Shown: positions 1 to 64,000 of the stretch, piece after piece
Layout: each line of letters opens with the position of its first letter
How positions within the stretch are numbered: position 1 is the stretch's first letter
Source of the DNA: Gluconacetobacter azotocaptans
GTDB taxonomy: Bacteria > Pseudomonadota > Alphaproteobacteria > Acetobacterales > Acetobacteraceae
Length of the DNA: 64,000 nucleotides
Assembly: GCF_014174355.1 (NCBI RefSeq)
Contig: NZ_JABEQF010000004.1
Coordinates: forward strand, 62,001 to 126,000
Direction of reading: 5' to 3'
Made by a program: the position numbers and the translations under genes
Notes under the pieces: model-generated
The model's database searches: none
Told to the model about the DNA's origin: nothing
What the model saw: the letters and a program-made list of their open reading frames with translations, nothing else

Positions 1-666
1 CCTGGACAGCCCGCGCTGGGCCAGCTCTGCCGCCGGGTGCTGGCCCTGGTGCCGGAACTGGAACGCCTGCGCCTGTCCTCGGTCGATCCGGTGGAGATCG
101 ACGACGATCTGTGGCGCCTGCTGGAGCACGAGCGGCGGTTCATGCCCTATCTGCATCTGTCGCTCCAGGCCGGGTCGGACATGGTGCTGAAGCGCATGAA
201 GCGCCGGCATCTGGTTGACGACGTGGTGCGCGTCCTGGACCGGGCCCGCGCCTGCCGCCCCGATATCGGCATCGGCGCCGACGTGATCGCGGGCTTCCCG
301 ACCGAGACCGATGCGCTGTTCGACGAGACCCTCGATTTCGTCCGCTCCCAGCGCCTGCCGTACCTGCATGTCTTCCCCTACAGCGAACGGCCCGGCACTC
401 CGGCGGCCCGGATGCCGGCGGTGGCGGTGGCGTTGCGCAAGGAGCGCGCCGCCCGCCTGCGCGCGGCCGGGCAGGCATCGGCGGCGGAGTACCATGCCGG
501 GCTGCTGGGCCGGCCCCTGCGCGTGCTGCTGGAAACGGCGACCAGCGGTCATTCCGAGGAATTCGCGCCGGTGCGGCTGGCCGGCGCGCCGGCTGAGGCC
601 GGGCAGATCGTGACCGTGCGGGCGACGGCGGTTGACGAAAACGGACTGGTGGCGGAAACCCCCTGA
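1..666 (+). CDS. mtaB: MtaB-type tRNA methylthiotransferase, C-terminal part (5' end outside window)
   Basis: The frame is open from base 1, so the N-terminus lies outside the window. The visible 221 residues match the C-terminal half of a radical-SAM methylthiotransferase: the HLSLQAGSD segment, then ADVIAGFPTET, then FPYSERPGTPA, and a short TRAM-like tail. This family adds the 2-methylthio group to threonylcarbamoyl-A37 of ANN-reading tRNAs. The cysteine triad that binds the radical-SAM cluster is not visible here. The stop is one base before the ftsY start, so the two genes are probably co-transcribed, a pairing common in alphaproteobacteria. MiaB is the alternative, but the spacing and tail fit MtaB better. 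Confidence 0.85.
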   Translation, partial: PGQPALGQLCRRVLALVPELERLRLSSVDPVEIDDDLWRLLEHERRFMPYLHLSLQAGSDMVLKRMKRRHLVDDVVRVLDRARACRPDIGIGADVIAGFPTETDALFDETLDFVRSQRLPYLHVFPYSERPGTPAARMPAVAVALRKERAARLRAAGQASAAEYHAGLLGRPLRVLLETATSGHSEEFAPVRLAGAPAEAGQIVTVRATAVDENGLVAETP

Positions 667-667
667 C

Positions 668-1645
668 ATGGCACTTGGTTTTTTATCCCGCCTGAAGGCA
701 GGCCTGTCCCGCTCGACGCAGAAGCTCGGCGGCGGCATCGCGGCGGTGTTCACGCGCCGCAAGCTGGACGACGCGGCGCTGGAGGAGCTTGAGGATCTGC
801 TGATCGCGGCGGATCTCGGCCCCGCAGTCGCCGGGCGCGTCATCGAGTCGTTCCGCAGCTCTCGCTTCGGCAAGGAGGTCACGGATGACGAGGTCCGCGA
901 CGCCCTGTCCGCCGAAATCGCGCAGGTGCTGGAACCGGTGGCGGTGCCCTTCGTTCCCGACCCCGCGCGCAAGCCCCATGTGGTGCTGGTCGTCGGCGTC
1001 AACGGCACCGGCAAGACGACGACCATCGGCAAGATGGCCCGCTATTACGGCGAGCAGGGGCTGCGGGTCATGATGGTGGCGGGCGACACGTTCCGCGCCG
1101 CCGCGGTCGAGCAGCTTCAGGTCTGGGGCCAGCGCGTCGGCGCCCCCGTCATCGCCGGTCCGCCGAACGCGGACGCGGCCGGCCTGGCGTTCGAGGCGCT
1201 GAAGCGCGCGCAGGCCGAAGGCGCGGACCTGCTGCTGATCGACACCGCCGGCCGCCTGCACAACAAGGGCGCGCTGATGGAGGAACTGGCCAAGATCATC
1301 CGCGTCATGCGCAAGTTCGACGAGACCGCGCCCCATTCGGTGCTGCTGGTCCTGGACGCCACGACCGGCCAGAACGCGATGGAACAGGTGCGGGTGTTCA
1401 AGGAACTGGTGAACGTCACCGGCCTGGTGGTGACGAAGCTGGACGGCTCCGCCCGGGGCGGCATCGTCGTGGCGCTGGCCGATGCGTACGGCCTGCCGGT
1501 GCACGCCGTGGGCGTGGGCGAACAGGCCGAAGACCTGCGCCCGTTCTCGGCCGAGGCGTTCGCGCGGGGGCTGGTGGGGGATTCGGTGCGCCTGACCGCG
1601 CGTGACGAAGCCGCGGGCGACGAGGGCGAGCAGGGCGAAGTTTGA
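668..1645 (+). CDS. ftsY: Signal recognition particle receptor FtsY
   Basis: This 325-residue protein has the NG domain of the SRP receptor, the GTPase that docks ribosome-SRP complexes at the inner membrane. The G1 loop GVNGTGKTT starts at residue 110. It is followed by the DTFRAAAVEQL insertion-box segment, the DTAGR G3 motif and TKLDGSARGG. The acidic A domain found in E. coli is almost absent, as in many alphaproteobacteria. The ATG at 668 is chosen because it follows the mtaB stop at once and begins with a short amphipathic stretch (MALGFLSRLKAG) expected for membrane contact. It converges on pgk, with a repeat element between them. Confidence 0.96.
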   Translation: MALGFLSRLKAGLSRSTQKLGGGIAAVFTRRKLDDAALEELEDLLIAADLGPAVAGRVIESFRSSRFGKEVTDDEVRDALSAEIAQVLEPVAVPFVPDPARKPHVVLVVGVNGTGKTTTIGKMARYYGEQGLRVMMVAGDTFRAAAVEQLQVWGQRVGAPVIAGPPNADAAGLAFEALKRAQAEGADLLLIDTAGRLHNKGALMEELAKIIRVMRKFDETAPHSVLLVLDATTGQNAMEQVRVFKELVNVTGLVVTKLDGSARGGIVVALADAYGLPVHAVGVGEQAEDLRPFSAEAFARGLVGDSVRLTARDEAAGDEGEQGEV

Positions 1646-1649
1646 TATC

Positions 1650-1755
1650 AAGGTCGGGCGCTGCCCGAACCCGCCAGGGCCTGAGGCCCAGGACCCCGAT
1701 CGTGGATGAAACGACCGGGTTTCGGGGCAGCAGTCCTGAGGACTGCCGCCCCGAT
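1650..1755. repeat. Dispersed intergenic repeat, copy A, with terminator-like hairpin
   Basis: This spacer between convergent ftsY and pgk shares long blocks with 50023-50105 and partly with 34789-34877. Shared cores include AACCCGCCAGGGC, CCGATCGTGGAT and a terminal hairpin module. Inside it are inverted repeats: TCGGGC/GCCCGA with a 3-base loop, GGGCCT/AGGCCC-like, and a strong stem GCAGTCCT/AGGACTGC flanked by GGGGC/GCCCC. The last could terminate transcription from both sides, though no long T run follows. No protein is encoded. Confidence 0.7.
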
Positions 1756-1760
1756 GTCCG

Positions 1761-2984
1761 TCACAGAGGCAGGATGCGTTCCGACAGTTCGCTCAGCGCC
1801 TGGATGCCGGGCAGCGTCTTGCCTTCCAGCCATTCCAGGAACGCGCCGCCGGCGGTCGAGGTATAGGACATCTGGTCCGCCACCCCGGCATGGCGCAGCG
1901 CGGACACGGTGTCGCCGCCGCCCGCGACACTGGTCAACTGCCCGGCCTGGGTCCGCCGCGCCACTTCGGCCGCCAGTTCGTTCGTGGCGGTATCGAAGGG
2001 GTGCAGTTCGAACGCGCCCAGCGGCCCGTTCCACACCAGCGTCTTCAGCCCGACGATCTTCCGGGTCAGCAGCCTGACCGTCTCGGGCCCCGCGTCCAGC
2101 ACCATCGAATCGGCGGGGATGGCATCGACCGGCACGGTCCTGGTCGGCGGGTCGGCCCGGAATTCGGTCGCCGTCACGGCGTCGACCGGCAGGACGATCT
2201 CGCATCCCCGTTCCGTCGCGCGGGCCATGATCGTACGGGCGGTGTCGTGCATGTCCGCTTCCTGCAAGGACTTGCCGACATTGACCCCCTTCGCCGCGAG
2301 GAAGGTATTGGCCATCGCCCCGCCGACGATCAGGACGTCGACCTTGTCCAGCAGGTTGCCGATCAGGTCCAGCTTGGTCGAGATCTTGGCGCCGCCGACG
2401 ATCGCGCCGACCGGATGGACCGGGTTTTCCAGCGCGACGTTCAGGGCGTTCAGTTCGGCCTCCATCAGCCGCCCGGCGAAGGACGGCAGGAAGCGGGCCA
2501 CGCCCTCGGTCGAGGCATGGGCGCGGTGGGCGGCGGAAAACGCGTCATTGACGTAATCGTCCGCCAGCGCGGCCAGCGCCTTCGACAGGTCGGGGTCGTT
2601 CTTTTCCTCGCCGGCGTGGAAGCGCGTATTCTCCAGCACCAGGACGTCGCCGTCTTTCAGCGCGGCGACGGCGGCCTCGGCCACCGGGCCGATGCAGTCG
2701 TCGGCAAACGCCACCGGCCGGCCCAGGGTCTTGCCCAGGGCGGCGGCGATCGGGGCCAGGGACATTTCAGGCACCCGCTTGCCCTTGGGGCGGTCGAAAT
2801 GGCTGACGACGATGACCCGTCCTCCCTTGTCCGCAAGCTCGCGGATGGTGGGGGCCAGACGCTCGATCCGGGTCAGGTCGGTAATGTGCCCGTCACGGAC
2901 GGGCACATTCAGGTCGGCGCGCAGCAGGATCTTGCGTCCCGCCGCGTCCAGCGTATCGAGCGTCTTGAACGAGACGCTGCCCAT
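1761..2984 (-). CDS. pgk: Phosphoglycerate kinase
   Basis: This 407-residue enzyme transfers phosphate from 1,3-bisphosphoglycerate to ADP in lower glycolysis and works in reverse in gluconeogenesis. The N-terminal substrate-binding motif [10 protein letters not shown], the SHFDRPKGK basic patch, the VGGAKISTK motif and the C-terminal GGGDT nucleotide loop are all present. The ATG at 2984 overlaps the TGA of gap by one base (TGATG), so pgk is translationally coupled to gap. The longer open frame to 3038 would lie inside gap and is not used. It is the last gene of the transketolase-like/gap/pgk operon. Confidence 0.96.
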
Positions 2985-4003
2985 CACAGCGACCCGAACA
3001 GGGCGGCAGTGTCCGACATCCGGTTGGAGAAGCCCCATTCGTTGTCGTACCAGCTGCAGATCCGCACCAGCTTGCCGCCGTCCACCAGCGCCGTTTCCGT
3101 CGCGTCGAAGGTCGAGGACGCGAGGGTGTGGTTGAAATCGGTGCTGACCAGCGGTTCGGTGTTATAGGCCAGGATGCCCTTCAGCGGCCCTTCGGACGCG
3201 GCCTTCAGCATCGCCGCGTTCACTTCCTCGACCGAAGCGGGCGGGCGCGCCGGCACGAAATCGAGCGAAACGAGCGAGACGTTGGGCGTGGGCACGCGAA
3301 TCGCGGTGCCGTCCAGCTTGCCCTTCAGGTGCGGCAGCACCAGCCCCACCGCCCGGGCCGCACCGGTCGAGGTCGGGATGATGTTCATCGCCGCAGCGCG
3401 GGCGCGGCGCGGGTCCTTGTGCAGCGTGTCCACCGTGCGCTGGTCGCCGGTATAGGAATGGATGGTGACCATGTAGCCGCGTTCGATCCCGAACGTCTCG
3501 TCCAGCACCTTGGCGACGGGCGCCAGGCAGTTGGTGGTGCAGGACGCGTTGGAAATCACGGTCATGTCGCTGGTCAGCGTGTCGTGGTTCACGCCGTAGA
3601 CGATGGTGGCGTCCACATGCGTGCCGGGGGCCGAAATGATGACTTTGCGCGCGCCGGCCTCGATCAGGTGGGCCGCCTTCTCCTTGGTGGTGAAGCGGCC
3701 GGTGCATTCCATGGCGACGTCGACGCCGTCGAAGGGCACTTTCGTCGGATCGGCCTCGGCCGACACGGCGAGCGTGTAGGTGCGGCCGTTGGCGGTGATG
3801 ACGATTGAATTGCCCTCGACGCGGACCTCGGCGGGAAAACGGCCGTGGATGCTGTCGTAGCTCAGCAGGTGGGCGTTGTCGGCGACGCTGCCCAGATCGT
3901 TGATGGCAACGGGCTCCACGTCGGTGCGCCCGCTCTCGATGATTCCGCGCAGGACCAGGCGGCCGATGCGGCCAAAACCATTGATCGCGACTTTGACAGC
4001 CAT
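2984..4003 (-). CDS. gap: Glyceraldehyde-3-phosphate dehydrogenase, type I
   Basis: This 339-residue dehydrogenase oxidises glyceraldehyde-3-phosphate to 1,3-bisphosphoglycerate. The Rossmann motif INGFGRIGR is at the N-terminus. The catalytic cysteine is residue 155 in SNASCTTNC, and the His-bearing HSYT segment and SWYDNEWG C-terminal motif are intact. The ATG at 4003 follows a GGGAGA ribosome-binding site. Only 22 bases separate it from the upstream transketolase-like stop, and it overlaps pgk by one base, so all three form one operon. Confidence 0.96.
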
Positions 4004-4025
4004 TCTATTTCTCTCCCGTGTGAAT

Positions 4026-6155
4026 TCAGCTACGGACCGTCGTCCGATATAGGGCGGCATCCCCGGTCAGGGACCGCACGCGGCCGCCTCCAGCTTTCTG
4101 CCCGGACGGCGATGGAAAGTCACGTCCCGTCTCAAGGACCAGGCGGTGGGCGGTGTCTCGGATCCGCTCGGCGGTGATGCCCAGTCGGCGGTAGAGTTCG
4201 CTGGACGGCGCGGTTTCCCCGAACCCTTCCATGCCGATGAACACGCCGTCCTGGCCCAGCCAGCGTTCCCATCCGAATCCCGACGCGGCCTCGATCCCGA
4301 TGCGCGGGGCGGTACCCAGCACCTGTTCGCGGTAAGCGACGTCCTGAAGGGCAAACAGTTCCCAGCAGGGCAGCGAGACCAGGGCCGCGTGAATCCCCTC
4401 GCGCACCAGGTGGTGCAGGGCCTGCCGGGCGATCGGGACCTCGCTGCCGGTGGCGATCAGCGTTACCTGACGCGGTCCGCGCGCTTCCTCCAGCACATAT
4501 CCGCCGCGGGCGCCGGTGCCGCCGGCGCCACGCGGGCGGCGGGGGCGCGTCTCGGCCGCCCCCGGCATCAGCGCGTCATCCGCCAGCACGGGGCAGAGCG
4601 TCATCAGGCTGGGTCCCTCGGTCCGGCGCAGCGCCAGTTCCCAGCATTCCATCGTCTCCCGCCGGTCGGCGGGGCGGAACACCGCGACGTTGGGCATCGC
4701 CCGCAGGCTGGCCAATTGTTCTACAGGCAGCCATCCCGCCCCGTCGGGACCCAGCGCCAGCCCGTCGTCGGTCAGCAGATAGATGACCTGCCGCCGCATC
4801 ATCGCGGCGAAGCGCAGCGCCGGCCGCATGCGGTCGATGGCGACGAACGTCGTGGCCCCGCACGGGATCAGCCCGCCGTGCAGCGTGATGCCGTTCAGCA
4901 GCGCCGCCAGGCCGTGCACGCGCGTGCCGCAATCGGGCGTCGCCTCGCCCCGGCGCGCCGTTCCCGTCAGTTCGATTCCCCGTCGGGATGTCAGGCAGAA
5001 CAGTTCGGGGATCAGGTCCCGCAGGATGTCCAGCCCCTGTCGCGCGTGCGCCACCGTCGTGTCCGCCGCCCCGCCGCCCACCGGGCCGCCGGGCAGCGTC
5101 GGCGCGCGCGGTCGGTTGGCGCGCAGGGGGGCGGGCTGCAGTGTCGTGGCATGAAGGGGCGCGCTGGGCATATGCCACGACCGCACCCAGTCCTCGCGCC
5201 AGAAGGCGGGCAGGCGGCCCTGGGTCGTGCGTTCGAATTCCGACCGGTGCCGATGCTTGGCCAGGCGCCGCAACCAGGACCGGCGGGCCGATGCCCCCCG
5301 GCGCGCCGCGGGCGCCCACAGCAATGTCGACAGATCGCCCTCCGGGCCGGTCGCGGCCCGGGCCGGCGGCGCGGCCTCCGCCGCCACGGTGCACGCGATG
5401 ACGCAGGGCTTGCGCGCGCGCAGCGCGGCCGACAGGGCGGCGTGCACGGCGTCGGGGTCCTCGGCCGCGATGGTGCGCACCGACCAGCCGGACGCGGCGT
5501 AGCGGGCGAGGGTGTCCTCGGCCTCTTTCTTGTCCTCCGGGGCGATCTCGAACAATACCGTGACCCGGTCCAGCGCCATCTGGCCGGCCAGCATCGCGGC
5601 TTCCAGGGCGACGCCGGTGGACAGTTCCGTTCCGCAGGACAGGACCCAGATCCGATGATTGACGATCGACCGTCCGAACCGCGCGGCCATGTGCCGTTCG
5701 GCCAGCGCCATGCCGATCGCCGCGCCCAGCCCCTGGCCGCTGGAGCCGAACGCCATTTCGACGGCCGGGTGGGTGCCGTATTCCACCAGGGCCTCGCCCG
5801 GCGCGGCCGTCTGTCCGGCCAGGCGCATCATCGCCTGCAGCAGCGGCCGGTGACGTGTGGACGAGACGATGAAGCGGTCGCGGTCCGGCCAGTCGGCGCA
5901 GGTGGGGTCGAAACGCAGGAACTGGTTCCACAGCACGCAGGTCGGCGTGGCCATCGCGCCGGCCTGCGCGGCGGCGGCCGGGTCGGGGCTGGCCGTGTGG
6001 ATGAAGGCCTGCACCGCGTCACGCAGGGCGTGGATGGTCAGGGCATGGATGGTCTGTGCGTGGATCGCCTGGGCCGGAACGGCCTGTCGCACGGGCCGTT
6101 CCGGCGGAGCAGTGTCCGGGACCGGCACAGGCGTCTCGGTTTGCGCGGTTTCCAT
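4026..6155 (-). CDS. Transketolase-family protein lacking the catalytic residues (probable pseudoenzyme)
   Basis: This 709-residue protein aligns end to end with transketolase. Landmarks are WPDRDRF (89-95), [17 protein letters not shown] (137-153), LNGITLHGG (420-428), PVEQLASLR (477-485) and ATGSEV in the C-terminal domain. The active site is missing. The thiamine-diphosphate/Mg motif GDG reads CGT within SCGTELSTG (173-181). The second metal-ligand region reads FEIAPED, without the Asn. The catalytic Glu of VREFG is Val413 in TRVHG. The His of THDSIGLGEDGPTHQP is gone ([15 protein letters not shown]). The N-terminal GHPG and the LHSKTPGHPE loop are also absent. The frame is intact and usage is typical of its neighbours, so it is not simply decaying. 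It leads the operon with gap and pgk. A regulatory or structural role is inference; the active transketolase must be elsewhere. Confidence 0.85.
6028..6072. repeat. 15-bp tandem repeat, three units, inside the transketolase-like gene
   Basis: Three consecutive 15-base units differing at a few positions encode a short I-H-A-containing repeat at residues 28-44 of the transketolase-like protein. It lies in the N-terminal extension, before the family domain begins, and stays in frame. Copy number could vary by slippage. Confidence 0.7.
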
Positions 6156-6167
6156 CCGTGGGCCTGC

Positions 6168-6201
6168 CTTTCGTCGGTAATGAGGCTACCGACGACGAAA
6201 G
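6168..6201. promoter_or_regulatory. Candidate operator (inverted repeat) upstream of the transketolase-like/gap/pgk operon
   Basis: The left arm CTTTCGTCGGTA (6168-6179) is mirrored by TACCGACGACGAAAG (6187-6201), a match broken only by three extra bases. It lies just downstream of the candidate -10 box and upstream of the start codon, where a repressor would block transcription, or it may form a leader hairpin. The regulator is unknown. Confidence 0.45.
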
Positions 6202-6213
6202 AGGTATCCGATC

Positions 6214-6242
6214 GCTATAGGGGCGCGGGGGGTGGGCTGCAA
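6214..6242 (-). promoter_or_regulatory. Candidate sigma-70 promoter of the transketolase-like/gap/pgk operon
   Basis: Read on the minus strand, TTGCAG (6242-6237) is followed by exactly 17 bases and then TATAGC (6219-6214). This gives 3/6 and 4/6 matches to the housekeeping consensus. The start point would be near 6207, about 50 bases before the ATG at 6155. Confidence 0.45.
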
Positions 6243-6297
6243 GTCGCGCTCTAAACGCTCTTGCTCCGTGCGGCGTATGCTGTAACCGTGCGTCGCC

Positions 6298-6762
6298 ATG
6301 TTCATCCGTTGTCGTCCCGACCCGATTATGCTCGCCGCGTCCGTGGCGGGTGCCCTGTGCCTGGCGGGATGCGACCTGGTGGACCAGCGGACCTTCGATC
6401 CGCGGGCCAGCCGTCCGCCCGTGCCGTTCGTGCCGCCCGGCCCGCCGGGACGCCCGCCCATCCCCCCGCTGGTGGAAATCGGGGCCGGGACCCCGCCGGG
6501 GCAATGGCAGCCTGCCCTGAAGGGGGCCGTGGCGCGGGCGCGGGCACTGAAACCCAACGTTCTGTTCCAGGTTACGGTGCTGGTCCCGGCCGGCCCGACG
6601 CCGCAGCAGGAACGCGCCGCCCTGGCCCACGCGGTGACCACCGACGGGCAGGCCGTCGCCGCCGCGATCGTCGCGGATGGGGCAGCGGCGTCGCAGGTGG
6701 AAATAACCGCTATGTCGGATTCGTCGGTGACCGCCGGCGTAATCCGGGTGTATGTGCGATGA
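6298..6762 (+). CDS. Putative lipoprotein of unknown function
   Basis: This 154-residue protein has a lipoprotein signal peptide: a hydrophobic stretch ending in CLAGC, with the lipidated Cys near residue 24. A proline-rich linker follows (PPVPFVPPGPPGRPP). The C-terminal half resembles a compact alpha/beta fold with no catalytic motif I recognise. An inner ATG at 6328 would also leave a complete signal peptide. It sits between the divergent transketolase-like operon and hemA and could share a transcript with hemA, whose start is 110 bases downstream. Its function is not predicted. Confidence 0.65.
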   Translation: MFIRCRPDPIMLAASVAGALCLAGCDLVDQRTFDPRASRPPVPFVPPGPPGRPPIPPLVEIGAGTPPGQWQPALKGAVARARALKPNVLFQVTVLVPAGPTPQQERAALAHAVTTDGQAVAAAIVADGAAASQVEITAMSDSSVTAGVIRVYVR

Positions 6763-6871
6763 ACCGAACCGACATCCGCATGACGGAAGCGGACGAACTG
6801 TAACGGCGACAGCCGCGTGGGGCCCGCATCCGGGACCCGAACACCGGACGGCGTCGCAGGAGAATTCGAGA

Positions 6872-8134
6872 GTGGCCAGTATCGACGTAGGCGGACACCC
6901 TTTCTACAGGTTCTGCCGAACAGCGCTGCAAGATATTCGCCGACAGGGCCGTTATCGTCAGTTCACCCCCCTGGCGCGTCAGGCGGACAATTATCCGGTA
7001 TATGACCGCGCCGTCCCGGCGGTTCAGCCGCCCGAAGGGCGCGAGGTCGTGGTCTGGTCCGCCAACGACTACCTCGGCATGGGGGTCGAGCCCGCGGTTG
7101 TCGAGGCCGCGATCGACGCGATCCGCGCGCACGGCGCGGGCGCCGGGGGCACGCGCAACATCGCCGGCACCAGCCCGCTGCATGCCGAGCTGGAGGCCGA
7201 AATGGCCAGCCTGCACGGCAAGGAGGCCGGGCTGCTGTTCGTGTCGGGTTATGTCTCGAACCAGGCGAGCCTGCAGACCATCCTGACCAGCATGCCGGGC
7301 TGGATCTGCTTTTCCGACCGGCAGAACCATGCGTCGATGATCGCGGGCATCAAGGGCGCACGCGGGGCGTCGTGCGTGATCTTCGAACATAACGACCTGG
7401 CGGACCTGGAAGCGAAGCTGGCGGCCGCGCCGAAGGATGCGCCGAAGCTGATCGCGTTCGAGAGCGTCTATTCCATGGACGGCGACATTTCCGACATCGC
7501 CGCGACCTGCGCGCTGGCACGGAAATACGGCGCCATGACCTATCTGGACGAGGTCCACGCCGTCGGGCTGTACGGCGCGCAGGGCGGCGGCGTCTCCGAA
7601 CGCGACGGCATCGCCAGCCAGGTCGACATCATCGAGGGGACGCTGGCCAAGGGGTTCGGCGTCCATGGCGGCTACGTCACCGGCTCGGCCGAATTGATCG
7701 ATTATCTGCGGTGCGCCGCGTCGGGCTTCATCTTCACCACGTCGCTGCCGCCCTCTGTCGTGGCGGCGGCCCTGGCCAGTGTCCGGCTGGTCCGCAAGGA
7801 CGGCTGGCGGCGCGAGAAGATGTTCGAGCGGGTCGAGGCGTTTCGCACCCGGCTGCGTGCGGCCGGCGTGCCGTTCATGCAGACGCCCAGCCATATCGTG
7901 CCGATCCCGGTGGGCGACGCCGACCGCTGCACCGAGATCAGCCGCCGCCTGCTGTCGGAATACGGGCTGTATGCGACGCCGATCAACTACCCGACCGTGC
8001 CACGCGGCACCGAACGGCTGCGCCTGACCCCCGGCCCCTTCCACACCGATGAGATGATGGACGGGATGGTGGCCGCCCTTGCGACCTTGCTGGGCGTTTC
8101 GGCGGACCGCACGGTCCAGGACGCGGCGGCCTGA
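6872..8134 (+). CDS. hemA: 5-aminolevulinate synthase
   Basis: This 420-residue PLP enzyme condenses glycine and succinyl-CoA to 5-aminolevulinate, the first step of the alphaproteobacterial haem pathway. Family signatures are SNDYLGMG-like (ANDYLGMG), GAGAGGTRNI, HGKEAGLLF, the SVYSMDGD loop, YLDEVHAVGLYG and Lys260 in GTLAKGFGVHGG, which holds PLP. The C-terminal NYPTVPRGTERLR motif separates ALA synthase from related ligases. The start is GTG at 6872, chosen because AGGAG lies nine bases upstream; the open frame to 6752 has no better signal. A strong hairpin follows the stop. Confidence 0.95.
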   Translation: MASIDVGGHPFYRFCRTALQDIRRQGRYRQFTPLARQADNYPVYDRAVPAVQPPEGREVVVWSANDYLGMGVEPAVVEAAIDAIRAHGAGAGGTRNIAGTSPLHAELEAEMASLHGKEAGLLFVSGYVSNQASLQTILTSMPGWICFSDRQNHASMIAGIKGARGASCVIFEHNDLADLEAKLAAAPKDAPKLIAFESVYSMDGDISDIAATCALARKYGAMTYLDEVHAVGLYGAQGGGVSERDGIASQVDIIEGTLAKGFGVHGGYVTGSAELIDYLRCAASGFIFTTSLPPSVVAAALASVRLVRKDGWRREKMFERVEAFRTRLRAAGVPFMQTPSHIVPIPVGDADRCTEISRRLLSEYGLYATPINYPTVPRGTERLRLTPGPFHTDEMMDGMVAALATLLGVSADRTVQDAAA

Positions 8135-8136
8135 CA

Positions 8137-8174
8137 CGCGCGGGGCGCGGGCCGATTGGCCCACGCCCCGCGCG
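8137..8174. terminator. Bidirectional terminator hairpin between hemA and the DsbA-like gene
   Basis: An 11-base perfect stem (8137-8147 with 8164-8174) continues through one mismatch into a 5-base stem GGGCC/GGCCC with a 4-base loop. It fills nearly the whole gap between two convergent genes. There is no T run, which is usual in this GC-rich DNA. Confidence 0.7.
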
Positions 8175-8187
8175 CCGGCAGGGTCGT

Positions 8188-9000
8188 TCAGCCCTTGCGG
8201 ACCTTGGCGATGGCGCTTTTCAGGTCGTCCAGTTCGGCGGCGCCCGGGATGACGTATCGGGCGTCGAACACGAAGGTCGGCGTCCCCTCCATGTTGATCG
8301 CCTGGGCCAGCGCCGTATTGTCGCGCAATGTCGCGGCGACGGCGGGGCCGGCCATGTCGGTTGCCAGACGGTCGGGGTTCAGTCCGGCCTGGGTCGCCAG
8401 GACGCGGATGCGCGCGGCGTCGGGCTTGGTGCTGTCCGTCATGACGGCGCGCTGCATGCGGAAATAGGCGTCCTGGCCGCCCTGCAGGGACGCGGCGACA
8501 ATGGCCTGCGCGGCCAGCAGGCTGGCGGGTCCCAGGACCGGAACGATTTTTTCCACGACGCGCACGTCGCGGTCATCGTGGACCAGGCGGTCCAGGTCCG
8601 GCAGCACCTTGCGGCAGTAGGGGCAGCGCGGATCGTAGAATTCGACCACCGTCGTGCCGCCGTGCGGGTTGCCCAGAATGGCGTCCGTGGCCGCGGGCGT
8701 GGTCAACGCCGCCCGGTTCGCCGCCAGGGCGTTGCGGGTCGATGCCTGCTGCTGGGCCTCGGCCCCCGCGCGCAGGGCGGCGATGGCGTCGGTCAGGATG
8801 GACGGATCGGTCTTCAGGGCGGTCCTGACGATGTCCACGATCTGCTGCCGCTGGGCCTCGGTGAAGCCGCCGGCGTCGGCGGCCCGGGCGCCGCCGCCAA
8901 AACCCAGCAGCGACGCCGCCAGCAGCGCGGCGGACAGGCTGCGCCCCCGCCGGGACGGCATGGAGGCGCGGGGGCGGACGGTGGGGCGAAGATGCGGCAA
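8188..9000 (-). CDS. DsbA-family thioredoxin-fold protein, periplasmic
   Basis: A signal peptide (LSAALLAASLLGFGGGARA, cleavage after ARA) precedes a short helical region and a DsbA-like thioredoxin domain with the redox motif CPYC at residues 126-129. A cis-proline segment GTPTF follows later. The family makes or isomerises disulfides in exported proteins; this form resembles the alphaproteobacterial Com1/DsbA-like group rather than E. coli DsbA. The TTG at 9000 is chosen because GGAG lies seven bases upstream. The ATG at 8961 is the alternative and gives a shorter n-region with no ribosome-binding site. It converges on hemA. Confidence 0.8.
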   Translation of the reverse strand: MPHLRPTVRPRASMPSRRGRSLSAALLAASLLGFGGGARAADAGGFTEAQRQQIVDIVRTALKTDPSILTDAIAALRAGAEAQQQASTRNALAANRAALTTPAATDAILGNPHGGTTVVEFYDPRCPYCRKVLPDLDRLVHDDRDVRVVEKIVPVLGPASLLAAQAIVAASLQGGQDAYFRMQRAVMTDSTKPDAARIRVLATQAGLNPDRLATDMAGPAVAATLRDNTALAQAINMEGTPTFVFDARYVIPGAAELDDLKSAIAKVRKG

Positions 9001-9167
9001 GGATGTACTCCGGGTGTCGGGTCGGATGCCCGCCGTCTGTAAAGCAGAACCATCCGGGGCGGAAGGGTGGCATGTCGCGTGTTGCCGCCGTTCCAGAAGA
9101 CCGCTAATTCCCAAGGAGCCCGGTGGTTCGTGTCGGGGCCGGTGCGGTGGTTATGGAGAATTTGTGA

Positions 9168-10652
9168 GTGCGTGAGCGTCCCCTGAATCCCCCCGTCCGT
9201 CGATATGGGGCCATGCTGGCGTCGACCGTCCTGGCGGCCGCGCTGGCCGGCTGCGGAACATCGCCGGTCAAGACGGTCAGCAGGACGCTGTTCGGTGGCG
9301 GAGAGTCCTCGCCCTATCTCAGCGGCTATATCGGCAATGTGGTGGCGGACGAACCCCAGGCGGCGATGGCCGCGCGGGATGTCCTTGCCCGGGGCGGCAA
9401 TGCCGCCGACGCCGCTGCGGCGATGGGCATGACCCTGGCCGTCACCCTGCCGTCGCGGGCGTCGATGGGCGCCGGCGGCGCGTGCCTTGCCTACCGTCCG
9501 GGCGATGCACAGGGCGGTCGCGCCTTCCTGTTTACCCCCGTGGCGGGGGCAGCCGCGACGAATGCGGGGACGACGGCCGCGGGCGAACGGGTGGACCGGC
9601 CCGCCGCCGTGCCGATGCTGGCGCGGGGCCTCTATCTGATGCATCTGCGCTATGGCAGCGTGGAATTCGGCGAAACCCTGTCTCCCGCGCTGGGCCTTGC
9701 GCGGAACGGCATGACGGTCGGCCGGGGGCTGGCGAACGATCTGGCGGCCGTCGAGGCCCCGCTCATGGCCGATCCCGGCGCGCGGGCGCTGTTCAGCCGC
9801 AACGACGGCAAGATCCTGACCGAGGGCGATACGCTGGTCCAGTCCCGCCTGGCCGGCGTGCTGGAACAGATCCGCAGCGTGGGTGTGGGCGATTTGTATA
9901 ATGGCGCGCTGGCGGCCTCGTTCGTCGCGGGCAGCCAGGCATCGGGCGGCGGGTTGGTGTCCGCCGACCTGCGGGGCGCGGTCCCGGCCGAGACGCCGCC
10001 GTTGACCGTCATGTCGGGCGGAACGACGGTGGCCTTCCTGCCGCCGCCGGCCGATGGCGGCCTGGGCAGCGCCGTGGCCTTCCACGCCCTGTCCGCCGGC
10101 GGGCAACCGGGGCAGGTCGCGCAGGCGGCGGTCGCGGCCTGGCGTGCGCGCATGCCGGGGGGCCACGACGCCGACGACCTGGTGGCCCAGGCGCAGGCTC
10201 TGGTGGACTCCGGAACCGTCGCGGGCGGCGGCGCCCTGCCGCATCTGCCGGCCTCGACATCCTTCGCGGTGGTGGACCGTCACGGCGGGGCGGTAGCCTG
10301 CGCCCTGACGATGGACAATCTGTTCGGCACCGGTCGCCTGGCCGGCAGCACCGGCATCGTCATGGCGGCCTCGCCGCAACGCCTGCCGCGCCCGCTGCTG
10401 ACCGCGGCGATCGCCAGTCAGGACAGGGGCTTCAGGGCCGCGGTGACAGGCTCGGGCCAGAACGACGCCGCCGACGCGGTGGCGGCGGAAATGCAGCAGG
10501 TGCTGGCGGGGCAGGACCCCGGGGCGCGGCCGGTCACGGCCAACGGCCGCATCAACGCGATTTCCTGCCCCCACGGCCTGCCGGGCGGCGAGGGAAGCTG
10601 CGTCGGCGGAACCGACGCGCGCGGGGTCGGCCTGGCCGTGGGGTCGGAGTGA
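9168..10652 (+). CDS. Gamma-glutamyltranspeptidase-like lipoprotein with a degenerate active site
   Basis: This 494-residue protein aligns with the GGT/Ntn-hydrolase family. Landmarks are RGGNAADAAAAMG, SMGAGG, EGDTLVQ, and STSFAVVD, where the Thr corresponds to the autoprocessing nucleophile. Other essential parts are changed: the DFREMAP Arg region reads LFTPVAG, the PLSSMSP serine pair is absent (PLLTAA), and the TGSPGGS oxyanion loop reads TGSGQND. The N-terminus ends in LAGC, a lipobox. The start is GTG at 9168 with GGAG nine bases before it; ATG 9213 would begin directly at the signal peptide. Classical transpeptidase activity is doubtful; self-cleavage may survive. It stands alone before recA. 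Confidence 0.75.
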   Translation: MRERPLNPPVRRYGAMLASTVLAAALAGCGTSPVKTVSRTLFGGGESSPYLSGYIGNVVADEPQAAMAARDVLARGGNAADAAAAMGMTLAVTLPSRASMGAGGACLAYRPGDAQGGRAFLFTPVAGAAATNAGTTAAGERVDRPAAVPMLARGLYLMHLRYGSVEFGETLSPALGLARNGMTVGRGLANDLAAVEAPLMADPGARALFSRNDGKILTEGDTLVQSRLAGVLEQIRSVGVGDLYNGALAASFVAGSQASGGGLVSADLRGAVPAETPPLTVMSGGTTVAFLPPPADGGLGSAVAFHALSAGGQPGQVAQAAVAAWRARMPGGHDADDLVAQAQALVDSGTVAGGGALPHLPASTSFAVVDRHGGAVACALTMDNLFGTGRLAGSTGIVMAASPQRLPRPLLTAAIASQDRGFRAAVTGSGQNDAADAVAAEMQQVLAGQDPGARPVTANGRINAISCPHGLPGGEGSCVGGTDARGVGLAVGSE

Positions 10653-10669
10653 CGCGGCCCGCGCGCCGC

Positions 10670-10698
10670 TTGTAGACGATCATGTTTTGTTCTAGCTT
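10670..10698 (+). promoter_or_regulatory. Candidate recA promoter with LexA-like half-sites in the spacer
   Basis: TTGTAG (10670-10675), a 17-base spacer and TAGCTT (10693-10698) make a weak housekeeping promoter. The spacer holds GATC (10678-10681) and GTTC (10689-10692) seven bases apart, one mismatch from the alphaproteobacterial SOS box GTTC-N7-GTTC. LexA binding there would occlude RNA polymerase. Confidence 0.4.
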
Positions 10699-10770
10699 TT
10701 CGTGGCTGGCCTTTCGCACGCGGGATGTGAAAGATTCGGGCATTCACGGCATTGGAATGGGGTAAGGGCG

Positions 10771-11826
<1,056 letters not shown>

Positions 11827-11838
11827 TCGGGTGCGCGC

Positions 11839-12279
11839 ATGGCCGGTAGAGGGCGGCCCGCCCGCGCGGGCGGGCTGACGGGCGTGCGCTTCGGCTGCGT
11901 CTGCGGGTTTCGTGCGGCCCTTGCGGTACTGCTGTGCCTGGGGGCGTGCGCGCACCGGCCGGATGGGGATTCGATCGACATCCCGCCGCCGAGGCTGGCC
12001 GCGGCCGGCGACGACGGGGACGGCCCGTCCTCCTCGGGTGGGTCGGGCAGCGGGCCGGGGGGCGAGGCGGCGTCTTCTCCCGATGCCGTGGCCGCACGAC
12101 AGCCGGATTATCGGCCGCTGCCCGATGCGCCCGGAATGCAATTGATTTCATCCGGGTACGATCCGAACGCCAGCGACGACGATGCCGCCCAGAAAGAGGA
12201 CGGCAAGCATTACGTCGTTCCCGACACCCAGGTCAGCTACGGGCCTCATTCCGGTCGGCAATCGGGATACGGCCATTAA
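11839..12279 (+). CDS. Putative lipoprotein, low-complexity, unknown function
   Basis: This 146-residue protein has an arginine-rich n-region, a hydrophobic stretch and a lipobox ending LCLGAC. The mature part is dominated by Asp, Gly, Ser and Pro and looks disordered; the C-terminus carries HYVVPDTQVSYGPHSG. No domain is recognised. It lies 12 bases after recA on the same strand. Rich low-complexity coding can arise by chance in high-GC DNA, but the signal peptide plus lipobox argue that it is real. Confidence 0.6.
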   Translation: MAGRGRPARAGGLTGVRFGCVCGFRAALAVLLCLGACAHRPDGDSIDIPPPRLAAAGDDGDGPSSSGGSGSGPGGEAASSPDAVAARQPDYRPLPDAPGMQLISSGYDPNASDDDAAQKEDGKHYVVPDTQVSYGPHSGRQSGYGH

Positions 12280-12380
12280 ATGCGCGGGCCGCGGCTGACG
12301 CGGTCATTGTTCCTGCGTCGGTCTGCTGTCTATTGTTGCGCGAAGCAACAGCAAGAGGGCGGGAAGCAACATGATGGGAC

Positions 12381-13127
12381 ATGCCGTCAGGATTTCCATT
12401 CTTGGCAGCGTTGGTCGAGGTTGGTCTCGCCACCAATAAAGTGGTCCATGTCTATCCTTTCGACACGCATGTCGCGCCACACGACAGCTATCTCAACGAC
12501 ATCCGCATCATCGGTCGCCATGTCTTCGTCACCGATTCCGGCACAGGGGCAATTCTGGTGCTGGATCGCGATACGGGTGCGGTCCGCCGGTTGTTGGCCG
12601 CCAGCCCTTTGACGAAGGCCGATCCGTCGATCGTGCCGCATGTCGACGGTCGTCCGCTGGGCGGCGCCGACGGCAAGGCGCCCCGGATCAACGCCGACCA
12701 GATCGAACTGTCGGCCGATCGCCGGACGCTGTTCTTCATGTCGCCCTTCGGCCCCAATCTGTACCGGGTCGCGGTGTCGGACCTGCTGGACACGACCTTG
12801 CCCGAGGCGGAACTGGAACGGCGCGTGCGGGTGGACCGTCGCGTGCCCCCTGTGGGCGGGCTGGTCATGGACAGCCACGACACGCTCTACCTGTCCGAGA
12901 TCGAAACCCACTCCATCCATGCCGAAGATTCGCGGGGTCGCACCTTGTGGCGGTTGACCGATCCACGCCTGGACTGGCCGGACGCCTATTCGATTGCCCC
13001 CGATGGAACGGTGTATCTGGCCGTGGCGCAGGTGGATCGCCTTCCGGGATTCCATGGGGGGACCGACGGCCGGCATGCCCCTTACCTATTGTTCAGCTTC
13101 CATCCCGGTCAGGGCGATCCGCACTGA
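12381..13127 (+). pseudogene. Major royal jelly/yellow-family beta-propeller, N-terminally truncated
   Basis: The 248 residues cover only the second part of a bacterial MRJP/yellow-type propeller. It begins at the LATNKVVHVYPFD blade, followed by SYLNDIRI, FVTDSGTGAILVLD, INADQIELSAD, GGLVMDSHDTLYLSEIE and WPDAYSIAPDGTVY. Full bacterial members have a signal peptide and roughly 150 more residues before this point; neither is found in the 100 bases upstream. The first codons (MPSGFPFLAALVEVG) do not look like a signal peptide. It is therefore probably a remnant that lost its 5' end, although a cytoplasmic fragment could still be made. Confidence 0.65.
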
Positions 13128-13380
13128 CGGGAGGCTGGCGGGTCGTCGCGCCAGTCACGTCTCTGTCAGGGTTGCGGGATTTTATGGCGGTTGGCCGCCA
13201 TTCGCGGGGCACGCCGATTATAGAGGCGGCCGGGACGGCGGGCAGGCACTGGATTGCGGTCCGTGATGGTGTTACGCCGCCTGGGAACGCGACATGATCC
13301 TGGGACGCGCCTTCCGGAGGAACGGAAACATGACAGGCCAGACGACACGGGGCTGCGGCTTTCCGTCCCGGCGATAGAGA

Positions 13381-14352
13381 ATGGCGTCAGATCTTCTGCC
13401 CTGGGGGCAGTCCGTGTTCCGTGAAAGTGAGACGGCGGTACCATATCTGACCTTTTCGCGGTCGGAATGGGCGGCCCTGCGTGCGAATGTGCCGCTGTCC
13501 CTGTCCGAGGACGAGATCGCGGCCCTTCGCGGCCGGAACGAACCGGTATCGCTGGCCGACATCACCGAGATCTACCTGCCGCTGTCGCGCCTGCTGAACC
13601 TGCATGTGACGGCGCTGCGCAGCCTGAACAGCATGGTGGAAAGCGCGTTCCTGGGCTGTCCCCGGATCACGGTGCCGTTCATCATCGGCATCGCCGGCAG
13701 CGTCGGTGTGGGCAAGAGCACCTTTGCCCGCCTGCTGCAGGCGGTCCTGTCGCGCTGGCCCGATCATCCCCGGGTCGATCTGGTGACCACCGACGGCTTC
13801 CTGCTGCCCACGCGGGAACTGGAGGAACGCGACCTGATGCAGCGCAAGGGCTTTCCCGAAAGCTATGATTTGCGCCGGATGATCGCTTTCCTGGCGGCGG
13901 CGAAGGCGGGAGAGCGCCACCTGCAGGTGCCCTATTACTCGCACGACGCCTACGACATCGTGCCCGATCGCTTCCAGGTCGTCGACCGGCCCGATATCCT
14001 GATTTTCGAAGGGCTGAACGTCTTGCAAACCGGCAGCGAGCGCTCTGCCGTGGCGTCGGATTTCTTCGATTTCTCGATCTATCTGGATGCCGCGACGGCG
14101 GATATCGAATCGTGGTACGTGGACCGCTTCCTGCTGCTGCAACGCACCGCGTTCCGCAAGCCGACATCCTATTTCCATAACTACTGCGACCTGCCCCGGG
14201 ACGAGGCGGAGGCCCTCGCCCGCAGGATCTGGCACCGGATCAATCTTCCGAACCTGCAGGCCAACATCCTGCCGACGCGCGAACGCGCCCGGCTGATCGT
14301 CCGTAAGGAACGGTCGCATGCGGTCGGCGAGGTCCGGCTACGTCACCTCTGA
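13381..14352 (+). CDS. coaA: Pantothenate kinase, type I
   Basis: This 323-residue enzyme phosphorylates pantothenate, the first committed and regulated step of coenzyme A synthesis. The P-loop GSVGVGKS is at residues 106-113. The family motifs TTDGFLLP, KGFPESYD, VPYYSHDAYD and FEGLNVLQ follow, as does the PTSYFHNYC segment near the end. Length and motif order match the E. coli type, which is feedback-inhibited by CoA. A 250-base gap precedes it. A hairpin follows it, ahead of the convergent propeller gene. Confidence 0.95.
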   Translation: MASDLLPWGQSVFRESETAVPYLTFSRSEWAALRANVPLSLSEDEIAALRGRNEPVSLADITEIYLPLSRLLNLHVTALRSLNSMVESAFLGCPRITVPFIIGIAGSVGVGKSTFARLLQAVLSRWPDHPRVDLVTTDGFLLPTRELEERDLMQRKGFPESYDLRRMIAFLAAAKAGERHLQVPYYSHDAYDIVPDRFQVVDRPDILIFEGLNVLQTGSERSAVASDFFDFSIYLDAATADIESWYVDRFLLLQRTAFRKPTSYFHNYCDLPRDEAEALARRIWHRINLPNLQANILPTRERARLIVRKERSHAVGEVRLRHL

Positions 14353-14370
14353 CCGCGCCTTGGTAAACGT

Positions 14371-14399
14371 CCGCCGGGCAGGCTGGCCTGCGCCGGCGG
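14371..14399. terminator. Bidirectional terminator hairpin between coaA and the propeller gene
   Basis: CCGCCGGGCAGG (14371-14382) pairs with CCTGC and CCGGCGG (14387-14399), giving a 12-base-pair stem with one bulged G and a CTGG loop. It sits in the 59-base gap between two convergent genes. Confidence 0.65.
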
Positions 14400-14411
14400 T
14401 CTGGTTCGGGG

Positions 14412-15557
14412 TCAGCGTTGCCGTTCGATATCCGCGCCGCCACCCGGCAGCGGGGCGTCGCCCTTGATGGTCAGCGTGGTGCCGTCCCACGACAGGGTAC
14501 GCAGCATGCGGTCCATGACACCCTGAACCAGGATGGACTTGCCGTCCGGCGCGAAGATCAGGCCCTGCGGCCATAACGTGCCCGGTGCCTGCGCCAGCTG
14601 GGTCAGGTGGCCGTCCGCCAGCGACAACACCGTGACGACCCCCCGGTCATGATAAAGCGGCGAGGTCGGGACGACGGCGGACCCATTCTGGGACACCACG
14701 GCAACGAAGCGGCCATCGGGGGAGATATCCAGCCCTTCAGGCGCGTTCGGCACGACGACGCGCTGGATCTCGCGGATCGGCGATGCCGTCAGATCCAGCA
14801 CGGACAGGGCGCCGGGCAGGCCCTCGCCATGACCCAGAATGCCCATGACGGCATAATGCCCGTCGCGGGTCAGGCGGATGTTCCACGGGCCGGGCTTGAT
14901 ATCCAGCGGCTGGGAGTCAACGGTGATGGTATCGCCGTCGATGTGCAGGACGAAGACCTTATCCCCCTTCCACAGGCTGACCAGCGCGCGCTTGCCGTCC
15001 GGGGTGATCGCCAGGCCGCCGGGGAATCCGGCCTCTACCGGCAGCGAAATGATTTTCCGGTCGCTGAGCTTGCGTCCGTCGAAACGGAACCACGTCAGCA
15101 CGCCACCCGCCCCGTTGGCGACCAGCACATGCTTCTGGTCGGGCGTGATGCGCAGCGTGGTGGTGCCGGGGGCGGACTGCACCTGCTGGATCACGCGGGG
15201 CTTCGGCCCGGACAGATCGACGACGCTGATGCGGTCGTCGGGAACGATCTTGCCCTGCGTTGTGTCGGCCTTCGTCGCGGACGACACCAGCACGATCTTG
15301 CCGTCCGGCGTCAGTTCCAGACCGGTCGGCGGGCCGACGACGCTGACGGGCACGGCGACGCTGGACCGGACCGCCCACACCCCATTGGATCCCTGGTCCA
15401 GGACCGACAGCGTATCGGGCTTCAGCGGCTTGGGTAGGACCTGTACCCCGTTTTGCAGGATGGAATGGGCGTCATTGGCCGAAACGACGGTTTCGGCATG
15501 CGCGACGGTGGCCAGTGCCATCGTGGCGCAGAACGTGGACAGGACCCTGAAACGCAT
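14412..15557 (-). CDS. Periplasmic YncE-like seven-bladed beta-propeller protein
   Basis: This 381-residue protein starts with a clear Sec signal peptide (MRFRVLSTFCATMALATVAHA, cleavage after AHA). The rest is a series of propeller blades with repeated ITPDGK, ISPDGR, LTPDGK and FAPDGK turns. The pattern matches the YncE/lactonase-like WD40 superfamily. No catalytic metal site can be assigned, so a binding role is as likely as an enzymatic one. Its promoter must lie in the AT-rich spacer upstream. It may relate functionally to neighbouring envelope and polysaccharide genes, but this is only inferred from position. Confidence 0.75.
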   Translation of the reverse strand: MRFRVLSTFCATMALATVAHAETVVSANDAHSILQNGVQVLPKPLKPDTLSVLDQGSNGVWAVRSSVAVPVSVVGPPTGLELTPDGKIVLVSSATKADTTQGKIVPDDRISVVDLSGPKPRVIQQVQSAPGTTTLRITPDQKHVLVANGAGGVLTWFRFDGRKLSDRKIISLPVEAGFPGGLAITPDGKRALVSLWKGDKVFVLHIDGDTITVDSQPLDIKPGPWNIRLTRDGHYAVMGILGHGEGLPGALSVLDLTASPIREIQRVVVPNAPEGLDISPDGRFVAVVSQNGSAVVPTSPLYHDRGVVTVLSLADGHLTQLAQAPGTLWPQGLIFAPDGKSILVQGVMDRMLRTLSWDGTTLTIKGDAPLPGGGADIERQR

Positions 15558-15804
15558 TGTTCACCTTGCAGACGTATTTATTTACATTCAGCTAAATTGA
15601 TATCCGACAGGCATCGGGAATGAAATTGGGTAAACTTAATTTTATTCGAATATGATTTCTAGAATTTGTGTCTTAATGTGAACGGTTGCGAAGTGATTTT
15701 GTAGTATTTGTCGACATATTTCGTTACGTAATATTTTATATTTGTCTGTATGAGTATTTTGTTCAATATATATTCCGGTCTGGAGGGGGCGAGTAAAGCG
15801 ACCC
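15558..15804. other. AT-rich intergenic spacer upstream of the propeller gene
   Basis: About 247 bases are strongly AT-rich in an otherwise GC-rich window, with runs such as TAATATTTTATATTTG and the palindrome TTACGTAA. It separates two minus-strand genes: it is 3' of the giant glycosyltransferase and 5' of the propeller gene. It probably holds the propeller promoter. I could not fix a convincing -35/-10 pair, and no gene is seen. Confidence 0.6.
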
Positions 15805-18800
15805 CTATCGCATTTGCGCAAGCACACCGTTCAGGATGTCGGCAAGGCTGGCCCGGTAGGAATCGGGACTGTTTTCCTGCATCAGGCGACGCAGCGCGCC
15901 ATTGCGGACGGTCGTCCACAAGGCGGGATCGTCGTGAAGGGCCACGATGGCCTCGGCGAAACGTCGTGGATCGTCGGTCCCGCCGGACAGGATATCCTGC
16001 CCGTCCGTCCACCCCGTCTGGCTGCACAGCAGGTCGGTGGCGACGACGGGCAGGCCGTAGGATGCGGCCTCGTGAATTTTATAGGGCACGCCCCCGGCAA
16101 AGCGGGTCGGGGCGATGAAGACCCGATGCTGGTCGTAAAGCGGGGCCGGATCGTCCACCGGCCCCAGAAGCCTGACGCGGCTGTTGCCGGCAAATGCGGT
16201 GAAATGGACCGTGGCGCCGACATGGCCCGCCACCGATAGATGGTACGCCGGGGGCAGCAGTGGCAGGATGTGCGTCACGAACCAGTCCAGGCTGTCGTAA
16301 TTCGGCGATCCCATGTCATGAATGGCGCCCAGGAACAGCATGTCCTTCCGTTCCACCCAGCGCCGCATGGTTGGTCGGGGCGTGATCATGTGTCCCAGGA
16401 TCGAGATATTTTCAAATCCGGCCTGCCGCGCCAGGTCGGCGTCGTGCGCGTTGACCGTGACGAGCTGCTGGCAGAAATAGGCGCAGGCCAGTTCGGCAGC
16501 CAGCGCCTCGGGCAAGGGGGGCGGGGACGGCAGGCCCAGCAGCCGCGCGCGCGCGGCAGTGCGCGGGGCGGCGATGCATTCGGTATCCAGGATGAACCCG
16601 TCAACCGGCAAATCGACCGATGTCGCGGCCAGGGCGGGGAGAAGACGGTCCAGATTGTGGGTCCGGCCGACCCAGGTCAGATCGTAATAGCGCGACCGCC
16701 CGCGAACGAAATCGGCCAGCATATCGATGTTGCGGTCGTGCAGGATTTCGACGCTGTCGGGAAAATCACGATAGATCCCGGCCAGGCCATCGTCGGACGG
16801 GCTGACCGGAAAGAGGGTGACATGATAGCCAAGCTCCACCATCATCCGCACGATATCGTTCGAGCGGACATAGCCCGAACCCAGATGGCGCAGCGGGATC
16901 CGATCCTCGATATACAAAATCCGCCGGCGCGCCGGGCGGGCGGCCCGGGCGAATACGGCGTTTTCGTCGTTGCGCGGGTAGCAATAGCGCAGGAAATCGC
17001 GATGTTTCCCGGCAAACACGCGAAGGTTGCGCCTCATCAGCCCATGGGAAAAAGCGCTGTCCGATGACCCGTATTCAAGATGCCGGACGACGATCGCCGG
17101 ATCGTAGACGATGCGGTATCCGGCCTTGCGCATGCGGACGCACAGGTCGACTTCCTCGTAATAGGCGGGCGAGAAGGCCGAATCGAACCCGTCCATGACG
17201 CGCAGGATGTCGCTGCGGACCATCAGGAACGCGCCGGAACAATAATCGACCTCACGGACGAAATTCGCCTCGGGCGCGGTCGGGTCCCGGTCGCGCAGAT
17301 ATCCGGCCGTGGTGCCGTCGCGCCAGATGATCGAACCCGCTTCCTGCAAGGCGCCATTGGTGCGGACCAGCTTCGCGCCGACCGCGCCGATATCGGACGC
17401 CGAGGTCAGCCGGCGCAGGGCGCGTCCGATGGCCTGATGCCCCAGCGTCAGGTCGTTGTTCAGGAACAGCGTGGCCGGCGCCGCGACATGGCGCAACGCC
17501 GCGTTGCAGGCATCGACATAGCCGATATTCCGCGCGAACCGGATAAGCCGCGCCCCGATCACGAAGCGTTCGAAATGGATCGTCTCATCCTTCGATCCGC
17601 AATCCACGACGATCAGGTCGATGTCGCCCGGCCATCCGGCCCGAACCGAGGCCAGCGCCTGCAGGGTCAGGGCGAAATGATTGCGGACCACGACGATCAC
17701 GCTGACACCCGGGGCGCCACGCGGAGTGAAGTCGATGGGTTCGCGTGCATGCAGCAGCATCGCGTCCCGGGCCGTCTGGCGAAAGGCGGTCTTGGTCAGA
17801 TCCTCGTCCAGTCGCGTCGCCGGTGTGGCGGACGGGTCATGTGGGCACGTCGCCAGCCAATGGCGGAAGATATCCGGATATCGGCCGGACTCGAGGTCGT
17901 CCCGAACGCTTCCCGAAGCCTGATACGCACGCAGATCGACGTCTTCATGTGGGCGCCGGTATTCACCCTGGCCATATTTCAGGAAATGCTCGTACCCCGA
18001 ACGGAACATCCCGCGTTCCAGCGCGTCGTCCACGTCAGCGTGCGCGACCCGATAGTATTCTTCCGAAAACCATGGGCCGGCGCAGAAGAATGTCGGCGTC
18101 GGGTTGGCCAGGAAGTGATGCAGCGCGCAGGAATAGTCCCCCGCGGCAATCAGCGCGCCGATTTCCGGGTAGGTTTTCAGATACCAGACTGCATCGAAGC
18201 AGATCGAAACCGTGACCGCCGGCGGGACCCGGGGCAGGCGGCCCATGACATGGTGAAATGGCCCCGCCGCCCCGGCACGCACGCCGTCGAAACCGCCATC
18301 GGCCACGAATGCCGGGTCGAACAGCCAATGGCCGGTCTGTCCCGTGCGATCCCCTTCGGCCAGGTAATGATCGTACCCGTTGCGAAAGCCGCGTGCCGCA
18401 AGGTTCGCGTGGGACAGGGACGGGTCACGCTCCAGGTAATAGAATTCGTCGAACAGCCAGTGCGGGGATCTCTCGTGAAAACCCGTGGTCAGGTAGTGGA
18501 CAAATCCGCTGGGAACGATGTCCTTCGCAATGGCGTCGGCAATGTCGGGATAGCGGGCGCGATACCAGGCCTCGTCGAAGAACCGGTTTGGCGAGTGGCC
18601 GAGGCCGATGCCAAAATCGCGAAAATAAGAGAGCACATCGTCATAGTCGAGGAAGACCATCTGCTCGGTGACGAAGGGATAGGCGGCCAGGTACCAGGCA
18701 GGGTCGAACTCGTACCAGGCGGGGCGGCGGCCGGGGACGGCGGTGGCTTCCTCCTGTTCGGCCCGAGTCACGGCGTGGCGGATATCCGTTTCGGTGCACC

Positions 18801-19104
18801 CCGTGCCCGTTGCCCGGTCGGCCAGGGCCAGGATAGGCGCGGTGACCGTCGGCGCCACCCGCATGTCGTCGATCGACAGGATGTGCTGCGCCCGGCACCC
18901 GGACCCGGTTTGCACATCCAGCCGGAAATGATCGACCAGATAGGTCATCCGCACATCCGCCGGCTGGGCGCAGGCATGGGCGAGACATCGCGTGGTCGCC
19001 TCAGCCACGACCGTTCCTGCGCCGTTCGCCAGCAGCAGGCGCGCCACACCCAGCAGCAACCCCACCAGGTCGTGGACCGTGTCGGGCGGCGAATCGGCAT
19101 TCAT
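15805..19104 (-). CDS. Giant double glycosyltransferase with an N-terminal ThrE-like domain
   Basis: Of 1099 residues, about 10-120 (VGLLLGVARLLLANGAG and onward to ALADRA) resemble the cytosolic N-terminal domain of the ThrE/PF06738 exporter family, without its membrane helices. Residues 130-380 hold several FD-x-x-WY-x-x-YPD repeats, each followed by a HYL-like segment, as in other alphaproteobacterial surface-polysaccharide transferases. A GT2 domain starts at about 467 (VSVIVVVRNH, VVDCGSKD, LFLNNDL, YYEEVDLC). A second, GT4-like domain covers about 810-1099 (RILYIEDRIP, LGSGYVRS, FIAPTRFAGGVPYKIHEAASYG). It is likely a cytoplasmic or membrane-associated bifunctional enzyme for exopolysaccharide or O-antigen. 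ATG 19104 is chosen; ATG 19128 is possible, and neither has a clear ribosome-binding site. Confidence 0.8.
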   Translation of the reverse strand: MNADSPPDTVHDLVGLLLGVARLLLANGAGTVVAEATTRCLAHACAQPADVRMTYLVDHFRLDVQTGSGCRAQHILSIDDMRVAPTVTAPILALADRATGTGCTETDIRHAVTRAEQEEATAVPGRRPAWYEFDPAWYLAAYPFVTEQMVFLDYDDVLSYFRDFGIGLGHSPNRFFDEAWYRARYPDIADAIAKDIVPSGFVHYLTTGFHERSPHWLFDEFYYLERDPSLSHANLAARGFRNGYDHYLAEGDRTGQTGHWLFDPAFVADGGFDGVRAGAAGPFHHVMGRLPRVPPAVTVSICFDAVWYLKTYPEIGALIAAGDYSCALHHFLANPTPTFFCAGPWFSEEYYRVAHADVDDALERGMFRSGYEHFLKYGQGEYRRPHEDVDLRAYQASGSVRDDLESGRYPDIFRHWLATCPHDPSATPATRLDEDLTKTAFRQTARDAMLLHAREPIDFTPRGAPGVSVIVVVRNHFALTLQALASVRAGWPGDIDLIVVDCGSKDETIHFERFVIGARLIRFARNIGYVDACNAALRHVAAPATLFLNNDLTLGHQAIGRALRRLTSASDIGAVGAKLVRTNGALQEAGSIIWRDGTTAGYLRDRDPTAPEANFVREVDYCSGAFLMVRSDILRVMDGFDSAFSPAYYEEVDLCVRMRKAGYRIVYDPAIVVRHLEYGSSDSAFSHGLMRRNLRVFAGKHRDFLRYCYPRNDENAVFARAARPARRRILYIEDRIPLRHLGSGYVRSNDIVRMMVELGYHVTLFPVSPSDDGLAGIYRDFPDSVEILHDRNIDMLADFVRGRSRYYDLTWVGRTHNLDRLLPALAATSVDLPVDGFILDTECIAAPRTAARARLLGLPSPPPLPEALAAELACAYFCQQLVTVNAHDADLARQAGFENISILGHMITPRPTMRRWVERKDMLFLGAIHDMGSPNYDSLDWFVTHILPLLPPAYHLSVAGHVGATVHFTAFAGNSRVRLLGPVDDPAPLYDQHRVFIAPTRFAGGVPYKIHEAASYGLPVVATDLLCSQTGWTDGQDILSGGTDDPRRFAEAIVALHDDPALWTTVRNGALRRLMQENSPDSYRASLADILNGVLAQMR

Positions 19105-19267
19105 GGTGCCACGGGCAGTCTGCTGCATGCGGGGGAAATGGCGGGAGGCTCCTGACCGGGCGGGCGAGGTGGAATTCCAGCCTATCGGCGGCGTTCTTAA
19201 TGTTTGGTTATCCGCGTTGCCGGGGTAGCGTATCGGCGCAATGCGGCATCGGTGACGAGGGGGCAGG

Positions 19268-20377
19268 ATGATCAGGGCAATCGGTTTGATGAGCGGCACG
19301 GCGTTGGACGGGGTGGATGCCGCCTGCATCGAGACCGATGGCGAGACGATCCACGCGACCGGACCGGCCGTCACCATTCCCTATCCGGCGTCCCTGCGCC
19401 GCCGCCTGCGGGACATATTGGACTGCGCCGCCAGCCTGTCGCCCGACGACGCCGACCTGCGCGCGGCCGAACGGGACATGACTCACCAGCATGTCGAGGC
19501 CGTGCGGGCCTTGGGATGCGACGCGGATCTGGTGGGATTCCACGGCCAGACGATCCTGCATCGGCCGGAGGAGGGGCGCACATGGCAGATCGGCGATGCG
19601 GCGCTGCTGTCGGGGGAAACCGGCCTGCCGGTCGTGCATGACTTCCGCAGCGCCGACATGGCGGCCGGCGGCGAGGGCGCGCCGCTGGTGCCGCTGTTCC
19701 ACGCCGCGCTGACGCGGCAGATGCCCCGGCCGGTCGCCATTCTCAATATCGGCGGGGTGGCGAATGTCTCGCTGGTGGGCCAGGACGGCGCGCTGGTCGC
19801 ATGCGATACCGGGCCGGGCAATGCGTTGCTGGACGACTGGGCGCTGCGCCATACCGGTGTTCCGTACGACCGCGACGGAAGGCTGGCCCGGGCCGGCCAG
19901 ATCGATCACGCGGTTCTGGCGATCCTGATGTCGGACCCGTTCTTCGTGCGCGCGGCGCCGAAATCGCTCGACCGCCTGGCGTTCCACCAAGGGCTTGCGG
20001 CCTTGTCGCGCCTCTCCGCCGTCGATGGGGCGGCGACGCTTGCGGCCTTCACGGTCCGGGCGGTGGCCAGCCTGCCGCTGCCGTTCCAGCCCCGCCAGTG
20101 GCTGGTCTGTGGTGGGGGGCGTCACAATCCGGTGCTGATGGACGGGCTGCGGGAGCATCTGTCGGCGCCCGTGGCGCCCGTCGAAATCGTCGGGTGGAAC
20201 GGCGATGCGCTGGAGGCCCAGTGTTTCGGCTTCCTGGCGGTTCGCAGCCTGCGCGGCCTGCCCCTGTCCGGCCCGGGGACCACCGGCGCGGCGATACCCG
20301 TGACCGGCGGACGGCTGGAAGCGCGCGGCGCGCCCGAGGCCGCGATGCGGGTGCTGAACCGGTGGCGCGCCACCTGA
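19268..20377 (+). CDS. anmK: Anhydro-N-acetylmuramic acid kinase
   Basis: This 369-residue enzyme opens the 1,6-anhydro ring of anhydro-MurNAc and phosphorylates it, returning cell-wall sugar to metabolism. The N-terminal ATP motif GLMSGTALDGVD, the FHGQTILHRP and WQIGDAALL segments, the DFRSADMAAGGEGAPLVPLFH signature and the ILNIGGVANVS and CDTGPGN motifs are all present. ATG 19268 follows GGGGGCAGG. It diverges from the giant glycosyltransferase. Confidence 0.95.
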   Translation: MIRAIGLMSGTALDGVDAACIETDGETIHATGPAVTIPYPASLRRRLRDILDCAASLSPDDADLRAAERDMTHQHVEAVRALGCDADLVGFHGQTILHRPEEGRTWQIGDAALLSGETGLPVVHDFRSADMAAGGEGAPLVPLFHAALTRQMPRPVAILNIGGVANVSLVGQDGALVACDTGPGNALLDDWALRHTGVPYDRDGRLARAGQIDHAVLAILMSDPFFVRAAPKSLDRLAFHQGLAALSRLSAVDGAATLAAFTVRAVASLPLPFQPRQWLVCGGGRHNPVLMDGLREHLSAPVAPVEIVGWNGDALEAQCFGFLAVRSLRGLPLSGPGTTGAAIPVTGGRLEARGAPEAAMRVLNRWRAT

Positions 20378-20402
20378 GCGTCAGGACGGCCCGGCGAAAC
20401 CC

Positions 20403-20888
20403 TCAGGCATATCGGTCGTATGTCCTGCCGCGTCGGTGAGGGTCCTTTCCGGCATCGGCGTCGGGTCGCGGCCGCCGGAAAAATTCGATGATCAGTTGCA
20501 TGGACATCAGGATCTGGCGGACCGTTCCCACCAGATTGCCGTCCTCGCCATATGCGCCGGCGGCGCGGAAGGCGGGAATCACGCCAGGCCGGCCGATCCG
20601 CCCGGCTGCGGTCATCATGTGGGCCTGTTGCCCGTTGGCGTGGATCGCCAGTTCGGCGTCGACAGTCTTGATGTTGATTCCAGCCACCGTGATCGCATGC
20701 ATCCTGTATCGCAGAACGTAGACCCCTTCGTTCGCCATCGTCGTCTGCAACAGGTCGATGGGTGTCAGCACGTCGCCTTCATAGACGTGGGTCGCCGCTT
20801 CCCGTTCGAGGGACGGGCGCATGCGGGCGTGCAGTGGCGTGGCATCCGTCGGTACGGGAGGGTCCGTCATGTCCTTGGCCTCGGTCAT
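20403..20888 (-). CDS. Conserved-looking hypothetical protein
   Basis: I do not recognise this 161-residue protein. It has no signal peptide or membrane helix. The N-terminal 25 residues are polar. The middle (YEGDVLTPIDLLQTTMANEGVYVLRYRMHAITVAG) looks like mixed alpha/beta, a short amphipathic stretch (ILMSMQLIIEFFRRP) follows, and the tail is basic. The ATG at 20888 is chosen because GGAG precedes it by about nine bases and the upstream part of the frame has an arginine-rich, shadow-like composition. It converges on anmK and diverges from the MFS gene. Confidence 0.65.
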   Translation of the reverse strand: MTEAKDMTDPPVPTDATPLHARMRPSLEREAATHVYEGDVLTPIDLLQTTMANEGVYVLRYRMHAITVAGINIKTVDAELAIHANGQQAHMMTAAGRIGRPGVIPAFRAAGAYGEDGNLVGTVRQILMSMQLIIEFFRRPRPDADAGKDPHRRGRTYDRYA

Positions 20889-21019
20889 GGGGAACTCCGC
20901 CGGGATCGGGTTTCGCTGTCCCGTCAACGGCGACGCCCATCCGGGGTTGCAGAGATGGCGGATATATGCCTGTGCGGCGGCTTTTGCCTGTAGGGCGGGC
21001 AATAGGATACGGTGGCGGC

Positions 21020-22213
21020 ATGAACATGCCCCCGCCTGTCCCACCGCCTTCCGGCCTGGTGATTCGTCTGATCGCCTGCGCCGCGGGCATGGTCGTCGCG
21101 AATATCTATTACGCCCAGCCGCTGATCGCGCTGATCGGCCCGGATATCGGGCTGCCGGCGGCATGGCAGGGCAGCGTCGTCATGCTCACCCAGCTTGGCT
21201 ACGGATTCGGGATGATCGGCCTGGTGTCGTTGGCCGACATCGTCGAAAATAGGCGGCTGGTGCTGGTTTCGCTGGCCTGCCTGTGCGTGGCCCTGCTGGG
21301 CTCGGCGCTGGCATCATCGGCCGTCGTGTTCCTGGCCATGGCGTTCGTCGTCGGGGTGTTCGCCACCGCGACGCAGGTCCTGGTGCCGCTGGCGTCGCAT
21401 CTGTCGGCGGAACGCGATCGCGGTCGCGTGGTCGGCACAGTCATGGGCGGGTTGATCGGGGGCATCATGCTGGCCCGTCCGTTTTCCAGCATCCTGGCCG
21501 CCCATGCCGGCTGGCATGCGGTGTTCGTGGTGTCGTGCGGGATGATGCTGGTGCTGATGGTGGCGCTGGCCCGGAAGCTGCCCCGACGCCAGCCGGTCCA
21601 TGACGGCCTGACATATGCGCATATCCTGGGGTCCCTGGGCGGCCTGCTGGCGCATACGCCGCTGCTGCGCCGGCGGGCGTTCTATCAGGGCGCGGCGTTC
21701 GCGGCCTTCAACATGTTCTGGACGGCGGTGCCGCTGCTGCTGGCCGGCCCGTCATTCCGCCTGGGCCAGACCGGGATCGCGCTGTTCGCCCTGGCCGGCG
21801 CGGGCGGGGCGCTGGCGGCACCGGTCGCGGGGCGGCTGGCCGACCGGGGACTGACCGACCGGGCCACGACCGGCGCGATGCTGATGATCGCGGGGGCGTT
21901 CGCGGCGACCGGGCTGGCCCTGGCCTGGCAGTCGCTGCTGTTGCTGGCGCTCGCCGCAATCGTGCTGGATGCCGGCGTGCAGACCAACCAGGTGGTCAGC
22001 ATGCGGGCGATCTACATGCTGCGGCCCGAAGTGCGCGGCCGGCTGAACGCCCTGTTCATGACCATCGTCTTCCTGTCGGGCGCGGCGGGCTCGGTTTCGG
22101 CCGCCGCCCTGTTCCACGGGGCCGGCTGGGCCGACGTCGCCGTGGCGGGCGGCGGGCTGGCGATGGTGGCGCTGGCACGCCAGATCATCGCCGGGGAAAC
22201 GTTCCGCCGCTGA
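21020..22213 (+). CDS. Major facilitator superfamily transporter
   Basis: This 397-residue protein has about twelve hydrophobic helices. The first carries the MVVANIYYAQPLIALIG pattern common in the DHA1/YnfM-AraJ-like branch, with a GRVVGTVMGG loop between helices 4 and 5 and a GRLADRG motif at the domain junction, the MFS motif A position. These are proton-driven exporters of small molecules; the substrate cannot be predicted. ATG 21020 is chosen because the open frame upstream (from 20762) is polar and antisense to the divergent hypothetical gene. Confidence 0.85.
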   Translation: MNMPPPVPPPSGLVIRLIACAAGMVVANIYYAQPLIALIGPDIGLPAAWQGSVVMLTQLGYGFGMIGLVSLADIVENRRLVLVSLACLCVALLGSALASSAVVFLAMAFVVGVFATATQVLVPLASHLSAERDRGRVVGTVMGGLIGGIMLARPFSSILAAHAGWHAVFVVSCGMMLVLMVALARKLPRRQPVHDGLTYAHILGSLGGLLAHTPLLRRRAFYQGAAFAAFNMFWTAVPLLLAGPSFRLGQTGIALFALAGAGGALAAPVAGRLADRGLTDRATTGAMLMIAGAFAATGLALAWQSLLLLALAAIVLDAGVQTNQVVSMRAIYMLRPEVRGRLNALFMTIVFLSGAAGSVSAAALFHGAGWADVAVAGGGLAMVALARQIIAGETFRR

Positions 22214-22238
22214 TATCCCGTCTCCGGACGCCTGCCTT

Positions 22239-23276
22239 TCAGCGGGCGGCGCCCTTCTGCGCGATCAGTGCGCGATAGACGTCGAGGTAATCCTCGGCCA
22301 TGCGGCGGGCGGTGAAGCGTTCCTCGAACCGCTGGCGGATGCGCGCCGAATCCAGCTCCGGCAGGCGGGCGCAGGCGGTAACGGCTTCGTGTTCGTTATC
22401 CACGATCAGGCCGGTCAGGCCGTCTTCCAGTACCTCGGGCACCGATCCGCGCCGGAAGGCCACGACAGGCGTGCCGCAGGCCATGGCCTCGATCATCACA
22501 AGGCCGAACGGTTCCGGCCAGTCGATGGGCATCAGCAGCGCACGGGCACCCGACAGGAAGGCGGGTTTCTGCTGGTCGTTGATCTCGCCGATCAGTTCGA
22601 CCCCATCCCCCAGCATCGGCAGAATCTCGTGGTCGAAATACTCGGCGTCCACCTTGTCGATCTTGGCGGCGATCTTCAGCCTGACCCCCAGGGCGCGGGC
22701 AATGCGGATTGCCTTGTCTACGCCTTTTTCCGGGCAGATCCTGCCCAGGAAGGCGAAGTAGTCGCGCGGTCCGGGTTGCGGCGTCAGCAGCTTCTCGGGC
22801 AGGCCGTGCAGCACCGTGCGGACATAATGCGCCTGCGGCAAGGGCAGGCGCTGGTTGTCCGAGATCGAGACGATCGGCACATGCGGGAAGGCATTGAAAA
22901 CCGGCTGCAGCTCCATCAGGTCCAGCCGGCCATGCATGGTGGTCAGCATCGGCGTGGGCTGGCGGCTGAAATGGGTGAAGGGCCAGTAGTCCATATGGAA
23001 GTGAAGGATGTCGAACTGATCCGCCACCCGCGCCACCTGCTCCATCATCAGCATGTGGGGCGCGATCGGATCGCGGATCGCGGGATCCAGGCGCAACGCC
23101 TGCGGCCAGCAGGCGTTGAGGCGGGCGGAGGTCACGCTGTCGCCACTGGCGAACAGCGTCACGTCGTGGCCCATGGCCGTCAGTTCTTCGGTCAGGAAGG
23201 ACACGACGCGCTCGGTCCCGCCATACAGCTTGGGGGGAACGGCTTCATGGAGGGGCGCGATCTGGGCGATACGCAT
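22239..23276 (-). CDS. GT4-family glycosyltransferase
   Basis: This 345-residue GT-B enzyme has the N-terminal PPKLYGGTERVV loop typical of GT4 members that act on diverse nucleotide-sugars, the central FLGRICPEKGVD and the C-terminal donor site PEPFGLVMIEAMACGTPVVAF (E-x7-E). It is soluble, with no signal peptide. Its role in exopolysaccharide, glycolipid or storage sugar synthesis is not fixed by sequence. ATG 23276 (MRIAQIAPL) gives the standard beginning of the first beta strand; an upstream ATG at 23303 is possible. It diverges from the ABC exporter gene. Confidence 0.85.
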   Translation of the reverse strand: MRIAQIAPLHEAVPPKLYGGTERVVSFLTEELTAMGHDVTLFASGDSVTSARLNACWPQALRLDPAIRDPIAPHMLMMEQVARVADQFDILHFHMDYWPFTHFSRQPTPMLTTMHGRLDLMELQPVFNAFPHVPIVSISDNQRLPLPQAHYVRTVLHGLPEKLLTPQPGPRDYFAFLGRICPEKGVDKAIRIARALGVRLKIAAKIDKVDAEYFDHEILPMLGDGVELIGEINDQQKPAFLSGARALLMPIDWPEPFGLVMIEAMACGTPVVAFRRGSVPEVLEDGLTGLIVDNEHEAVTACARLPELDSARIRQRFEERFTARRMAEDYLDVYRALIAQKGAAR

Positions 23277-23388
23277 GGGGCAGTTCACTTCTTTCTTGCG
23301 CATGAAAGGGGCAGGGGATGCGACCGTGCGACCGGGAAACGGCAATTCGATGGCCATGTGGCCGGGACAGTGATCCGGGTTGCTGGTA

Positions 23389-23411
23389 AACGGGGTGGGA
23401 AAGACCCCGTT
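23389..23411. promoter_or_regulatory. Inverted repeat in the divergent promoter region
   Basis: AACGGGGT (23389-23396) and ACCCCGTT (23404-23411) form a perfect 8-base-pair inverted repeat with a 7-base spacer. It lies between the divergent GT4 and ABC exporter starts and could be an operator acting on either gene. The binding protein is unknown. Confidence 0.35.
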
Positions 23412-23488
23412 CCGTCATCAACGAGGCGTCGGCCGGGGTGAAGTCTATCTTTCTTCCCCTTGATCCGGATAGATAACAGGGTCAAGGC

Positions 23489-25348
23489 GTGGAATTTTCC
23501 GTCATCCACAAGGACGGGACCGGCCGGCAGCAGAGAGGGCAGCCGATTTTGGCGAGCAATATCGAGAGCACCATTTCCGACGACCAACTGGTCCGCTACC
23601 TGGGCCGGCCGCTGTCCTTTGTATTCCGGTATGTACGGCGTCATGCTGGCCAGCATGTGCTGATCTTCCTCTCGGTCGCGGTGGCGGTCGCGTGTACGGT
23701 CGGGGCAACCTACGCCACCCGCTTTCTCGTCGATACCATGACCGCGCATGCGGCGGGAGACATGACGGCGGTCTGGCGGGCGGTCGCGGTTCTCGTCGTC
23801 GTGATCGCGTTCGACAACATGTCGTGGCGGGTTGCCGGCTGGTTCGCCACCTATGCGTTCGTCGCGATCACCGGCGATGTCCGTCGCGACCTGTTCCGCT
23901 ACCTGACGGCGCATTCGGCGTCCTATTTCGCGGACCGCATGCCCGGGGCGATGGCATCGCGCATCTCGACGTCGGCCATCTCGATCTTCACCCTGGAAAA
24001 TCTGGCGGCGTGGAACGTGCTGCCGCCCTGCCTGAACGTGGCCCTGTCGATCGGGCTGATGGTGACGATCAGCCCGCTGATGGCGGGGGTGATCGTCACC
24101 CTGTCGGGCGGGCTGTGCTTCCTGATGTTCCGCATGGCGGCCGGCGGCCGGTCGCTGCATCAGCGCTATGCGTCCGAGGCCTCCCGCGTGGATGGCGAGA
24201 TGCTGGACATCATCAACAACGTGGCGCTGGTCCGCTCGTTCGGCATGACGCATTACGAACGTGTGCGCCTGGGCGATACCATGCGCCAGGAGATGGGGGC
24301 GCGGGGCACGTCGCTGCGCTACATGGAGAAGCTGCGCCTGGTCCACGCGGTGCTGACGGCGGTGCTGACGGCCGGCCTGCTGGTGTGGGTGGTCATGCTG
24401 TGGCACCTGGGGCGGGCCAGCATCGGCGACGTGGTCATGGTCACCAATCTGGGATTCATGATCCTGCATGGCACACGCGACCTTGCGGTGGCGCTGGTCG
24501 AGACCATCCAGCATATCGCCCGCCTGGACGAAGCCCTGTCGGCCATCCTGGTGCCGCACGAAATGACCGATTCGCCCGAGGCGCGGACCTTCTCGGGCCC
24601 GTCGCGGGGCGAGGTGGCGTTTCGCGACGTGACGTTCGCCTATCCCGGCGCGCGCCCTGTCCTGGCGCATTTCGACCTGGTGATCGAAGCCGGGTCCCGC
24701 GTCGGGCTGGTCGGGCGGTCGGGTTCGGGCAAGAGCACGATCCTGGCCCTGATCCAGCGCCTGCGCTACGTGCAGGGCGGCGCGATCGAAATCGACGGAA
24801 TCGACATCCGTGACCTGGACGAGGACAGCCTGCGGTCCTGCATGTCCGTCGTGCCGCAGGACGTGTCGATGCTGCGGCGTTCGATCCTGGAGAATATCCG
24901 CTACGGCAAGCCCGACGCGACGGACGAGGAAGTCTTCGCCGCCGCCGCCGCCGCCGGCTGCCGCGATTTCATCCAGTTGATGCCCGAGGGGTTCGAGACC
25001 GAGGTCGGCGACCGGGGCGTAAAGCTGTCGGGCGGCCAGCGCCAGCGGATCGCCATCGCGCGGGCTTTTCTGCGCAACGCGCCGATCCTGATCCTGGACG
25101 AGGCGACCAGCGCCCTGGACAGCGAGAGCGAGCAACATGTGCAGGAGGCGCTGGACCGGCTGAAGGTCGGGCGGACGGTGATCGCGGTCGCGCATCGCCT
25201 GTCCACCCTGCGCGATTTCGACCGGATCGTGGTCATGGACCAGGGACAGATCGTGCAGGACGGCCCCGTCGGCGTGCTGGAGCGCAGCGAGGGACCGTAC
25301 CGCGATTTCCTGGAACGTCAGTCCATGGTCGTCGAAAGCGCGTTATAG
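23489..25348 (+). CDS. ABC exporter, fused permease and ATPase
   Basis: This 619-residue half-transporter has a six-helix type-1 exporter domain in the first 350 residues, then an ATPase domain. Walker A GRSGSGKST lies at about 409-417, the signature LSGGQRQRIAIARA follows, then Walker B ILILDEATSALD and the AVAHRLST H-loop. It would work as a dimer, exporting a lipid, peptide, polysaccharide precursor or drug; the MsbA-like layout does not fix the substrate. The start is GTG 23489 with AAGG close upstream; about 30 residues before the first helix are polar. The glycosyltransferase next door makes a glycolipid link possible but unproven. Confidence 0.85.
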   Translation: MEFSVIHKDGTGRQQRGQPILASNIESTISDDQLVRYLGRPLSFVFRYVRRHAGQHVLIFLSVAVAVACTVGATYATRFLVDTMTAHAAGDMTAVWRAVAVLVVVIAFDNMSWRVAGWFATYAFVAITGDVRRDLFRYLTAHSASYFADRMPGAMASRISTSAISIFTLENLAAWNVLPPCLNVALSIGLMVTISPLMAGVIVTLSGGLCFLMFRMAAGGRSLHQRYASEASRVDGEMLDIINNVALVRSFGMTHYERVRLGDTMRQEMGARGTSLRYMEKLRLVHAVLTAVLTAGLLVWVVMLWHLGRASIGDVVMVTNLGFMILHGTRDLAVALVETIQHIARLDEALSAILVPHEMTDSPEARTFSGPSRGEVAFRDVTFAYPGARPVLAHFDLVIEAGSRVGLVGRSGSGKSTILALIQRLRYVQGGAIEIDGIDIRDLDEDSLRSCMSVVPQDVSMLRRSILENIRYGKPDATDEEVFAAAAAAGCRDFIQLMPEGFETEVGDRGVKLSGGQRQRIAIARAFLRNAPILILDEATSALDSESEQHVQEALDRLKVGRTVIAVAHRLSTLRDFDRIVVMDQGQIVQDGPVGVLERSEGPYRDFLERQSMVVESAL

Positions 25349-25450
25349 GGCAGGCGCGTCACGCGGCGCAGGGCACCATGTCCCGGCCGTTCCGGCGGCG
25401 GGATAATCTTCGATTTGGGTAGTTCACAGATCCACGGGCATAGCACACGC

Positions 25451-26164
25451 ATGATATCAGCAGGCAGGACCCGGCACGGCCCCCGGACAGCAGGCGCGGC
25501 GAACGAACAGGATGACGAGGGCGGGCGGCGTGCCCTGAGTGTCGACGCCTACAATCACATCCGTACCGCGCTGATCCGCAGCCGCTATCGCATGGGGCAG
25601 AGGCTGGTGCTGCGGCCGCTGGCCGCCGAACTGGGGTTGAGCCCCACCCCGGTGCGCGAGGCGCTGCTGCGCCTGGTTTCGGAACAGGCGCTGGAACTGA
25701 ACGATCGCAACACGGCCGTGGTGCCCGACATTACGCAGGCGAGCTTCCTGGAAATCCACAATCTGCGCATCGATCTGGAAAGCCGGCTGGTGCAGGCGGC
25801 GGCCGTGCGTGCGACCTCGGCCGAAATCGAGGCATTGAGCGCACTGAACGATTCGTTCCTGGTGGCCTGCGAACGCCATGACGAAGGCAGCATGGCGGCC
25901 AGCAATGCCGATTTCCACGCCCTGCTGGCCAACGTTGCCGACCTGCCGCTGACGGCCAATATCCTGCACAGCCTGTGGGCGCGGGTCGGGCCGATCTATG
26001 CGCTGGCGCGGACCGGGCCCCCGCCGCGCGCGTCGGGCGTGGCCCATCCGCATGACGAATTGCTGGCCGCCCTGCGCGCCCGCAACCCGGAAGACGCGCG
26101 GCAGGCCCTGGTGCGCGATTTCGAATATGCGCGCAAATGGATCGAGCCCCTTCTGCCCGTCTAG
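25451..26164 (+). CDS. GntR-family transcriptional regulator (FCD subfamily)
   Basis: This 237-residue regulator has an N-terminal winged helix ([43 protein letters not shown]) covering roughly residues 35-85. A helical FCD ligand domain follows, with the [22 protein letters not shown] and HDELLAAL positions that normally supply metal or ligand contacts. Effectors of this group are usually small carboxylates. ATG 25451 is preferred over a TTG at 25415. It ends tail to tail with minE, the stop codons overlapping by three bases. The target is unknown. Confidence 0.85.
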
Positions 26165-26451
26165 GACAGGCCGGGGCCTTCCGTCTTGGTGCCCGACTTG
26201 TCCTTCAGTTCGGGAACCTCGATGTCGATTTCCAGCATCGAGACCCCCGCACCGCGGTCCATCTTGACCTGGACCTTGTCCTGATCGACGGAAATGTGCC
26301 GCTTGATGACTTCCAGGATTTCCTCATGCAGCTTGGCCAGCAGGTCGGACTGGCCTTCGCCGGCGCGCTCGTGCGCCAGCAGGATCTGGAGCCGGTCGCG
26401 CGCGACGGGGGCGGAGGTCTTGCGTCCGAACAGGGATGTCAGGAAGCTCAT
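26161..26451 (-). CDS. minE: Cell division topological specificity factor MinE
   Basis: This 96-residue protein stimulates MinD ATPase and drives pole-to-pole oscillation. The N-terminal membrane-targeting helix ([11 protein letters not shown]) and the anti-MinCD segment ([12 protein letters not shown]) are plain, and the C-terminal dimerisation strands follow. Its ATG overlaps the minD TGA (ATGA), so it is translationally coupled. The family is about 85-90 residues; the few extra residues are at the C-terminus. Confidence 0.96.
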
Positions 26452-27263
26452 GCGACACTCCGCTTGAACAGCCAGTCGAACAGGCCCTTGCGTTCGGTGG
26501 GCACGCTGATGTCCAGCTTCTCGCCTTCCAGGCGGCGTACTGCCTCGAAATAGGCGCGGGCAGGGGCGCTGTTGGGGTTGGACAGCGTGACCGGGGTGCC
26601 CAGGTTGGACGCCCGCAGCACTTCCTCGCTCTCGGGGACGATGCCCAGCAGCGGGATGGACAGGATTTCCAGCACGTCCTCGGTCCGCAGCATCTCGCCC
26701 CGCGCGGCGCGGGCCGGGTCGTAGCGGGTCAGCAGGAGGTGCTTGTCGATCTTCTCGCCCTTCTTGGCGCGCTCGGTGGTGCTGTCGAGCATGCCGATGA
26801 TGCGGTCGCTGTCGCGCACCGACGAGACCTCGGGGTTGGTCACGACCACCGCCTGGTCGGCGTGATACATCGCAAGCTGGGCGCCGCGTTCGATGCCGGC
26901 CGGGCTGTCGCAGATGACCCAGTCGAACTTCTCGCGCAGTTCGTCCATGACGCGGGCCACGCCCTCGGGGGTCAGCGCGTCCTTGTCGCGGGTCTGCGAG
27001 GCCGGAAGGATGGACAGGGTTTCCACCCGCTTGTCGCGGATCAGCGCCTGGGCCAGCTTGGCGTCACCCTGCACGACGTTGATCAGGTCGAAGACGACCC
27101 GTCGTTCCGCCCCCATGACCAGATCGAGGTTGCGCAGGCCGACGTCGAAATCGACGACGACGACGTTTTTCCCCGTCTGGGCCAGTGCCGCGCCGAGGGC
27201 GGCGGTCGATGTCGTCTTGCCGACCCCGCCCTTTCCGGATGTGACAACCAGCACCTTCGCCAT
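26448..27263 (-). CDS. minD: Septum site-determining ATPase MinD
   Basis: This 271-residue ATPase has the deviant Walker A motif (KGGVGKTT, residues 11-18 with signature Lys11), [14 protein letters not shown], and the C-terminal amphipathic membrane helix ending [10 protein letters not shown]. It binds the inner membrane as an ATP dimer, recruits MinC and is released by MinE. The gene is second in minCDE, 122 bases after minC. Confidence 0.97.
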
Positions 27264-27385
27264 ACCATCTGTTCCTCTGTTTGGATTCGCCGCGTGGCGG
27301 CGTCCTGTGTGTCCGATTCTAGTGGCGGAGTTGTGGCGTCCGCAACGGGAAACCGGACGCCCGGCCTCCGCCGCCCGCCACCTCG

Positions 27386-28105
27386 CTAGTCTATGGCCCG
27401 GACGACGATGGTGTCGTCCTCCAGCAGCGCCTGCACCGCCCGGCCGGTCAGGGCCGGGTCGATTTCCTCGGCGATCATGTAGTAGCCGTCGATCGCGACC
27501 AGTTCCGCCTTCATGACGGTGGCGAAGATCCGCGCGCCGGCCTGCCCACCCATGCCGGCGATCGCCCGGCCGCGCAGCGTCCCGTAGACATGGACCGACC
27601 CGCCGGCCGAAATCTCGGCGCCCGAAGCCACCGATCCGATGACGATCACATCTCCATCAGGATACAGGATCGACTGGCCGGACCGCACGGGGCGTTCGAC
27701 GATCAGCGCCCCGACTGGGACTGCGGGTTGCGGGGCGGGGGTGTCCTCGGCCGCGTCTTCCTCGGGGATCGCGACGGTGCCCGATGCCCGTCCGCCCTCA
27801 AAGCTGTCGGGCCAGTCCCATCCGGCGAGGGCGGGCCAGGACCGGTCGCCGCCCTCGATCCCGATGACGCGCACACCGCGTTCCAGCAGGGCGGGGTAGA
27901 ATTCGGCCAGCCCCTCGGCGTCGGCGGACAGCAGGCCGAGGTCGAGGATGATCGGCTTGCCGACGAAGAAGGACGGTGACCGTGCGATCTGCGCATCCAG
28001 GCCGCGCAGCCAGTCGTCCAGCCCGGCCTCGGGTGACAGGACCAGTGCCAGGAAGGAACGGCCGCGGGCTCGGATACGGGGCAGCGGGCGGGAGTCGTCT
28101 GACAA
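27386..28105 (-). CDS. minC: Septum site-determining protein MinC
   Basis: This protein of about 239 residues inhibits FtsZ polymerisation. The N-terminal domain (RGRSFLALVLSPEAGLDDW to GVRVIGIEGG) is followed by an acidic linker and the C-terminal beta-helix with VRSGQSILYPDGDVIVIGSVASGAEISAGGSVHVYG. No ATG fits: the only one in frame, at 28288, would overlap the divergent FzlA-like gene. The TTG at 28105 gives the standard length, though its ribosome-binding site is weak, so the start is uncertain. Confidence 0.9.
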   Translation of the reverse strand: MSDDSRPLPRIRARGRSFLALVLSPEAGLDDWLRGLDAQIARSPSFFVGKPIILDLGLLSADAEGLAEFYPALLERGVRVIGIEGGDRSWPALAGWDWPDSFEGGRASGTVAIPEEDAAEDTPAPQPAVPVGALIVERPVRSGQSILYPDGDVIVIGSVASGAEISAGGSVHVYGTLRGRAIAGMGGQAGARIFATVMKAELVAIDGYYMIAEEIDPALTGRAVQALLEDDTIVVRAID

Positions 28106-28270
28106 GGCGTGACGGACTTTCGGTCTGCGGGGGAAGACTCCGTTCCAGCTACCGTGAGATGCCCGCCCTGTCGAGCCAAAGAGGCCTCGGAGGGCGCGCA
28201 GGGGACGAATTCTTCCGCCCGGCGAAGGGACCTCTTGGCGAAGCGGGGGGCGATGCAATAAAGCGATACG

Positions 28271-28939
28271 ATGCGTATTCTCTATCATCTTCCGCTGTCG
28301 CCCGCATGCCGCAAGGTCCGCCTTGTGCTAGGCGAAAAGCGCCTGCCGTTCGAATTGATGATGGAAAGGGTATGGGAGCGCCGCCCCGACTATCTGGCCG
28401 CCAATCCCGCGGGGACCGTGCCGCTGCTGGTCGAGGAAAACGGGCTGGCGATCCCCAATTCGTCGGTCATCTGCGAGTATCTGGAGGAAGCCTATCCCGA
28501 CACCCCCCTGCTGGGCCGCACCCTGGCCGAACGGGTCGAGGTCCGCCGGCTGGTCGCCTGGTTCGACGAGAAATTCGCCAACGAGGTCACGCAGAACCTG
28601 TTGTATGAAAAGGTGATGAAGCGGATTTCCGGCCGCGGCAACCCGGACGGCAACGCCCTGCGCGCGGGATACGCCAATATCCGCTATCACCTGTCCTATA
28701 TCGACTGGCTGGCGGAAACCCGCAAATGGCTGGCCGGCGGGGCGCTGTCGCTGGCCGATTTCGCGGCGGCGGCGCATTTCTCGTCGCTGGATTTCATCAA
28801 CGATGTCGATTGGTCCAAGGCCCCGGCGGCCAAGGACTGGTACGCGCGCATCAAGTCCCGGCCCTGCTTCCGGTCGTTGCTGAACGACCGGGTGACGGGG
28901 ATCGTGCCGCCGGATCATTACGCCGACCTCGATTTCTGA
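28271..28939 (+). CDS. Glutathione S-transferase-fold protein, FzlA-like
   Basis: This 222-residue protein has an N-terminal GST thioredoxin fold (LYHLPLSPACRKVRLVLGEK, NPAGTVPLL, SSVICEYLEE) and a C-terminal helical domain. The ending KSRPCFRSLL...PPDHYADLDF is typical of the alphaproteobacterial group that includes Caulobacter FzlA. FzlA binds and curves FtsZ filaments, and its conserved extreme C-terminus is needed for constriction. Placement directly opposite minCDE supports a division role. The call to FzlA rests on resemblance and context; a metabolic GST remains possible. ATG 28271 lies 166 bases from the minC start. Confidence 0.7.
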   Translation: MRILYHLPLSPACRKVRLVLGEKRLPFELMMERVWERRPDYLAANPAGTVPLLVEENGLAIPNSSVICEYLEEAYPDTPLLGRTLAERVEVRRLVAWFDEKFANEVTQNLLYEKVMKRISGRGNPDGNALRAGYANIRYHLSYIDWLAETRKWLAGGALSLADFAAAAHFSSLDFINDVDWSKAPAAKDWYARIKSRPCFRSLLNDRVTGIVPPDHYADLDF

Positions 28940-28946
28940 GCGGCCG

Positions 28947-30143
28947 ATGACCCGACCGATTGAAACCGACGTCATCGTCCTTGGCGCCGGGGCGGCGGGG
29001 CTGATGGCGGCGCTGACGGCCGGCCAGCGCGGCCGGCGCGTCACGGTGCTGGACCACGCGGCCGAGGCTGGACGCAAGATCCTGATTTCGGGTGGCGGAC
29101 GGTGCAACTTCACCAACCGCGATACCGACGCCGGATGTTTCCTGTCCGGCAATCCGCATTTCGCGAAATCCGCGCTGGCCCGCTTCCGGCCGGCCGACAT
29201 CCTGGCCCTGGTCGAACGTCACCGCATCGCCTGGCACGAAAAGACGCTGGGCCAGTTGTTCTGCGACGGGTCGGCGCGGGCCGTCGTCGAAATGCTGCGC
29301 GCGGAATGCGATGCCGGTTCGGTGGATCTGCGCCTGGCGCACCGCATCACCGGGGTAACGAAGGCCGATTGCTTCACGGTCGCCACCGATCGCGCAACGT
29401 TCAGCGCCCCGGCGCTGGTGCTGGCGACGGGCGGGCTGTCCATCCCGAAAATGGGGGCGACCGGCCTGTCCCACGACATCGCGCGGCAGTTCGGCCTGCG
29501 CGTGACGCCGACAACTCCGGCGCTGGTGCCGCTGACCTTCGATGCCGCGACCGGCGAATGGATGCGCGACCTGGCCGGGGTGTCGGTGAATGTCGAGGCG
29601 CGATGCGGCCGTGCCCGCTTCCGCGAGGCCCTGTTGTTCACCCATCGCGGCCTGTCCGGCCCGGCCATCCTGCAGGCGTCGTCATACTGGCAGGCGGGCG
29701 GGGAGTTGTGCCTGGACCTGCTGCCGGGGCGGGACGCGGCAGGGCTGCTGCGCGCGGCCAAGCGGCAGCGGCCGAGGGTGGCGGGGCAGACCATGCTGGG
29801 CGGCCTGCTGCCGCAACGCCTTGCGCAGATGCTGGCGGCGCACCACCTGCCTGACGGCCCGGTCGGCGAGATGCCGGACGCGGTGCTGAACCGTCTGGGC
29901 CAGCTTCTGTCGCGCTGGGTCCTGACGCCCACGGGGACCGAAGGGTACGCCAAGGCCGAGGTGACGCGCGGCGGGATCGACACCCGGGACCTGTCGTCCG
30001 CGACGATGGAGGCGCGGGGGGTGCCGGGCCTTTATGCGGTGGGCGAGGCCGTGGATGTGACGGGCTGGCTGGGCGGCTACAATTTCCAATGGGCCTGGGC
30101 CAGCGGTCACGCGGCCGGGCGGGCGCTGGCGGAACCGGGCTGA
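28947..30143 (+). CDS. HI0933/YhiN-family FAD-dependent oxidoreductase
   Basis: This 398-residue flavoprotein has an N-terminal dinucleotide motif (VLGAGAAGLMAA), the family marker ISGGGRCNFTN, an ATGGLSIPKMGATG second FAD contact and the C-terminal GLYAVGEAVDVTGWLGGYNFQWAWASG. The closest named relatives are YhiN/BaiN-like reductases; the true substrate is generally unknown. It starts seven bases after the FzlA-like stop and is probably co-transcribed. Confidence 0.88.
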   Translation: MTRPIETDVIVLGAGAAGLMAALTAGQRGRRVTVLDHAAEAGRKILISGGGRCNFTNRDTDAGCFLSGNPHFAKSALARFRPADILALVERHRIAWHEKTLGQLFCDGSARAVVEMLRAECDAGSVDLRLAHRITGVTKADCFTVATDRATFSAPALVLATGGLSIPKMGATGLSHDIARQFGLRVTPTTPALVPLTFDAATGEWMRDLAGVSVNVEARCGRARFREALLFTHRGLSGPAILQASSYWQAGGELCLDLLPGRDAAGLLRAAKRQRPRVAGQTMLGGLLPQRLAQMLAAHHLPDGPVGEMPDAVLNRLGQLLSRWVLTPTGTEGYAKAEVTRGGIDTRDLSSATMEARGVPGLYAVGEAVDVTGWLGGYNFQWAWASGHAAGRALAEPG

Positions 30144-30191
30144 CGGCCGGGCCGCAAGAGGCCCGGACAACGGATACGGAAAGGACACGCC

Positions 30192-30944
30192 ATGTCGACG
30201 AACGAAACGGATCGCGTCGCCCTGGTCACGGGGGCCGTGCGGGGAATCGGGTTGGAAACGGCGCGGCAACTGGGCCGATTGGGCATCCACGTGCTGGTCG
30301 CCGGCCGCAGAGCAGCCCAGGCGCAGGAGGTCGCGGCGCAATTGCGCGCCGAAGGGCTGTCGGCCGAGGGCCTCCTGCTGGACATCGTGGATGACGTCCA
30401 GCAGATCGCCGTCAGGGACCATATCGCGGCGACATTCGGCAGGCTGGACATCCTGGTGAACAACGCCGGCATCCTGCTGGACAGAGGCGCGGACGGCGAA
30501 GTGCCACCGCCCTCGGCGACCCCGATGGCGGTGCTGCGCGGGACGTTCGACGTCAATGTGTTCGCGACCGTGCAGATTACGCAGACCCTGCTGCCGCTGA
30601 TTGTGAAGGCACCCGCCGGGCGGATCGTGAACCTGTCCAGCATCCTGGGGTCGCTGACCCTGCACAGCGACCCGGAGTCGTCGATCTACGGCAAGCTGAC
30701 CCTGGCCTATGATATGTCCAAGACCGCGCTGAACGCCTTTACGGTGCATCTGGCGCATGAATTGCGGGACACGGCGGTGAAGGTCAATTCCGCCCATCCG
30801 GGCTGGGTCAGGACCGGCATGGGGGGCGAGCAGGCACCGCTGGACGTCGCCGAGGGTGCGCAGACCAGCGTTCGCCTGGCGACCCTGCCCGCGGACGGGC
30901 CGACGGGTGGCTTCTTTCATCTGGACCAGACGCTGCCCTGGTAG
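30192..30944 (+). CDS. Short-chain dehydrogenase/reductase
   Basis: This 250-residue classical SDR has the N-terminal NADP(H) motif TGAVRGIGLE, the NNAG segment, a catalytic Ser region (VNLSSILGS) and the catalytic YDMSK tetrad motif. The insertion around GADGEVPPPSATPM and the C-terminal HPGWVRTGMGG, HLDQTLPW resemble carbonyl-reductase-like SDRs. NADPH preference is suggested by AGRRAAQ after beta-2. The substrate cannot be told. GGAAAGG precedes ATG 30192. Confidence 0.88.
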   Translation: MSTNETDRVALVTGAVRGIGLETARQLGRLGIHVLVAGRRAAQAQEVAAQLRAEGLSAEGLLLDIVDDVQQIAVRDHIAATFGRLDILVNNAGILLDRGADGEVPPPSATPMAVLRGTFDVNVFATVQITQTLLPLIVKAPAGRIVNLSSILGSLTLHSDPESSIYGKLTLAYDMSKTALNAFTVHLAHELRDTAVKVNSAHPGWVRTGMGGEQAPLDVAEGAQTSVRLATLPADGPTGGFFHLDQTLPW

Positions 30945-31003
30945 GCAACCGGGCGGAGTGTCCGGCCGTTCCTTTTTGACCGGTATCGGGAAGGAGGTTC
31001 ATC

Positions 31004-31255
31004 ATGGGCGAACATCGGGCGGCATGGCGCCGCGCGGCGGCGCTGTTGCTGATCGGGGGGCTGGCCGTCGTGCCTGCAGGATGCCAGGGCGTGGCCGAGG
31101 CGTATCAGCCGCCGGGGCCGCCCGGCCCGGTGGCAGGATACGGCTATAGCTGCCATGCGGGGGTATATACGTGCCGACTGCCGTATCAGGCGCCCTTGGG
31201 TGCGCCGTGCAGTTGCCCCGGCCTGGGCGCGCCCTCATACGGAAACGTGCATTAG
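31004..31255 (+). CDS. Small cysteine-containing lipoprotein
   Basis: This 83-residue protein has a strong ribosome-binding site (AAGGAGG, eight bases before ATG), a signal peptide and a lipobox ending VPAGC. The mature part begins with a proline-rich stretch and ends in a compact Cys-rich tail (YSCHAGVYTC, PCSCPG) that could form two disulfides. No domain is known to me. It is followed by two hairpins. Confidence 0.7.
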   Translation: MGEHRAAWRRAAALLLIGGLAVVPAGCQGVAEAYQPPGPPGPVAGYGYSCHAGVYTCRLPYQAPLGAPCSCPGLGAPSYGNVH

Positions 31256-31284
31256 GTCGTAACGCATACACTTGTTTGGTGTCG

Positions 31285-31373
31285 GGCGGCGCGCGTGATT
31301 CACGCCCTCACGATAAGGGAGGCTTGATCACGCGCCGCCGTTACTGCCGCGGGCGGCGGCCCCTTCGGGGCCG
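31285..31373. terminator. Paired hairpins downstream of the small lipoprotein gene
   Basis: A long imperfect stem (31285-31299 with 31326-31339, GGCGGCGCG-TGAT against ATCACGCGCCGCC, two-base bulge) is followed by a perfect 7-bp stem CGGCCCC-TTC-GGGGCCG (31357-31373). The second looks like a GC-rich terminator without a T run. The first could be an attenuator or a processed RNA structure. Confidence 0.5.
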
Positions 31374-31519
31374 AGGTGCTGCAAAATGCCGTGAACAACA
31401 CCTGCCAAAGCTCTGAAAACCAGACTTCGGCAGCCGATCGCCCTCCTGCCCACAGGGCTCATCAGACCATTGCCCGGAATGGGAAAGGTCTGGTATTGCG
31501 AGCCTTAGGGGGCGATTCC

Positions 31520-32074
31520 ATGAGTAATGATCCGAAGCACGTTATTATTCCGATCTTTTACAACCATCGTGGGGCTATCATCTTCCGTGATCGGCCGGTT
31601 AAGATAAAACCCAAACCCTCCGCGATCCAGAGTATCCTGGGATTGGTTAATCAAAAATCCATCCCGAAAGAAGAAACGATCTATCAGGATTATTTCTATT
31701 GCGGATTTGAATTTAATCCGAAGAAACAAAAGTTAATAAATGTTCTCATGGGGGATATTTTCGACTATCTCCATTCTCGTGGCATGACCTTTAACTACCC
31801 CGGCGTCGATCAGGACTCGATCGCTGAGGACTGGGTCGGGAGCAGACGTTATCATGTCGTAGCCGTTATGGCCGATGTGCGTAACTCATATCTATGTGCC
31901 TACGGCTATCTCGATGCGGCAACCAAGGCTTTTATCGAGGACGATAACCAGAAGCGCCACCGCTCCAAGACCAGGGCGCCTTCTTTATCCGTGGCAACAG
32001 TGAAGGACATGATCCGCAAGGGTGAACTCGATGAAGCCAATATTCGTGTCACGTCGGTGGTGTCATCCTCGTAG
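31520..32074 (+). CDS. Orphan hypothetical protein, lower GC than surroundings
   Basis: I do not recognise this 184-residue protein. It has no signal peptide or membrane segment. It begins with MSNDPKHVIIPIFYNHRGA, is rich in Lys, Asp, Tyr and Ile, and ends in a basic then Ser-rich tail. AGGGGG lies nine bases before ATG 31520, so this start is chosen over the open frame from 31376. Base and codon use (AAT, TTA, ATA, AAA) differ sharply from neighbouring genes, which suggests acquisition by transfer. No transposase or integrase is adjacent. A role in defence or phage interaction is conceivable but unsupported. Confidence 0.65.
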   Translation: MSNDPKHVIIPIFYNHRGAIIFRDRPVKIKPKPSAIQSILGLVNQKSIPKEETIYQDYFYCGFEFNPKKQKLINVLMGDIFDYLHSRGMTFNYPGVDQDSIAEDWVGSRRYHVVAVMADVRNSYLCAYGYLDAATKAFIEDDNQKRHRSKTRAPSLSVATVKDMIRKGELDEANIRVTSVVSSS

Positions 32075-32435
32075 TCGCAGAACAGATAGTATTTAACAGG
32101 TCCAATTATCTGTAGCCGACTGCAGCAAGCTTGTTGACCCTGTCCCCTGGATGCCCTCGAACTTAAGTCAGGGTCGAATGCCTCGGCAGTCGACCGTTCC
32201 CCCATCCATGCACAGGTCTCGTGCATCGAGGCCGATGCGCTGACCGACGACCTCGGCGAAGGACCTGTCCGGCTGGCCGACAGCGCCCCGAAACCAGCTC
32301 ACCGCCGTAAAGTTCATCGCAGCCGGAATCCCGTGTCAGCGTTTATGAGTCGACCACCTGGCGCGTCCGATTTTCCGTCGGGGCGGCCGGCATGGTATCT
32401 GACGGGCGTCACAGGACAGGGGTGGGCGCAAGGGC
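32075..32435. other. 361-base gap without a convincing gene
   Basis: The stretch between the orphan gene and rarA has no ORF with a start, ribosome-binding site and recognisable product. A 49-codon minus-strand frame at 32168-32317 has mixed codon use and no support. Base composition drifts from low GC at the orphan-gene end to normal near rarA, consistent with the edge of inserted DNA. The rarA promoter should lie near its right end. Confidence 0.5.
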
Positions 32436-33812
32436 ATGGCAGGCAGGCATGAGAACGCGGGGGGCGGAGATCTGTTCGGCGATCCCGCGCCGGTGACGCG
32501 CACGACCGGCCCCGTACCGCATCGCCGCGCCGGGGCCGCCCCGCCACGCACCCAGCCCCTGGCCGACCGGCTGCGTCCGGCGTCGCTGGACGATGTGGTC
32601 GGGCAGGACCATCTGCTGGGTCCCGATGGGGCATTGCGCCGGATGCTGGAACGCGGGTCGCTGGCCAGCCTGATTCTGTGGGGTGGCCCCGGCGTCGGCA
32701 AGACGACCATCGCGCGCCTGCTGGCCGATGCGGCGGGGCTGCGCTTCATGCAGTTGTCGGCCGTCTTCTCGGGCGTCGCGGATCTGAAACGCGCGTTCGA
32801 CGATGCCCGCCGCCTGGCCGAAAGCGGCAAGGGGACGTTGCTGTTCGTCGATGAAATCCATCGCTTCAACCGCGCGCAGCAGGACGGCTTCCTGCCGGTG
32901 GTCGAGGACGGGACCGTGGTGCTGGTCGGCGCGACCACCGAAAATCCGTCGTTCGCGCTGAACGGCGCGCTGCTGTCACGTTGCCAGGTGGTGGTGTTGC
33001 ATCGGCTGGACGACCCGGCGCTGGAACGCCTGCTGGCCCGGGCGGAAGCCGAGGCCGGGCGGCCCCTGCCGCTGACGCCCGATGGCCGGGCGACCCTGCG
33101 CGCCATGGCCGACGGGGACGGGCGCTACCTGCTGAACATGGTTGAACAGGTGCTGGCGGTACGCACCGACCAGCCGTTGGACGCGCAGGGCCTGTCCGGC
33201 CTGCTGGCCCGCCGCGCGGTCCTGTACGACAAGGACCGCGAGGAACATTACAACCTGATTTCCGCGCTGCATAAATCGCTGCGCGGATCGGATCCGGACG
33301 CCGCGCTGTACTGGTTCGCCCGGATGCTGGAAGGGGGCGAAGACCCGCGCTACATCGCCCGCCGCCTGACCCGCTTCGCCGCCGAGGACGTGGGCATGGC
33401 CGATCCGCAGGCGCTGCCGCTGGCCGTCGCGGCGTGGGAGACGTACGAACGCCTGGGCTCGCCGGAGGGCGAACTGGCGCTGGCGCAACTGGTGGTCCAT
33501 CTGGGGACGGCGCCGAAATCGAACGCCGTCTACACCGCCTACAAGGCGGCGCGGCGGCTGGCGAAATCGACCGGCAGCCTGATGCCTCCGGCCCATATCC
33601 TCAACGCGCCGACAGGCCTGATGAAGGATCTGGGGTACGGCCAGGGGTATGAGTACGATCACGATTCGGACGAGGGATTTTCGGGGCAGAACTACTTTCC
33701 CGACGGCATGCGGCGCGAGGCTCTCTATCGTCCGACCGACCGGGGATATGAACGTGACATCGCGCGACGGCTGGACAGTTGGGCCAGACTGCGGGAAAGC
33801 CGTCGGTCATGA
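32436..33812 (+). CDS. rarA: Replication-associated recombination protein A (MgsA/RarA)
   Basis: This 458-residue AAA+ ATPase acts at stalled forks as a tetramer. It has a PLADRLRPASLDDVVGQ N-terminal segment, Walker A GGPGVGKTT, Walker B LLFVDEIHRFNRAQQD, sensor-1 ATTENPSF and the C-terminal LISALHKSLRGSDPDAALYW domain. The first 40 residues carry a short Gly-rich segment (GGDLFGDP). The ATG is at 32436. Its stop overlaps the rluC start (ATGA), so the two are coupled. Confidence 0.94.
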   Translation: MAGRHENAGGGDLFGDPAPVTRTTGPVPHRRAGAAPPRTQPLADRLRPASLDDVVGQDHLLGPDGALRRMLERGSLASLILWGGPGVGKTTIARLLADAAGLRFMQLSAVFSGVADLKRAFDDARRLAESGKGTLLFVDEIHRFNRAQQDGFLPVVEDGTVVLVGATTENPSFALNGALLSRCQVVVLHRLDDPALERLLARAEAEAGRPLPLTPDGRATLRAMADGDGRYLLNMVEQVLAVRTDQPLDAQGLSGLLARRAVLYDKDREEHYNLISALHKSLRGSDPDAALYWFARMLEGGEDPRYIARRLTRFAAEDVGMADPQALPLAVAAWETYERLGSPEGELALAQLVVHLGTAPKSNAVYTAYKAARRLAKSTGSLMPPAHILNAPTGLMKDLGYGQGYEYDHDSDEGFSGQNYFPDGMRREALYRPTDRGYERDIARRLDSWARLRESRRS

Positions 33813-34786
33813 GTGTTGTGACCCTGACCGTCAGCGAAGACGAGGCCGATATCCGCCTCGACCGCTGGTTCCGCCGCCATTATCCCCATCTGACGCAGGG
33901 CGCCCTGCAGAAGCTGTGCCGTACCGGCCAGGTGCGGGTGGACGGCAAACGTGCCGAGACCTCGACCCGTCTGGCCCCCGGGCAGGCGGTGCGCGTTCCC
34001 CCGATCCCCGATGCCAGCCGCCCCGCGCCCCCGCCGCGCAAGGCCCTGGACGAACGCCTGCTGCGCGAGATCCGCGGCATGGTCATCTATACCGACGACC
34101 AGGTGATCGTCCTGAACAAGCCTGCCGGCCTGCCGGTGCAGGGTGGTCCGGGCATCACCCATCATGTCGACGCCATGCTGGACGGGCTGAAGACACACGA
34201 CGACGATCCGCGTCCCCGGCTGGTGCACCGGATCGACCGCGATACGTCGGGGCTGCTGCTGCTGGCGCGCACCCCCGGCGTGGCGGCCAAACTGGCTGCC
34301 GCGTTCCGGGGCCGCGACGTGAAGAAGACCTACTGGGCGGTCGTCGTCGGACGGCCGTCCCCGGCATCGGGGGTGATCGACCAGCCGCTGGCCCGGCTGG
34401 GGGTGGGGCCCGGCGCGCTGACCGTCGTGGCGTCGCGCAAGGACGAGGACGCGGCCCATGCCCTGTCGGAATACGAGGTGCTGGACGCCGCCGGGCGCAA
34501 GCTGTCCTGGCTGGGCCTGTCGCCGCTGACCGGCCGCACGCATCAGTTGCGCGTACATTGCGAGGCCCTGGGGACACCGATCCTGGGCGACCCCAAATAT
34601 GGCGGCGACGCCGCCCATCCCGAGGGATTCGTCGACCGGCTGCACCTGCACGCCCGCACGCTCGACCTGCCGCATCCGGCGGGGGGGCGTCTGGTCGTGT
34701 CGGCCGAACTGCCGGCCCATATGCGCGAGACGTTCCGGCAACTGGGGTTCAGCGCCGGCGCCACCGCATCGCCCCGGCGGACCTGA
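33809..34786 (+). CDS. rluC: 23S rRNA pseudouridine synthase, RluC family
   Basis: This 325-residue RluA/C/D-type enzyme has an N-terminal S4 RNA-binding domain (IRLDRWFRRHYPHL) and a pseudouridine synthase domain with the catalytic Asp in HRIDRDTSG. GRTHQLRVH and LHLHA follow. It probably modifies 23S rRNA (positions 955/2504/2580 in E. coli RluC), based on family membership. It begins within the rarA stop. A copy of the intergenic repeat follows. Confidence 0.85.
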   Translation: MSVVTLTVSEDEADIRLDRWFRRHYPHLTQGALQKLCRTGQVRVDGKRAETSTRLAPGQAVRVPPIPDASRPAPPPRKALDERLLREIRGMVIYTDDQVIVLNKPAGLPVQGGPGITHHVDAMLDGLKTHDDDPRPRLVHRIDRDTSGLLLLARTPGVAAKLAAAFRGRDVKKTYWAVVVGRPSPASGVIDQPLARLGVGPGALTVVASRKDEDAAHALSEYEVLDAAGRKLSWLGLSPLTGRTHQLRVHCEALGTPILGDPKYGGDAAHPEGFVDRLHLHARTLDLPHPAGGRLVVSAELPAHMRETFRQLGFSAGATASPRRT

Positions 34787-34788
34787 CA

Positions 34789-34877
34789 GCAACTGAGGCC
34801 CTGGACCCGATCATGGATAACAGATTGGTTTCCAAAGGCCGGTGGCCTTTGGCGGGTTTCAGGGCAGCGCCCTGAGG
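34789..34877. repeat. Dispersed intergenic repeat, copy B
   Basis: CTGAGGCCCTGGACCCGATC and the TGGAT block match copy A. This copy carries an extra insert containing a perfect hairpin CCAAAGGCC-GGT-GGCCTTTGG (34832-34852), then AGGGC-AGC-GCCCT (34861-34873), the same terminal hairpin as copy C. It lies between rluC and the AsmA-family gene and may act as a terminator or attenuator. Confidence 0.65.
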
Positions 34878-34913
34878 CACGCCGCCGAAGATTGGCATCA
34901 CGGAGATTACGGC

Positions 34914-37364
34914 ATGACACGCACCGGTCGGGGACGGAAATGGCTGCTGCTGTCGGGGGCGGCGCTGGTTGTCGCGGCCGGCGGCGCGGCGCTGGCGGCG
35001 CGGGTGCTGGTCGATCCCGAGGCCTTGCGGCAGCAGGCGATCGTGGCGGTGCGGCATCAGACCGGGCGCACCCTGCGGCTGGGGGCGGTCGACGTGCGGA
35101 TCGTGCCCTATCCCTCGGTGTCGATCCGCGATTTCGGCCTGTCCGACATGGCGGGCGGCGCGCGGGCCGAAATGCTGGCCGCCGCCGGGCTGGACGCGCG
35201 CGTGGCGCTGCTGCCGCTGCTGCATCATGAAATCCGGCTGGAGGATGTGCGCCTGACCCGTCCCGACCTGCTGGTCGAGCGCACGGCGGACGGGCGCGCC
35301 AACTGGCAGATGACGCCGGAACCGGACGACAGGCCGTCGGGGCCGGCCGGGTCGCCGTCCTCCACCCGCTGGCGGGTGCGGATCGGCAGCGTGCGCGTCC
35401 AGGATGCCGTGCTGGCCTGGGACGACCGGCAGGGCCATGCCACGGGCAAGGCCGCGCTGGACCATGTGGTGCTTGACGGGCTGACCGGGGGCGCCCCGTC
35501 CTTCGACGTGCTGGGTCACCGCGCGGGCGATGGCGGCGCGTCCTTTACCCTGGCGGGGCGTGTCGGCGCCCTGGCGTCGATGCAGCCAGGGGGGCAGGCC
35601 GGGGGCGCCTGGCCCGTCCATCTGGCGGCGGCGGCCCTGGCCGACGGCAGGACGACGGGGTCGCTCACCGTGGAGGGGACCCTTGCCGATCCGGCGCGGC
35701 TGCGCGGATACGATGTCGCGGTCCAGGCGGCTGTAGGGCGACTGGCCGATCTGGAGCGGCTGTTTCCCCATGCCGCCCTGCCGGACATCCGCGATATCAC
35801 TCTTTCCGCGCAGGTCGCCGACGTGGTGACGGGCGACGGCCCGTCGGTTCCCGGCCTGCGCAGGCTGAGCCTGCGGACGGGCCCGGCCGATGCCGGGCGG
35901 CTCGCGGCCGGGTTGCGGCTTGCCCATCTGGCGGTCGATGCTCCGACCCCGGCCGACCATGTCGCGGTGCAGGCCGACGGCGCCCTGGGCGAGCGCGCGT
36001 TCCAACTGCACGGCACGCTGGGTACCTTGTCCGAGACGCTGGGCGCGTGGCGCAGCCGCATGGCCACAGGCGTGCCGGTCGATATCGTGCTGGATGCGGG
36101 CGGCGGCACGGCGCAACTGGGCGGCAGCGTGGGCGGCGGGCAGTCCGCGCTGGATATCCACGCCACGGCGGCCCATCTGGCGCTGCCGGGCGATCAGGTG
36201 CTGGACCGCCTGACGGCCGACGCCCATGTGGCCATGCAGGGCGGCGAGACCATCCAGATGTCCGGCCTGCGGGTGGATGCCGCCCAATTGGCGCTGTCGG
36301 GCGACGCGCAATGGACGAATCATGGCGGAACGGGGGGCATGCCCCTGCTGACCGGACACCTGCATGCGGACCGGCTGGATTTCGACGCCCTGCGGGGAAC
36401 CCGGCACCCGGGGCCGGCGTCCGCCGTGCCCGCAGGGCCGGCCGCACCCGCCCCGGCATCCGGCACCATGCCGCCGGCGGCAGCGCCGGACGATTCGACC
36501 CTGCCGTTCGAGCGCCTGCGCCTGCTGGATGCCGATCTCGATCTTTCGGCCGCGCAGGTGCGGCTGGGCGGCGACGATTATCGCGATGCGCTGGCCCATG
36601 TGGTCCTGCAAGGCGGGCGGCTGGTCGTCGATCCGTTGCGGGCCGAGGGAAGGGATCGTCATCTGAACGGCCGGCTGAGCATTGATGCATCGGGCGATAT
36701 GCCCCGCCTGTCCGCCACGCTGGGCTCGCTGGTGCTGCCGGCCGAATGGGCGGCCCCGCGCGTCGGCATTCCCCAGATCCTGCGCGGACCGGTGCAACTG
36801 GTGGGCACGCTGGACGCACAGGGACACACGCGGGGGGCGCTGCGGGCGTCCCTGGCCGGGCATCTGGGCCTGTCGCTGGTCAATGGCACCATCGACGGCG
36901 CGGCGCTCGGGCGGCTGGTCGGGCCGGCAGCAGCGGGGGACGGGGCATCGGTCGGGCTGCGATGCCTGGGGGTTCACATGGCGCTGGGCGGCGGCCGCGC
37001 GGCGCTGGATACCATCGGGTTGCAGACCTACCGCCTGTCGGTGACGGGACATGGCACGGTCGGGCTGGCCGGGCAGGAACTGGATTTGCACCTACTGCCG
37101 CAACTGCTGATCGGTTCGACGGGGGCGGCGATGCCGGTCGCGGTGGGCGGGACGTTGCAGGCCCCGCATCCGCGGCTGGACCCGGCCGGGCCGGGCGGGC
37201 GGTTCAGCCTGACCCTCGGCCCGTCCGCGGGCATTGCCGATCCGTGCCCGGCGACCTTGCAGGCGGCGCGGGAGGGGCAGCCGGGCCCGGCACCCGGTGC
37301 GGCCCCGAAGGTGCACGCGCCCAAGGCCCTCGATTTCCTGCGCGGCCTGGGGATTCTGCGATGA
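34914..37364 (+). CDS. AsmA-family protein
   Basis: This 816-residue protein has one N-terminal membrane helix (WLLLSGAALVVAAGGAALAARVLV) followed by a long periplasmic body. The start (RQTGRTLRLGAVDVRIVPYPSVSIRDFGLSD) is the AsmA N-terminal domain, and the C-terminal third shows the VNGTIDGAALGRL, LDTIGLQTYRLSVTGHGTVGL and AsmA_2-like segments. Such proteins are proposed to help lipid movement between membranes. A Pro/Ala-rich stretch (PAGPAAPAPASG) marks a linker. GGAG precedes ATG 34914. Its stop overlaps the atp12 start (ATGA). Confidence 0.85.
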   Translation: MTRTGRGRKWLLLSGAALVVAAGGAALAARVLVDPEALRQQAIVAVRHQTGRTLRLGAVDVRIVPYPSVSIRDFGLSDMAGGARAEMLAAAGLDARVALLPLLHHEIRLEDVRLTRPDLLVERTADGRANWQMTPEPDDRPSGPAGSPSSTRWRVRIGSVRVQDAVLAWDDRQGHATGKAALDHVVLDGLTGGAPSFDVLGHRAGDGGASFTLAGRVGALASMQPGGQAGGAWPVHLAAAALADGRTTGSLTVEGTLADPARLRGYDVAVQAAVGRLADLERLFPHAALPDIRDITLSAQVADVVTGDGPSVPGLRRLSLRTGPADAGRLAAGLRLAHLAVDAPTPADHVAVQADGALGERAFQLHGTLGTLSETLGAWRSRMATGVPVDIVLDAGGGTAQLGGSVGGGQSALDIHATAAHLALPGDQVLDRLTADAHVAMQGGETIQMSGLRVDAAQLALSGDAQWTNHGGTGGMPLLTGHLHADRLDFDALRGTRHPGPASAVPAGPAAPAPASGTMPPAAAPDDSTLPFERLRLLDADLDLSAAQVRLGGDDYRDALAHVVLQGGRLVVDPLRAEGRDRHLNGRLSIDASGDMPRLSATLGSLVLPAEWAAPRVGIPQILRGPVQLVGTLDAQGHTRGALRASLAGHLGLSLVNGTIDGAALGRLVGPAAAGDGASVGLRCLGVHMALGGGRAALDTIGLQTYRLSVTGHGTVGLAGQELDLHLLPQLLIGSTGAAMPVAVGGTLQAPHPRLDPAGPGGRFSLTLGPSAGIADPCPATLQAAREGQPGPAPGAAPKVHAPKALDFLRGLGILR

Positions 37365-38107
37365 GCACGACGACGGACAACGGCGCGGCGGGTCGCCGCC
37401 GGTTCTGGACCGATGCCCAGGCCGTGGTGCTGGAGGAGGGATTCGGCGTCCGGCTGGACGGCCGGCCGGTCCGCCTGCCCGGCGGGACGGAACTGCGTGT
37501 GGGCAGCCACGCGCTGGCCCGTGCGCTGGCTGACGAATGGCGGCTGGCCGGTGGCGGGAAGGGGGGGCTGTTCACCCCGGCCGACCTGCCCCTGACGCGA
37601 ATCGCGGGCACGATGCTGGAGCGAATTGCGCCCGATCGGTCGGAAACCGTGAAGACCCTCGCGGGTTATGCGGAAGGCGAATTGCTGTGCTATCGCGCGC
37701 GATCGCCGTCCCTGCTGGTCGAACGCCAGCGGGCGGAATGGGATCCGTGGCTGGAATGGCTGCGGGCCCGGCACGGGATCGTCCTGCGCGTGACCGAAGG
37801 CGTGATGCCGGTCAGCCAGCCGCCCGAGGCCCTGGCCGCCCTGATGACGGTGCTGCAAGCGGTTCCGGACGGCGTCCTGGCGGCATTGGGGGTTGCGGTG
37901 CCGGCGCTGGGCAGTCTGGTGCTCGGCCTGGCGCTGGCCGAGGGGGCTTTGGCCGGCGAACAGGCGGCCGCCTGCGCCACGCTGGACGAGCGGACGCAGA
38001 TGGAACTGTGGGGCCACGACGCCCAGCAGGCCGCGCGGCTGGCGGCGCTGGGCCGCGACGTGGAGGAGGCGGCCCTGTTCCTGCGGTTGCTGCAGGGGGC
38101 GGAATGA
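37361..38107 (+). CDS. ATP12-family F1-ATPase assembly chaperone
   Basis: This 248-residue protein has the ATP12 pattern: RRFWTDAQAVVLEEGFGVRLDGRPVRLPGG at the N-terminus, then DLPLTRIAGTMLERI, the GELLCYRA segment, RQRAEWDPWLEWL and the C-terminal LDERTQMELWGHD motif. In mitochondria the homologue helps assemble the alpha subunit into F1; alphaproteobacterial copies are the presumed ancestors. It overlaps the AsmA-family stop by four bases. Confidence 0.9.
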   Translation: MSTTTDNGAAGRRRFWTDAQAVVLEEGFGVRLDGRPVRLPGGTELRVGSHALARALADEWRLAGGGKGGLFTPADLPLTRIAGTMLERIAPDRSETVKTLAGYAEGELLCYRARSPSLLVERQRAEWDPWLEWLRARHGIVLRVTEGVMPVSQPPEALAALMTVLQAVPDGVLAALGVAVPALGSLVLGLALAEGALAGEQAAACATLDERTQMELWGHDAQQAARLAALGRDVEEAALFLRLLQGAE

Positions 38108-38258
38108 CAGGCATGTGACGCCGCGCGCCAGTCATTGATCCGCCACAAATGGCCGGCAGGGTCGGTTTGCGTTCCGATACGGAGCCGAACACTTCGTTAC
38201 AGAAGTTCGGTGTAGAGGAACGTCAGGGAGACATCACCGGCTAAGGCAGGAGCACATC

Positions 38259-38444
38259 ATGGCCTCGATCGACTGGCGTCCGATATCCGAAACGTCCGGC
38301 TTCGTGGAATCCGGTGTGGCTGTGCGCTCGTCGGGGCGCCGACTGCGGCAGCGGGTGGCCCATGTGGTCGCGACCTGCGCGATGGGGGCCTGGGTGCTGC
38401 TGGCGGTAGTGCCGGTGGTAGTCGTCATCATGGCGATCGGCTGA
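38259..38444 (+). CDS. Small single-pass membrane protein
   Basis: This 61-residue product has a good ribosome-binding site (AGGAG eight bases before ATG) and one C-terminal transmembrane segment (MGAWVLLAVVPVVVVIMAIG) after a basic cytoplasmic part. No family is recognised. A preceding structured region (38160-38250) may hold its promoter. The stop codon directly abuts the 162-bp inverted-repeat element, so the C-terminus may once have been different. Confidence 0.6.
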   Translation: MASIDWRPISETSGFVESGVAVRSSGRRLRQRVAHVVATCAMGAWVLLAVVPVVVVIMAIG

Positions 38445-38606
38445 GAGGCTGGCTTAAAAGCCGGTCTGCCGGTGATCCGACGCACGTTTCCTGCGCGCTG
38501 GTGCTCACGGCCATCAAGGCCGCTCCGCTCCGGTGCTCGAAAACACACGCCGGGCGTGCCGCTTCGCGGCACTCTCGCTCGGCATACCAACTTTTAAACC
38601 AGCCTC
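38445..38606. mobile_element. 162-bp MITE-like element with 27-bp terminal inverted repeats
   Basis: The ends GAGGCTGGCTTAAAAG (38445-38460) and CTTTTAAACCAGCCTC (38591-38606) are inverted copies. The match extends to 27 bases with 23 identities (38445-38471 against 38580-38606). The interior has no ORF but includes a hairpin GTGCCGC-TTC-GCGGCAC (38556-38572). Flanks are TGA and CGA, so a short target duplication of the IS5 TNA type cannot be shown. No transposase is present; a full-length relative elsewhere would have mobilised it. Confidence 0.6.
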
Positions 38607-38636
38607 CGATCGCCCCGTTCAAGGCTGGGGCCAGGT

Positions 38637-39791
38637 TCAGGGAACCAGGACGGTAGCGCTGGCCGTGCAGGCGATGCCTTCCTCGCGTCCGGTGAAGCCC
38701 AGGCGCTCGGACGTCGTCGCCTTGACCGAGATCCGGTCGATCCCGACCTGCAGCAGGTCGGCCAGGCGCTGGCGCATCGCCTCGGAATGCGGGCCGATCT
38801 TGGGGCGTTCGCAAATCAGGGTGACGTCGGCATTGACCAGCATGCCCCCGCGCGCGCGGATGCGCTCGCCGGCATGGACCAGGAAGCGCGCACTGTCGGC
38901 GTCCTTCCATTCGTTCTGGCTGGGCGGGAAATGGCGGCCGATGTCGCCTTCGGCCAGCGCGCCGTAGATCGCGTCGCACAGGGCATGGATGCCCACGTCC
39001 GCGTCGGAATGACCGGCCAGGCCGCGATCGTGCGGCACGGTGATCCCGCACAGGATCAGCGGACGGTTCTCGGCAAAGGCGTGGACATCGTAGCCGATCC
39101 CCGTGCGCGGCAGCAGTGTCGGGCCGATCAGGCGTTCCAGGCGCACGAGATCCTCCTCGTAAGTCAGCTTGATATTGTCTTCCGCCCCGGCGACCAGCGC
39201 CACGTCGTGCCCGGCGGCCTCCAGCAGGGCGGCATCGTCGGTCGCGTCCGTCGTGGCGGCGCCCCGGTGCAGGTCGCGCAGCAGCGCGAAACGGAATCCC
39301 TGGGGCGTCTGGGCACGGTACAGATCGTCGCGCGGCACGGTGCCGGCGATAACGCCGTCGCGTCCGCGCTTTATGGTGTCGGCCACCGGGACGGCGGGGA
39401 TGGCGCCGGGATGCCGCGCCAGGGCCGCGATCACGCCCTGGGTCACCTCGGCCGGGACATAGGGGCGGGCGCCGTCATGGATCAGGACGATGTCCGGGCG
39501 TTCGGCGACCGGCAGGCGATCCAGCGCCTCCAGCCCCGCGCGCACGCTGTCCTGCCGGGTCGCGCCGCCGGGGACGGCGGGCAGGACGTCCAGCCCGGCC
39601 AGGGCCTCGGCCAGTGACGCGGCGTCGCCCACCGGCTGAAGCAGGTCCACATGCGGGACAAGGGCGTCCGCCGCATGGCGGATGATGGGCCGGTCGCCGA
39701 GCGTCAGATACTGCTTGGCGACTGGGGATGCCGTCGTGGCGCTGTAACGGCGGCCCGCGCCCGCGGCAAGAAGGATGGCTGCAACACGCAT
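38637..39791 (-). CDS. ispDF: Bifunctional IspD/IspF enzyme of the MEP isoprenoid pathway
   Basis: This 384-residue fusion covers two non-adjacent steps. Residues 1-225 are IspD (CDP-ME synthesis) with [20 protein letters not shown] and IHDGARPYV. Residues 226-384 are IspF (ME-cPP synthesis) with [24 protein letters not shown] and [13 protein letters not shown], where the metal-binding Asp and His are intact. Fusion is common in alphaproteobacteria. ATG 39791 ([11 protein letters not shown]) is the usual start. It diverges from dusB. Confidence 0.96.
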
Positions 39792-39893
39792 GGCCGGAGG
39801 AATGCGGCGCGGACATTCCCGCGTCAAGCGCCAGAACGTCGCCGGTTTCCCGAATTCTTCATTTTCCACCGGGCCGCGGGGCAGCCATCGCGA

Positions 39894-39922
39894 TTGCGTG
39901 ACGGCGAAAGACTGTATATTCT
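39894..39922 (+). promoter_or_regulatory. Candidate promoter of the dusB-ntrBCYX operon
   Basis: TTGCGT (39894-39899), exactly 17 bases, and TATTCT (39917-39922) give a sigma-70-like pair in an AT-richer pocket. The start point would fall near 39929, leaving about 75 bases of leader before the dusB ATG. Confidence 0.45.
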
Positions 39923-40004
39923 GCTTAAATCCTATGCATGTATGCTGGATTTTCGCTCATCCCGGTGCACCGGGCCCGAAAACCGACGATCCGAAACGGA
40001 AGTA

Positions 40005-41069
40005 ATGCCGATCATGTCGCCAGAGTTGTTACGTCCTGTCGATCTGGGTGGGGGGGTGGTGCTGCGCACCCCGGTCATCCTCGCCCCGATGTCCGGGGTG
40101 ACCGACCTGCCGTTCCGCCGGCTGGCGCGCCGGCTGGGCGCGGGCCTGGTGGTGTCGGAAATGATCGCGTCCTGGGCCATGGTCCGGGAAAACCAGGCGA
40201 CCCTGCGCATGGCCGAGGTCGCCGACGACGGCCCCAACGCGGTGCAGCTGGCAGGGTGCGAGCCCGAGGCGATGGCCCAGGCGGCGCGGATCGCCGTCGA
40301 TCGCGGCGCCGACATGATCGACATCAATTTCGGCTGCCCGGTAAAGAAGGTCGCCGTGGGCCAGCAGGCCGGGTCCGCCCTGATGCGTGACGAGGCGCTG
40401 GCCGGCCGCCTGCTGGACGCCGTGGTGCGCGCGGTGGACGTGCCCGTCACGCTGAAGATGCGCATGGGCTGGGACCACGCCAGTCTGAACGCCCCCGTCC
40501 TGGCCCGCATCGCCCAGCAGACGGGCATCCGCATGATCACCGTGCATGGCCGCACGCGCCAGCAATTCTACAACGGCACGGCGGACTGGGCGTTCGTCCG
40601 ACAGGTGAAGGAGGCCGTGTCGCTGCCGGTCATCGTCAATGGCGATATCCTGACGGTGGACGACGCGCGCCGGGCCCTGGCGCTGTCGGGCGCCGATGGG
40701 GTGATGATCGGCCGTGGCTGCTACGGCCGGCCATGGTTCCTGGCACAGGTCGGGCGGGCGCTGACTACCGGCGAGATCGTGCCCGACCCCGACCTGGTGA
40801 CGGAAAAGGCGATCGTGCTGGAACATTACGACCTGATGCTGACGCATTTCGGCGTCCATCCTGGGTTGCGCCTGGCCCGCAAGCATATGTCCTGGTATTC
40901 CGCCGGCCTGCCTGACTCGGCCGGCTTCCGCGCCGCCATCAACCGGGTGGATACGGTCGACGCGGCGATCGGGATGATCGACGCCTTCTACGACCGGCAG
41001 ATCGCCGCCGGTTCGGTGCGCGAGCGGCGCGGCGCGGCGGGCGGCCAGGAGGCCGCCGTGGCAGCGTGA
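40005..41069 (+). CDS. dusB: tRNA dihydrouridine synthase DusB
   Basis: This 354-residue flavoenzyme reduces uridines in the tRNA D-loop. Motifs include [13 protein letters not shown], the [12 protein letters not shown] catalytic region whose Cys is the proton donor, [20 protein letters not shown] and [13 protein letters not shown]. The start ATG 40005 follows ACGGAAG. In alphaproteobacteria dusB often leads the ntr operon, as here; its TGA overlaps the ntrB GTG start. Confidence 0.94.
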
Positions 41070-42205
41070 GCACCATGGTCCTGCATCGCAATGACGACAT
41101 GCCCGTCCTGGCGCCGCCGGGGGGCATGCCGGACGGCGTGGCGTTGCTGGATGCCCTGCCGATGCCGGTCGTGCTGGTCGGGGCGGGCCATCGCATCCGC
41201 TACGTCAACAGCGCGGCCGAACCGTTTTTCGGCGTGTCCAGCCCCCATCTGGTACAGATGTGCCTGACGGATCTGCTGGCCGGCGATCATCCCGTATTCC
41301 TTCTGGTCGAACAGGTCCTGCGCGACGGCGTGACCATCGCCGAGCACGAACTGATGCTGGAAGGCCCCCGGCTGCGCCGCACCGGCATCACCGTGCAGGG
41401 AACGCTGGTGACGGAAGAGCCGGGGGCCGTCCTGCTGACCTTCCACGATTCGTCGGCGGCGCGGACGCTGGACCGGCAGCTGACATTCCGCTCTGCCGCG
41501 CGCAGCGTCTCCGGCATGGCGGCGATCCTGGCGCATGAGGTCAAGAATCCGCTGTCCGGCATCCGGGGGGCCGCGCAGTTGCTGGAAAGCTCGGTCGCGG
41601 AGAACGACCGGGAACTGGCGGTCCTGATCCGTGACGAGGCCGACCGGATCCGCGATCTGGTCGAACGGATGGAAATGTTCAGCGACAAGCCGATCGAGCG
41701 TCGGCCGGTGAACATCCACCGGGTGCTGGAACGGGTGCGCCTGCTGGCACAGCAGGGATTCGCCGCCGATATCCGCATTGTCGAGGAGTACGACCCCTCG
41801 CTGCCGCCGGTCTGGGGCAATCGGGACCAGTTGGTCCAGGTGCTGCTGAACCTGGTCAAGAATGCGGCCGAGGCCATTGCATCGGATGGGCAGGGGGGGA
41901 CGATCACTCTGGGGACCAGCTATCGTCATGGGGTCCGCCTGGCGGTGCCGGGCATGGAACAGCGGGTGGAACTGCCGCTGGTGGTGTCGGTGCGCGATAG
42001 CGGACCGGGCATTCCCGACAGCATCCGCCCCCATCTGTTCGAGCCGTTCCTGACGACCAAGGCCAGCGGCAGCGGCCTGGGGCTGGCCCTGGCGGGCAAG
42101 ATCATCGGCGACCATGGCGGCGTGATCGAAATCGACAGTCAGCCGGGCCGGACCGAGGTCCTGCTGCATCTGCCGGTCGTGGCCGAGGGCAAAGACCCGA
42201 CCTGA
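41066..42205 (+). CDS. ntrB: Nitrogen regulation sensor kinase NtrB
   Basis: This 379-residue cytoplasmic kinase has an N-terminal PAS domain ([22 protein letters not shown]) and no membrane helix. The phospho-acceptor is His157 in [19 protein letters not shown]. The ATPase domain carries [17 protein letters not shown] and GSGLGLAL. NtrB phosphorylates NtrC under nitrogen limitation and is controlled by PII. The GTG start at 41066 overlaps the dusB TGA, so the genes are coupled. Confidence 0.93.
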
Positions 42206-42259
42206 AACCTATTCGGCCTTTTCCTAAACCCCCGTTCGACGCAAGAGATTGAACCCCGC

Positions 42260-43708
42260 ATGCCCCTGCCGACCGTTCTCGTCGCCGATGACGACCGTTC
42301 CATCCGCACCGTCCTGAGCCAGGCGCTGGGGCGCGCGGGGTATCAGGTGCGTACCACCGCCAATGCGGCCACCCTGTGGCAGTGGGTGGAGGAAGGCGAA
42401 GGCGACCTGGTCATCACCGACGTCGTCATGCCCGACGAGAACGGGCTGGACCTGATTCCGCGTATCAAGCGGGCGCGGCCGGACCTGCGTGTCGTGGTCA
42501 TGAGCGCGCAATCCACGCTGATGACCGCCGTCAAGGCGACGCAGCGGGGGGCGTTCGAGTACCTGCCCAAGCCCTTCGATCTGAAGGAACTGCTGTCGGT
42601 GGTCGAGCGCGCCCTGGCGTCGCCCGCCAGCGCACTGCCCGAAGCGGCGCCGCCGGACGCCGACGAACGGATGCCGCTGATCGGGCGGTCCATGGCGATG
42701 CAGGACATCTACCGCATCATCGCCCGGCTGACGACGTCCGACCTGACGGTCATGGTCAACGGCGAAAGCGGCACCGGCAAGGAACTGGTGGCCCGCGCGC
42801 TGCATGATTACGGGCGGCGGCGCGGCGGCCCGTTCGTGGCCGTCAACATGGCCGCGATTCCGCGCGAGCTGATCGAGAGCGAACTGTTCGGCCACGAACG
42901 CGGGGCCTTCACCGGGGCCACCAGCCGCACCCCGGGCCGGTTCGAGCAGGCCGCCGGCGGCAGCCTGTTCCTGGACGAGATCGGGGATATGCCGCCCGAG
43001 GCTCAGACGCGCCTGCTGCGCGTCTTGCAGGAAGGCGAATTCACCACCGTCGGCGGCCGCCAGCCGATCCGCGCGAATGTCCGCATCATCGCCGCCACCC
43101 ATCGCGACCTGCGCCAGGCGATTCGCGCCGGCACGTTCCGCGAGGATCTGTTCTATCGCCTGAACGTCGTGCCGATCCGCCTGCCGCCCCTGCGCGAGCG
43201 GACCGAGGACATTCCCCTGCTGGCGCGGCACTTCCTCGAGCGCTGCCGCGAGGACGGGCTGCCCGCCAAACTGCTGTCCGACGGCGCGACGGAACGCCTG
43301 CAGGCCAGCCGCTGGCCCGGCAATGTGCGCGAGCTGGAAAATCTGATGCGCCGGCTGGCGGCGCTGTATCCGCAGGAAACGATCACGGCGGAACTGGTCG
43401 ATACCGAACTGGCCGAGACCCTGCACGAATCGCCCGGCGAACAGTCCGAAGCGCTGGCGCAGGAACCGCTGGCCGATGCGGTTGCCCGCCATATCCGGCA
43501 TTTCCTGGCCTCGGGTCAGGACGGCATGCCGCTGCACGACATCTATGACCGCGTGATCGCTGAGGTCGAGCGGCCGCTGATCCAGATGACGCTGGCGGCG
43601 ACCCGGGGCAACCAGATCAAGGCGGCGGCGATGCTGGGCCTGAATCGCAATACGCTGCGCAAGAAGATCCGGGATCTGGACATTCCGGTGGTACGTGGGG
43701 TCAGCTAG
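42260..43708 (+). CDS. ntrC: Nitrogen regulation response regulator NtrC
   Basis: This 482-residue sigma-54 activator has a receiver domain with phospho-acceptor Asp54 ([12 protein letters not shown]), an AAA+ domain with Walker A GESGTGKE and a full GAFTGA sigma-54 contact (215-220), and a C-terminal Fis-type helix-turn-helix ([29 protein letters not shown]). The acetic acid bacterium presumably uses it for ammonium-limited gene control. It starts 54 bases after ntrB. Confidence 0.95.
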
Positions 43709-43713
43709 CGTCC

Positions 43714-45976
43714 ATGAGGGCGAGGAATCTTCTATCGCGCTGGCGCACCCGCGGCCGGCCGGCCGGGCCGATGCATTTGCTGCTGGACATGCTGGCGCGC
43801 CGCGATGTGGCGACCATGCTGGTGGCGATGGCGCTGTGTCTGGGGGTCGCGACCTTCGTCGTGCTGTCCGGCGGCATGTCGCTGACGCATTATCCGCGCG
43901 TGCAGGCGCTGATCTTCCTGCTGAATTTCCTGGTCCTGCTGCTGCTGGCGCTGGCCATGACCGAGCGTGTCGGCCGGGTGCTGGCCGAACGGCGCAGGGG
44001 CCTGGCCGGGGCGCGGCTGCATGTCCGCCTGGTGACGCTGTTCGGCATCGTGGCGGTCGCCCCGACCATCGTGGTGGGCACGTTCGCCGCCGTCTTCTTC
44101 CATTACGGCATCCAGATCTGGTTCAGCGACCGGGTGAATACCGCGTTGAACGAGGCGTTGCAGGCTTCGCACGGCTATCTTCAGGAACATAACGCCAATA
44201 TCCGGACCGAGGCGTTCTCGCTGGCCAACTATCTGGCCGGGGCCGAGAACAGCCTGTCGGCCGCCGGGTCCGACCTGATGCACGACCCCGAGGCGCTGGA
44301 CCAGATCCTGGATTCCCAGGCCACCTTGCGCGGTCTGGACGAGGCGGTGGTCTACGATCCGCTGACACATACCGTCGTGGCGTCGGGCGGGTTGATGAGC
44401 CGCACGGGCAACATGCAGGCCCTGCCGCCGCCGTCGGCGACGATGATGGCGCGCACCAACGAGATCGCGATTCTCGATTCGCCGGATGAAAAGACGGTGC
44501 GCGCGGTGATTTCGCTGGGCGACACGCCGGCCCTGATGCTGGTGATCACCCGGCCCGTCGATCCGGTCATCCTGGACCATATGCACAAGACCGAGCGGGT
44601 GGTCGCCGATTACCAGCGGCTGAACCGCAACCGGTCGAAGATCCAGTTCACTTTCGTGCTGATCTTCGCCCTTGTCGCCGTGCTGGTGCTGTCGGCGGCG
44701 GTGCTGGTGGGGCTGGTGCTGGCCAACCAGATCGCCCGGCCGCTGGGCCTGCTGATCCTGGCGTCGGAACGCATCAGTGACGGCGACCTGAAGGTCCGCG
44801 TGCCCGAGGGCGAGCGTGACGACGAGGTGTCGAGCCTGTCACGGGCCTTCAACCGCATGACCGACCAGCTTGCCAGCCAGCGGTCCGAACTGATGGTGGC
44901 CTACAGCCAGATCAACGAGCGCCGTCGCTTCACCGAGGCCGTGCTGTCGGGGGTGTCGGCCGGCGTCATCGGCCTGGATGCCCAGCAGGTGATCGAACTG
45001 CCCAATCGCGCGGCGGGCGTCCTGCTGCAGCAGGATCTGGCGGCGGCGGTGGGGCGGCATCTGGTCGATGTGGTCCCGGAATTCGGCCCCATGCTGGACG
45101 AGATCGTGCGCGCGCCCGATCGCGTCTGGACCGGCGAGGTGCAGGTGGGCGCGGGCGCGCGGGCCTGCACCCTGCTGGTCCGGATCGGGGCCGAGGCGCG
45201 GGGCGCCTCGCCCGACGGCTATGTCGTGACCTTCGACGACATCACCGCCTTGCAGGCGGCGCAGCGCAAGGCGGCCTGGGCCGACATCGCGCGTCGCATC
45301 GCGCACGAGATCAAGAACCCCCTGACCCCCATCCAGCTTGCCGCCGAGCGCCTGAAGCGGCGCTTCCTGCGCGAAATCACCTCCGATCCCGAAACCTTCG
45401 CCCAGTGCGCGGACACCATCGTGCGCCATGTCGGGGACATCGGGCGGATGGTGGACGAATTTTCCGCCTTCGCGCGCATGCCACAGCCGATCATCCGCCC
45501 CGAGGACCTGTCGCGAATCGTGCGCGAGGCCCTGATCCTGCAGCGCGCCGCCCACCCCGAGATCCGTTACGAGACCGAACTGCCGGATCACGGGCCGGTG
45601 GTTTCGTGCGATCGGCGCCTAGTCGGCCAGGCCCTGACCAATTTGTTACAGAATGCGGCCGATGCCATTGCAATGGTTCCAAAAGACAGGGATGCTGCGA
45701 ACGTCCCGGTCGGCCCGACGGGGACGGTCCGGATTGTCTTGCACGTCGACGGGACGGCTGCACATCTCTCGGTCTCCGACGACGGTGTCGGGTTGCCCCA
45801 GGAAGATCGGCAGCGACTGACCGAGCCGTATGTGACCCATAAACCGAAAGGAACCGGTCTGGGTCTCGCGATCGTCAAGAAAATTCTGGAAGATCATGGG
45901 GGTAGCATCCGTCTGGACGACCGGCCAGACGGCAGGGGAGCGGTTTCGATCTTGATACTGCCTATAAAGGACGACC

Positions 45977-45987
<11 letters not shown>
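43714..45987 (+). CDS. ntrY: Membrane sensor kinase NtrY
   Basis: This 757-residue kinase has about four transmembrane segments in its first 330 residues, including an extended periplasmic part between the third and fourth, then a HAMP linker (NQIARPLGLLILASERI), a PAS domain and a kinase core. The phospho-acceptor is His531 in RRIAHEIKNPLTPIQLAAERLKRR, and the ATPase motifs NLLQNAADAI, DDGVGLP and GTGLGLAIV are intact. NtrY works with NtrX on nitrogen or redox responses. ntrX begins inside its 3' end (11-base overlap). Confidence 0.93.
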
Positions 45988-47368
<1,381 letters not shown>

Positions 47369-47483
47369 GGTTTTGCCCCGGGCGTAAGGGCCTGCTAGAT
47401 AGTGCCCATCAAATACGCACGGCCTGGAACGGGTGAGCCTTGCGGCGCCCGAACCCGCCCACAGAAAAAAGTAAGGCCCTACC

Positions 47484-47783
47484 GTGGCAAAAGAACCAAC
47501 GCAGAATGTTCAGGACGTCTTTCTCAACCACGTCCGACGGTCGAAGACGCCGGTCACCGTGTTTCTCGTGAACGGTGTGAAGCTTCAGGGTATCATCACC
47601 TGGTTCGATAATTTCTCGGTGCTGCTGCGTCGCGACGGCCATACGCAGCTTGTCTACAAGCACGCCATCAGCACCGTGATGCCCGCGACCCCCGTGGTCC
47701 TGTTCGAACCGTCGCGGGGCGAGGAACAGGCTGCGACGGACCTGGCGGGAACAGACATGGCAGGTGACACAGATATCCTCTGA
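47484..47783 (+). CDS. hfq: RNA chaperone Hfq
   Basis: This 99-residue protein forms hexameric rings that pair small RNAs with mRNAs. The Sm1 motif ([39 protein letters not shown]) and Sm2 motif (YKHAIST) are complete, and a short acidic tail follows. The start is GTG at 47484 with AAGG about eight bases upstream. It precedes hflX, as in many alphaproteobacteria. Confidence 0.97.
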
Positions 47784-47790
47784 GGCCCGC

Positions 47791-49077
47791 ATGGAGCAGT
47801 CCGCGACGCGGGCGGCGGTCATCCTGCCGTGGGAACGGCCTGACCGCCAGGACGAGGTCCGTGCCGCCGAAGCCCGGCTGGAAGAGGCGGTGGGCCTTGC
47901 CGCCTCGATCGGCCTGGTCATCGTGCGCAAGGCCATTTTGCTGTTGCGCGCCCGGCGCCCGGCTACCCTGCTGGGCAGCGGTCAGGTCGAATCGCTGCGC
48001 GCTGCGGTCCAGGAGGACCGCGTCACCGTCGTCATCATCGATTCGCGCCTCACGCCGGTGCAGCAGCGCAATCTGGAACGGGCACTGGGGTGCAAGGTCA
48101 TCGACCGGACGGCCCTGATCCTGGATATTTTCGGCGAGCGCGCGGCGACGAAGGAAGGGACGCTTCAGGTCGAACTGGCGCATCTGGAATATCAGCGCAG
48201 CCGCCTGGTCCGGACCTGGACGCACCTGGAACGCCAGCGCGGTGGCTTCGGGTTCCTGGGCGGCCCCGGTGAAACGCAGATCGAGGCCGATCGCCGCATG
48301 ATCGGCGACCGCATCGTCCGCCTGAAACGCGAGTTGGAGCAGGTGCGGCGCACCCGCGGGCTGCATCGCGCGGCCCGGCGACGGGTGCCGTTTCCCGTGG
48401 TGGCCCTGGTGGGCTACACCAATGCCGGAAAATCCACCCTGTTCAACGCGCTGACCGGGGCCGCGGTCTTTGCCCAGGACCAGCTTTTCGCCACGCTGGA
48501 CCCGACGATGCGCGGCATCCGCCTGCCGTCGGGGCGCCGGATCATTCTGTCCGATACCGTGGGATTCATCAGCGACCTGCCGACCGAACTGGTCGCCGCC
48601 TTCCGCGCGACGCTCGAGGAAGTGGCCGAGGCCGACATCATCCTGCATGTCCGCGACATCTCGCACCCCGACAGCGCCGCGCAGCGCACCGATGTCGAGG
48701 ACGTCCTGGAAGGCATGGCCCGCAGCGGCACGCTGGAAGAGGACTGGCGGTCGCGGGTGATCGAGGTCCAGAACAAGGCCGATCTGATCGGCGGCCGCGA
48801 GGCCGTGCATGCGCGCAAGGGCAGCGTGGTCATTTCCGCCATTACCGGCGAGGGTCTGCCCGACCTGCTGTCGTCGATCGACGACCGCCTCACGGAAGCC
48901 ATGGAGACGGTGCATTATACGATTCCGGTGGGCGACGGCGCGTTGCTGGCGTGGCTCTACGCCCATGGCGAGGTCACCGAGCGCCGGGACGGCGAGACCG
49001 AGATCGAAGTGACCGCCCGCCTGCTGCCGGCCGATCGGGCGCGCTTCGATCTTCAGAATGCGGAGCGCGGCAGGTAG
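47791..49077 (+). CDS. hflX: Ribosome-associated GTPase HflX
   Basis: This 428-residue protein has the N-terminal HflX domain, a coiled linker (LERQRGGFGFLGGPGETQIEADRR) and a GTPase domain with G1 GYTNAGKST, G3 DTVGF, and G4 NKAD. HflX splits stalled or heat-damaged ribosomes. ATG 47791 lies eight bases after the hfq stop with GAGG before it; a GTG at 47764 would overlap hfq by 20 bases. The C-terminal domain ends before a 35-base gap to the phosphatase gene. Confidence 0.93.
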   Translation: MEQSATRAAVILPWERPDRQDEVRAAEARLEEAVGLAASIGLVIVRKAILLLRARRPATLLGSGQVESLRAAVQEDRVTVVIIDSRLTPVQQRNLERALGCKVIDRTALILDIFGERAATKEGTLQVELAHLEYQRSRLVRTWTHLERQRGGFGFLGGPGETQIEADRRMIGDRIVRLKRELEQVRRTRGLHRAARRRVPFPVVALVGYTNAGKSTLFNALTGAAVFAQDQLFATLDPTMRGIRLPSGRRIILSDTVGFISDLPTELVAAFRATLEEVAEADIILHVRDISHPDSAAQRTDVEDVLEGMARSGTLEEDWRSRVIEVQNKADLIGGREAVHARKGSVVISAITGEGLPDLLSSIDDRLTEAMETVHYTIPVGDGALLAWLYAHGEVTERRDGETEIEVTARLLPADRARFDLQNAERGR

Positions 49078-49112
49078 GGCAGACCTCGTGTGACAGCCGG
49101 CGGAGAATGACG

Positions 49113-49958
49113 ATGACGGTCCCTGTTTCGGTCGATGGCATGCGCGCCGTGCTGGACATCATGCGTGGCGCGGCGTCCCGGCAGATCATGCCGCGCTTTC
49201 GGCGGCTCGATTCGACAAGCATCCGTTGCAAGACCAGCCCGCTGGACGTCGTGACAGAGGCCGACGAGGCTGCCGAGCGCGAGATCGCCGCCGCCCTGCG
49301 TCACCTGTCGCCCGGCGCCGTGGTGATCGGCGAGGAAGCCGCCTGCGCCCGGCCCGACCTGCTGGACGCGCTGGGGCACGCCGAACTGGCCTATGTGGTC
49401 GATCCCATCGACGGTACTGCCAATTATGCCGCCGGCGTGCCCCTGTTCGGGGTGATGGTGGCGGCGGTGGTCCGGGGCGAGGTCGCGGGGGCCGCGATCC
49501 TGGACCCGGTCTGCGATGTGGCGGCCCTGGCTGTGCGGGGCGAGGGGGCCTGGCTGGCCGGTCCCGACGGGGCCGAACGCGCCCTGTCCGTGGCATCCCC
49601 CGTGGCGGCCGAGGCGATGAGCGGCAATGCATCGTGGCGGTATCTGAACCCCGCGATTCGCGACACCGTCGCGCACAATCTGCCCCGCGTCCTGGGGTCG
49701 TGGGATTTCCGCTGCGCCGCCCATGAATATCTGATGATCGCGGATGCCAAGTGCCATTTCCTGCTGTTCAACCGCACCCTGCCCTGGGACCACCTGGCCG
49801 GCTGGCTGATCCATCGCGAGGCCGGGGGGTATTGCGCGCATTTCGACGGCTCGCCCTATCGCGTGACCGACCGGGAAGGCGGCCTGCTCTATGCCCCCGA
49901 TCGCGCCAGTTGGCAGGATCTGTACGACCTGCTGATGGAGCGGCCATCGGGCCCATGA
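49113..49958 (+). CDS. Inositol monophosphatase-family phosphatase
   Basis: This 281-residue Mg-dependent phosphatase carries the family metal sites: VTEADEAAE, VIGEEAA, VDPIDGTANYA and PWDHLAGWLIHREAGG. The family includes inositol-1-phosphatase, SuhB and histidinol-phosphate phosphatase; motifs do not distinguish them here. ATG 49113 is chosen over 49107 because GGAG at 49102-49105 is then seven bases away. It follows hflX and may end this operon. A copy of the dispersed repeat follows it. Confidence 0.85.
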   Translation: MTVPVSVDGMRAVLDIMRGAASRQIMPRFRRLDSTSIRCKTSPLDVVTEADEAAEREIAAALRHLSPGAVVIGEEAACARPDLLDALGHAELAYVVDPIDGTANYAAGVPLFGVMVAAVVRGEVAGAAILDPVCDVAALAVRGEGAWLAGPDGAERALSVASPVAAEAMSGNASWRYLNPAIRDTVAHNLPRVLGSWDFRCAAHEYLMIADAKCHFLLFNRTLPWDHLAGWLIHREAGGYCAHFDGSPYRVTDREGGLLYAPDRASWQDLYDLLMERPSGP

Positions 49959-50022
49959 CTTTCCTGGGAGGCTGAGCAACCAATCCTTCTGGCGGGCGTC
50001 AGGATTCAGGCGTCCGGGTTTC

Positions 50023-50105
50023 CAAGGTCGGGCGTTGTCCCAACCCGCCAGGGCTCCAGGCCCAGGCCGATCGTGGATAACCGATTTCAGGGCAGCGCCC
50101 TGAAA
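50023..50105. repeat. Dispersed intergenic repeat, copy C
   Basis: From AAGGTCGGGCGTTGTCC to the GCCCTG stem it parallels copy A at 1650-1755 almost throughout, with small gaps. It ends in the perfect hairpin CAGGGC-AGC-GCCCTG (50088-50102), shared with copy B. It lies between the phosphatase gene and the small secreted protein gene and could end transcription of the former. Confidence 0.7.
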
Positions 50106-50118
50106 GGGAGGCCAAATA

Positions 50119-50409
50119 ATGCGTCTGATGATGACGATACCGGGTTCCGCCCTGTGCCTGGCGTTTGCGCTGATGTCATCCCCGGCGAACGCCCAGGGTT
50201 CGGGCACCGAGCCCTCGGGCAGTGTGACCGCGCCGCCCGATGCGCCCCACCCGACCGGCCCCGATACGCTGGAACGCACATTGCCGTCCTCGCGACGCCA
50301 GGCCGAGCCTGCGCCGCACCCTTCCGTGCCCCCGCAGGACAGCAAGATGCACGAACGGAAAAACTGCCCTGACGCCCGGAAGGACCGATCGGGGCATTGC
50401 CCCGCCTAG
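50119..50409 (+). CDS. Small secreted proline-rich protein
   Basis: This 96-residue protein has a signal peptide (MMTIPGSALCLAFALMSSPANA, cleavage after ANA) and a mature region rich in Pro, Ser and charged residues, with two Cys near the end (NCPDARKDRSGHC). GGGAGG precedes ATG 50119. No domain is recognised. It lies between copy C of the repeat and the NHEJ cluster. Confidence 0.6.
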   Translation: MRLMMTIPGSALCLAFALMSSPANAQGSGTEPSGSVTAPPDAPHPTGPDTLERTLPSSRRQAEPAPHPSVPPQDSKMHERKNCPDARKDRSGHCPA

Positions 50410-50482
50410 GGTTGCCCCCCTCGGACCAGGAGATGGACCCGATGCAGATCGTCCCGTCGCCGATCCTGTTGCGGAACGCGCC

Positions 50483-51313
50483 ATGACGCCGCGCGCCAAC
50501 TGGAGGGGCCTGCTGCGGGTCGGCGAACTGGTCTGCCCGGTGGCGCTCTACACCGCCGTTTCGGAATCCGAGCGCATTGCCCTGCATATCCTCAACCGCG
50601 CCACCGGCCATCGCGTGCGGCGGCACTTCGTGGACGAGGAGACCGGCCAGCCAGTCGAGCCGGACGATCAGGTCAAGGGGTACGAAACCGGCCCCGGCGA
50701 GCATGTGATGCTCGAACCCGACGAAATCGCCGCCGCCGTGCCCGACAGCGACAGGATGCTGGCGGTGTCGGCGTTCATCGCCTGCCGCGAGATCGACGAC
50801 GTCTATCTCGACCGGTCCTATTATCTGGCGGCCGGGACATCGGACAAGGAAGGCGCCTATCCGCTGATCCGCGATGCGATGCGGACCATGAAGGTGGCGG
50901 CGCTGGCGCAAACCGTGCTGTTTCGCCGCGTCCGGACGCTGCTGATCCGGCCCTGCCAGACAGGGTTGATCGCCTCTACCCTGCATTTCGACTACGAAAT
51001 CCGCTCGGCGAACGAGGCGTTTCACGACATCCCGGCGGGTGAGTTGAAGGACGAGATGATCGACCTCGCCCGGCATATCATCCACACCCGGATGGGCCAT
51101 TTCGATCCGTCGGCATTCGAGGACCGCTATGAAGGGGCGCTGGCCGAGCTTGTGCGGGCCAAGAGCGAAGGCCGCAAGATCGAGGCCCCGGCCCGGCCGG
51201 CGCGCGGCGCGGTCGTCGATCTGATGACGGCCTTGCGGGCCAGCGCGGGACAGAAGCGGCCGGCCGCCCGGCCACCCGGCGGCCGGGCGGGTCCGCGCCG
51301 GAAGGCCGGTTGA
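50483..51313 (+). CDS. Ku protein, non-homologous end joining (copy 1)
   Basis: This 276-residue Ku-core protein binds DNA ends as a homodimeric ring and recruits LigD. Family segments include NWRGLLRVGELVCPVALY at the N-terminus, a Tyr-rich YLDRSYYLAA, GAYPLIRDAM and the bridge region ELKDEMIDLARHII. The C-terminal tail is basic (RPAARPPGGRAGPRRKAG), typical of DNA-threading tails. ATG 50483 is used. The LigD start follows within six bases, so the pair is probably one operon. Confidence 0.9.
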   Translation: MTPRANWRGLLRVGELVCPVALYTAVSESERIALHILNRATGHRVRRHFVDEETGQPVEPDDQVKGYETGPGEHVMLEPDEIAAAVPDSDRMLAVSAFIACREIDDVYLDRSYYLAAGTSDKEGAYPLIRDAMRTMKVAALAQTVLFRRVRTLLIRPCQTGLIASTLHFDYEIRSANEAFHDIPAGELKDEMIDLARHIIHTRMGHFDPSAFEDRYEGALAELVRAKSEGRKIEAPARPARGAVVDLMTALRASAGQKRPAARPPGGRAGPRRKAG

Positions 51314-51318
51314 TACCA

Positions 51319-53808
51319 ATGGCGACGCTGCAGACCTACCGCAAAAAGCGCGATTTCCGTGTCACGGCCGAGCCCAGGGGGCGCCCGGCCGCGGCGGCGG
51401 GTCATCTCTTCGTCGTCCAGAAGCACGCGGCGCGCCGCCTTCATTACGATTTTCGCCTGGAAGTGGATGGCGTGCTCAAAAGCTGGGCCGTGACGAAGGG
51501 CCCGAGCCTGGTCCCGGGCGAGAAACGCCTCGCCGTGCATGTCGAGGACCATCCCCTGGACTATGGCGATTTCGAAGGGACGATTCCCAAGGGGCAGTAC
51601 GGCGGCGGCACCGTCGAACTGTGGGATCGCGGCACCTGGACCCCGCTGCATGACGTGGCCGCCGGCCTGGCGAAAGGGCATCTCGATTTCGAATTGCAGG
51701 GCGAAAAGCTGCACGGGCGATGGCACCTGGTCCGGATGGCGGCGCGGAGGCGCGAGAAGCGCGACAACTGGCTGCTGATCAAGGGGGATGACGCGGCCGC
51801 CCGCACCGAGGCCGACCCCGACATTCTCGACGAACGGCCGGAGTCGGTGAAGACCGGCCGGTCCCTCGACGATATCGCGGCGGAGCGCCCCCCGGCGCCC
51901 CGCCGAACGACGTCTCCCAGCCCCGATCCGCCCCCCGTTGAACGGATCAAGGGCGCCGTCTCCTCACCGATTCCGGCCTTCGTCGAGCCGGAACTGGCGA
52001 CCCTGGTGGCCCGGCCGCCGGGGGGCCGGCGCTGGGTCCATGAAATCAAGTTCGACGGCTATCGTCTGCTGGCGCGGATCGCGCAGGGGCAGGTGCGGTT
52101 GCTGACCCGCGGCGGCCTGGACTGGACGGCGCGGTTCGGCCCCCAGGCCATCGACAGGCTGTCGTCCCTTCCGTTGCAGGACGCGCTGATCGACGGCGAG
52201 ATGGTGGTGGAGAGCGGGAACGGCATCTCCGATTTTTCCGCCCTGCAGGCGGACCTCTCGTCGGAGCGGACCGACCGATTCGTCTTCTATGCGTTCGATC
52301 TGCTGCATTTGAACGGGCAGGATCTTCGGGCCGCGCCGCTGATGGCCCGCAAGGAGATCCTGCGGACCCTTGTCCCGGCGCAGGACGGCCCGCTGCGTTT
52401 CAGCGGCCAGTTCGACCAGGCGGGCGATCTGGTGTTCCACCATGCCTGCCGGCTGAGCCTGGAAGGAGTCGTCTCGAAACTGCGGGATGCGCCGTATCGG
52501 TCGGGTCGGGGCAGGGAGTGGGTCAAGTCGAAATGCTCCGCCCGGCAGGAGTTCGTGATCGGCGGCTATGTGCCCTCCACGGTCTCGAAGACGGCGATCG
52601 GCTCGCTCGTGCTCGGCGTCCATGACGATGGCGGCCTGTGCCATGTCGGACGGGTCGGCACCGGTTTCAGCGCCGCGATGGCGCGGGACCTGTTCCGCCG
52701 GCTGGAGCCGATGGGGGTAAGCGCCAGCCCGTTCGCCGATAAACTGACAGCCGACGAGACGCGGGGCGTGCGATATGTACGCCCCGAACTGGTGGCCGAA
52801 ATCGAATTCCGGGCATGGACGGCCGACGGACACCTACGCCACGCGTCGTTCCGTGGCCTGCGCGACGACAAGCCGGCCAGCCAGATCGTCCGGGAAGTCG
52901 AAACGCCCCAGGCCCCCCTTACACCGCCCCAGCGCCGTATCGGGACCCTGACCCATCCCGACCGGCTGTACTGGCCGGACGTGGGGGCCACCAAGGAAGG
53001 GCTGGCCGATTATTACGCCGACGTCTGGCGCTACATCGCGCCCTTCATCGTCGATCGTCCCCTGGCGCTGCTGCGCTGCCCCGACGGCATGACGGGCCAG
53101 CACTTCTTCCAGAAGAATTTCTGGAAAGGGGCCGGCGCCGGTGTGGTGGCGCTGGACGACCCCGCCGCGACCGAGGGCGGGACGCTGATCGGCATTCGTG
53201 ATTTCGAGGGATTGATGGGCCTGGTGCAGGCCGCGACGCTGGAGATCCATCCCTGGGGGGCGTCGTGCCGGGACTGGGACCGGCCGGACATGATCGTGAT
53301 GGATCTGGACCCCGGCGAGGGCGTGCCCTGGACCGCCGTGATCGACGCGGCGCACGAGGTGCGGCAGCGGCTGGAGGCCGTCGGCCTGGCGGCCTTCGTC
53401 AAACTTTCGGGCGGGAAGGGGCTGCATGTGGCGGCCCCCCTGGTGCCCCGCGCGGACTGGCGCGCGGTCAAGGCCTTCACCCAGGGGCTGGCGCGGGCCA
53501 TGGCGTCCGACAGTCCCGACTGCTACGTGGCGACCATCACCAAGGCCCGGCGGCAGGGGCGGATTCTGGTCGACTATCTGCGCAACCAGCGGGGTGCCAC
53601 GGCGGTGGCACCGTATTCGACCCGCGCGCGGCCCGGCGCGCCGGTGTCCATGCCCCTGGCGTGGGACGAACTCGGCCCGGAGGTCGGACCGGCGCATTTC
53701 ACCCTGGCCACGGCCCCGGCGCGGCTGGCCGCCCTTGATGCCGATCCGTGGGAGGGATTCCGCAAGGCTGCCCGGCCGCTGGAGATCGCATCCCACGACA
53801 CCACATAG
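51319..53808 (+). CDS. ligD: Multidomain DNA ligase D
   Basis: This 829-residue protein has the order phosphoesterase, ligase, polymerase. The 3'-phosphoesterase covers about residues 25-160 (HLFVVQKHAARRLHYDFRLE, GTIPKGQYGGG). The ligase has the adenylated Lys244 in EIKFDGYR. The primase-like polymerase begins at about 544 (LTHPDRLYWPD) and has the metal motif MDLDPGEG at about 660 and the late KLSGGKGLHV. It repairs double-strand breaks with Ku. ATG 51319 is chosen; a TTG at 51310 would overlap the Ku stop. Confidence 0.95.
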   Translation: MATLQTYRKKRDFRVTAEPRGRPAAAAGHLFVVQKHAARRLHYDFRLEVDGVLKSWAVTKGPSLVPGEKRLAVHVEDHPLDYGDFEGTIPKGQYGGGTVELWDRGTWTPLHDVAAGLAKGHLDFELQGEKLHGRWHLVRMAARRREKRDNWLLIKGDDAAARTEADPDILDERPESVKTGRSLDDIAAERPPAPRRTTSPSPDPPPVERIKGAVSSPIPAFVEPELATLVARPPGGRRWVHEIKFDGYRLLARIAQGQVRLLTRGGLDWTARFGPQAIDRLSSLPLQDALIDGEMVVESGNGISDFSALQADLSSERTDRFVFYAFDLLHLNGQDLRAAPLMARKEILRTLVPAQDGPLRFSGQFDQAGDLVFHHACRLSLEGVVSKLRDAPYRSGRGREWVKSKCSARQEFVIGGYVPSTVSKTAIGSLVLGVHDDGGLCHVGRVGTGFSAAMARDLFRRLEPMGVSASPFADKLTADETRGVRYVRPELVAEIEFRAWTADGHLRHASFRGLRDDKPASQIVREVETPQAPLTPPQRRIGTLTHPDRLYWPDVGATKEGLADYYADVWRYIAPFIVDRPLALLRCPDGMTGQHFFQKNFWKGAGAGVVALDDPAATEGGTLIGIRDFEGLMGLVQAATLEIHPWGASCRDWDRPDMIVMDLDPGEGVPWTAVIDAAHEVRQRLEAVGLAAFVKLSGGKGLHVAAPLVPRADWRAVKAFTQGLARAMASDSPDCYVATITKARRQGRILVDYLRNQRGATAVAPYSTRARPGAPVSMPLAWDELGPEVGPAHFTLATAPARLAALDADPWEGFRKAARPLEIASHDTT

Positions 53809-53817
53809 GGGCGCGCC

Positions 53818-54618
53818 CTAGCGCCGGCGCCCCGATTCGGCCTCCAGGCTGGCTTTCAGCGCGTCCATGATATTGACCACCCGGCCCGGGGCTGGGCTTG
53901 CTGCCCGTGGCTTCCGCGCCCGCTGGCGGGTTTTCTTTCTGGATTCGATGATATCCAGAAGACGCTCCTGCACCGGGTCGGTGACCATCTTCGGCGTCCA
54001 GGGGGCCTTCTGCCGGTCGATCAGTTCCTTCAGCAGTTTCATTTCCGGGTCGTGCCGCGTCTCGGCGCCGCCCTCGGCGAAATAATCGGCGGCATCACGG
54101 ACCTCGCCGCCGAAATGCAGCGTCCACAGCACGATGCCCTTGCCCCGGGCTTCCAGCAGGACCGCCCGTTCCCGGCGATACATGACCAGGCGCGAGATCC
54201 CGACCGTGTCAGTGGCCACAAGGGCGGCCTGGATGACCCGGTATGCTTCTTCCCCGATCTCGTCGTCGGGCACCAGGAAATGGGGGGCGTCGTACCAGAC
54301 CCAGCCGATGCTGTCGGCCGGCACGAAGGTCTCGATGTCGATCGTGTGGGTGCTGTCCAACGCGACGGCATCCAGTTCGTCGTCGTCCAGCATCACATAG
54401 CCGTCCTCGCCCCGGGGATAGCCCATGATCTGCGCGTCATCCTCGACGGGCGCGCCGGTCTGGGCATCGACATACTGGCTTCGCAGCCGATGTCCGGTCT
54501 TCCGGTTGATCGTGTGAAAGCGAACCTTCCCGCTTTCCGTCGTCGCGGGCGTCATGGCCACCGGGCAGGTGACCAGCGACAGCTTCAGATAGCCTTTCCA
54601 GAAGGAACGTTGCGCCAT
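53818..54618 (-). CDS. Ku protein, non-homologous end joining (copy 2)
   Basis: This 266-residue Ku-core protein, with FWKGYLKLSLVTCPVAM, FHTINRKTGHRLRSQYVD, GYVMLDDDELDAV and LHFGGEVRDAADYF, is clearly different from copy 1 over its length. The C-terminus is basic (RKKTRQRARKPRAA) and ends in GRVVNIMDALKASLEAESG. ATG 54618 is preferred because the upstream frame adds an Arg-rich leader. It lies tail to tail with ligD with a 9-base gap. The two Kus may work at different ends, growth phases or as heterodimers, as in rhizobia that carry several. Confidence 0.9.
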   Translation of the reverse strand: MAQRSFWKGYLKLSLVTCPVAMTPATTESGKVRFHTINRKTGHRLRSQYVDAQTGAPVEDDAQIMGYPRGEDGYVMLDDDELDAVALDSTHTIDIETFVPADSIGWVWYDAPHFLVPDDEIGEEAYRVIQAALVATDTVGISRLVMYRRERAVLLEARGKGIVLWTLHFGGEVRDAADYFAEGGAETRHDPEMKLLKELIDRQKAPWTPKMVTDPVQERLLDIIESRKKTRQRARKPRAASPAPGRVVNIMDALKASLEAESGRRR

Positions 54619-54715
54619 CGCCTGGGCCCTCGCCTTGGGGAAACCGCGTGGACGGATTCGCGTCGTCACAAAACGTGCGCGTGACCCCACGGTTGCCGGA
54701 CCATGGGGCGGGGTG

Positions 54716-55501
54716 TCAGGGGGTCTGGCGCTCGCGGCGTTTGACTGCCTGCCAGCCGGCTTCCATCTCGGCCAGCGTCGCGTCCGGCATTGTTCGGCCC
54801 TGCGTGGCCAGGTCCTGTTCCACGGCGGTGAAGCGGCGGGTGAATTTGGCGTTGGCCTGGCGCAGGCAGTCTTCGGGGTCCAAATCCAGCTTGCGCGCCA
54901 GCGTCGCCAGGGTGAACAGCACGTCGCCCAGTTCGTCGGCGATGCGCGCGCGGTCGCCCGAATCGAGTTCCACCTTCAGTTCCGCGATTTCCTCGTCCAC
55001 CTTGTCGGCGACTTCCGCCGCGGTGGCCCAGTCGAACCCGACCCGCGCGGCCCGGGCCGACAGCTTGCGCGCGCGCAGCAGCGCGGGCAGGCCCAGGGGA
55101 ATGCCGGCCAACGTGCCGTTTTCCTGCCGGGTCAGCCGTTCCTGCGCCTTGCCGTCTTCCCACTGGCCGGGACGCAGGGGGGCGGCGCCGAACACATGCG
55201 GATGGCGGCGGATCATCTTGTCGCCGATCATCGTGGCTACGGTCGCGAAATCGAACCAGCCCGCTTCCTCGGCCATGCGCGCATGATAGGTGACCTGCAG
55301 CAGCAGGTCGCCCAGTTCGTCGGGCAGGGCGTCCCAGTCCTGGCGCGCGATGGTGTCGGCGACCTCGTAGGCTTCCTCGATCGCGTAGGGGGCGATCGAG
55401 GCGAAATCCTGCTCCTGGTCCCAGGGACAGCCGTCCTTCGGGTCGCGCAGGCGGGCCATGATTTCGATCAGGCGCTGAATCGCCTGGGCGGCATCGGACA
55501 T
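54716..55501 (-). CDS. mazG: Nucleoside triphosphate pyrophosphohydrolase MazG
   Basis: This 261-residue enzyme has two MazG domains in tandem. Each carries the metal-binding ExxE/ExxD pattern: EEAYEVADTI with DELGDLLLQV, then EEIAELKVEL with DELGDVLFTL. It hydrolyses NTPs to NMP and pyrophosphate, clearing abnormal nucleotides and affecting (p)ppGpp levels. ATG 55501 is chosen because GGAG is about nine bases upstream. ATGs at 55564 and 55573 give longer Pro-rich leaders. Confidence 0.93.
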   Translation of the reverse strand: MSDAAQAIQRLIEIMARLRDPKDGCPWDQEQDFASIAPYAIEEAYEVADTIARQDWDALPDELGDLLLQVTYHARMAEEAGWFDFATVATMIGDKMIRRHPHVFGAAPLRPGQWEDGKAQERLTRQENGTLAGIPLGLPALLRARKLSARAARVGFDWATAAEVADKVDEEIAELKVELDSGDRARIADELGDVLFTLATLARKLDLDPEDCLRQANAKFTRRFTAVEQDLATQGRTMPDATLAEMEAGWQAVKRRERQTP

Positions 55502-55654
55502 CGCGGGGGGCTCCGGTCTGGAAGAAGGAGGCGGCAGGGTAGGGCGAACCGGCCGTTCTGTCATGGCGTTCATCCATGCCTTGGTTCCGCGCGGCCCACG
55601 GGACTATAGTCCGCCGCGATCCCGCACGGCGGGTCATGCGAGGCGGACGGACCA

Positions 55655-56596
55655 ATGGACGGACAGGCGACGGTTTTCATCGATGGCGAGGCCGGGACGA
55701 CGGGCCTGGGGATTCGCGAGCGCTTGCGCGGCCTGCCGGTGACGGTCCGATCGATTGCCGCCGAACATCGCAAGGATCCGTCGGCCCGCCGCGATATGAT
55801 GGAATCGGTCGATCTCGTGGTGCTGTGCCTGCCCGACGCCGCGTCGCGCGACGCGGCCGGCATGGTCGAATCGATCGCACGGGCAGGGGGGCAGGCGCCC
55901 CGGATCCTGGACGCCAGCACGGCCTTTCGCGTGGACCCCGACTGGGTCTACGGTTTTCCCGAAATGGGGCAGGGGCAAGCGGACGCCATCCGGACATCGC
56001 GCCAGGTGTCCAACCCCGGGTGCTACCCGACCGGAGCCATCGGGTTGCTGCGGCCGCTGATCCGGGCGGGGATGATGTCCCCCGACCATCCGGTCACGAT
56101 CAACGCCGTCAGCGGCTACAGCGGCGGCGGCCGCACGATGATCGAGGCCCACGAACGCGACGGCGGTCCGGCCTTCGACCTGTACGGGCTGACGCTGGAA
56201 CACAAGCATGTGCCGGAGATCACGCACTATTCCGGCCTGTCGCGGGTACCGGTCTTCGTGCCGTCGGTAGGGCATTTTCCGCAGGGGATGATCGTGTCGA
56301 TCCCGCTGCATCTGGACATGCTGGCCGGCCAGGTGACGGGCGCCGACCTGCGGGCGGTGCTGGCGGCGTTCTACGCCGGATCCGATCTGGTCAGCGTCCA
56401 GGACGCCGGCCCGGGCCTGGTCGCCGATACATTGGCGGGGACCGACCGGATGGAGCTGCGCGTGCACGCCAACGAGTCCCGGCGCCAGGCGGTGCTGACC
56501 GCGCGCCTGGACAATCTGGGCAAGGGGGCATCGGGGGCGGCGATCCAGAATATCGCCCTGATGCTGGGTCTCGCGCCGTCGACCCGGCCGGCATAG
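55655..56596 (+). CDS. argC: N-acetyl-gamma-glutamyl-phosphate reductase, type 2
   Basis: This 313-residue dehydrogenase catalyses the third step of arginine synthesis. The short form has an N-terminal FIDGEAGTTGLGI nucleotide motif, STAFRVDPDWVYGFPEM, the catalytic Cys in SNPGCYPTG and HKHVPEI, matching the type 2 ArgC group rather than the longer E. coli form. GAGG precedes ATG 55655. It diverges from mazG and is followed by tRNA-Leu. Confidence 0.93.
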   Translation: MDGQATVFIDGEAGTTGLGIRERLRGLPVTVRSIAAEHRKDPSARRDMMESVDLVVLCLPDAASRDAAGMVESIARAGGQAPRILDASTAFRVDPDWVYGFPEMGQGQADAIRTSRQVSNPGCYPTGAIGLLRPLIRAGMMSPDHPVTINAVSGYSGGGRTMIEAHERDGGPAFDLYGLTLEHKHVPEITHYSGLSRVPVFVPSVGHFPQGMIVSIPLHLDMLAGQVTGADLRAVLAAFYAGSDLVSVQDAGPGLVADTLAGTDRMELRVHANESRRQAVLTARLDNLGKGASGAAIQNIALMLGLAPSTRPA

Positions 56597-56642
56597 CGGT
56601 CGATTGCCAGTTCGCCCTGTTTGCTGGTAAGCAGTGCGCCAT

Positions 56643-56726
56643 GCGAGAGTGACGGAACGGTAGACGTAGTCGGCTCAAAATCGACCGCCGCAAGGCATAG
56701 GGGTTCGAGTCCCCTCTCTCGTACCA
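56643..56726 (+). tRNA. tRNA-Leu (anticodon CAA)
   Basis: An 84-nt class II tRNA with 3' CCA encoded. The acceptor stem GCGAGAG pairs with CTCTCGT (one G-U), the anticodon stem GTCGG pairs with TCGAC, and the loop CTCAAAA places CAA at 56676-56678. The long variable arm (GCC-GCAA-GGC) and the T arm AGGGG-TTCGAGT-CCCCT are typical of leucine tRNAs. It reads UUG. Confidence 0.93.
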
Positions 56727-56741
56727 TCCATTCCGGACAGG

Positions 56742-57926
56742 ATGATGCTTTCTCTTTCCCCCGATGCGATCGCGAAGCCCGGCGTACGGCCGGCCAATCC
56801 CTGCTTTTCCTCCGGCCCCTGCGCCAAGCGCCCGGGCTGGTCGCTGGATGCGCTGTCGGGGGCGCTGCTGGGCCGGTCCCATCGCGCGCCCGACGGGCGC
56901 GCGCGGCTGAATGAAGTCATCACCCGGTCCCGCGCCGTCCTGGGCATGCCCGACGACTGGCGGCTGGGCATCGTCCCCGGCTCCGACACCGGGGCGGTCG
57001 AAATGGTGCTGTGGTCGCTGATCGGCGAACGGCCGGTCGACGTCCTGGCGTTCGAAAGCTTTTCCGCCACCTGGGCCGACGACATCATGGCGCAGCTGCG
57101 GCCCCCCGCCGCGCGGGTGCTGGCGGCCGACTACGGCAGCCTGCCCGATCTGGGGCAGGTGGACTGGTCGCATGACGTGGTGCTGGCGTGGAACGGCACG
57201 ACGTCGGGCGTGTGCTTCCCCGACGGGTCGGCCATACCGGCGGAACGCGACGGCCTGGTGATCTGCGACGCGACCTCGGCCGCCTTCGCGATGGACCTGC
57301 CGTGGGAGAAGCTGGATATCGTCACCTGGTCCTGGCAGAAGGTGCTGGGTGGCGAGGCCGCGCACGGCATGCTGGCCCTGTCGCCCCGCGCCGTCCGCCG
57401 GCTGGAGGAAACGCCGCCGCCGCGCGCCCTGCCGAAAATCTTTCGCCTGACCTCGAAGGGCAAGCTGATCGAAGGCATCTTCCGTGGCGACACCATCAAC
57501 ACGCCCTCGATGCTGTGCGTCGAGGACGCGCTGGACGGGCTGCGCTGGGCCGAGGCCATCGGTGGCCTGCCGGTGCTGATCGGCCGCAGCAAGGCCAATC
57601 TGGCGGTTGTGGCGGACTGGGTCGCGCAGTCGGACTGGGCGGCGTTCCTGGCGCGGAACGCGGCCGAACGGTCCAGCACGTCCATCTGCCTGACCATTGT
57701 CGCCCCCTGGTTCCGGGCGCTGGACACCGGCGCGCAGGCGAAGGCGGCCAAGCGGATCGTCGCCCTGCTGGAAGCCGAGGGCGTGGCGCTGGATATCGGC
57801 AGTTATCGCGACGCGCCGCCCGGGCTGCGCCTGTGGGGCGGCGCCACGGTCGAGACGGCGGACCTGCGTGCGCTGCTGCCGTGGCTGGACTGGGCCGAGG
57901 CGCAGGTCCGCGCCGAATACGCATAG
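56742..57926 (+). CDS. serC: Phosphoserine aminotransferase
   Basis: This 394-residue PLP enzyme converts 3-phosphohydroxypyruvate to phosphoserine. The N-terminal [35 protein letters not shown] and the PLP-Lys region [11 protein letters not shown] are all present, and the length fits the alphaproteobacterial/Methanosarcina SerC type. The start at 56742 (ATGATG) follows GGACAGG. serA is not adjacent, in contrast to many alphaproteobacteria; hisZ and purA follow. Confidence 0.92.
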
Positions 57927-58000
57927 GGGCCGGCCGTTCGGGCCGGGACGATCCACCTGCGGAGATGACGGATCGCCGCGACGATGGTATAGGCGCGCGC

Positions 58001-59146
58001 ATGACGGACGATCCGCCTCCCAACCCCGCCCTGCTGCCGGCAGGTTTTGTCGACCTGCTGCCTCCGGATGCCGAGGCCGAGGCCGCCGGCATGGAGGCTC
58101 TGATGCGGGTTTTTGCCGCCCACGGCTACAGCCGGGTCAAGCCGCCCTTGCTGGAATTCGAGGACACGCTGCTGTCCGGCTCCGGCGCGGCGGTGGCCGA
58201 GCAGGCGTTTCGCCTGATGGACCCCGACACGCGGCGGATGATGGCGCTGCGTCCCGACATTACCCCGCAGATCGCGCGGATCGCGGCCACGCGCCTGGCC
58301 GATGCGCCGCGCCCGCTACGCCTGTCCTATGCCGGGCTGTGCGTGCTGGCCAGCGGCGGGGCGCGGGAAAGCGATCGGCAGATCTCGCAGGCCGGCATCG
58401 AACTGATCGGTCCGGATTCGCCCGAAGCCGATGCCGAAATCGTCGCGCTGGGGGCCGAAGGGCTGGCGGCGCTGGGCGTGCCGGACGTGTCGTTCGACCT
58501 GACGATGCCGCCCCTGGCGCCGGCGCTGATGGCGGAAATCGACTATGTGCCCGACGAACGGCTGGCGCTGATGCGCGCGCTGGACCGCAAGGACGCGGCG
58601 GCGGTGGCGCGTCTGGCCGGCGGCCTGGCCCCGGTGCTGACCGAGTTGCTGCATGCCGCGGGGCCGGCCGAGCGTGCCCTTGCCGTGCTGGCGGGGCTGG
58701 ACCTGCCGCCCTCGGTGCGGGTGCTCAGCGACCGGCTGGCGGCGACGGTGGCGGCGATTACGGCGCGGGTGCCCGATATCCGCCTGACGGTCGATCCGAT
58801 CGAATTCCGGGGCTGGCAGTACCATACGGGCGTCTGCGTCACCGTCTATGCCCGGGGACAGCATCAGGAACTGGGCCGGGGAGGACGCTACCGGTCGAAC
58901 GACGACGAACCCGCCTGCGGCCTGACCCTGCGACCCGAGGTGCTGCTGCGCGCGGCGCCGGTCCGGGCAGGGCGTACCCGCGTGTTCCTGCCTGTGGATG
59001 TCTACCCCGAACTGGGCCGCCGCCTGCGCGATGACGGCTACGCCACCGTGGACGCGCTGGGCCCCGTGACCGACCCGGCGGCCGAGGCGCGGCGCCTGGG
59101 ATGCGCGATGCTGGCCCGTGGGGATGGAATCGTGGCGCTCGACTGA
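58001..59146 (+). CDS. hisZ: ATP phosphoribosyltransferase regulatory subunit HisZ
   Basis: This 381-residue protein is a histidyl-tRNA synthetase-like paralogue without tRNA-binding domain. It shows the HisRS motifs 1-3 in reduced form: [13 protein letters not shown], motif-2-like [19 protein letters not shown] and [12 protein letters not shown]. HisZ pairs with a short HisG to start and feedback-control histidine synthesis; hisG is not in this window. ATG 58001 is used; an in-frame ATG at 57965 has GGAG immediately adjacent, too close. Confidence 0.9.
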
Positions 59147-59265
59147 CGCGCCTGATAAGTCAGGCGGCACAAGGGGGCGGTCCCGCCCGGTCCTTTATCC
59201 AGTATCCAGTTTACCCGGCGGCCACGATGCACGGCCCGGACGGGCAGCATTTCAAGGAGCACATC

Positions 59266-60555
59266 ATGTCCAACGTCACCGTGATCGGCGCCCAGTGGGG
59301 CGACGAGGGGAAGGGCAAGATCGTCGACTGGCTGGCCAGTCGCGCCGACATCGTCGTGCGGTTCCAGGGCGGCCACAATGCCGGCCATACCCTGGTGGTG
59401 GGCGAGCAGACCTACAAGCTGTCGCTGCTGCCGTCGGGCCTGGTACGGGGCAAGATGGGCGTGATCGGCAACGGCGTCGTGGTGGACCCCGAGGCCCTGC
59501 TGGCCGAAATCGACCGCGTCACCGCGCAGGGGCTGGAGGTTACGCCCCGCACGCTGCGCATCGCCGAGAACGTGCCGCTGATCCTGCCGGTGCATGGTGC
59601 CATCGACCGCGCGCGCGAGGCCGCGCGGGGCGACCGCAAGATCGGCACCACCGGGCGCGGCATCGGCCCGGCCTACGAGGACAAGGTGGCCCGCCGCGCC
59701 ATCCGCCTGTGCGACCTGGCCGAGCCCGAGACGCTGGACTGGAAGCTGGACGAACTGCTGCTGCATCACAACACGCTGCTGGCGGGCCTGGGGGCGGAAA
59801 CCTTCACCAAGGACGCCCTGTGGGCGCATCTGAACGCGCTGGCGCCGCGCGTGCTGCCCTTCATGGACACGGTGTGGGAACTGCTGGACGACAGCAGCCG
59901 GGCCGGCCGCAAGATCCTGTTCGAGGGCGCGCAGGCGGTGATGCTGGATGTCGATCACGGCACCTATCCGTTCGTCACCAGTTCCAACACCATCGCCGCC
60001 AATGCCGCGACGGGCAGCGGTGTCGGGCCGGGGACGGTCGGCTTCGTGCTGGGGATCGCCAAGGCCTATTCCACCCGCGTGGGCGAGGGGCCGTTCCCCA
60101 GCGAACTGCATGACGAGATGGGCCGTACCCTGGGCGAGCGCGGCCATGAATTCGGCACCGTCACCGGCCGTCCGCGCCGCTGCGGCTGGTTCGACGCCAT
60201 GCTGGTGCGCCGTGCAGTGCGCGTCGGCGGCGTCAATGGCCTGGCGCTGACCAAGCTGGACGTGCTGGATGGGATTCCGGAGTTGCGGATCTGCACGGGA
60301 TACGAACTGGACGGCAAGGAAATCCGCCACTTCCCCTCGGCGCCGGCCGCGCAGGCGCGGGTGAAGCCGGTCTACGAGACGCTGGAGGGCTGGAGCGGCA
60401 CGACCTATGGCGCCCGGTCGTGGGCCGACCTGCCGGCCCAGGCGATCAAATATGTCCGCCGGATCGAGGAACTGGTCGAAGCCCCGGTGACGCTGCTGTC
60501 CACCAGCCCGGAACGCGACGACACCATCCTGATGCGTGACCCGTTCGAGAATTGA
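59266..60555 (+). CDS. purA: Adenylosuccinate synthetase
   Basis: This 429-residue GTP-dependent enzyme forms adenylosuccinate from IMP and aspartate. The N-terminal [16 protein letters not shown] loop carries the catalytic Asp and the Mg ligands. [38 protein letters not shown] and the C-terminal STSPERDDT match the family. AAGGAG precedes ATG 59266. A strong hairpin follows. Confidence 0.97.
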
Positions 60556-60566
60556 GACGGCGCGGC

Positions 60567-60592
60567 CGGGCAGGGGCGAAAGCCCCCGCCCG
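60567..60592 (+). terminator. Terminator hairpin after purA
   Basis: CGGGC-A-GGGGC pairs with GCCCC-C-GCCCG around a GAAA tetraloop. One mismatch interrupts an otherwise 10-base-pair stem, 11 bases after the purA stop. Confidence 0.65.
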
Positions 60593-60624
60593 GTGGGCGG
60601 ATTATCCGTGGTGATGCCTTTGCC

Positions 60625-60652
60625 TCAGACGAGGCGGCGACACCTCGTCTGA
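60625..60652. terminator. Perfect hairpin at the rpoH 3' end
   Basis: TCAGACGAGG (60625-60634) and CCTCGTCTGA (60643-60652) pair perfectly over 10 bases with an 8-base loop. It lies five bases downstream of the rpoH TAA and also 70 bases after purA, so it may serve both converging transcripts. Confidence 0.6.
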
Positions 60653-60657
60653 AGGGT

Positions 60658-61545
60658 TTATCCGGCCTGATGGGCCTCGCGATGTGCCTCGACTTCCGCC
60701 TTCATCGCCGCCTGCACCTTTTCGAACGCCCGGACCTCGATCTGGCGCACGCGCTCGCGCGAGATGTTGTAGGTGTGGGACAGGTCTTCCAGCGTCGCCG
60801 GCTCGTCCTTCAGCCGGCGTTCGGTCAGGATGTGGCGCTCGCGGTCGTTCAGCGTCTTCAGCGCATTGTCCAGCAGCGCCTTGCGGCCGCTGAATTCCTC
60901 GTTGTCGGCCAGGGTCTGTTCCTGGTTGTCGTGCTCATCCACCAGCCAGTCCTGCCACTCGCCCTCGCTGTCGGCGCGCAGAGGGGCGTTCAGGCTGTGA
61001 TCCGGCGCCGAGAGGCGACGGTTCATGTTGATGACGTCCTGTTCCGGCACGCCCAGGGACGCGGCGATCTTGTTCACCTGTTCGGGCTGCAGGTCGCCGT
61101 CGTCGATGGCCTGCATCTGGCCTTTCAGGCGACGCAGGTTGAAGAACAGCTTCTTCTGGGCGGCGGTGGTGCCCATCTTCACCAGCGACCAGCTATGCAG
61201 GATATATTCCTGGATGGCCGCGCGGATCCACCACATCGCATAGGTCGCCAGCCGGAAGCCGCGATCGGGGTCGAAGCGGCGGACCGCCTGCATCATCCCG
61301 ATATTGCCTTCGCTGATCAGTTCGCCCAGCGGGAGGCCGTAGCCGCGATAGCCCATGGCGATCTTGGCGACCAGGCGCAGATGCGAGGTGACGAGCGTAT
61401 GCGCGGCCTTGGTGTCGCCCTTGTCCTTCCAGCTGCGGGACAGGCGCTGCTCCTCCTCGGGGGAGAGCATGGGGAATTTACGGATGTCCTGAAGATACCT
61501 TGACAGGTTGGTTTCAGGACCAACATTGAGAACGGAAGAGGCCAT
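60658..61545 (-). CDS. rpoH: RNA polymerase sigma-32 factor RpoH
   Basis: This 295-residue heat-shock sigma factor has region 1.2/2.1 LSRYLQDIRKFPMLSPEEE, the polymerase-binding HLRLVAKIAMGYRGYGLP, the RpoH-box region QKKLFFNLRRLKG, and region 4.2 (YNISRERVRQIEVRAFEKVQ). Length and motif order distinguish it from RpoD. ATG 61545 follows AGGAG, while the open frame to 61575 has no better signal. The 5' leader has inverted repeats that may regulate translation or promoter activity. Confidence 0.97.
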   Translation of the reverse strand: MASSVLNVGPETNLSRYLQDIRKFPMLSPEEEQRLSRSWKDKGDTKAAHTLVTSHLRLVAKIAMGYRGYGLPLGELISEGNIGMMQAVRRFDPDRGFRLATYAMWWIRAAIQEYILHSWSLVKMGTTAAQKKLFFNLRRLKGQMQAIDDGDLQPEQVNKIAASLGVPEQDVINMNRRLSAPDHSLNAPLRADSEGEWQDWLVDEHDNQEQTLADNEEFSGRKALLDNALKTLNDRERHILTERRLKDEPATLEDLSHTYNISRERVRQIEVRAFEKVQAAMKAEVEAHREAHQAG

Positions 61546-61585
61546 GGGATCGGACTCCTTTTCCGGGGGGTGCACTCAGGCCCCG

Positions 61586-61607
61586 AGGATGTCCTACGGC
61601 ACATCCT
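61586..61607 (-). promoter_or_regulatory. Inverted repeat in the rpoH 5' leader
   Basis: AGGATGT (61586-61592) and ACATCCT (61601-61607) pair with an 8-base loop, extended by a G-U or one-base slip. It falls about 41-62 bases before the rpoH ATG. It could be a leader hairpin affecting translation, as E. coli rpoH has, but no ribosome-binding-site pairing is seen. Confidence 0.35.
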
Positions 61608-61738
61608 TCAGTGGGTTTCGTGGTCCCGCCCGATTGGCGCGTGGATGGACTTCACGTCCCCGCGAGGCGCCCCCATCATGGGCCGCATCCTCGCGAGACG
61701 TCCATTCGGCAGTCGCGTCGCCTGCCGGACAACTGCCA

Positions 61739-61767
61739 ACGCTAATGACGGGTCGGCCGACCGTCAA
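61739..61767 (-). promoter_or_regulatory. Candidate rpoH promoter with palindromic spacer
   Basis: On the minus strand TTGACG (61767-61762), 17 bases, and TAGCGT (61744-61739). The spacer contains the perfect palindrome GGTCGGCCGACC (61751-61762), an attractive operator. CTTGAC upstream also resembles a sigma-32 -35 element, so autoregulation is possible. Leader length would be about 185 bases. Confidence 0.35.
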
Positions 61768-61794
61768 GCGAACTCCCTAAAAACTGCCTTAAAA

Positions 61795-62766
61795 CTAAGC
61801 AATCTTTGCCATGAGCGTTTGGAAATCATCGGGGGGCGGGGTCTCGAACAGCAGGGTCTCACCGGTGCCGGGATGGACGAATCCCAGCCGCGCGGCATGC
61901 AGGGCCTGGCGTGGAAAATCCAGCGCGGCATGGCGCGCGTCGTCGGGCAGGCCGCGTGCGGCGGCCGGAATCCGGCGCAGATAGACCGGGTCGCCGATCA
62001 GCGGATGCCCGTCGTTGGAGAAATGCACGCGGATCTGGTGCGTGCGCCCGGTGGCCAGGCGGCATTCGACATAGCTGATCGCCCCGTGGAACGTGCGCAG
62101 CGTCCGGTAATGGGTCAGCGCATGCTTGCCCCCCCCGTGATGCACCACCGACATGCGCTTGCGGTCGCGCCTGTCGCGGCCGATCGCGCCCTCGAACGAT
62201 CCCGTGGCCGGCGCCAGGATGCCCCATGACAGGGCCAGGTAGGTGCGGTCGATGTCCCGTGCGGCAAAGGCCGCCGACAGGGCGGTGTGGGCGCGTTCGG
62301 TCTTGGCCGCCACCATGACGCCCGACGTGTCCTTGTCCAGCCGGTGGACGATTCCGGGCCGGCGTTCCCCGCCGATCCCGGTCAGGCTGTCGCCGCAATG
62401 CGCCAGAAGGGCGTTGACCAGGGTGCCGTCCTCGTTGCCGGGGGCGGGGTGGACCACCAGGCCCGCCGGCTTGTCCAGCACGATCAGGTCCGCATCTTCG
62501 TACAGGATGGCGAACGGGATCGCCTGCGCCGCCGGGGTGGCGGGGATTGCGGGCGGTTGCCTTATCTCATAACACATGCCCGCCCGCACCGGCTCGGACG
62601 GTTCGCGCAGGGGAACGCCTGCGCGCGAGACGTGGCCGCTTTCCATCAGCGCCTTGACGCGCGAGCGCGACAGCGTGCCGATGGCGTCGGCCAGGTAACG
62701 GTCGGTGCGCTGGCCGGCATGCTCGGTGCCGGCGGTCAGGAAAACGGGCTGCGTGTCGTCGGTCAT
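61795..62766 (-). CDS. rluD: 23S rRNA pseudouridine synthase, RluD family
   Basis: This 323-residue enzyme has an S4 domain (QRTDRYLADAIGTLSRSRVKALMESGHV) and a catalytic domain with HRLDKDTSG and GRTHQIRVHF. The Asp in the HRLDKD motif is the nucleophile. Family knowledge suggests positions 1911/1915/1917 of 23S rRNA as in E. coli RluD. It stands upstream of rpoH on the same strand, the common alphaproteobacterial order. Confidence 0.93.
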   Translation of the reverse strand: MTDDTQPVFLTAGTEHAGQRTDRYLADAIGTLSRSRVKALMESGHVSRAGVPLREPSEPVRAGMCYEIRQPPAIPATPAAQAIPFAILYEDADLIVLDKPAGLVVHPAPGNEDGTLVNALLAHCGDSLTGIGGERRPGIVHRLDKDTSGVMVAAKTERAHTALSAAFAARDIDRTYLALSWGILAPATGSFEGAIGRDRRDRKRMSVVHHGGGKHALTHYRTLRTFHGAISYVECRLATGRTHQIRVHFSNDGHPLIGDPVYLRRIPAAARGLPDDARHAALDFPRQALHAARLGFVHPGTGETLLFETPPPDDFQTLMAKIA

Positions 62767-62814
62767 GCGCGGCTCTTAACGGAAAAAGACCTCGGTCGGA
62801 AACGGAAAGCAGTC

Positions 62815-63165
62815 ATGAACGGACAGGGATCGAAGGCGCTTCTGGCGGCCGTCATCTTCATGGGGGTGTTGCTGGTGGCCGGGTCACTGGTTCTGGTGGG
62901 TGTGCTGGTGCATCGGATCTCGCACCCTCGGCCAAACGTCGCGCCGGTGGGCGCGAGCCCGGCGGCGGCCGTCCTGGCCGCCCCGCCATCGGGCGATTAC
63001 GGAAACCTGGTCCTGGACGAACCGGCGGGCACCCACATCGCCGGCCTGGCGCGGCAGGCCGACACGCTGCTGGCGATCTCGCTGTCGGGCGGCGGGCCCG
63101 ACCGCATCGTCCTGTGGGACCTGCCGCATGGCCGTATTGTCGGGCGGGTGCGCCTGACCCCCTGA
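62815..63165 (+). CDS. Small membrane protein, DUF6476-like
   Basis: This 116-residue protein has one N-terminal transmembrane helix (LLAAVIFMGVLLVAGSLVLVGVLV) and a short periplasmic domain with HIAGLARQADTLLAISLSGG and a closing DLPHGRIVGRVRL motif. Proteins with this shape are found beside rluD and rpoH in many alphaproteobacteria and are listed as DUF6476. The function is unknown. GGAAAG precedes ATG 62815. It diverges from rluD. Confidence 0.75.
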   Translation: MNGQGSKALLAAVIFMGVLLVAGSLVLVGVLVHRISHPRPNVAPVGASPAAAVLAAPPSGDYGNLVLDEPAGTHIAGLARQADTLLAISLSGGGPDRIVLWDLPHGRIVGRVRLTP

Positions 63166-63274
63166 AAACACTTGCAGAAACCGATCGATGAAAAAATATC
63201 GGTCCAGGGTTATTTTCCCGCGTCGGGATGGGTTGCGTCCCGCCGCATGATGACCTAGAAGCTGCCTCGTCCAC

Positions 63275-63350
63275 GTCCCGTTCGTCTAGAGGCCTAGGAC
63301 ACCGCCCTTTCACGGCGGTAACACGGGTTCGAATCCCGTACGGGACGCCA
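63275..63350 (+). tRNA. tRNA-Glu (anticodon TTC)
   Basis: A 76-nt tRNA with encoded CCA. The acceptor stem GTCCCGT pairs with ACGGGAC, the anticodon stem CCGCC with GGCGG, and the loop CTTTCAC gives the anticodon TTC. The T arm CACGGG-TTCGAAT-CCCGTA is complete. Glutamate tRNAs of this form are common in alphaproteobacteria. Confidence 0.95.
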
Positions 63351-63381
63351 TTGATAACTCTGGATTTTCCAGGGTTATCAA
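63351..63381. terminator. Hairpin immediately after tRNA-Glu
   Basis: TTGATAACTCTGGA (63351-63364) pairs with TCCAGGGTTATCAA (63368-63381) over 14 positions with one mismatch and a TTT loop. It starts at the base after the tRNA CCA and probably ends the tRNA transcript. Right after it the sequence TTATCAACA resembles a DnaA box with one mismatch. Confidence 0.55.
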
Positions 63382-63390
63382 CAGATGGCA

Positions 63391-63412
63391 GAGATGTTCA
63401 CACGAACATCTC
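63391..63412. promoter_or_regulatory. Perfect inverted repeat downstream of tRNA-Glu
   Basis: GAGATGTTC (63391-63399), four bases, then GAACATCTC (63404-63412). It could be an operator or a second terminator arm. It lies between tRNA-Glu and the 3' end of the convergent glycosyltransferase-like gene. Confidence 0.4.
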
Positions 63413-63504
63413 ATATCGGAGGTGCAGTCACCTCTTCCAGATATGACGGTAGCGTAGCACCCACGCCGCGGATTGCGCGCTTGCCGAGACAGGCCATGAC
63501 CCGG

Positions 63505-64000
63505 TCAGGTGGGCCGCCACCTCGCCATGATGCCCTGCGAAATTTCGGCCGAGCATTTCCGTGCGAACAACGCATCGCTTTCGATCGCCTCCATGGCGCC
63601 CTCATGATCGAGCGCCCGCAAGTCGACGGGAACGAACAGCCTTGTGAACAGCCCTCGATTCGGTGGTTTCCACTTGCGGATGTAATGGATCGCCTGATGG
63701 CGGGCGGTCGTATCCGTTTCGACCAGCGGGGCGTTTTGCGCGCGTGCCCACCGCACATAGAGGGTCGTGAAAAAAAGCTCGTCAGACGCCAGCCCGAAGC
63801 GCAGATCCCGCGCCAGTTCGTCGTGCGGCGCTACGAAATGCAGCGCAAGCTCGCGTGTGATCAGGAAAAAGAGCGAACCCCTCCACAGATCATCTGTCCG
63901 CACCTTACGTTCGTAAGGTAGGGCATTGTTGATGATCTTGTACAGATTCCACAGCAGCGCGCGGAAGCGGCCCCGTTTCGGGTTGATGCTGGGGACGTCG
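63505..64000 (-). CDS. Glycosyltransferase-like protein (Core-2/I-branching type), C-terminal part
   Basis: The frame is open to the window edge, so the 5' end is missing; about 165 residues are visible. The sequence RGSLFFLITRELALHFVA, LASDELFFTTLYVRW and ESDALFARK fits the C-terminal region of bacterial proteins related to the Core-2/I-branching (GT14-like) family, which add sugars to surface glycans. Base use is lower in GC than the core genes around it. The match is by pattern only, and another transferase class is possible. It converges on tRNA-Glu. Confidence 0.5.
   Translation of the reverse strand, partial: DVPSINPKRGRFRALLWNLYKIINNALPYERKVRTDDLWRGSLFFLITRELALHFVAPHDELARDLRFGLASDELFFTTLYVRWARAQNAPLVETDTTARHQAIHYIRKWKPPNRGLFTRLFVPVDLRALDHEGAMEAIESDALFARKCSAEISQGIMARWRPT

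Follow-up and report, generated by a model that had tools for sequence, protein, structure and literature searches.

A ThrE-like N-terminal domain without its membrane part on a WY-repeat, GT2 and GT4 protein of Gluconacetobacter

Exporters of the ThrE type comprise a soluble N-terminal domain and a membrane half, and an older survey of the family reportedly discussed hydrolase-like motifs in the former. We take DUF1212 to designate this same family; the DUF1212 domain is called "enigmatic yet widely conserved" in a passage of a 2018 publication (PMC6300479). A gene of Gluconacetobacter azotocaptans raises the question of whether the N-terminal domain of such an exporter can be maintained in the absence of the membrane half, and what it might do there. 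The gene lies in the window analyzed here, i.e., the whole stretch of 64,000 nucleotides (positions 62,001 to 126,000 of contig NZ_JABEQF010000004.1). An initial annotation had likened its N-terminal residues to the soluble ThrE domain and described a fusion of this domain to WY repeats and two glycosyltransferase (GT) domains, an architecture it regarded as uncommon and as fitting a gene fusion. It suggested that a domain captured in this way could be a metabolite sensor or an anchor for a complex.

Architecture of the fusion gene

The fusion gene occupies an uninterrupted frame that, read from an ATG at position 19104, encodes a protein of 1,099 amino acids. Its parts, its neighbors and an upstream element are as follows.

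15805..19104, reverse strand: fusion gene, 1,099 aa, ThrE-N-like domain with WY repeats, GT2 and GT4 (open reading frame and translation)
18730..19104, reverse strand: part resembling the ThrE N-terminal domain, residues 1-125, homologous part ca. 10-120 (profile HMM and hhalign with shuffles)
17905..18729, reverse strand: about six WY-rich repeats of ca. 43 aa each, residues 126-400 (sequence; boundaries by eye)
17035..17709, reverse strand: GT2 domain, residues 466-690, outer borders approximate (PF00535, PF13641; motif conservation)
15808..16932, reverse strand: GT4 domain, residues 725-1099, N-terminal border approximate (PF13692 at 920-1059; motif conservation)
19268..20377, forward strand: anmK homologue, divergent neighbor 163 bp from the fusion gene, adjoining it in all five fusion genomes
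14412..15557, reverse strand: lactonase-like beta-propeller gene (PF10282), downstream neighbor, a position shared by the five fusion genomes
19196..19211, reverse strand: ATAACCAAACATTAAG, promoter-like element of 16 bp upstream of the fusion gene, identical in all five fusion genomes

Both transferase domains were recognized by Pfam. PF00535 matched residues 468-587 (E 7.4e-12, 46 bits against a cut-off of 23.3), with the wider GT2 model PF13641 covering residues 465-680, and the GT4 model PF13692 matched residues 920-1059 (E 8.1e-19, 68.7 bits against a cut-off of 27). The NND and EExD-type motifs of GT2, which we take to be GT-A motifs, are kept in all five fusions, as is the PYK(I/V)HEAA motif of GT4, presumably a donor-binding motif of the K...E type. 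Judged by these motifs, neither transferase domain has lost, in any fusion, the residues that an active enzyme of its family should have. The WY-rich repeats are matched by no Pfam model, and their motif columns are common to the fusions and to relatives that lack the N-terminal domain. The described fusion to WY repeats, GT2 and GT4 is thereby confirmed, the transferases by Pfam and the repeats by eye, and the combination is uncommon but assembled from known parts, not a system of a new kind.

Relationship of the N-terminal domain to ThrE exporters

The proposed likeness to ThrE was not seen in standard profile searches, an outcome that the initial annotation would have counted as refuting it, and emerged with more sensitive comparisons. 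Pfam and NCBIfam models gave no match to residues 1-135 (Pfam at E up to 1), and PF06738 gave none to the whole protein. This negative is meaningful because the ThrE model PF06738 recognizes three of four genuine Acetobacteraceae ThrE N-terminal domains when these are cut out alone (55-72 bits; the fourth scores 13), so that the fusion domain is at best a diverged ThrE relative. Nor was a solved ThrE structure matched in the PDB at E up to 1, and AlphaFold2 models had a pLDDT of 50.7 for the N-terminal domain (two sequences) and 28.7 for the whole protein, too low for a fold search.

We then compared the domain with a profile HMM built from the N-terminal domains at ten of 12 Acetobacteraceae ThrE places, two below the cut-off having been dropped. 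With this HMM, the five fusion N-terminal domains score 29.0-34.1 bits, whereas none of 2,000 shuffles exceeds 8.0 and no reversed copy exceeds 1.5. Among 1,372 tiles of the window, the top three overlap the fusion N-terminal domain and the best other tile reaches 7.5. Conversely, when the ten ThrE proteins were scored with a profile of the fusion domains, two reached 31.8 bits and three 16-17, while the remaining five gave no more than 9.5 or no match at all, at a shuffle maximum of 8.0. Aligned profile to profile with hhalign, the fusion domains and the ten ThrE N-terminal domains score 63 over 108 columns, as against 18.7 at most in 100 column shuffles. The homology of the N-terminal domain to ThrE appears distant but is well supported by these profile comparisons.

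When the window domain alone was used as the query against 299 genomes from the taxonomic family, weak matches arose at 28 places, comprising four fusion N-terminal domains, two true ThrE genes and others. The two ThrE genes align along residues 6-117 of 128 with E-values of 4.3e-4 and 3.9e-3, among which chance matches of like E-value are intermixed. Ten further places resemble RND efflux pumps by eye and were set aside as chance. Plasmids contained nothing that matched the N-terminal domain at E-values of 1 or below, and in viral contigs no ThrE relatives were confirmed.

Unlike the exporters of this family (PF06738, including the YjjP type), the fusion carries a domain below Pfam detection, lacks the membrane half and is joined to glycosyltransferases. 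A joint profile of four of the five fusion N-terminal domains and nine of the ten ThrE N-terminal domains found matches in 51 of 398 genomes of the phylum, its own genome included by construction. A crude hydropathy count of membrane segments in the 300 residues after the domain gave 2-8 segments at 29 of the 30 phylum loci examined; the window gene alone has none. The absence of the membrane part thus stands together with the ThrE-like domain itself, and amino-acid export by the predicted protein is not expected because that part is missing.

Among the 14 genomes of the genus, its own included, none has PF06738 over the cut-off, and none the membrane-half family PF12821; marginal matches below the cut-offs occur in five genomes for PF06738 and in one for PF12821. 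ThrE is thinly spread elsewhere as well, with PF06738 above its cut-off in 10 of 200 genomes at the level of the taxonomic family and in 2 of 190 at that of the class. Since no ThrE part passes Pfam's cut-offs in the 14 genus genomes, it is unlikely that the N-terminal domain serves to anchor the enzyme to a partner ThrE transporter, with the proviso that a strongly diverged ThrE could escape PF06738, as this model misses the fusion domain too.

Distribution and genomic history

The whole fusion occurs in five of the 14 genus genomes: that of the window and those designated G123, G303, G247 and G215, whose proteins are 88%, 84%, 63% and 63% identical to the window protein, G215 being a near-copy of G247. 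The protein of G. johannae LMG 21312 is 88% identical over its full length. Seven further genus genomes encode a 43-45% identical protein that lacks the N-terminal domain, and the last two have remote matches only. Related WY-repeat, GT2 and GT4 proteins that also lack the domain are found on plasmids of Komagataeibacter saccharivorans, Gluconobacter oxydans and Acetobacter aceti (39-41% identity, matched from residue 121-130). Taken together, the relatives in the seven genomes and on the plasmids align with fusion residues from ca. 116-130 to 1082-1093 at 39-45% identity and largely share its GT motifs, but begin near the first WY repeat and occupy another genomic place. Two low-identity plasmid rows from the whole-protein search begin inside the N-terminal domain (H20 at residue 31, H22 at residue 92).

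In four of the seven domain-less genus relatives, the match starts at query residue 116-123. In the other three (G300, G299 and G277) it starts at residue 80-84, but the region is shared with an upstream gene read in a different frame and contains no stretch that scores as ThrE-like. For five of the seven relatives, the domain would have no room, as the preceding gene stops immediately before the start. We also searched open stretches of at least 40 residues in any frame near ten close GT relatives (L050-L056 and L120-L122) and found no trace of the N-terminal domain, the best score being 5.8 bits.

In a tree of 17 proteins, the five fusions form one clade with 100/100 support. The tree program flagged two plasmid rows for deviating composition and the branches between groups for their length; these warnings concern the clade's neighbors, not its unity. 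On this phylogeny, only one origin of the fusion is needed, and as far as we searched the architecture is confined to one branch of Gluconacetobacter. This distribution, the single clade and the 30 phylum loci bear out the suggestion that the architecture is uncommon and consistent with a gene fusion.

The five fusion genes share one genomic place, between the divergent neighbor, which we name anmK from its sequence, and the lactonase-like gene. The direct neighbors in the window are these two genes and not a polysaccharide operon, which by itself speaks against a surface-glycan setting. In G305, the anmK homologue and the lactonase-like gene are present with ca. 540 bases between them and no fusion. 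In six other genus members, anmK is accompanied by recA and by a PRK-family gene or traces of one, with neither lactonase nor fusion at this place, and in G301 anmK lies in a different setting. The comparison leaves out G304, where the contig ends at anmK, and uses anmK places from a separate search, not automatic gene picking, at L029 and L031. The domain-less genus relatives of the GT protein are located elsewhere in the genome. The plasmid relatives adjoin other glycosyltransferase genes, and those of Gluconobacter and Acetobacter lie near an integrase or transposases. The simplest history comprises one insertion and one domain gain, the data being compatible with either order of the two and with loss elsewhere.

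An element upstream of the gene follows the same distribution. Around the identical ATAACCAAACATTAAG, the intergenic DNA has diverged to a mean column identity of 58%, and a 15-mer core of the element occurs once in each of the five fusion genomes and in none of the nine other genus genomes, one of which is only 87% complete. In eight genus members that lack the fusion, the anmK regions are also devoid of the element, which is therefore linked to the fusion gene and not to anmK. A sigma-70 scan found no promoter-like site upstream of the fusion gene. The CtrA consensus is TTAA-N7-TTAA, which the element resembles. A loose form of this consensus gave 15 matches (12 places) in the genome and 69 for the reversed control, and a tighter form one match each in genome and control; no regulon being visible, we do not assign the element to CtrA. 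The literature matches listed, in the portions available, held nothing on point about CtrA in Acetobacteraceae.

Possible roles of the N-terminal domain

The explanation that we lean towards is that the protein represents a two-sugar surface-glycan glycosyltransferase bearing a captured ThrE-type N-terminal domain as an accessory module, gained once. A presumably mobile Acetobacteraceae GT gene with WY repeats, GT2 and GT4 would have settled between anmK and the lactonase-like gene in the ancestor of one Gluconacetobacter branch, and would have gained, a single time, the soluble N-terminal domain of a ThrE-type exporter. The product would most likely be a soluble cytoplasmic enzyme, predicted to add two sugars sequentially to a surface-polysaccharide intermediate, with both the substrate and the order of addition putative. 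The captured domain may then tune or position the enzyme, a candidate regulatory role that could involve self-association, docking of a partner or binding of a small molecule. In the portions available, the literature matches listed describe no binding function of the ThrE N-terminal domain and hold nothing on point about a ThrE-glycosyltransferase fusion.

The main rival, to which we give a real but clearly smaller chance, holds that the domain is a passenger, i.e., a fragment of a ThrE-type gene that was fused by accident and is translated with little function while drifting. Selective constraint bears on this in both directions. In five pairs among four fusion genomes (G215 was left out as a near-copy of G247), dN/dS is 0.37-0.64 for the N-terminal domain (residues 2-125) and 0.19-0.28 for the rest of the protein, i.e., 1.8-3.1 times higher in the domain. 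This elevation points to weak constraint, as would suit a domain that is little used. For residues 2-52 alone, dN/dS is not clearly distinct from neutral in four of five pairs, partly owing to the short length, and the related GT proteins manage without the domain altogether. Against drift, the upper 95% limit for the whole domain ranges from 0.65 to 1.04, with a single pair of the five above 1. The domain has acquired no frameshift or stop in any of the five genomes, even in the 63% identical G247 and G215, and it keeps the invariant runs LLL-NG, TY-VD-F-LD and MRVAP despite 48% identity. Most likely the domain is translated and kept, though loosely.

It is improbable that a hydrophobic helix at residues 14-34 tethers the soluble transferase peripherally to the membrane, at the site where lipid-linked glycans are built. 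This is the sole stretch of the protein to pass a crude Kyte-Doolittle cut-off of 1.6 (mean 1.72, residues 16-34), but the value is marginal, the stretch contains N27 and G28, and it aligns within the soluble domain of ThrE.

Distinctly improbable, too, is a convergent likeness, in which an unrelated helical domain would merely share an ankyrin-like LLLANGA helix with ThrE. The single-sequence signal does lie mostly in one 22-residue stretch around LLLANGA. When this stretch is masked, the five fusion N-terminal domains score 14.7, 9.0, 7.5, 7.2 and 7.2, three of them below the best of 2,000 shuffles (8.2), and for this weakness we take the profile-profile comparison as the firmer evidence. 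A profile search of the PDB put designed ankyrin proteins on top, with a few other weak matches, and the Pfam ThrE model, which recognizes most true N-terminal domains, misses those of the fusions. The likeness to ankyrin repeat proteins is, however, confined to the short stretch containing LLLANGA, with matches of 17-46 residues at E-values of at least 0.045, and Pfam assigns the five N-terminal domains to no family, neither ThrE nor ankyrin, at E up to 10. With the LLLANGA stretch left out, residues 39-125 still align to ThrE in an unchanged register with an hhalign score of 30.5, above all of 200 column shuffles (at most 20.7), and the 299-genome search reached two true ThrE genes, albeit mixed with chance matches.

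That translation starts downstream, for example at M53, so that the domain is not made whole, as the initial annotation had considered, is highly improbable: no good Shine-Dalgarno sequence precedes 19104 by eye and residues 2-52 are weakly constrained, but the Met codon at 19104 is common to all five orthologues, the ThrE-like match spans residues 10-52, and LLL-NG survives against G247 at about one synonymous change per site. In the upstream direction the frame stays open as far as another ATG, at 19377, but in G303 a stop codon in frame lies 18 codons ahead of the 19104 Met.

Returning to the accessory module, a more far-reaching version would make the ThrE N-terminal domain a portable ligand-sensing or docking module that exerts allosteric control on a two-domain glycosyltransferase, with neither a transporter nor a detectable ThrE. 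We regard this version as rather unlikely. If true, transport in ThrE might likewise be gated by ligand binding to this domain, and the fusion would provide a soluble system for finding the ligand of the ThrE N-terminal domain. More generally, a ThrE N-terminal part serving as an extension of an enzyme would show that this domain can survive when separated from the membrane half, here in a genus without a ThrE transporter over Pfam's cut-offs, and the fusion offers a membrane-free version of the domain to express, crystallize and test for ligands.

Upstream element of the fusion gene

Upstream of the gene joining a ThrE-N-like domain to WY repeats and GT2 and GT4 domains lies a short element whose sequence is identical across the five genomes that carry this fusion:

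19196-19211, minus strand, AT-rich 16-bp element

Its 15-mer core occurs as one copy per genome in all five, and WTAA-N7-TTAA words are otherwise rare in the window genome, with 15 matches versus 69 for the reversed control.

Neighboring genes

Two further features lie near the fusion gene and its divergent neighbor, an anmK homologue:

22239-25348, mutually divergent genes for a second GT4 glycosyltransferase and an ABC exporter, directly past anmK
12381-13127, plus strand, major-royal-jelly-protein-like gene, front missing

The second GT4 gene has a counterpart at this position in each of the four remaining genomes with the fusion, as well as in G305, a genus genome lacking it. The major-royal-jelly-protein-like copy lacks its front, because its match to the 375-aa protein of fusion genome G303 (locus L097) covers residues 138-374 alone, at 90% identity; the examined stretches of G. 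johannae (L029), G247, G215 and G305 gave no match.

Plasmid-borne relatives

WY-GT2-GT4 genes without the ThrE-N-like domain are plasmid-borne in Komagataeibacter (L120), Gluconobacter (L121) and Acetobacter (L122), where they adjoin other glycosyltransferase genes. An integrase or insertion-sequence transposases lie nearby in L121 and L122, which suggests that the domain-less gene transfers among acetic acid bacteria.
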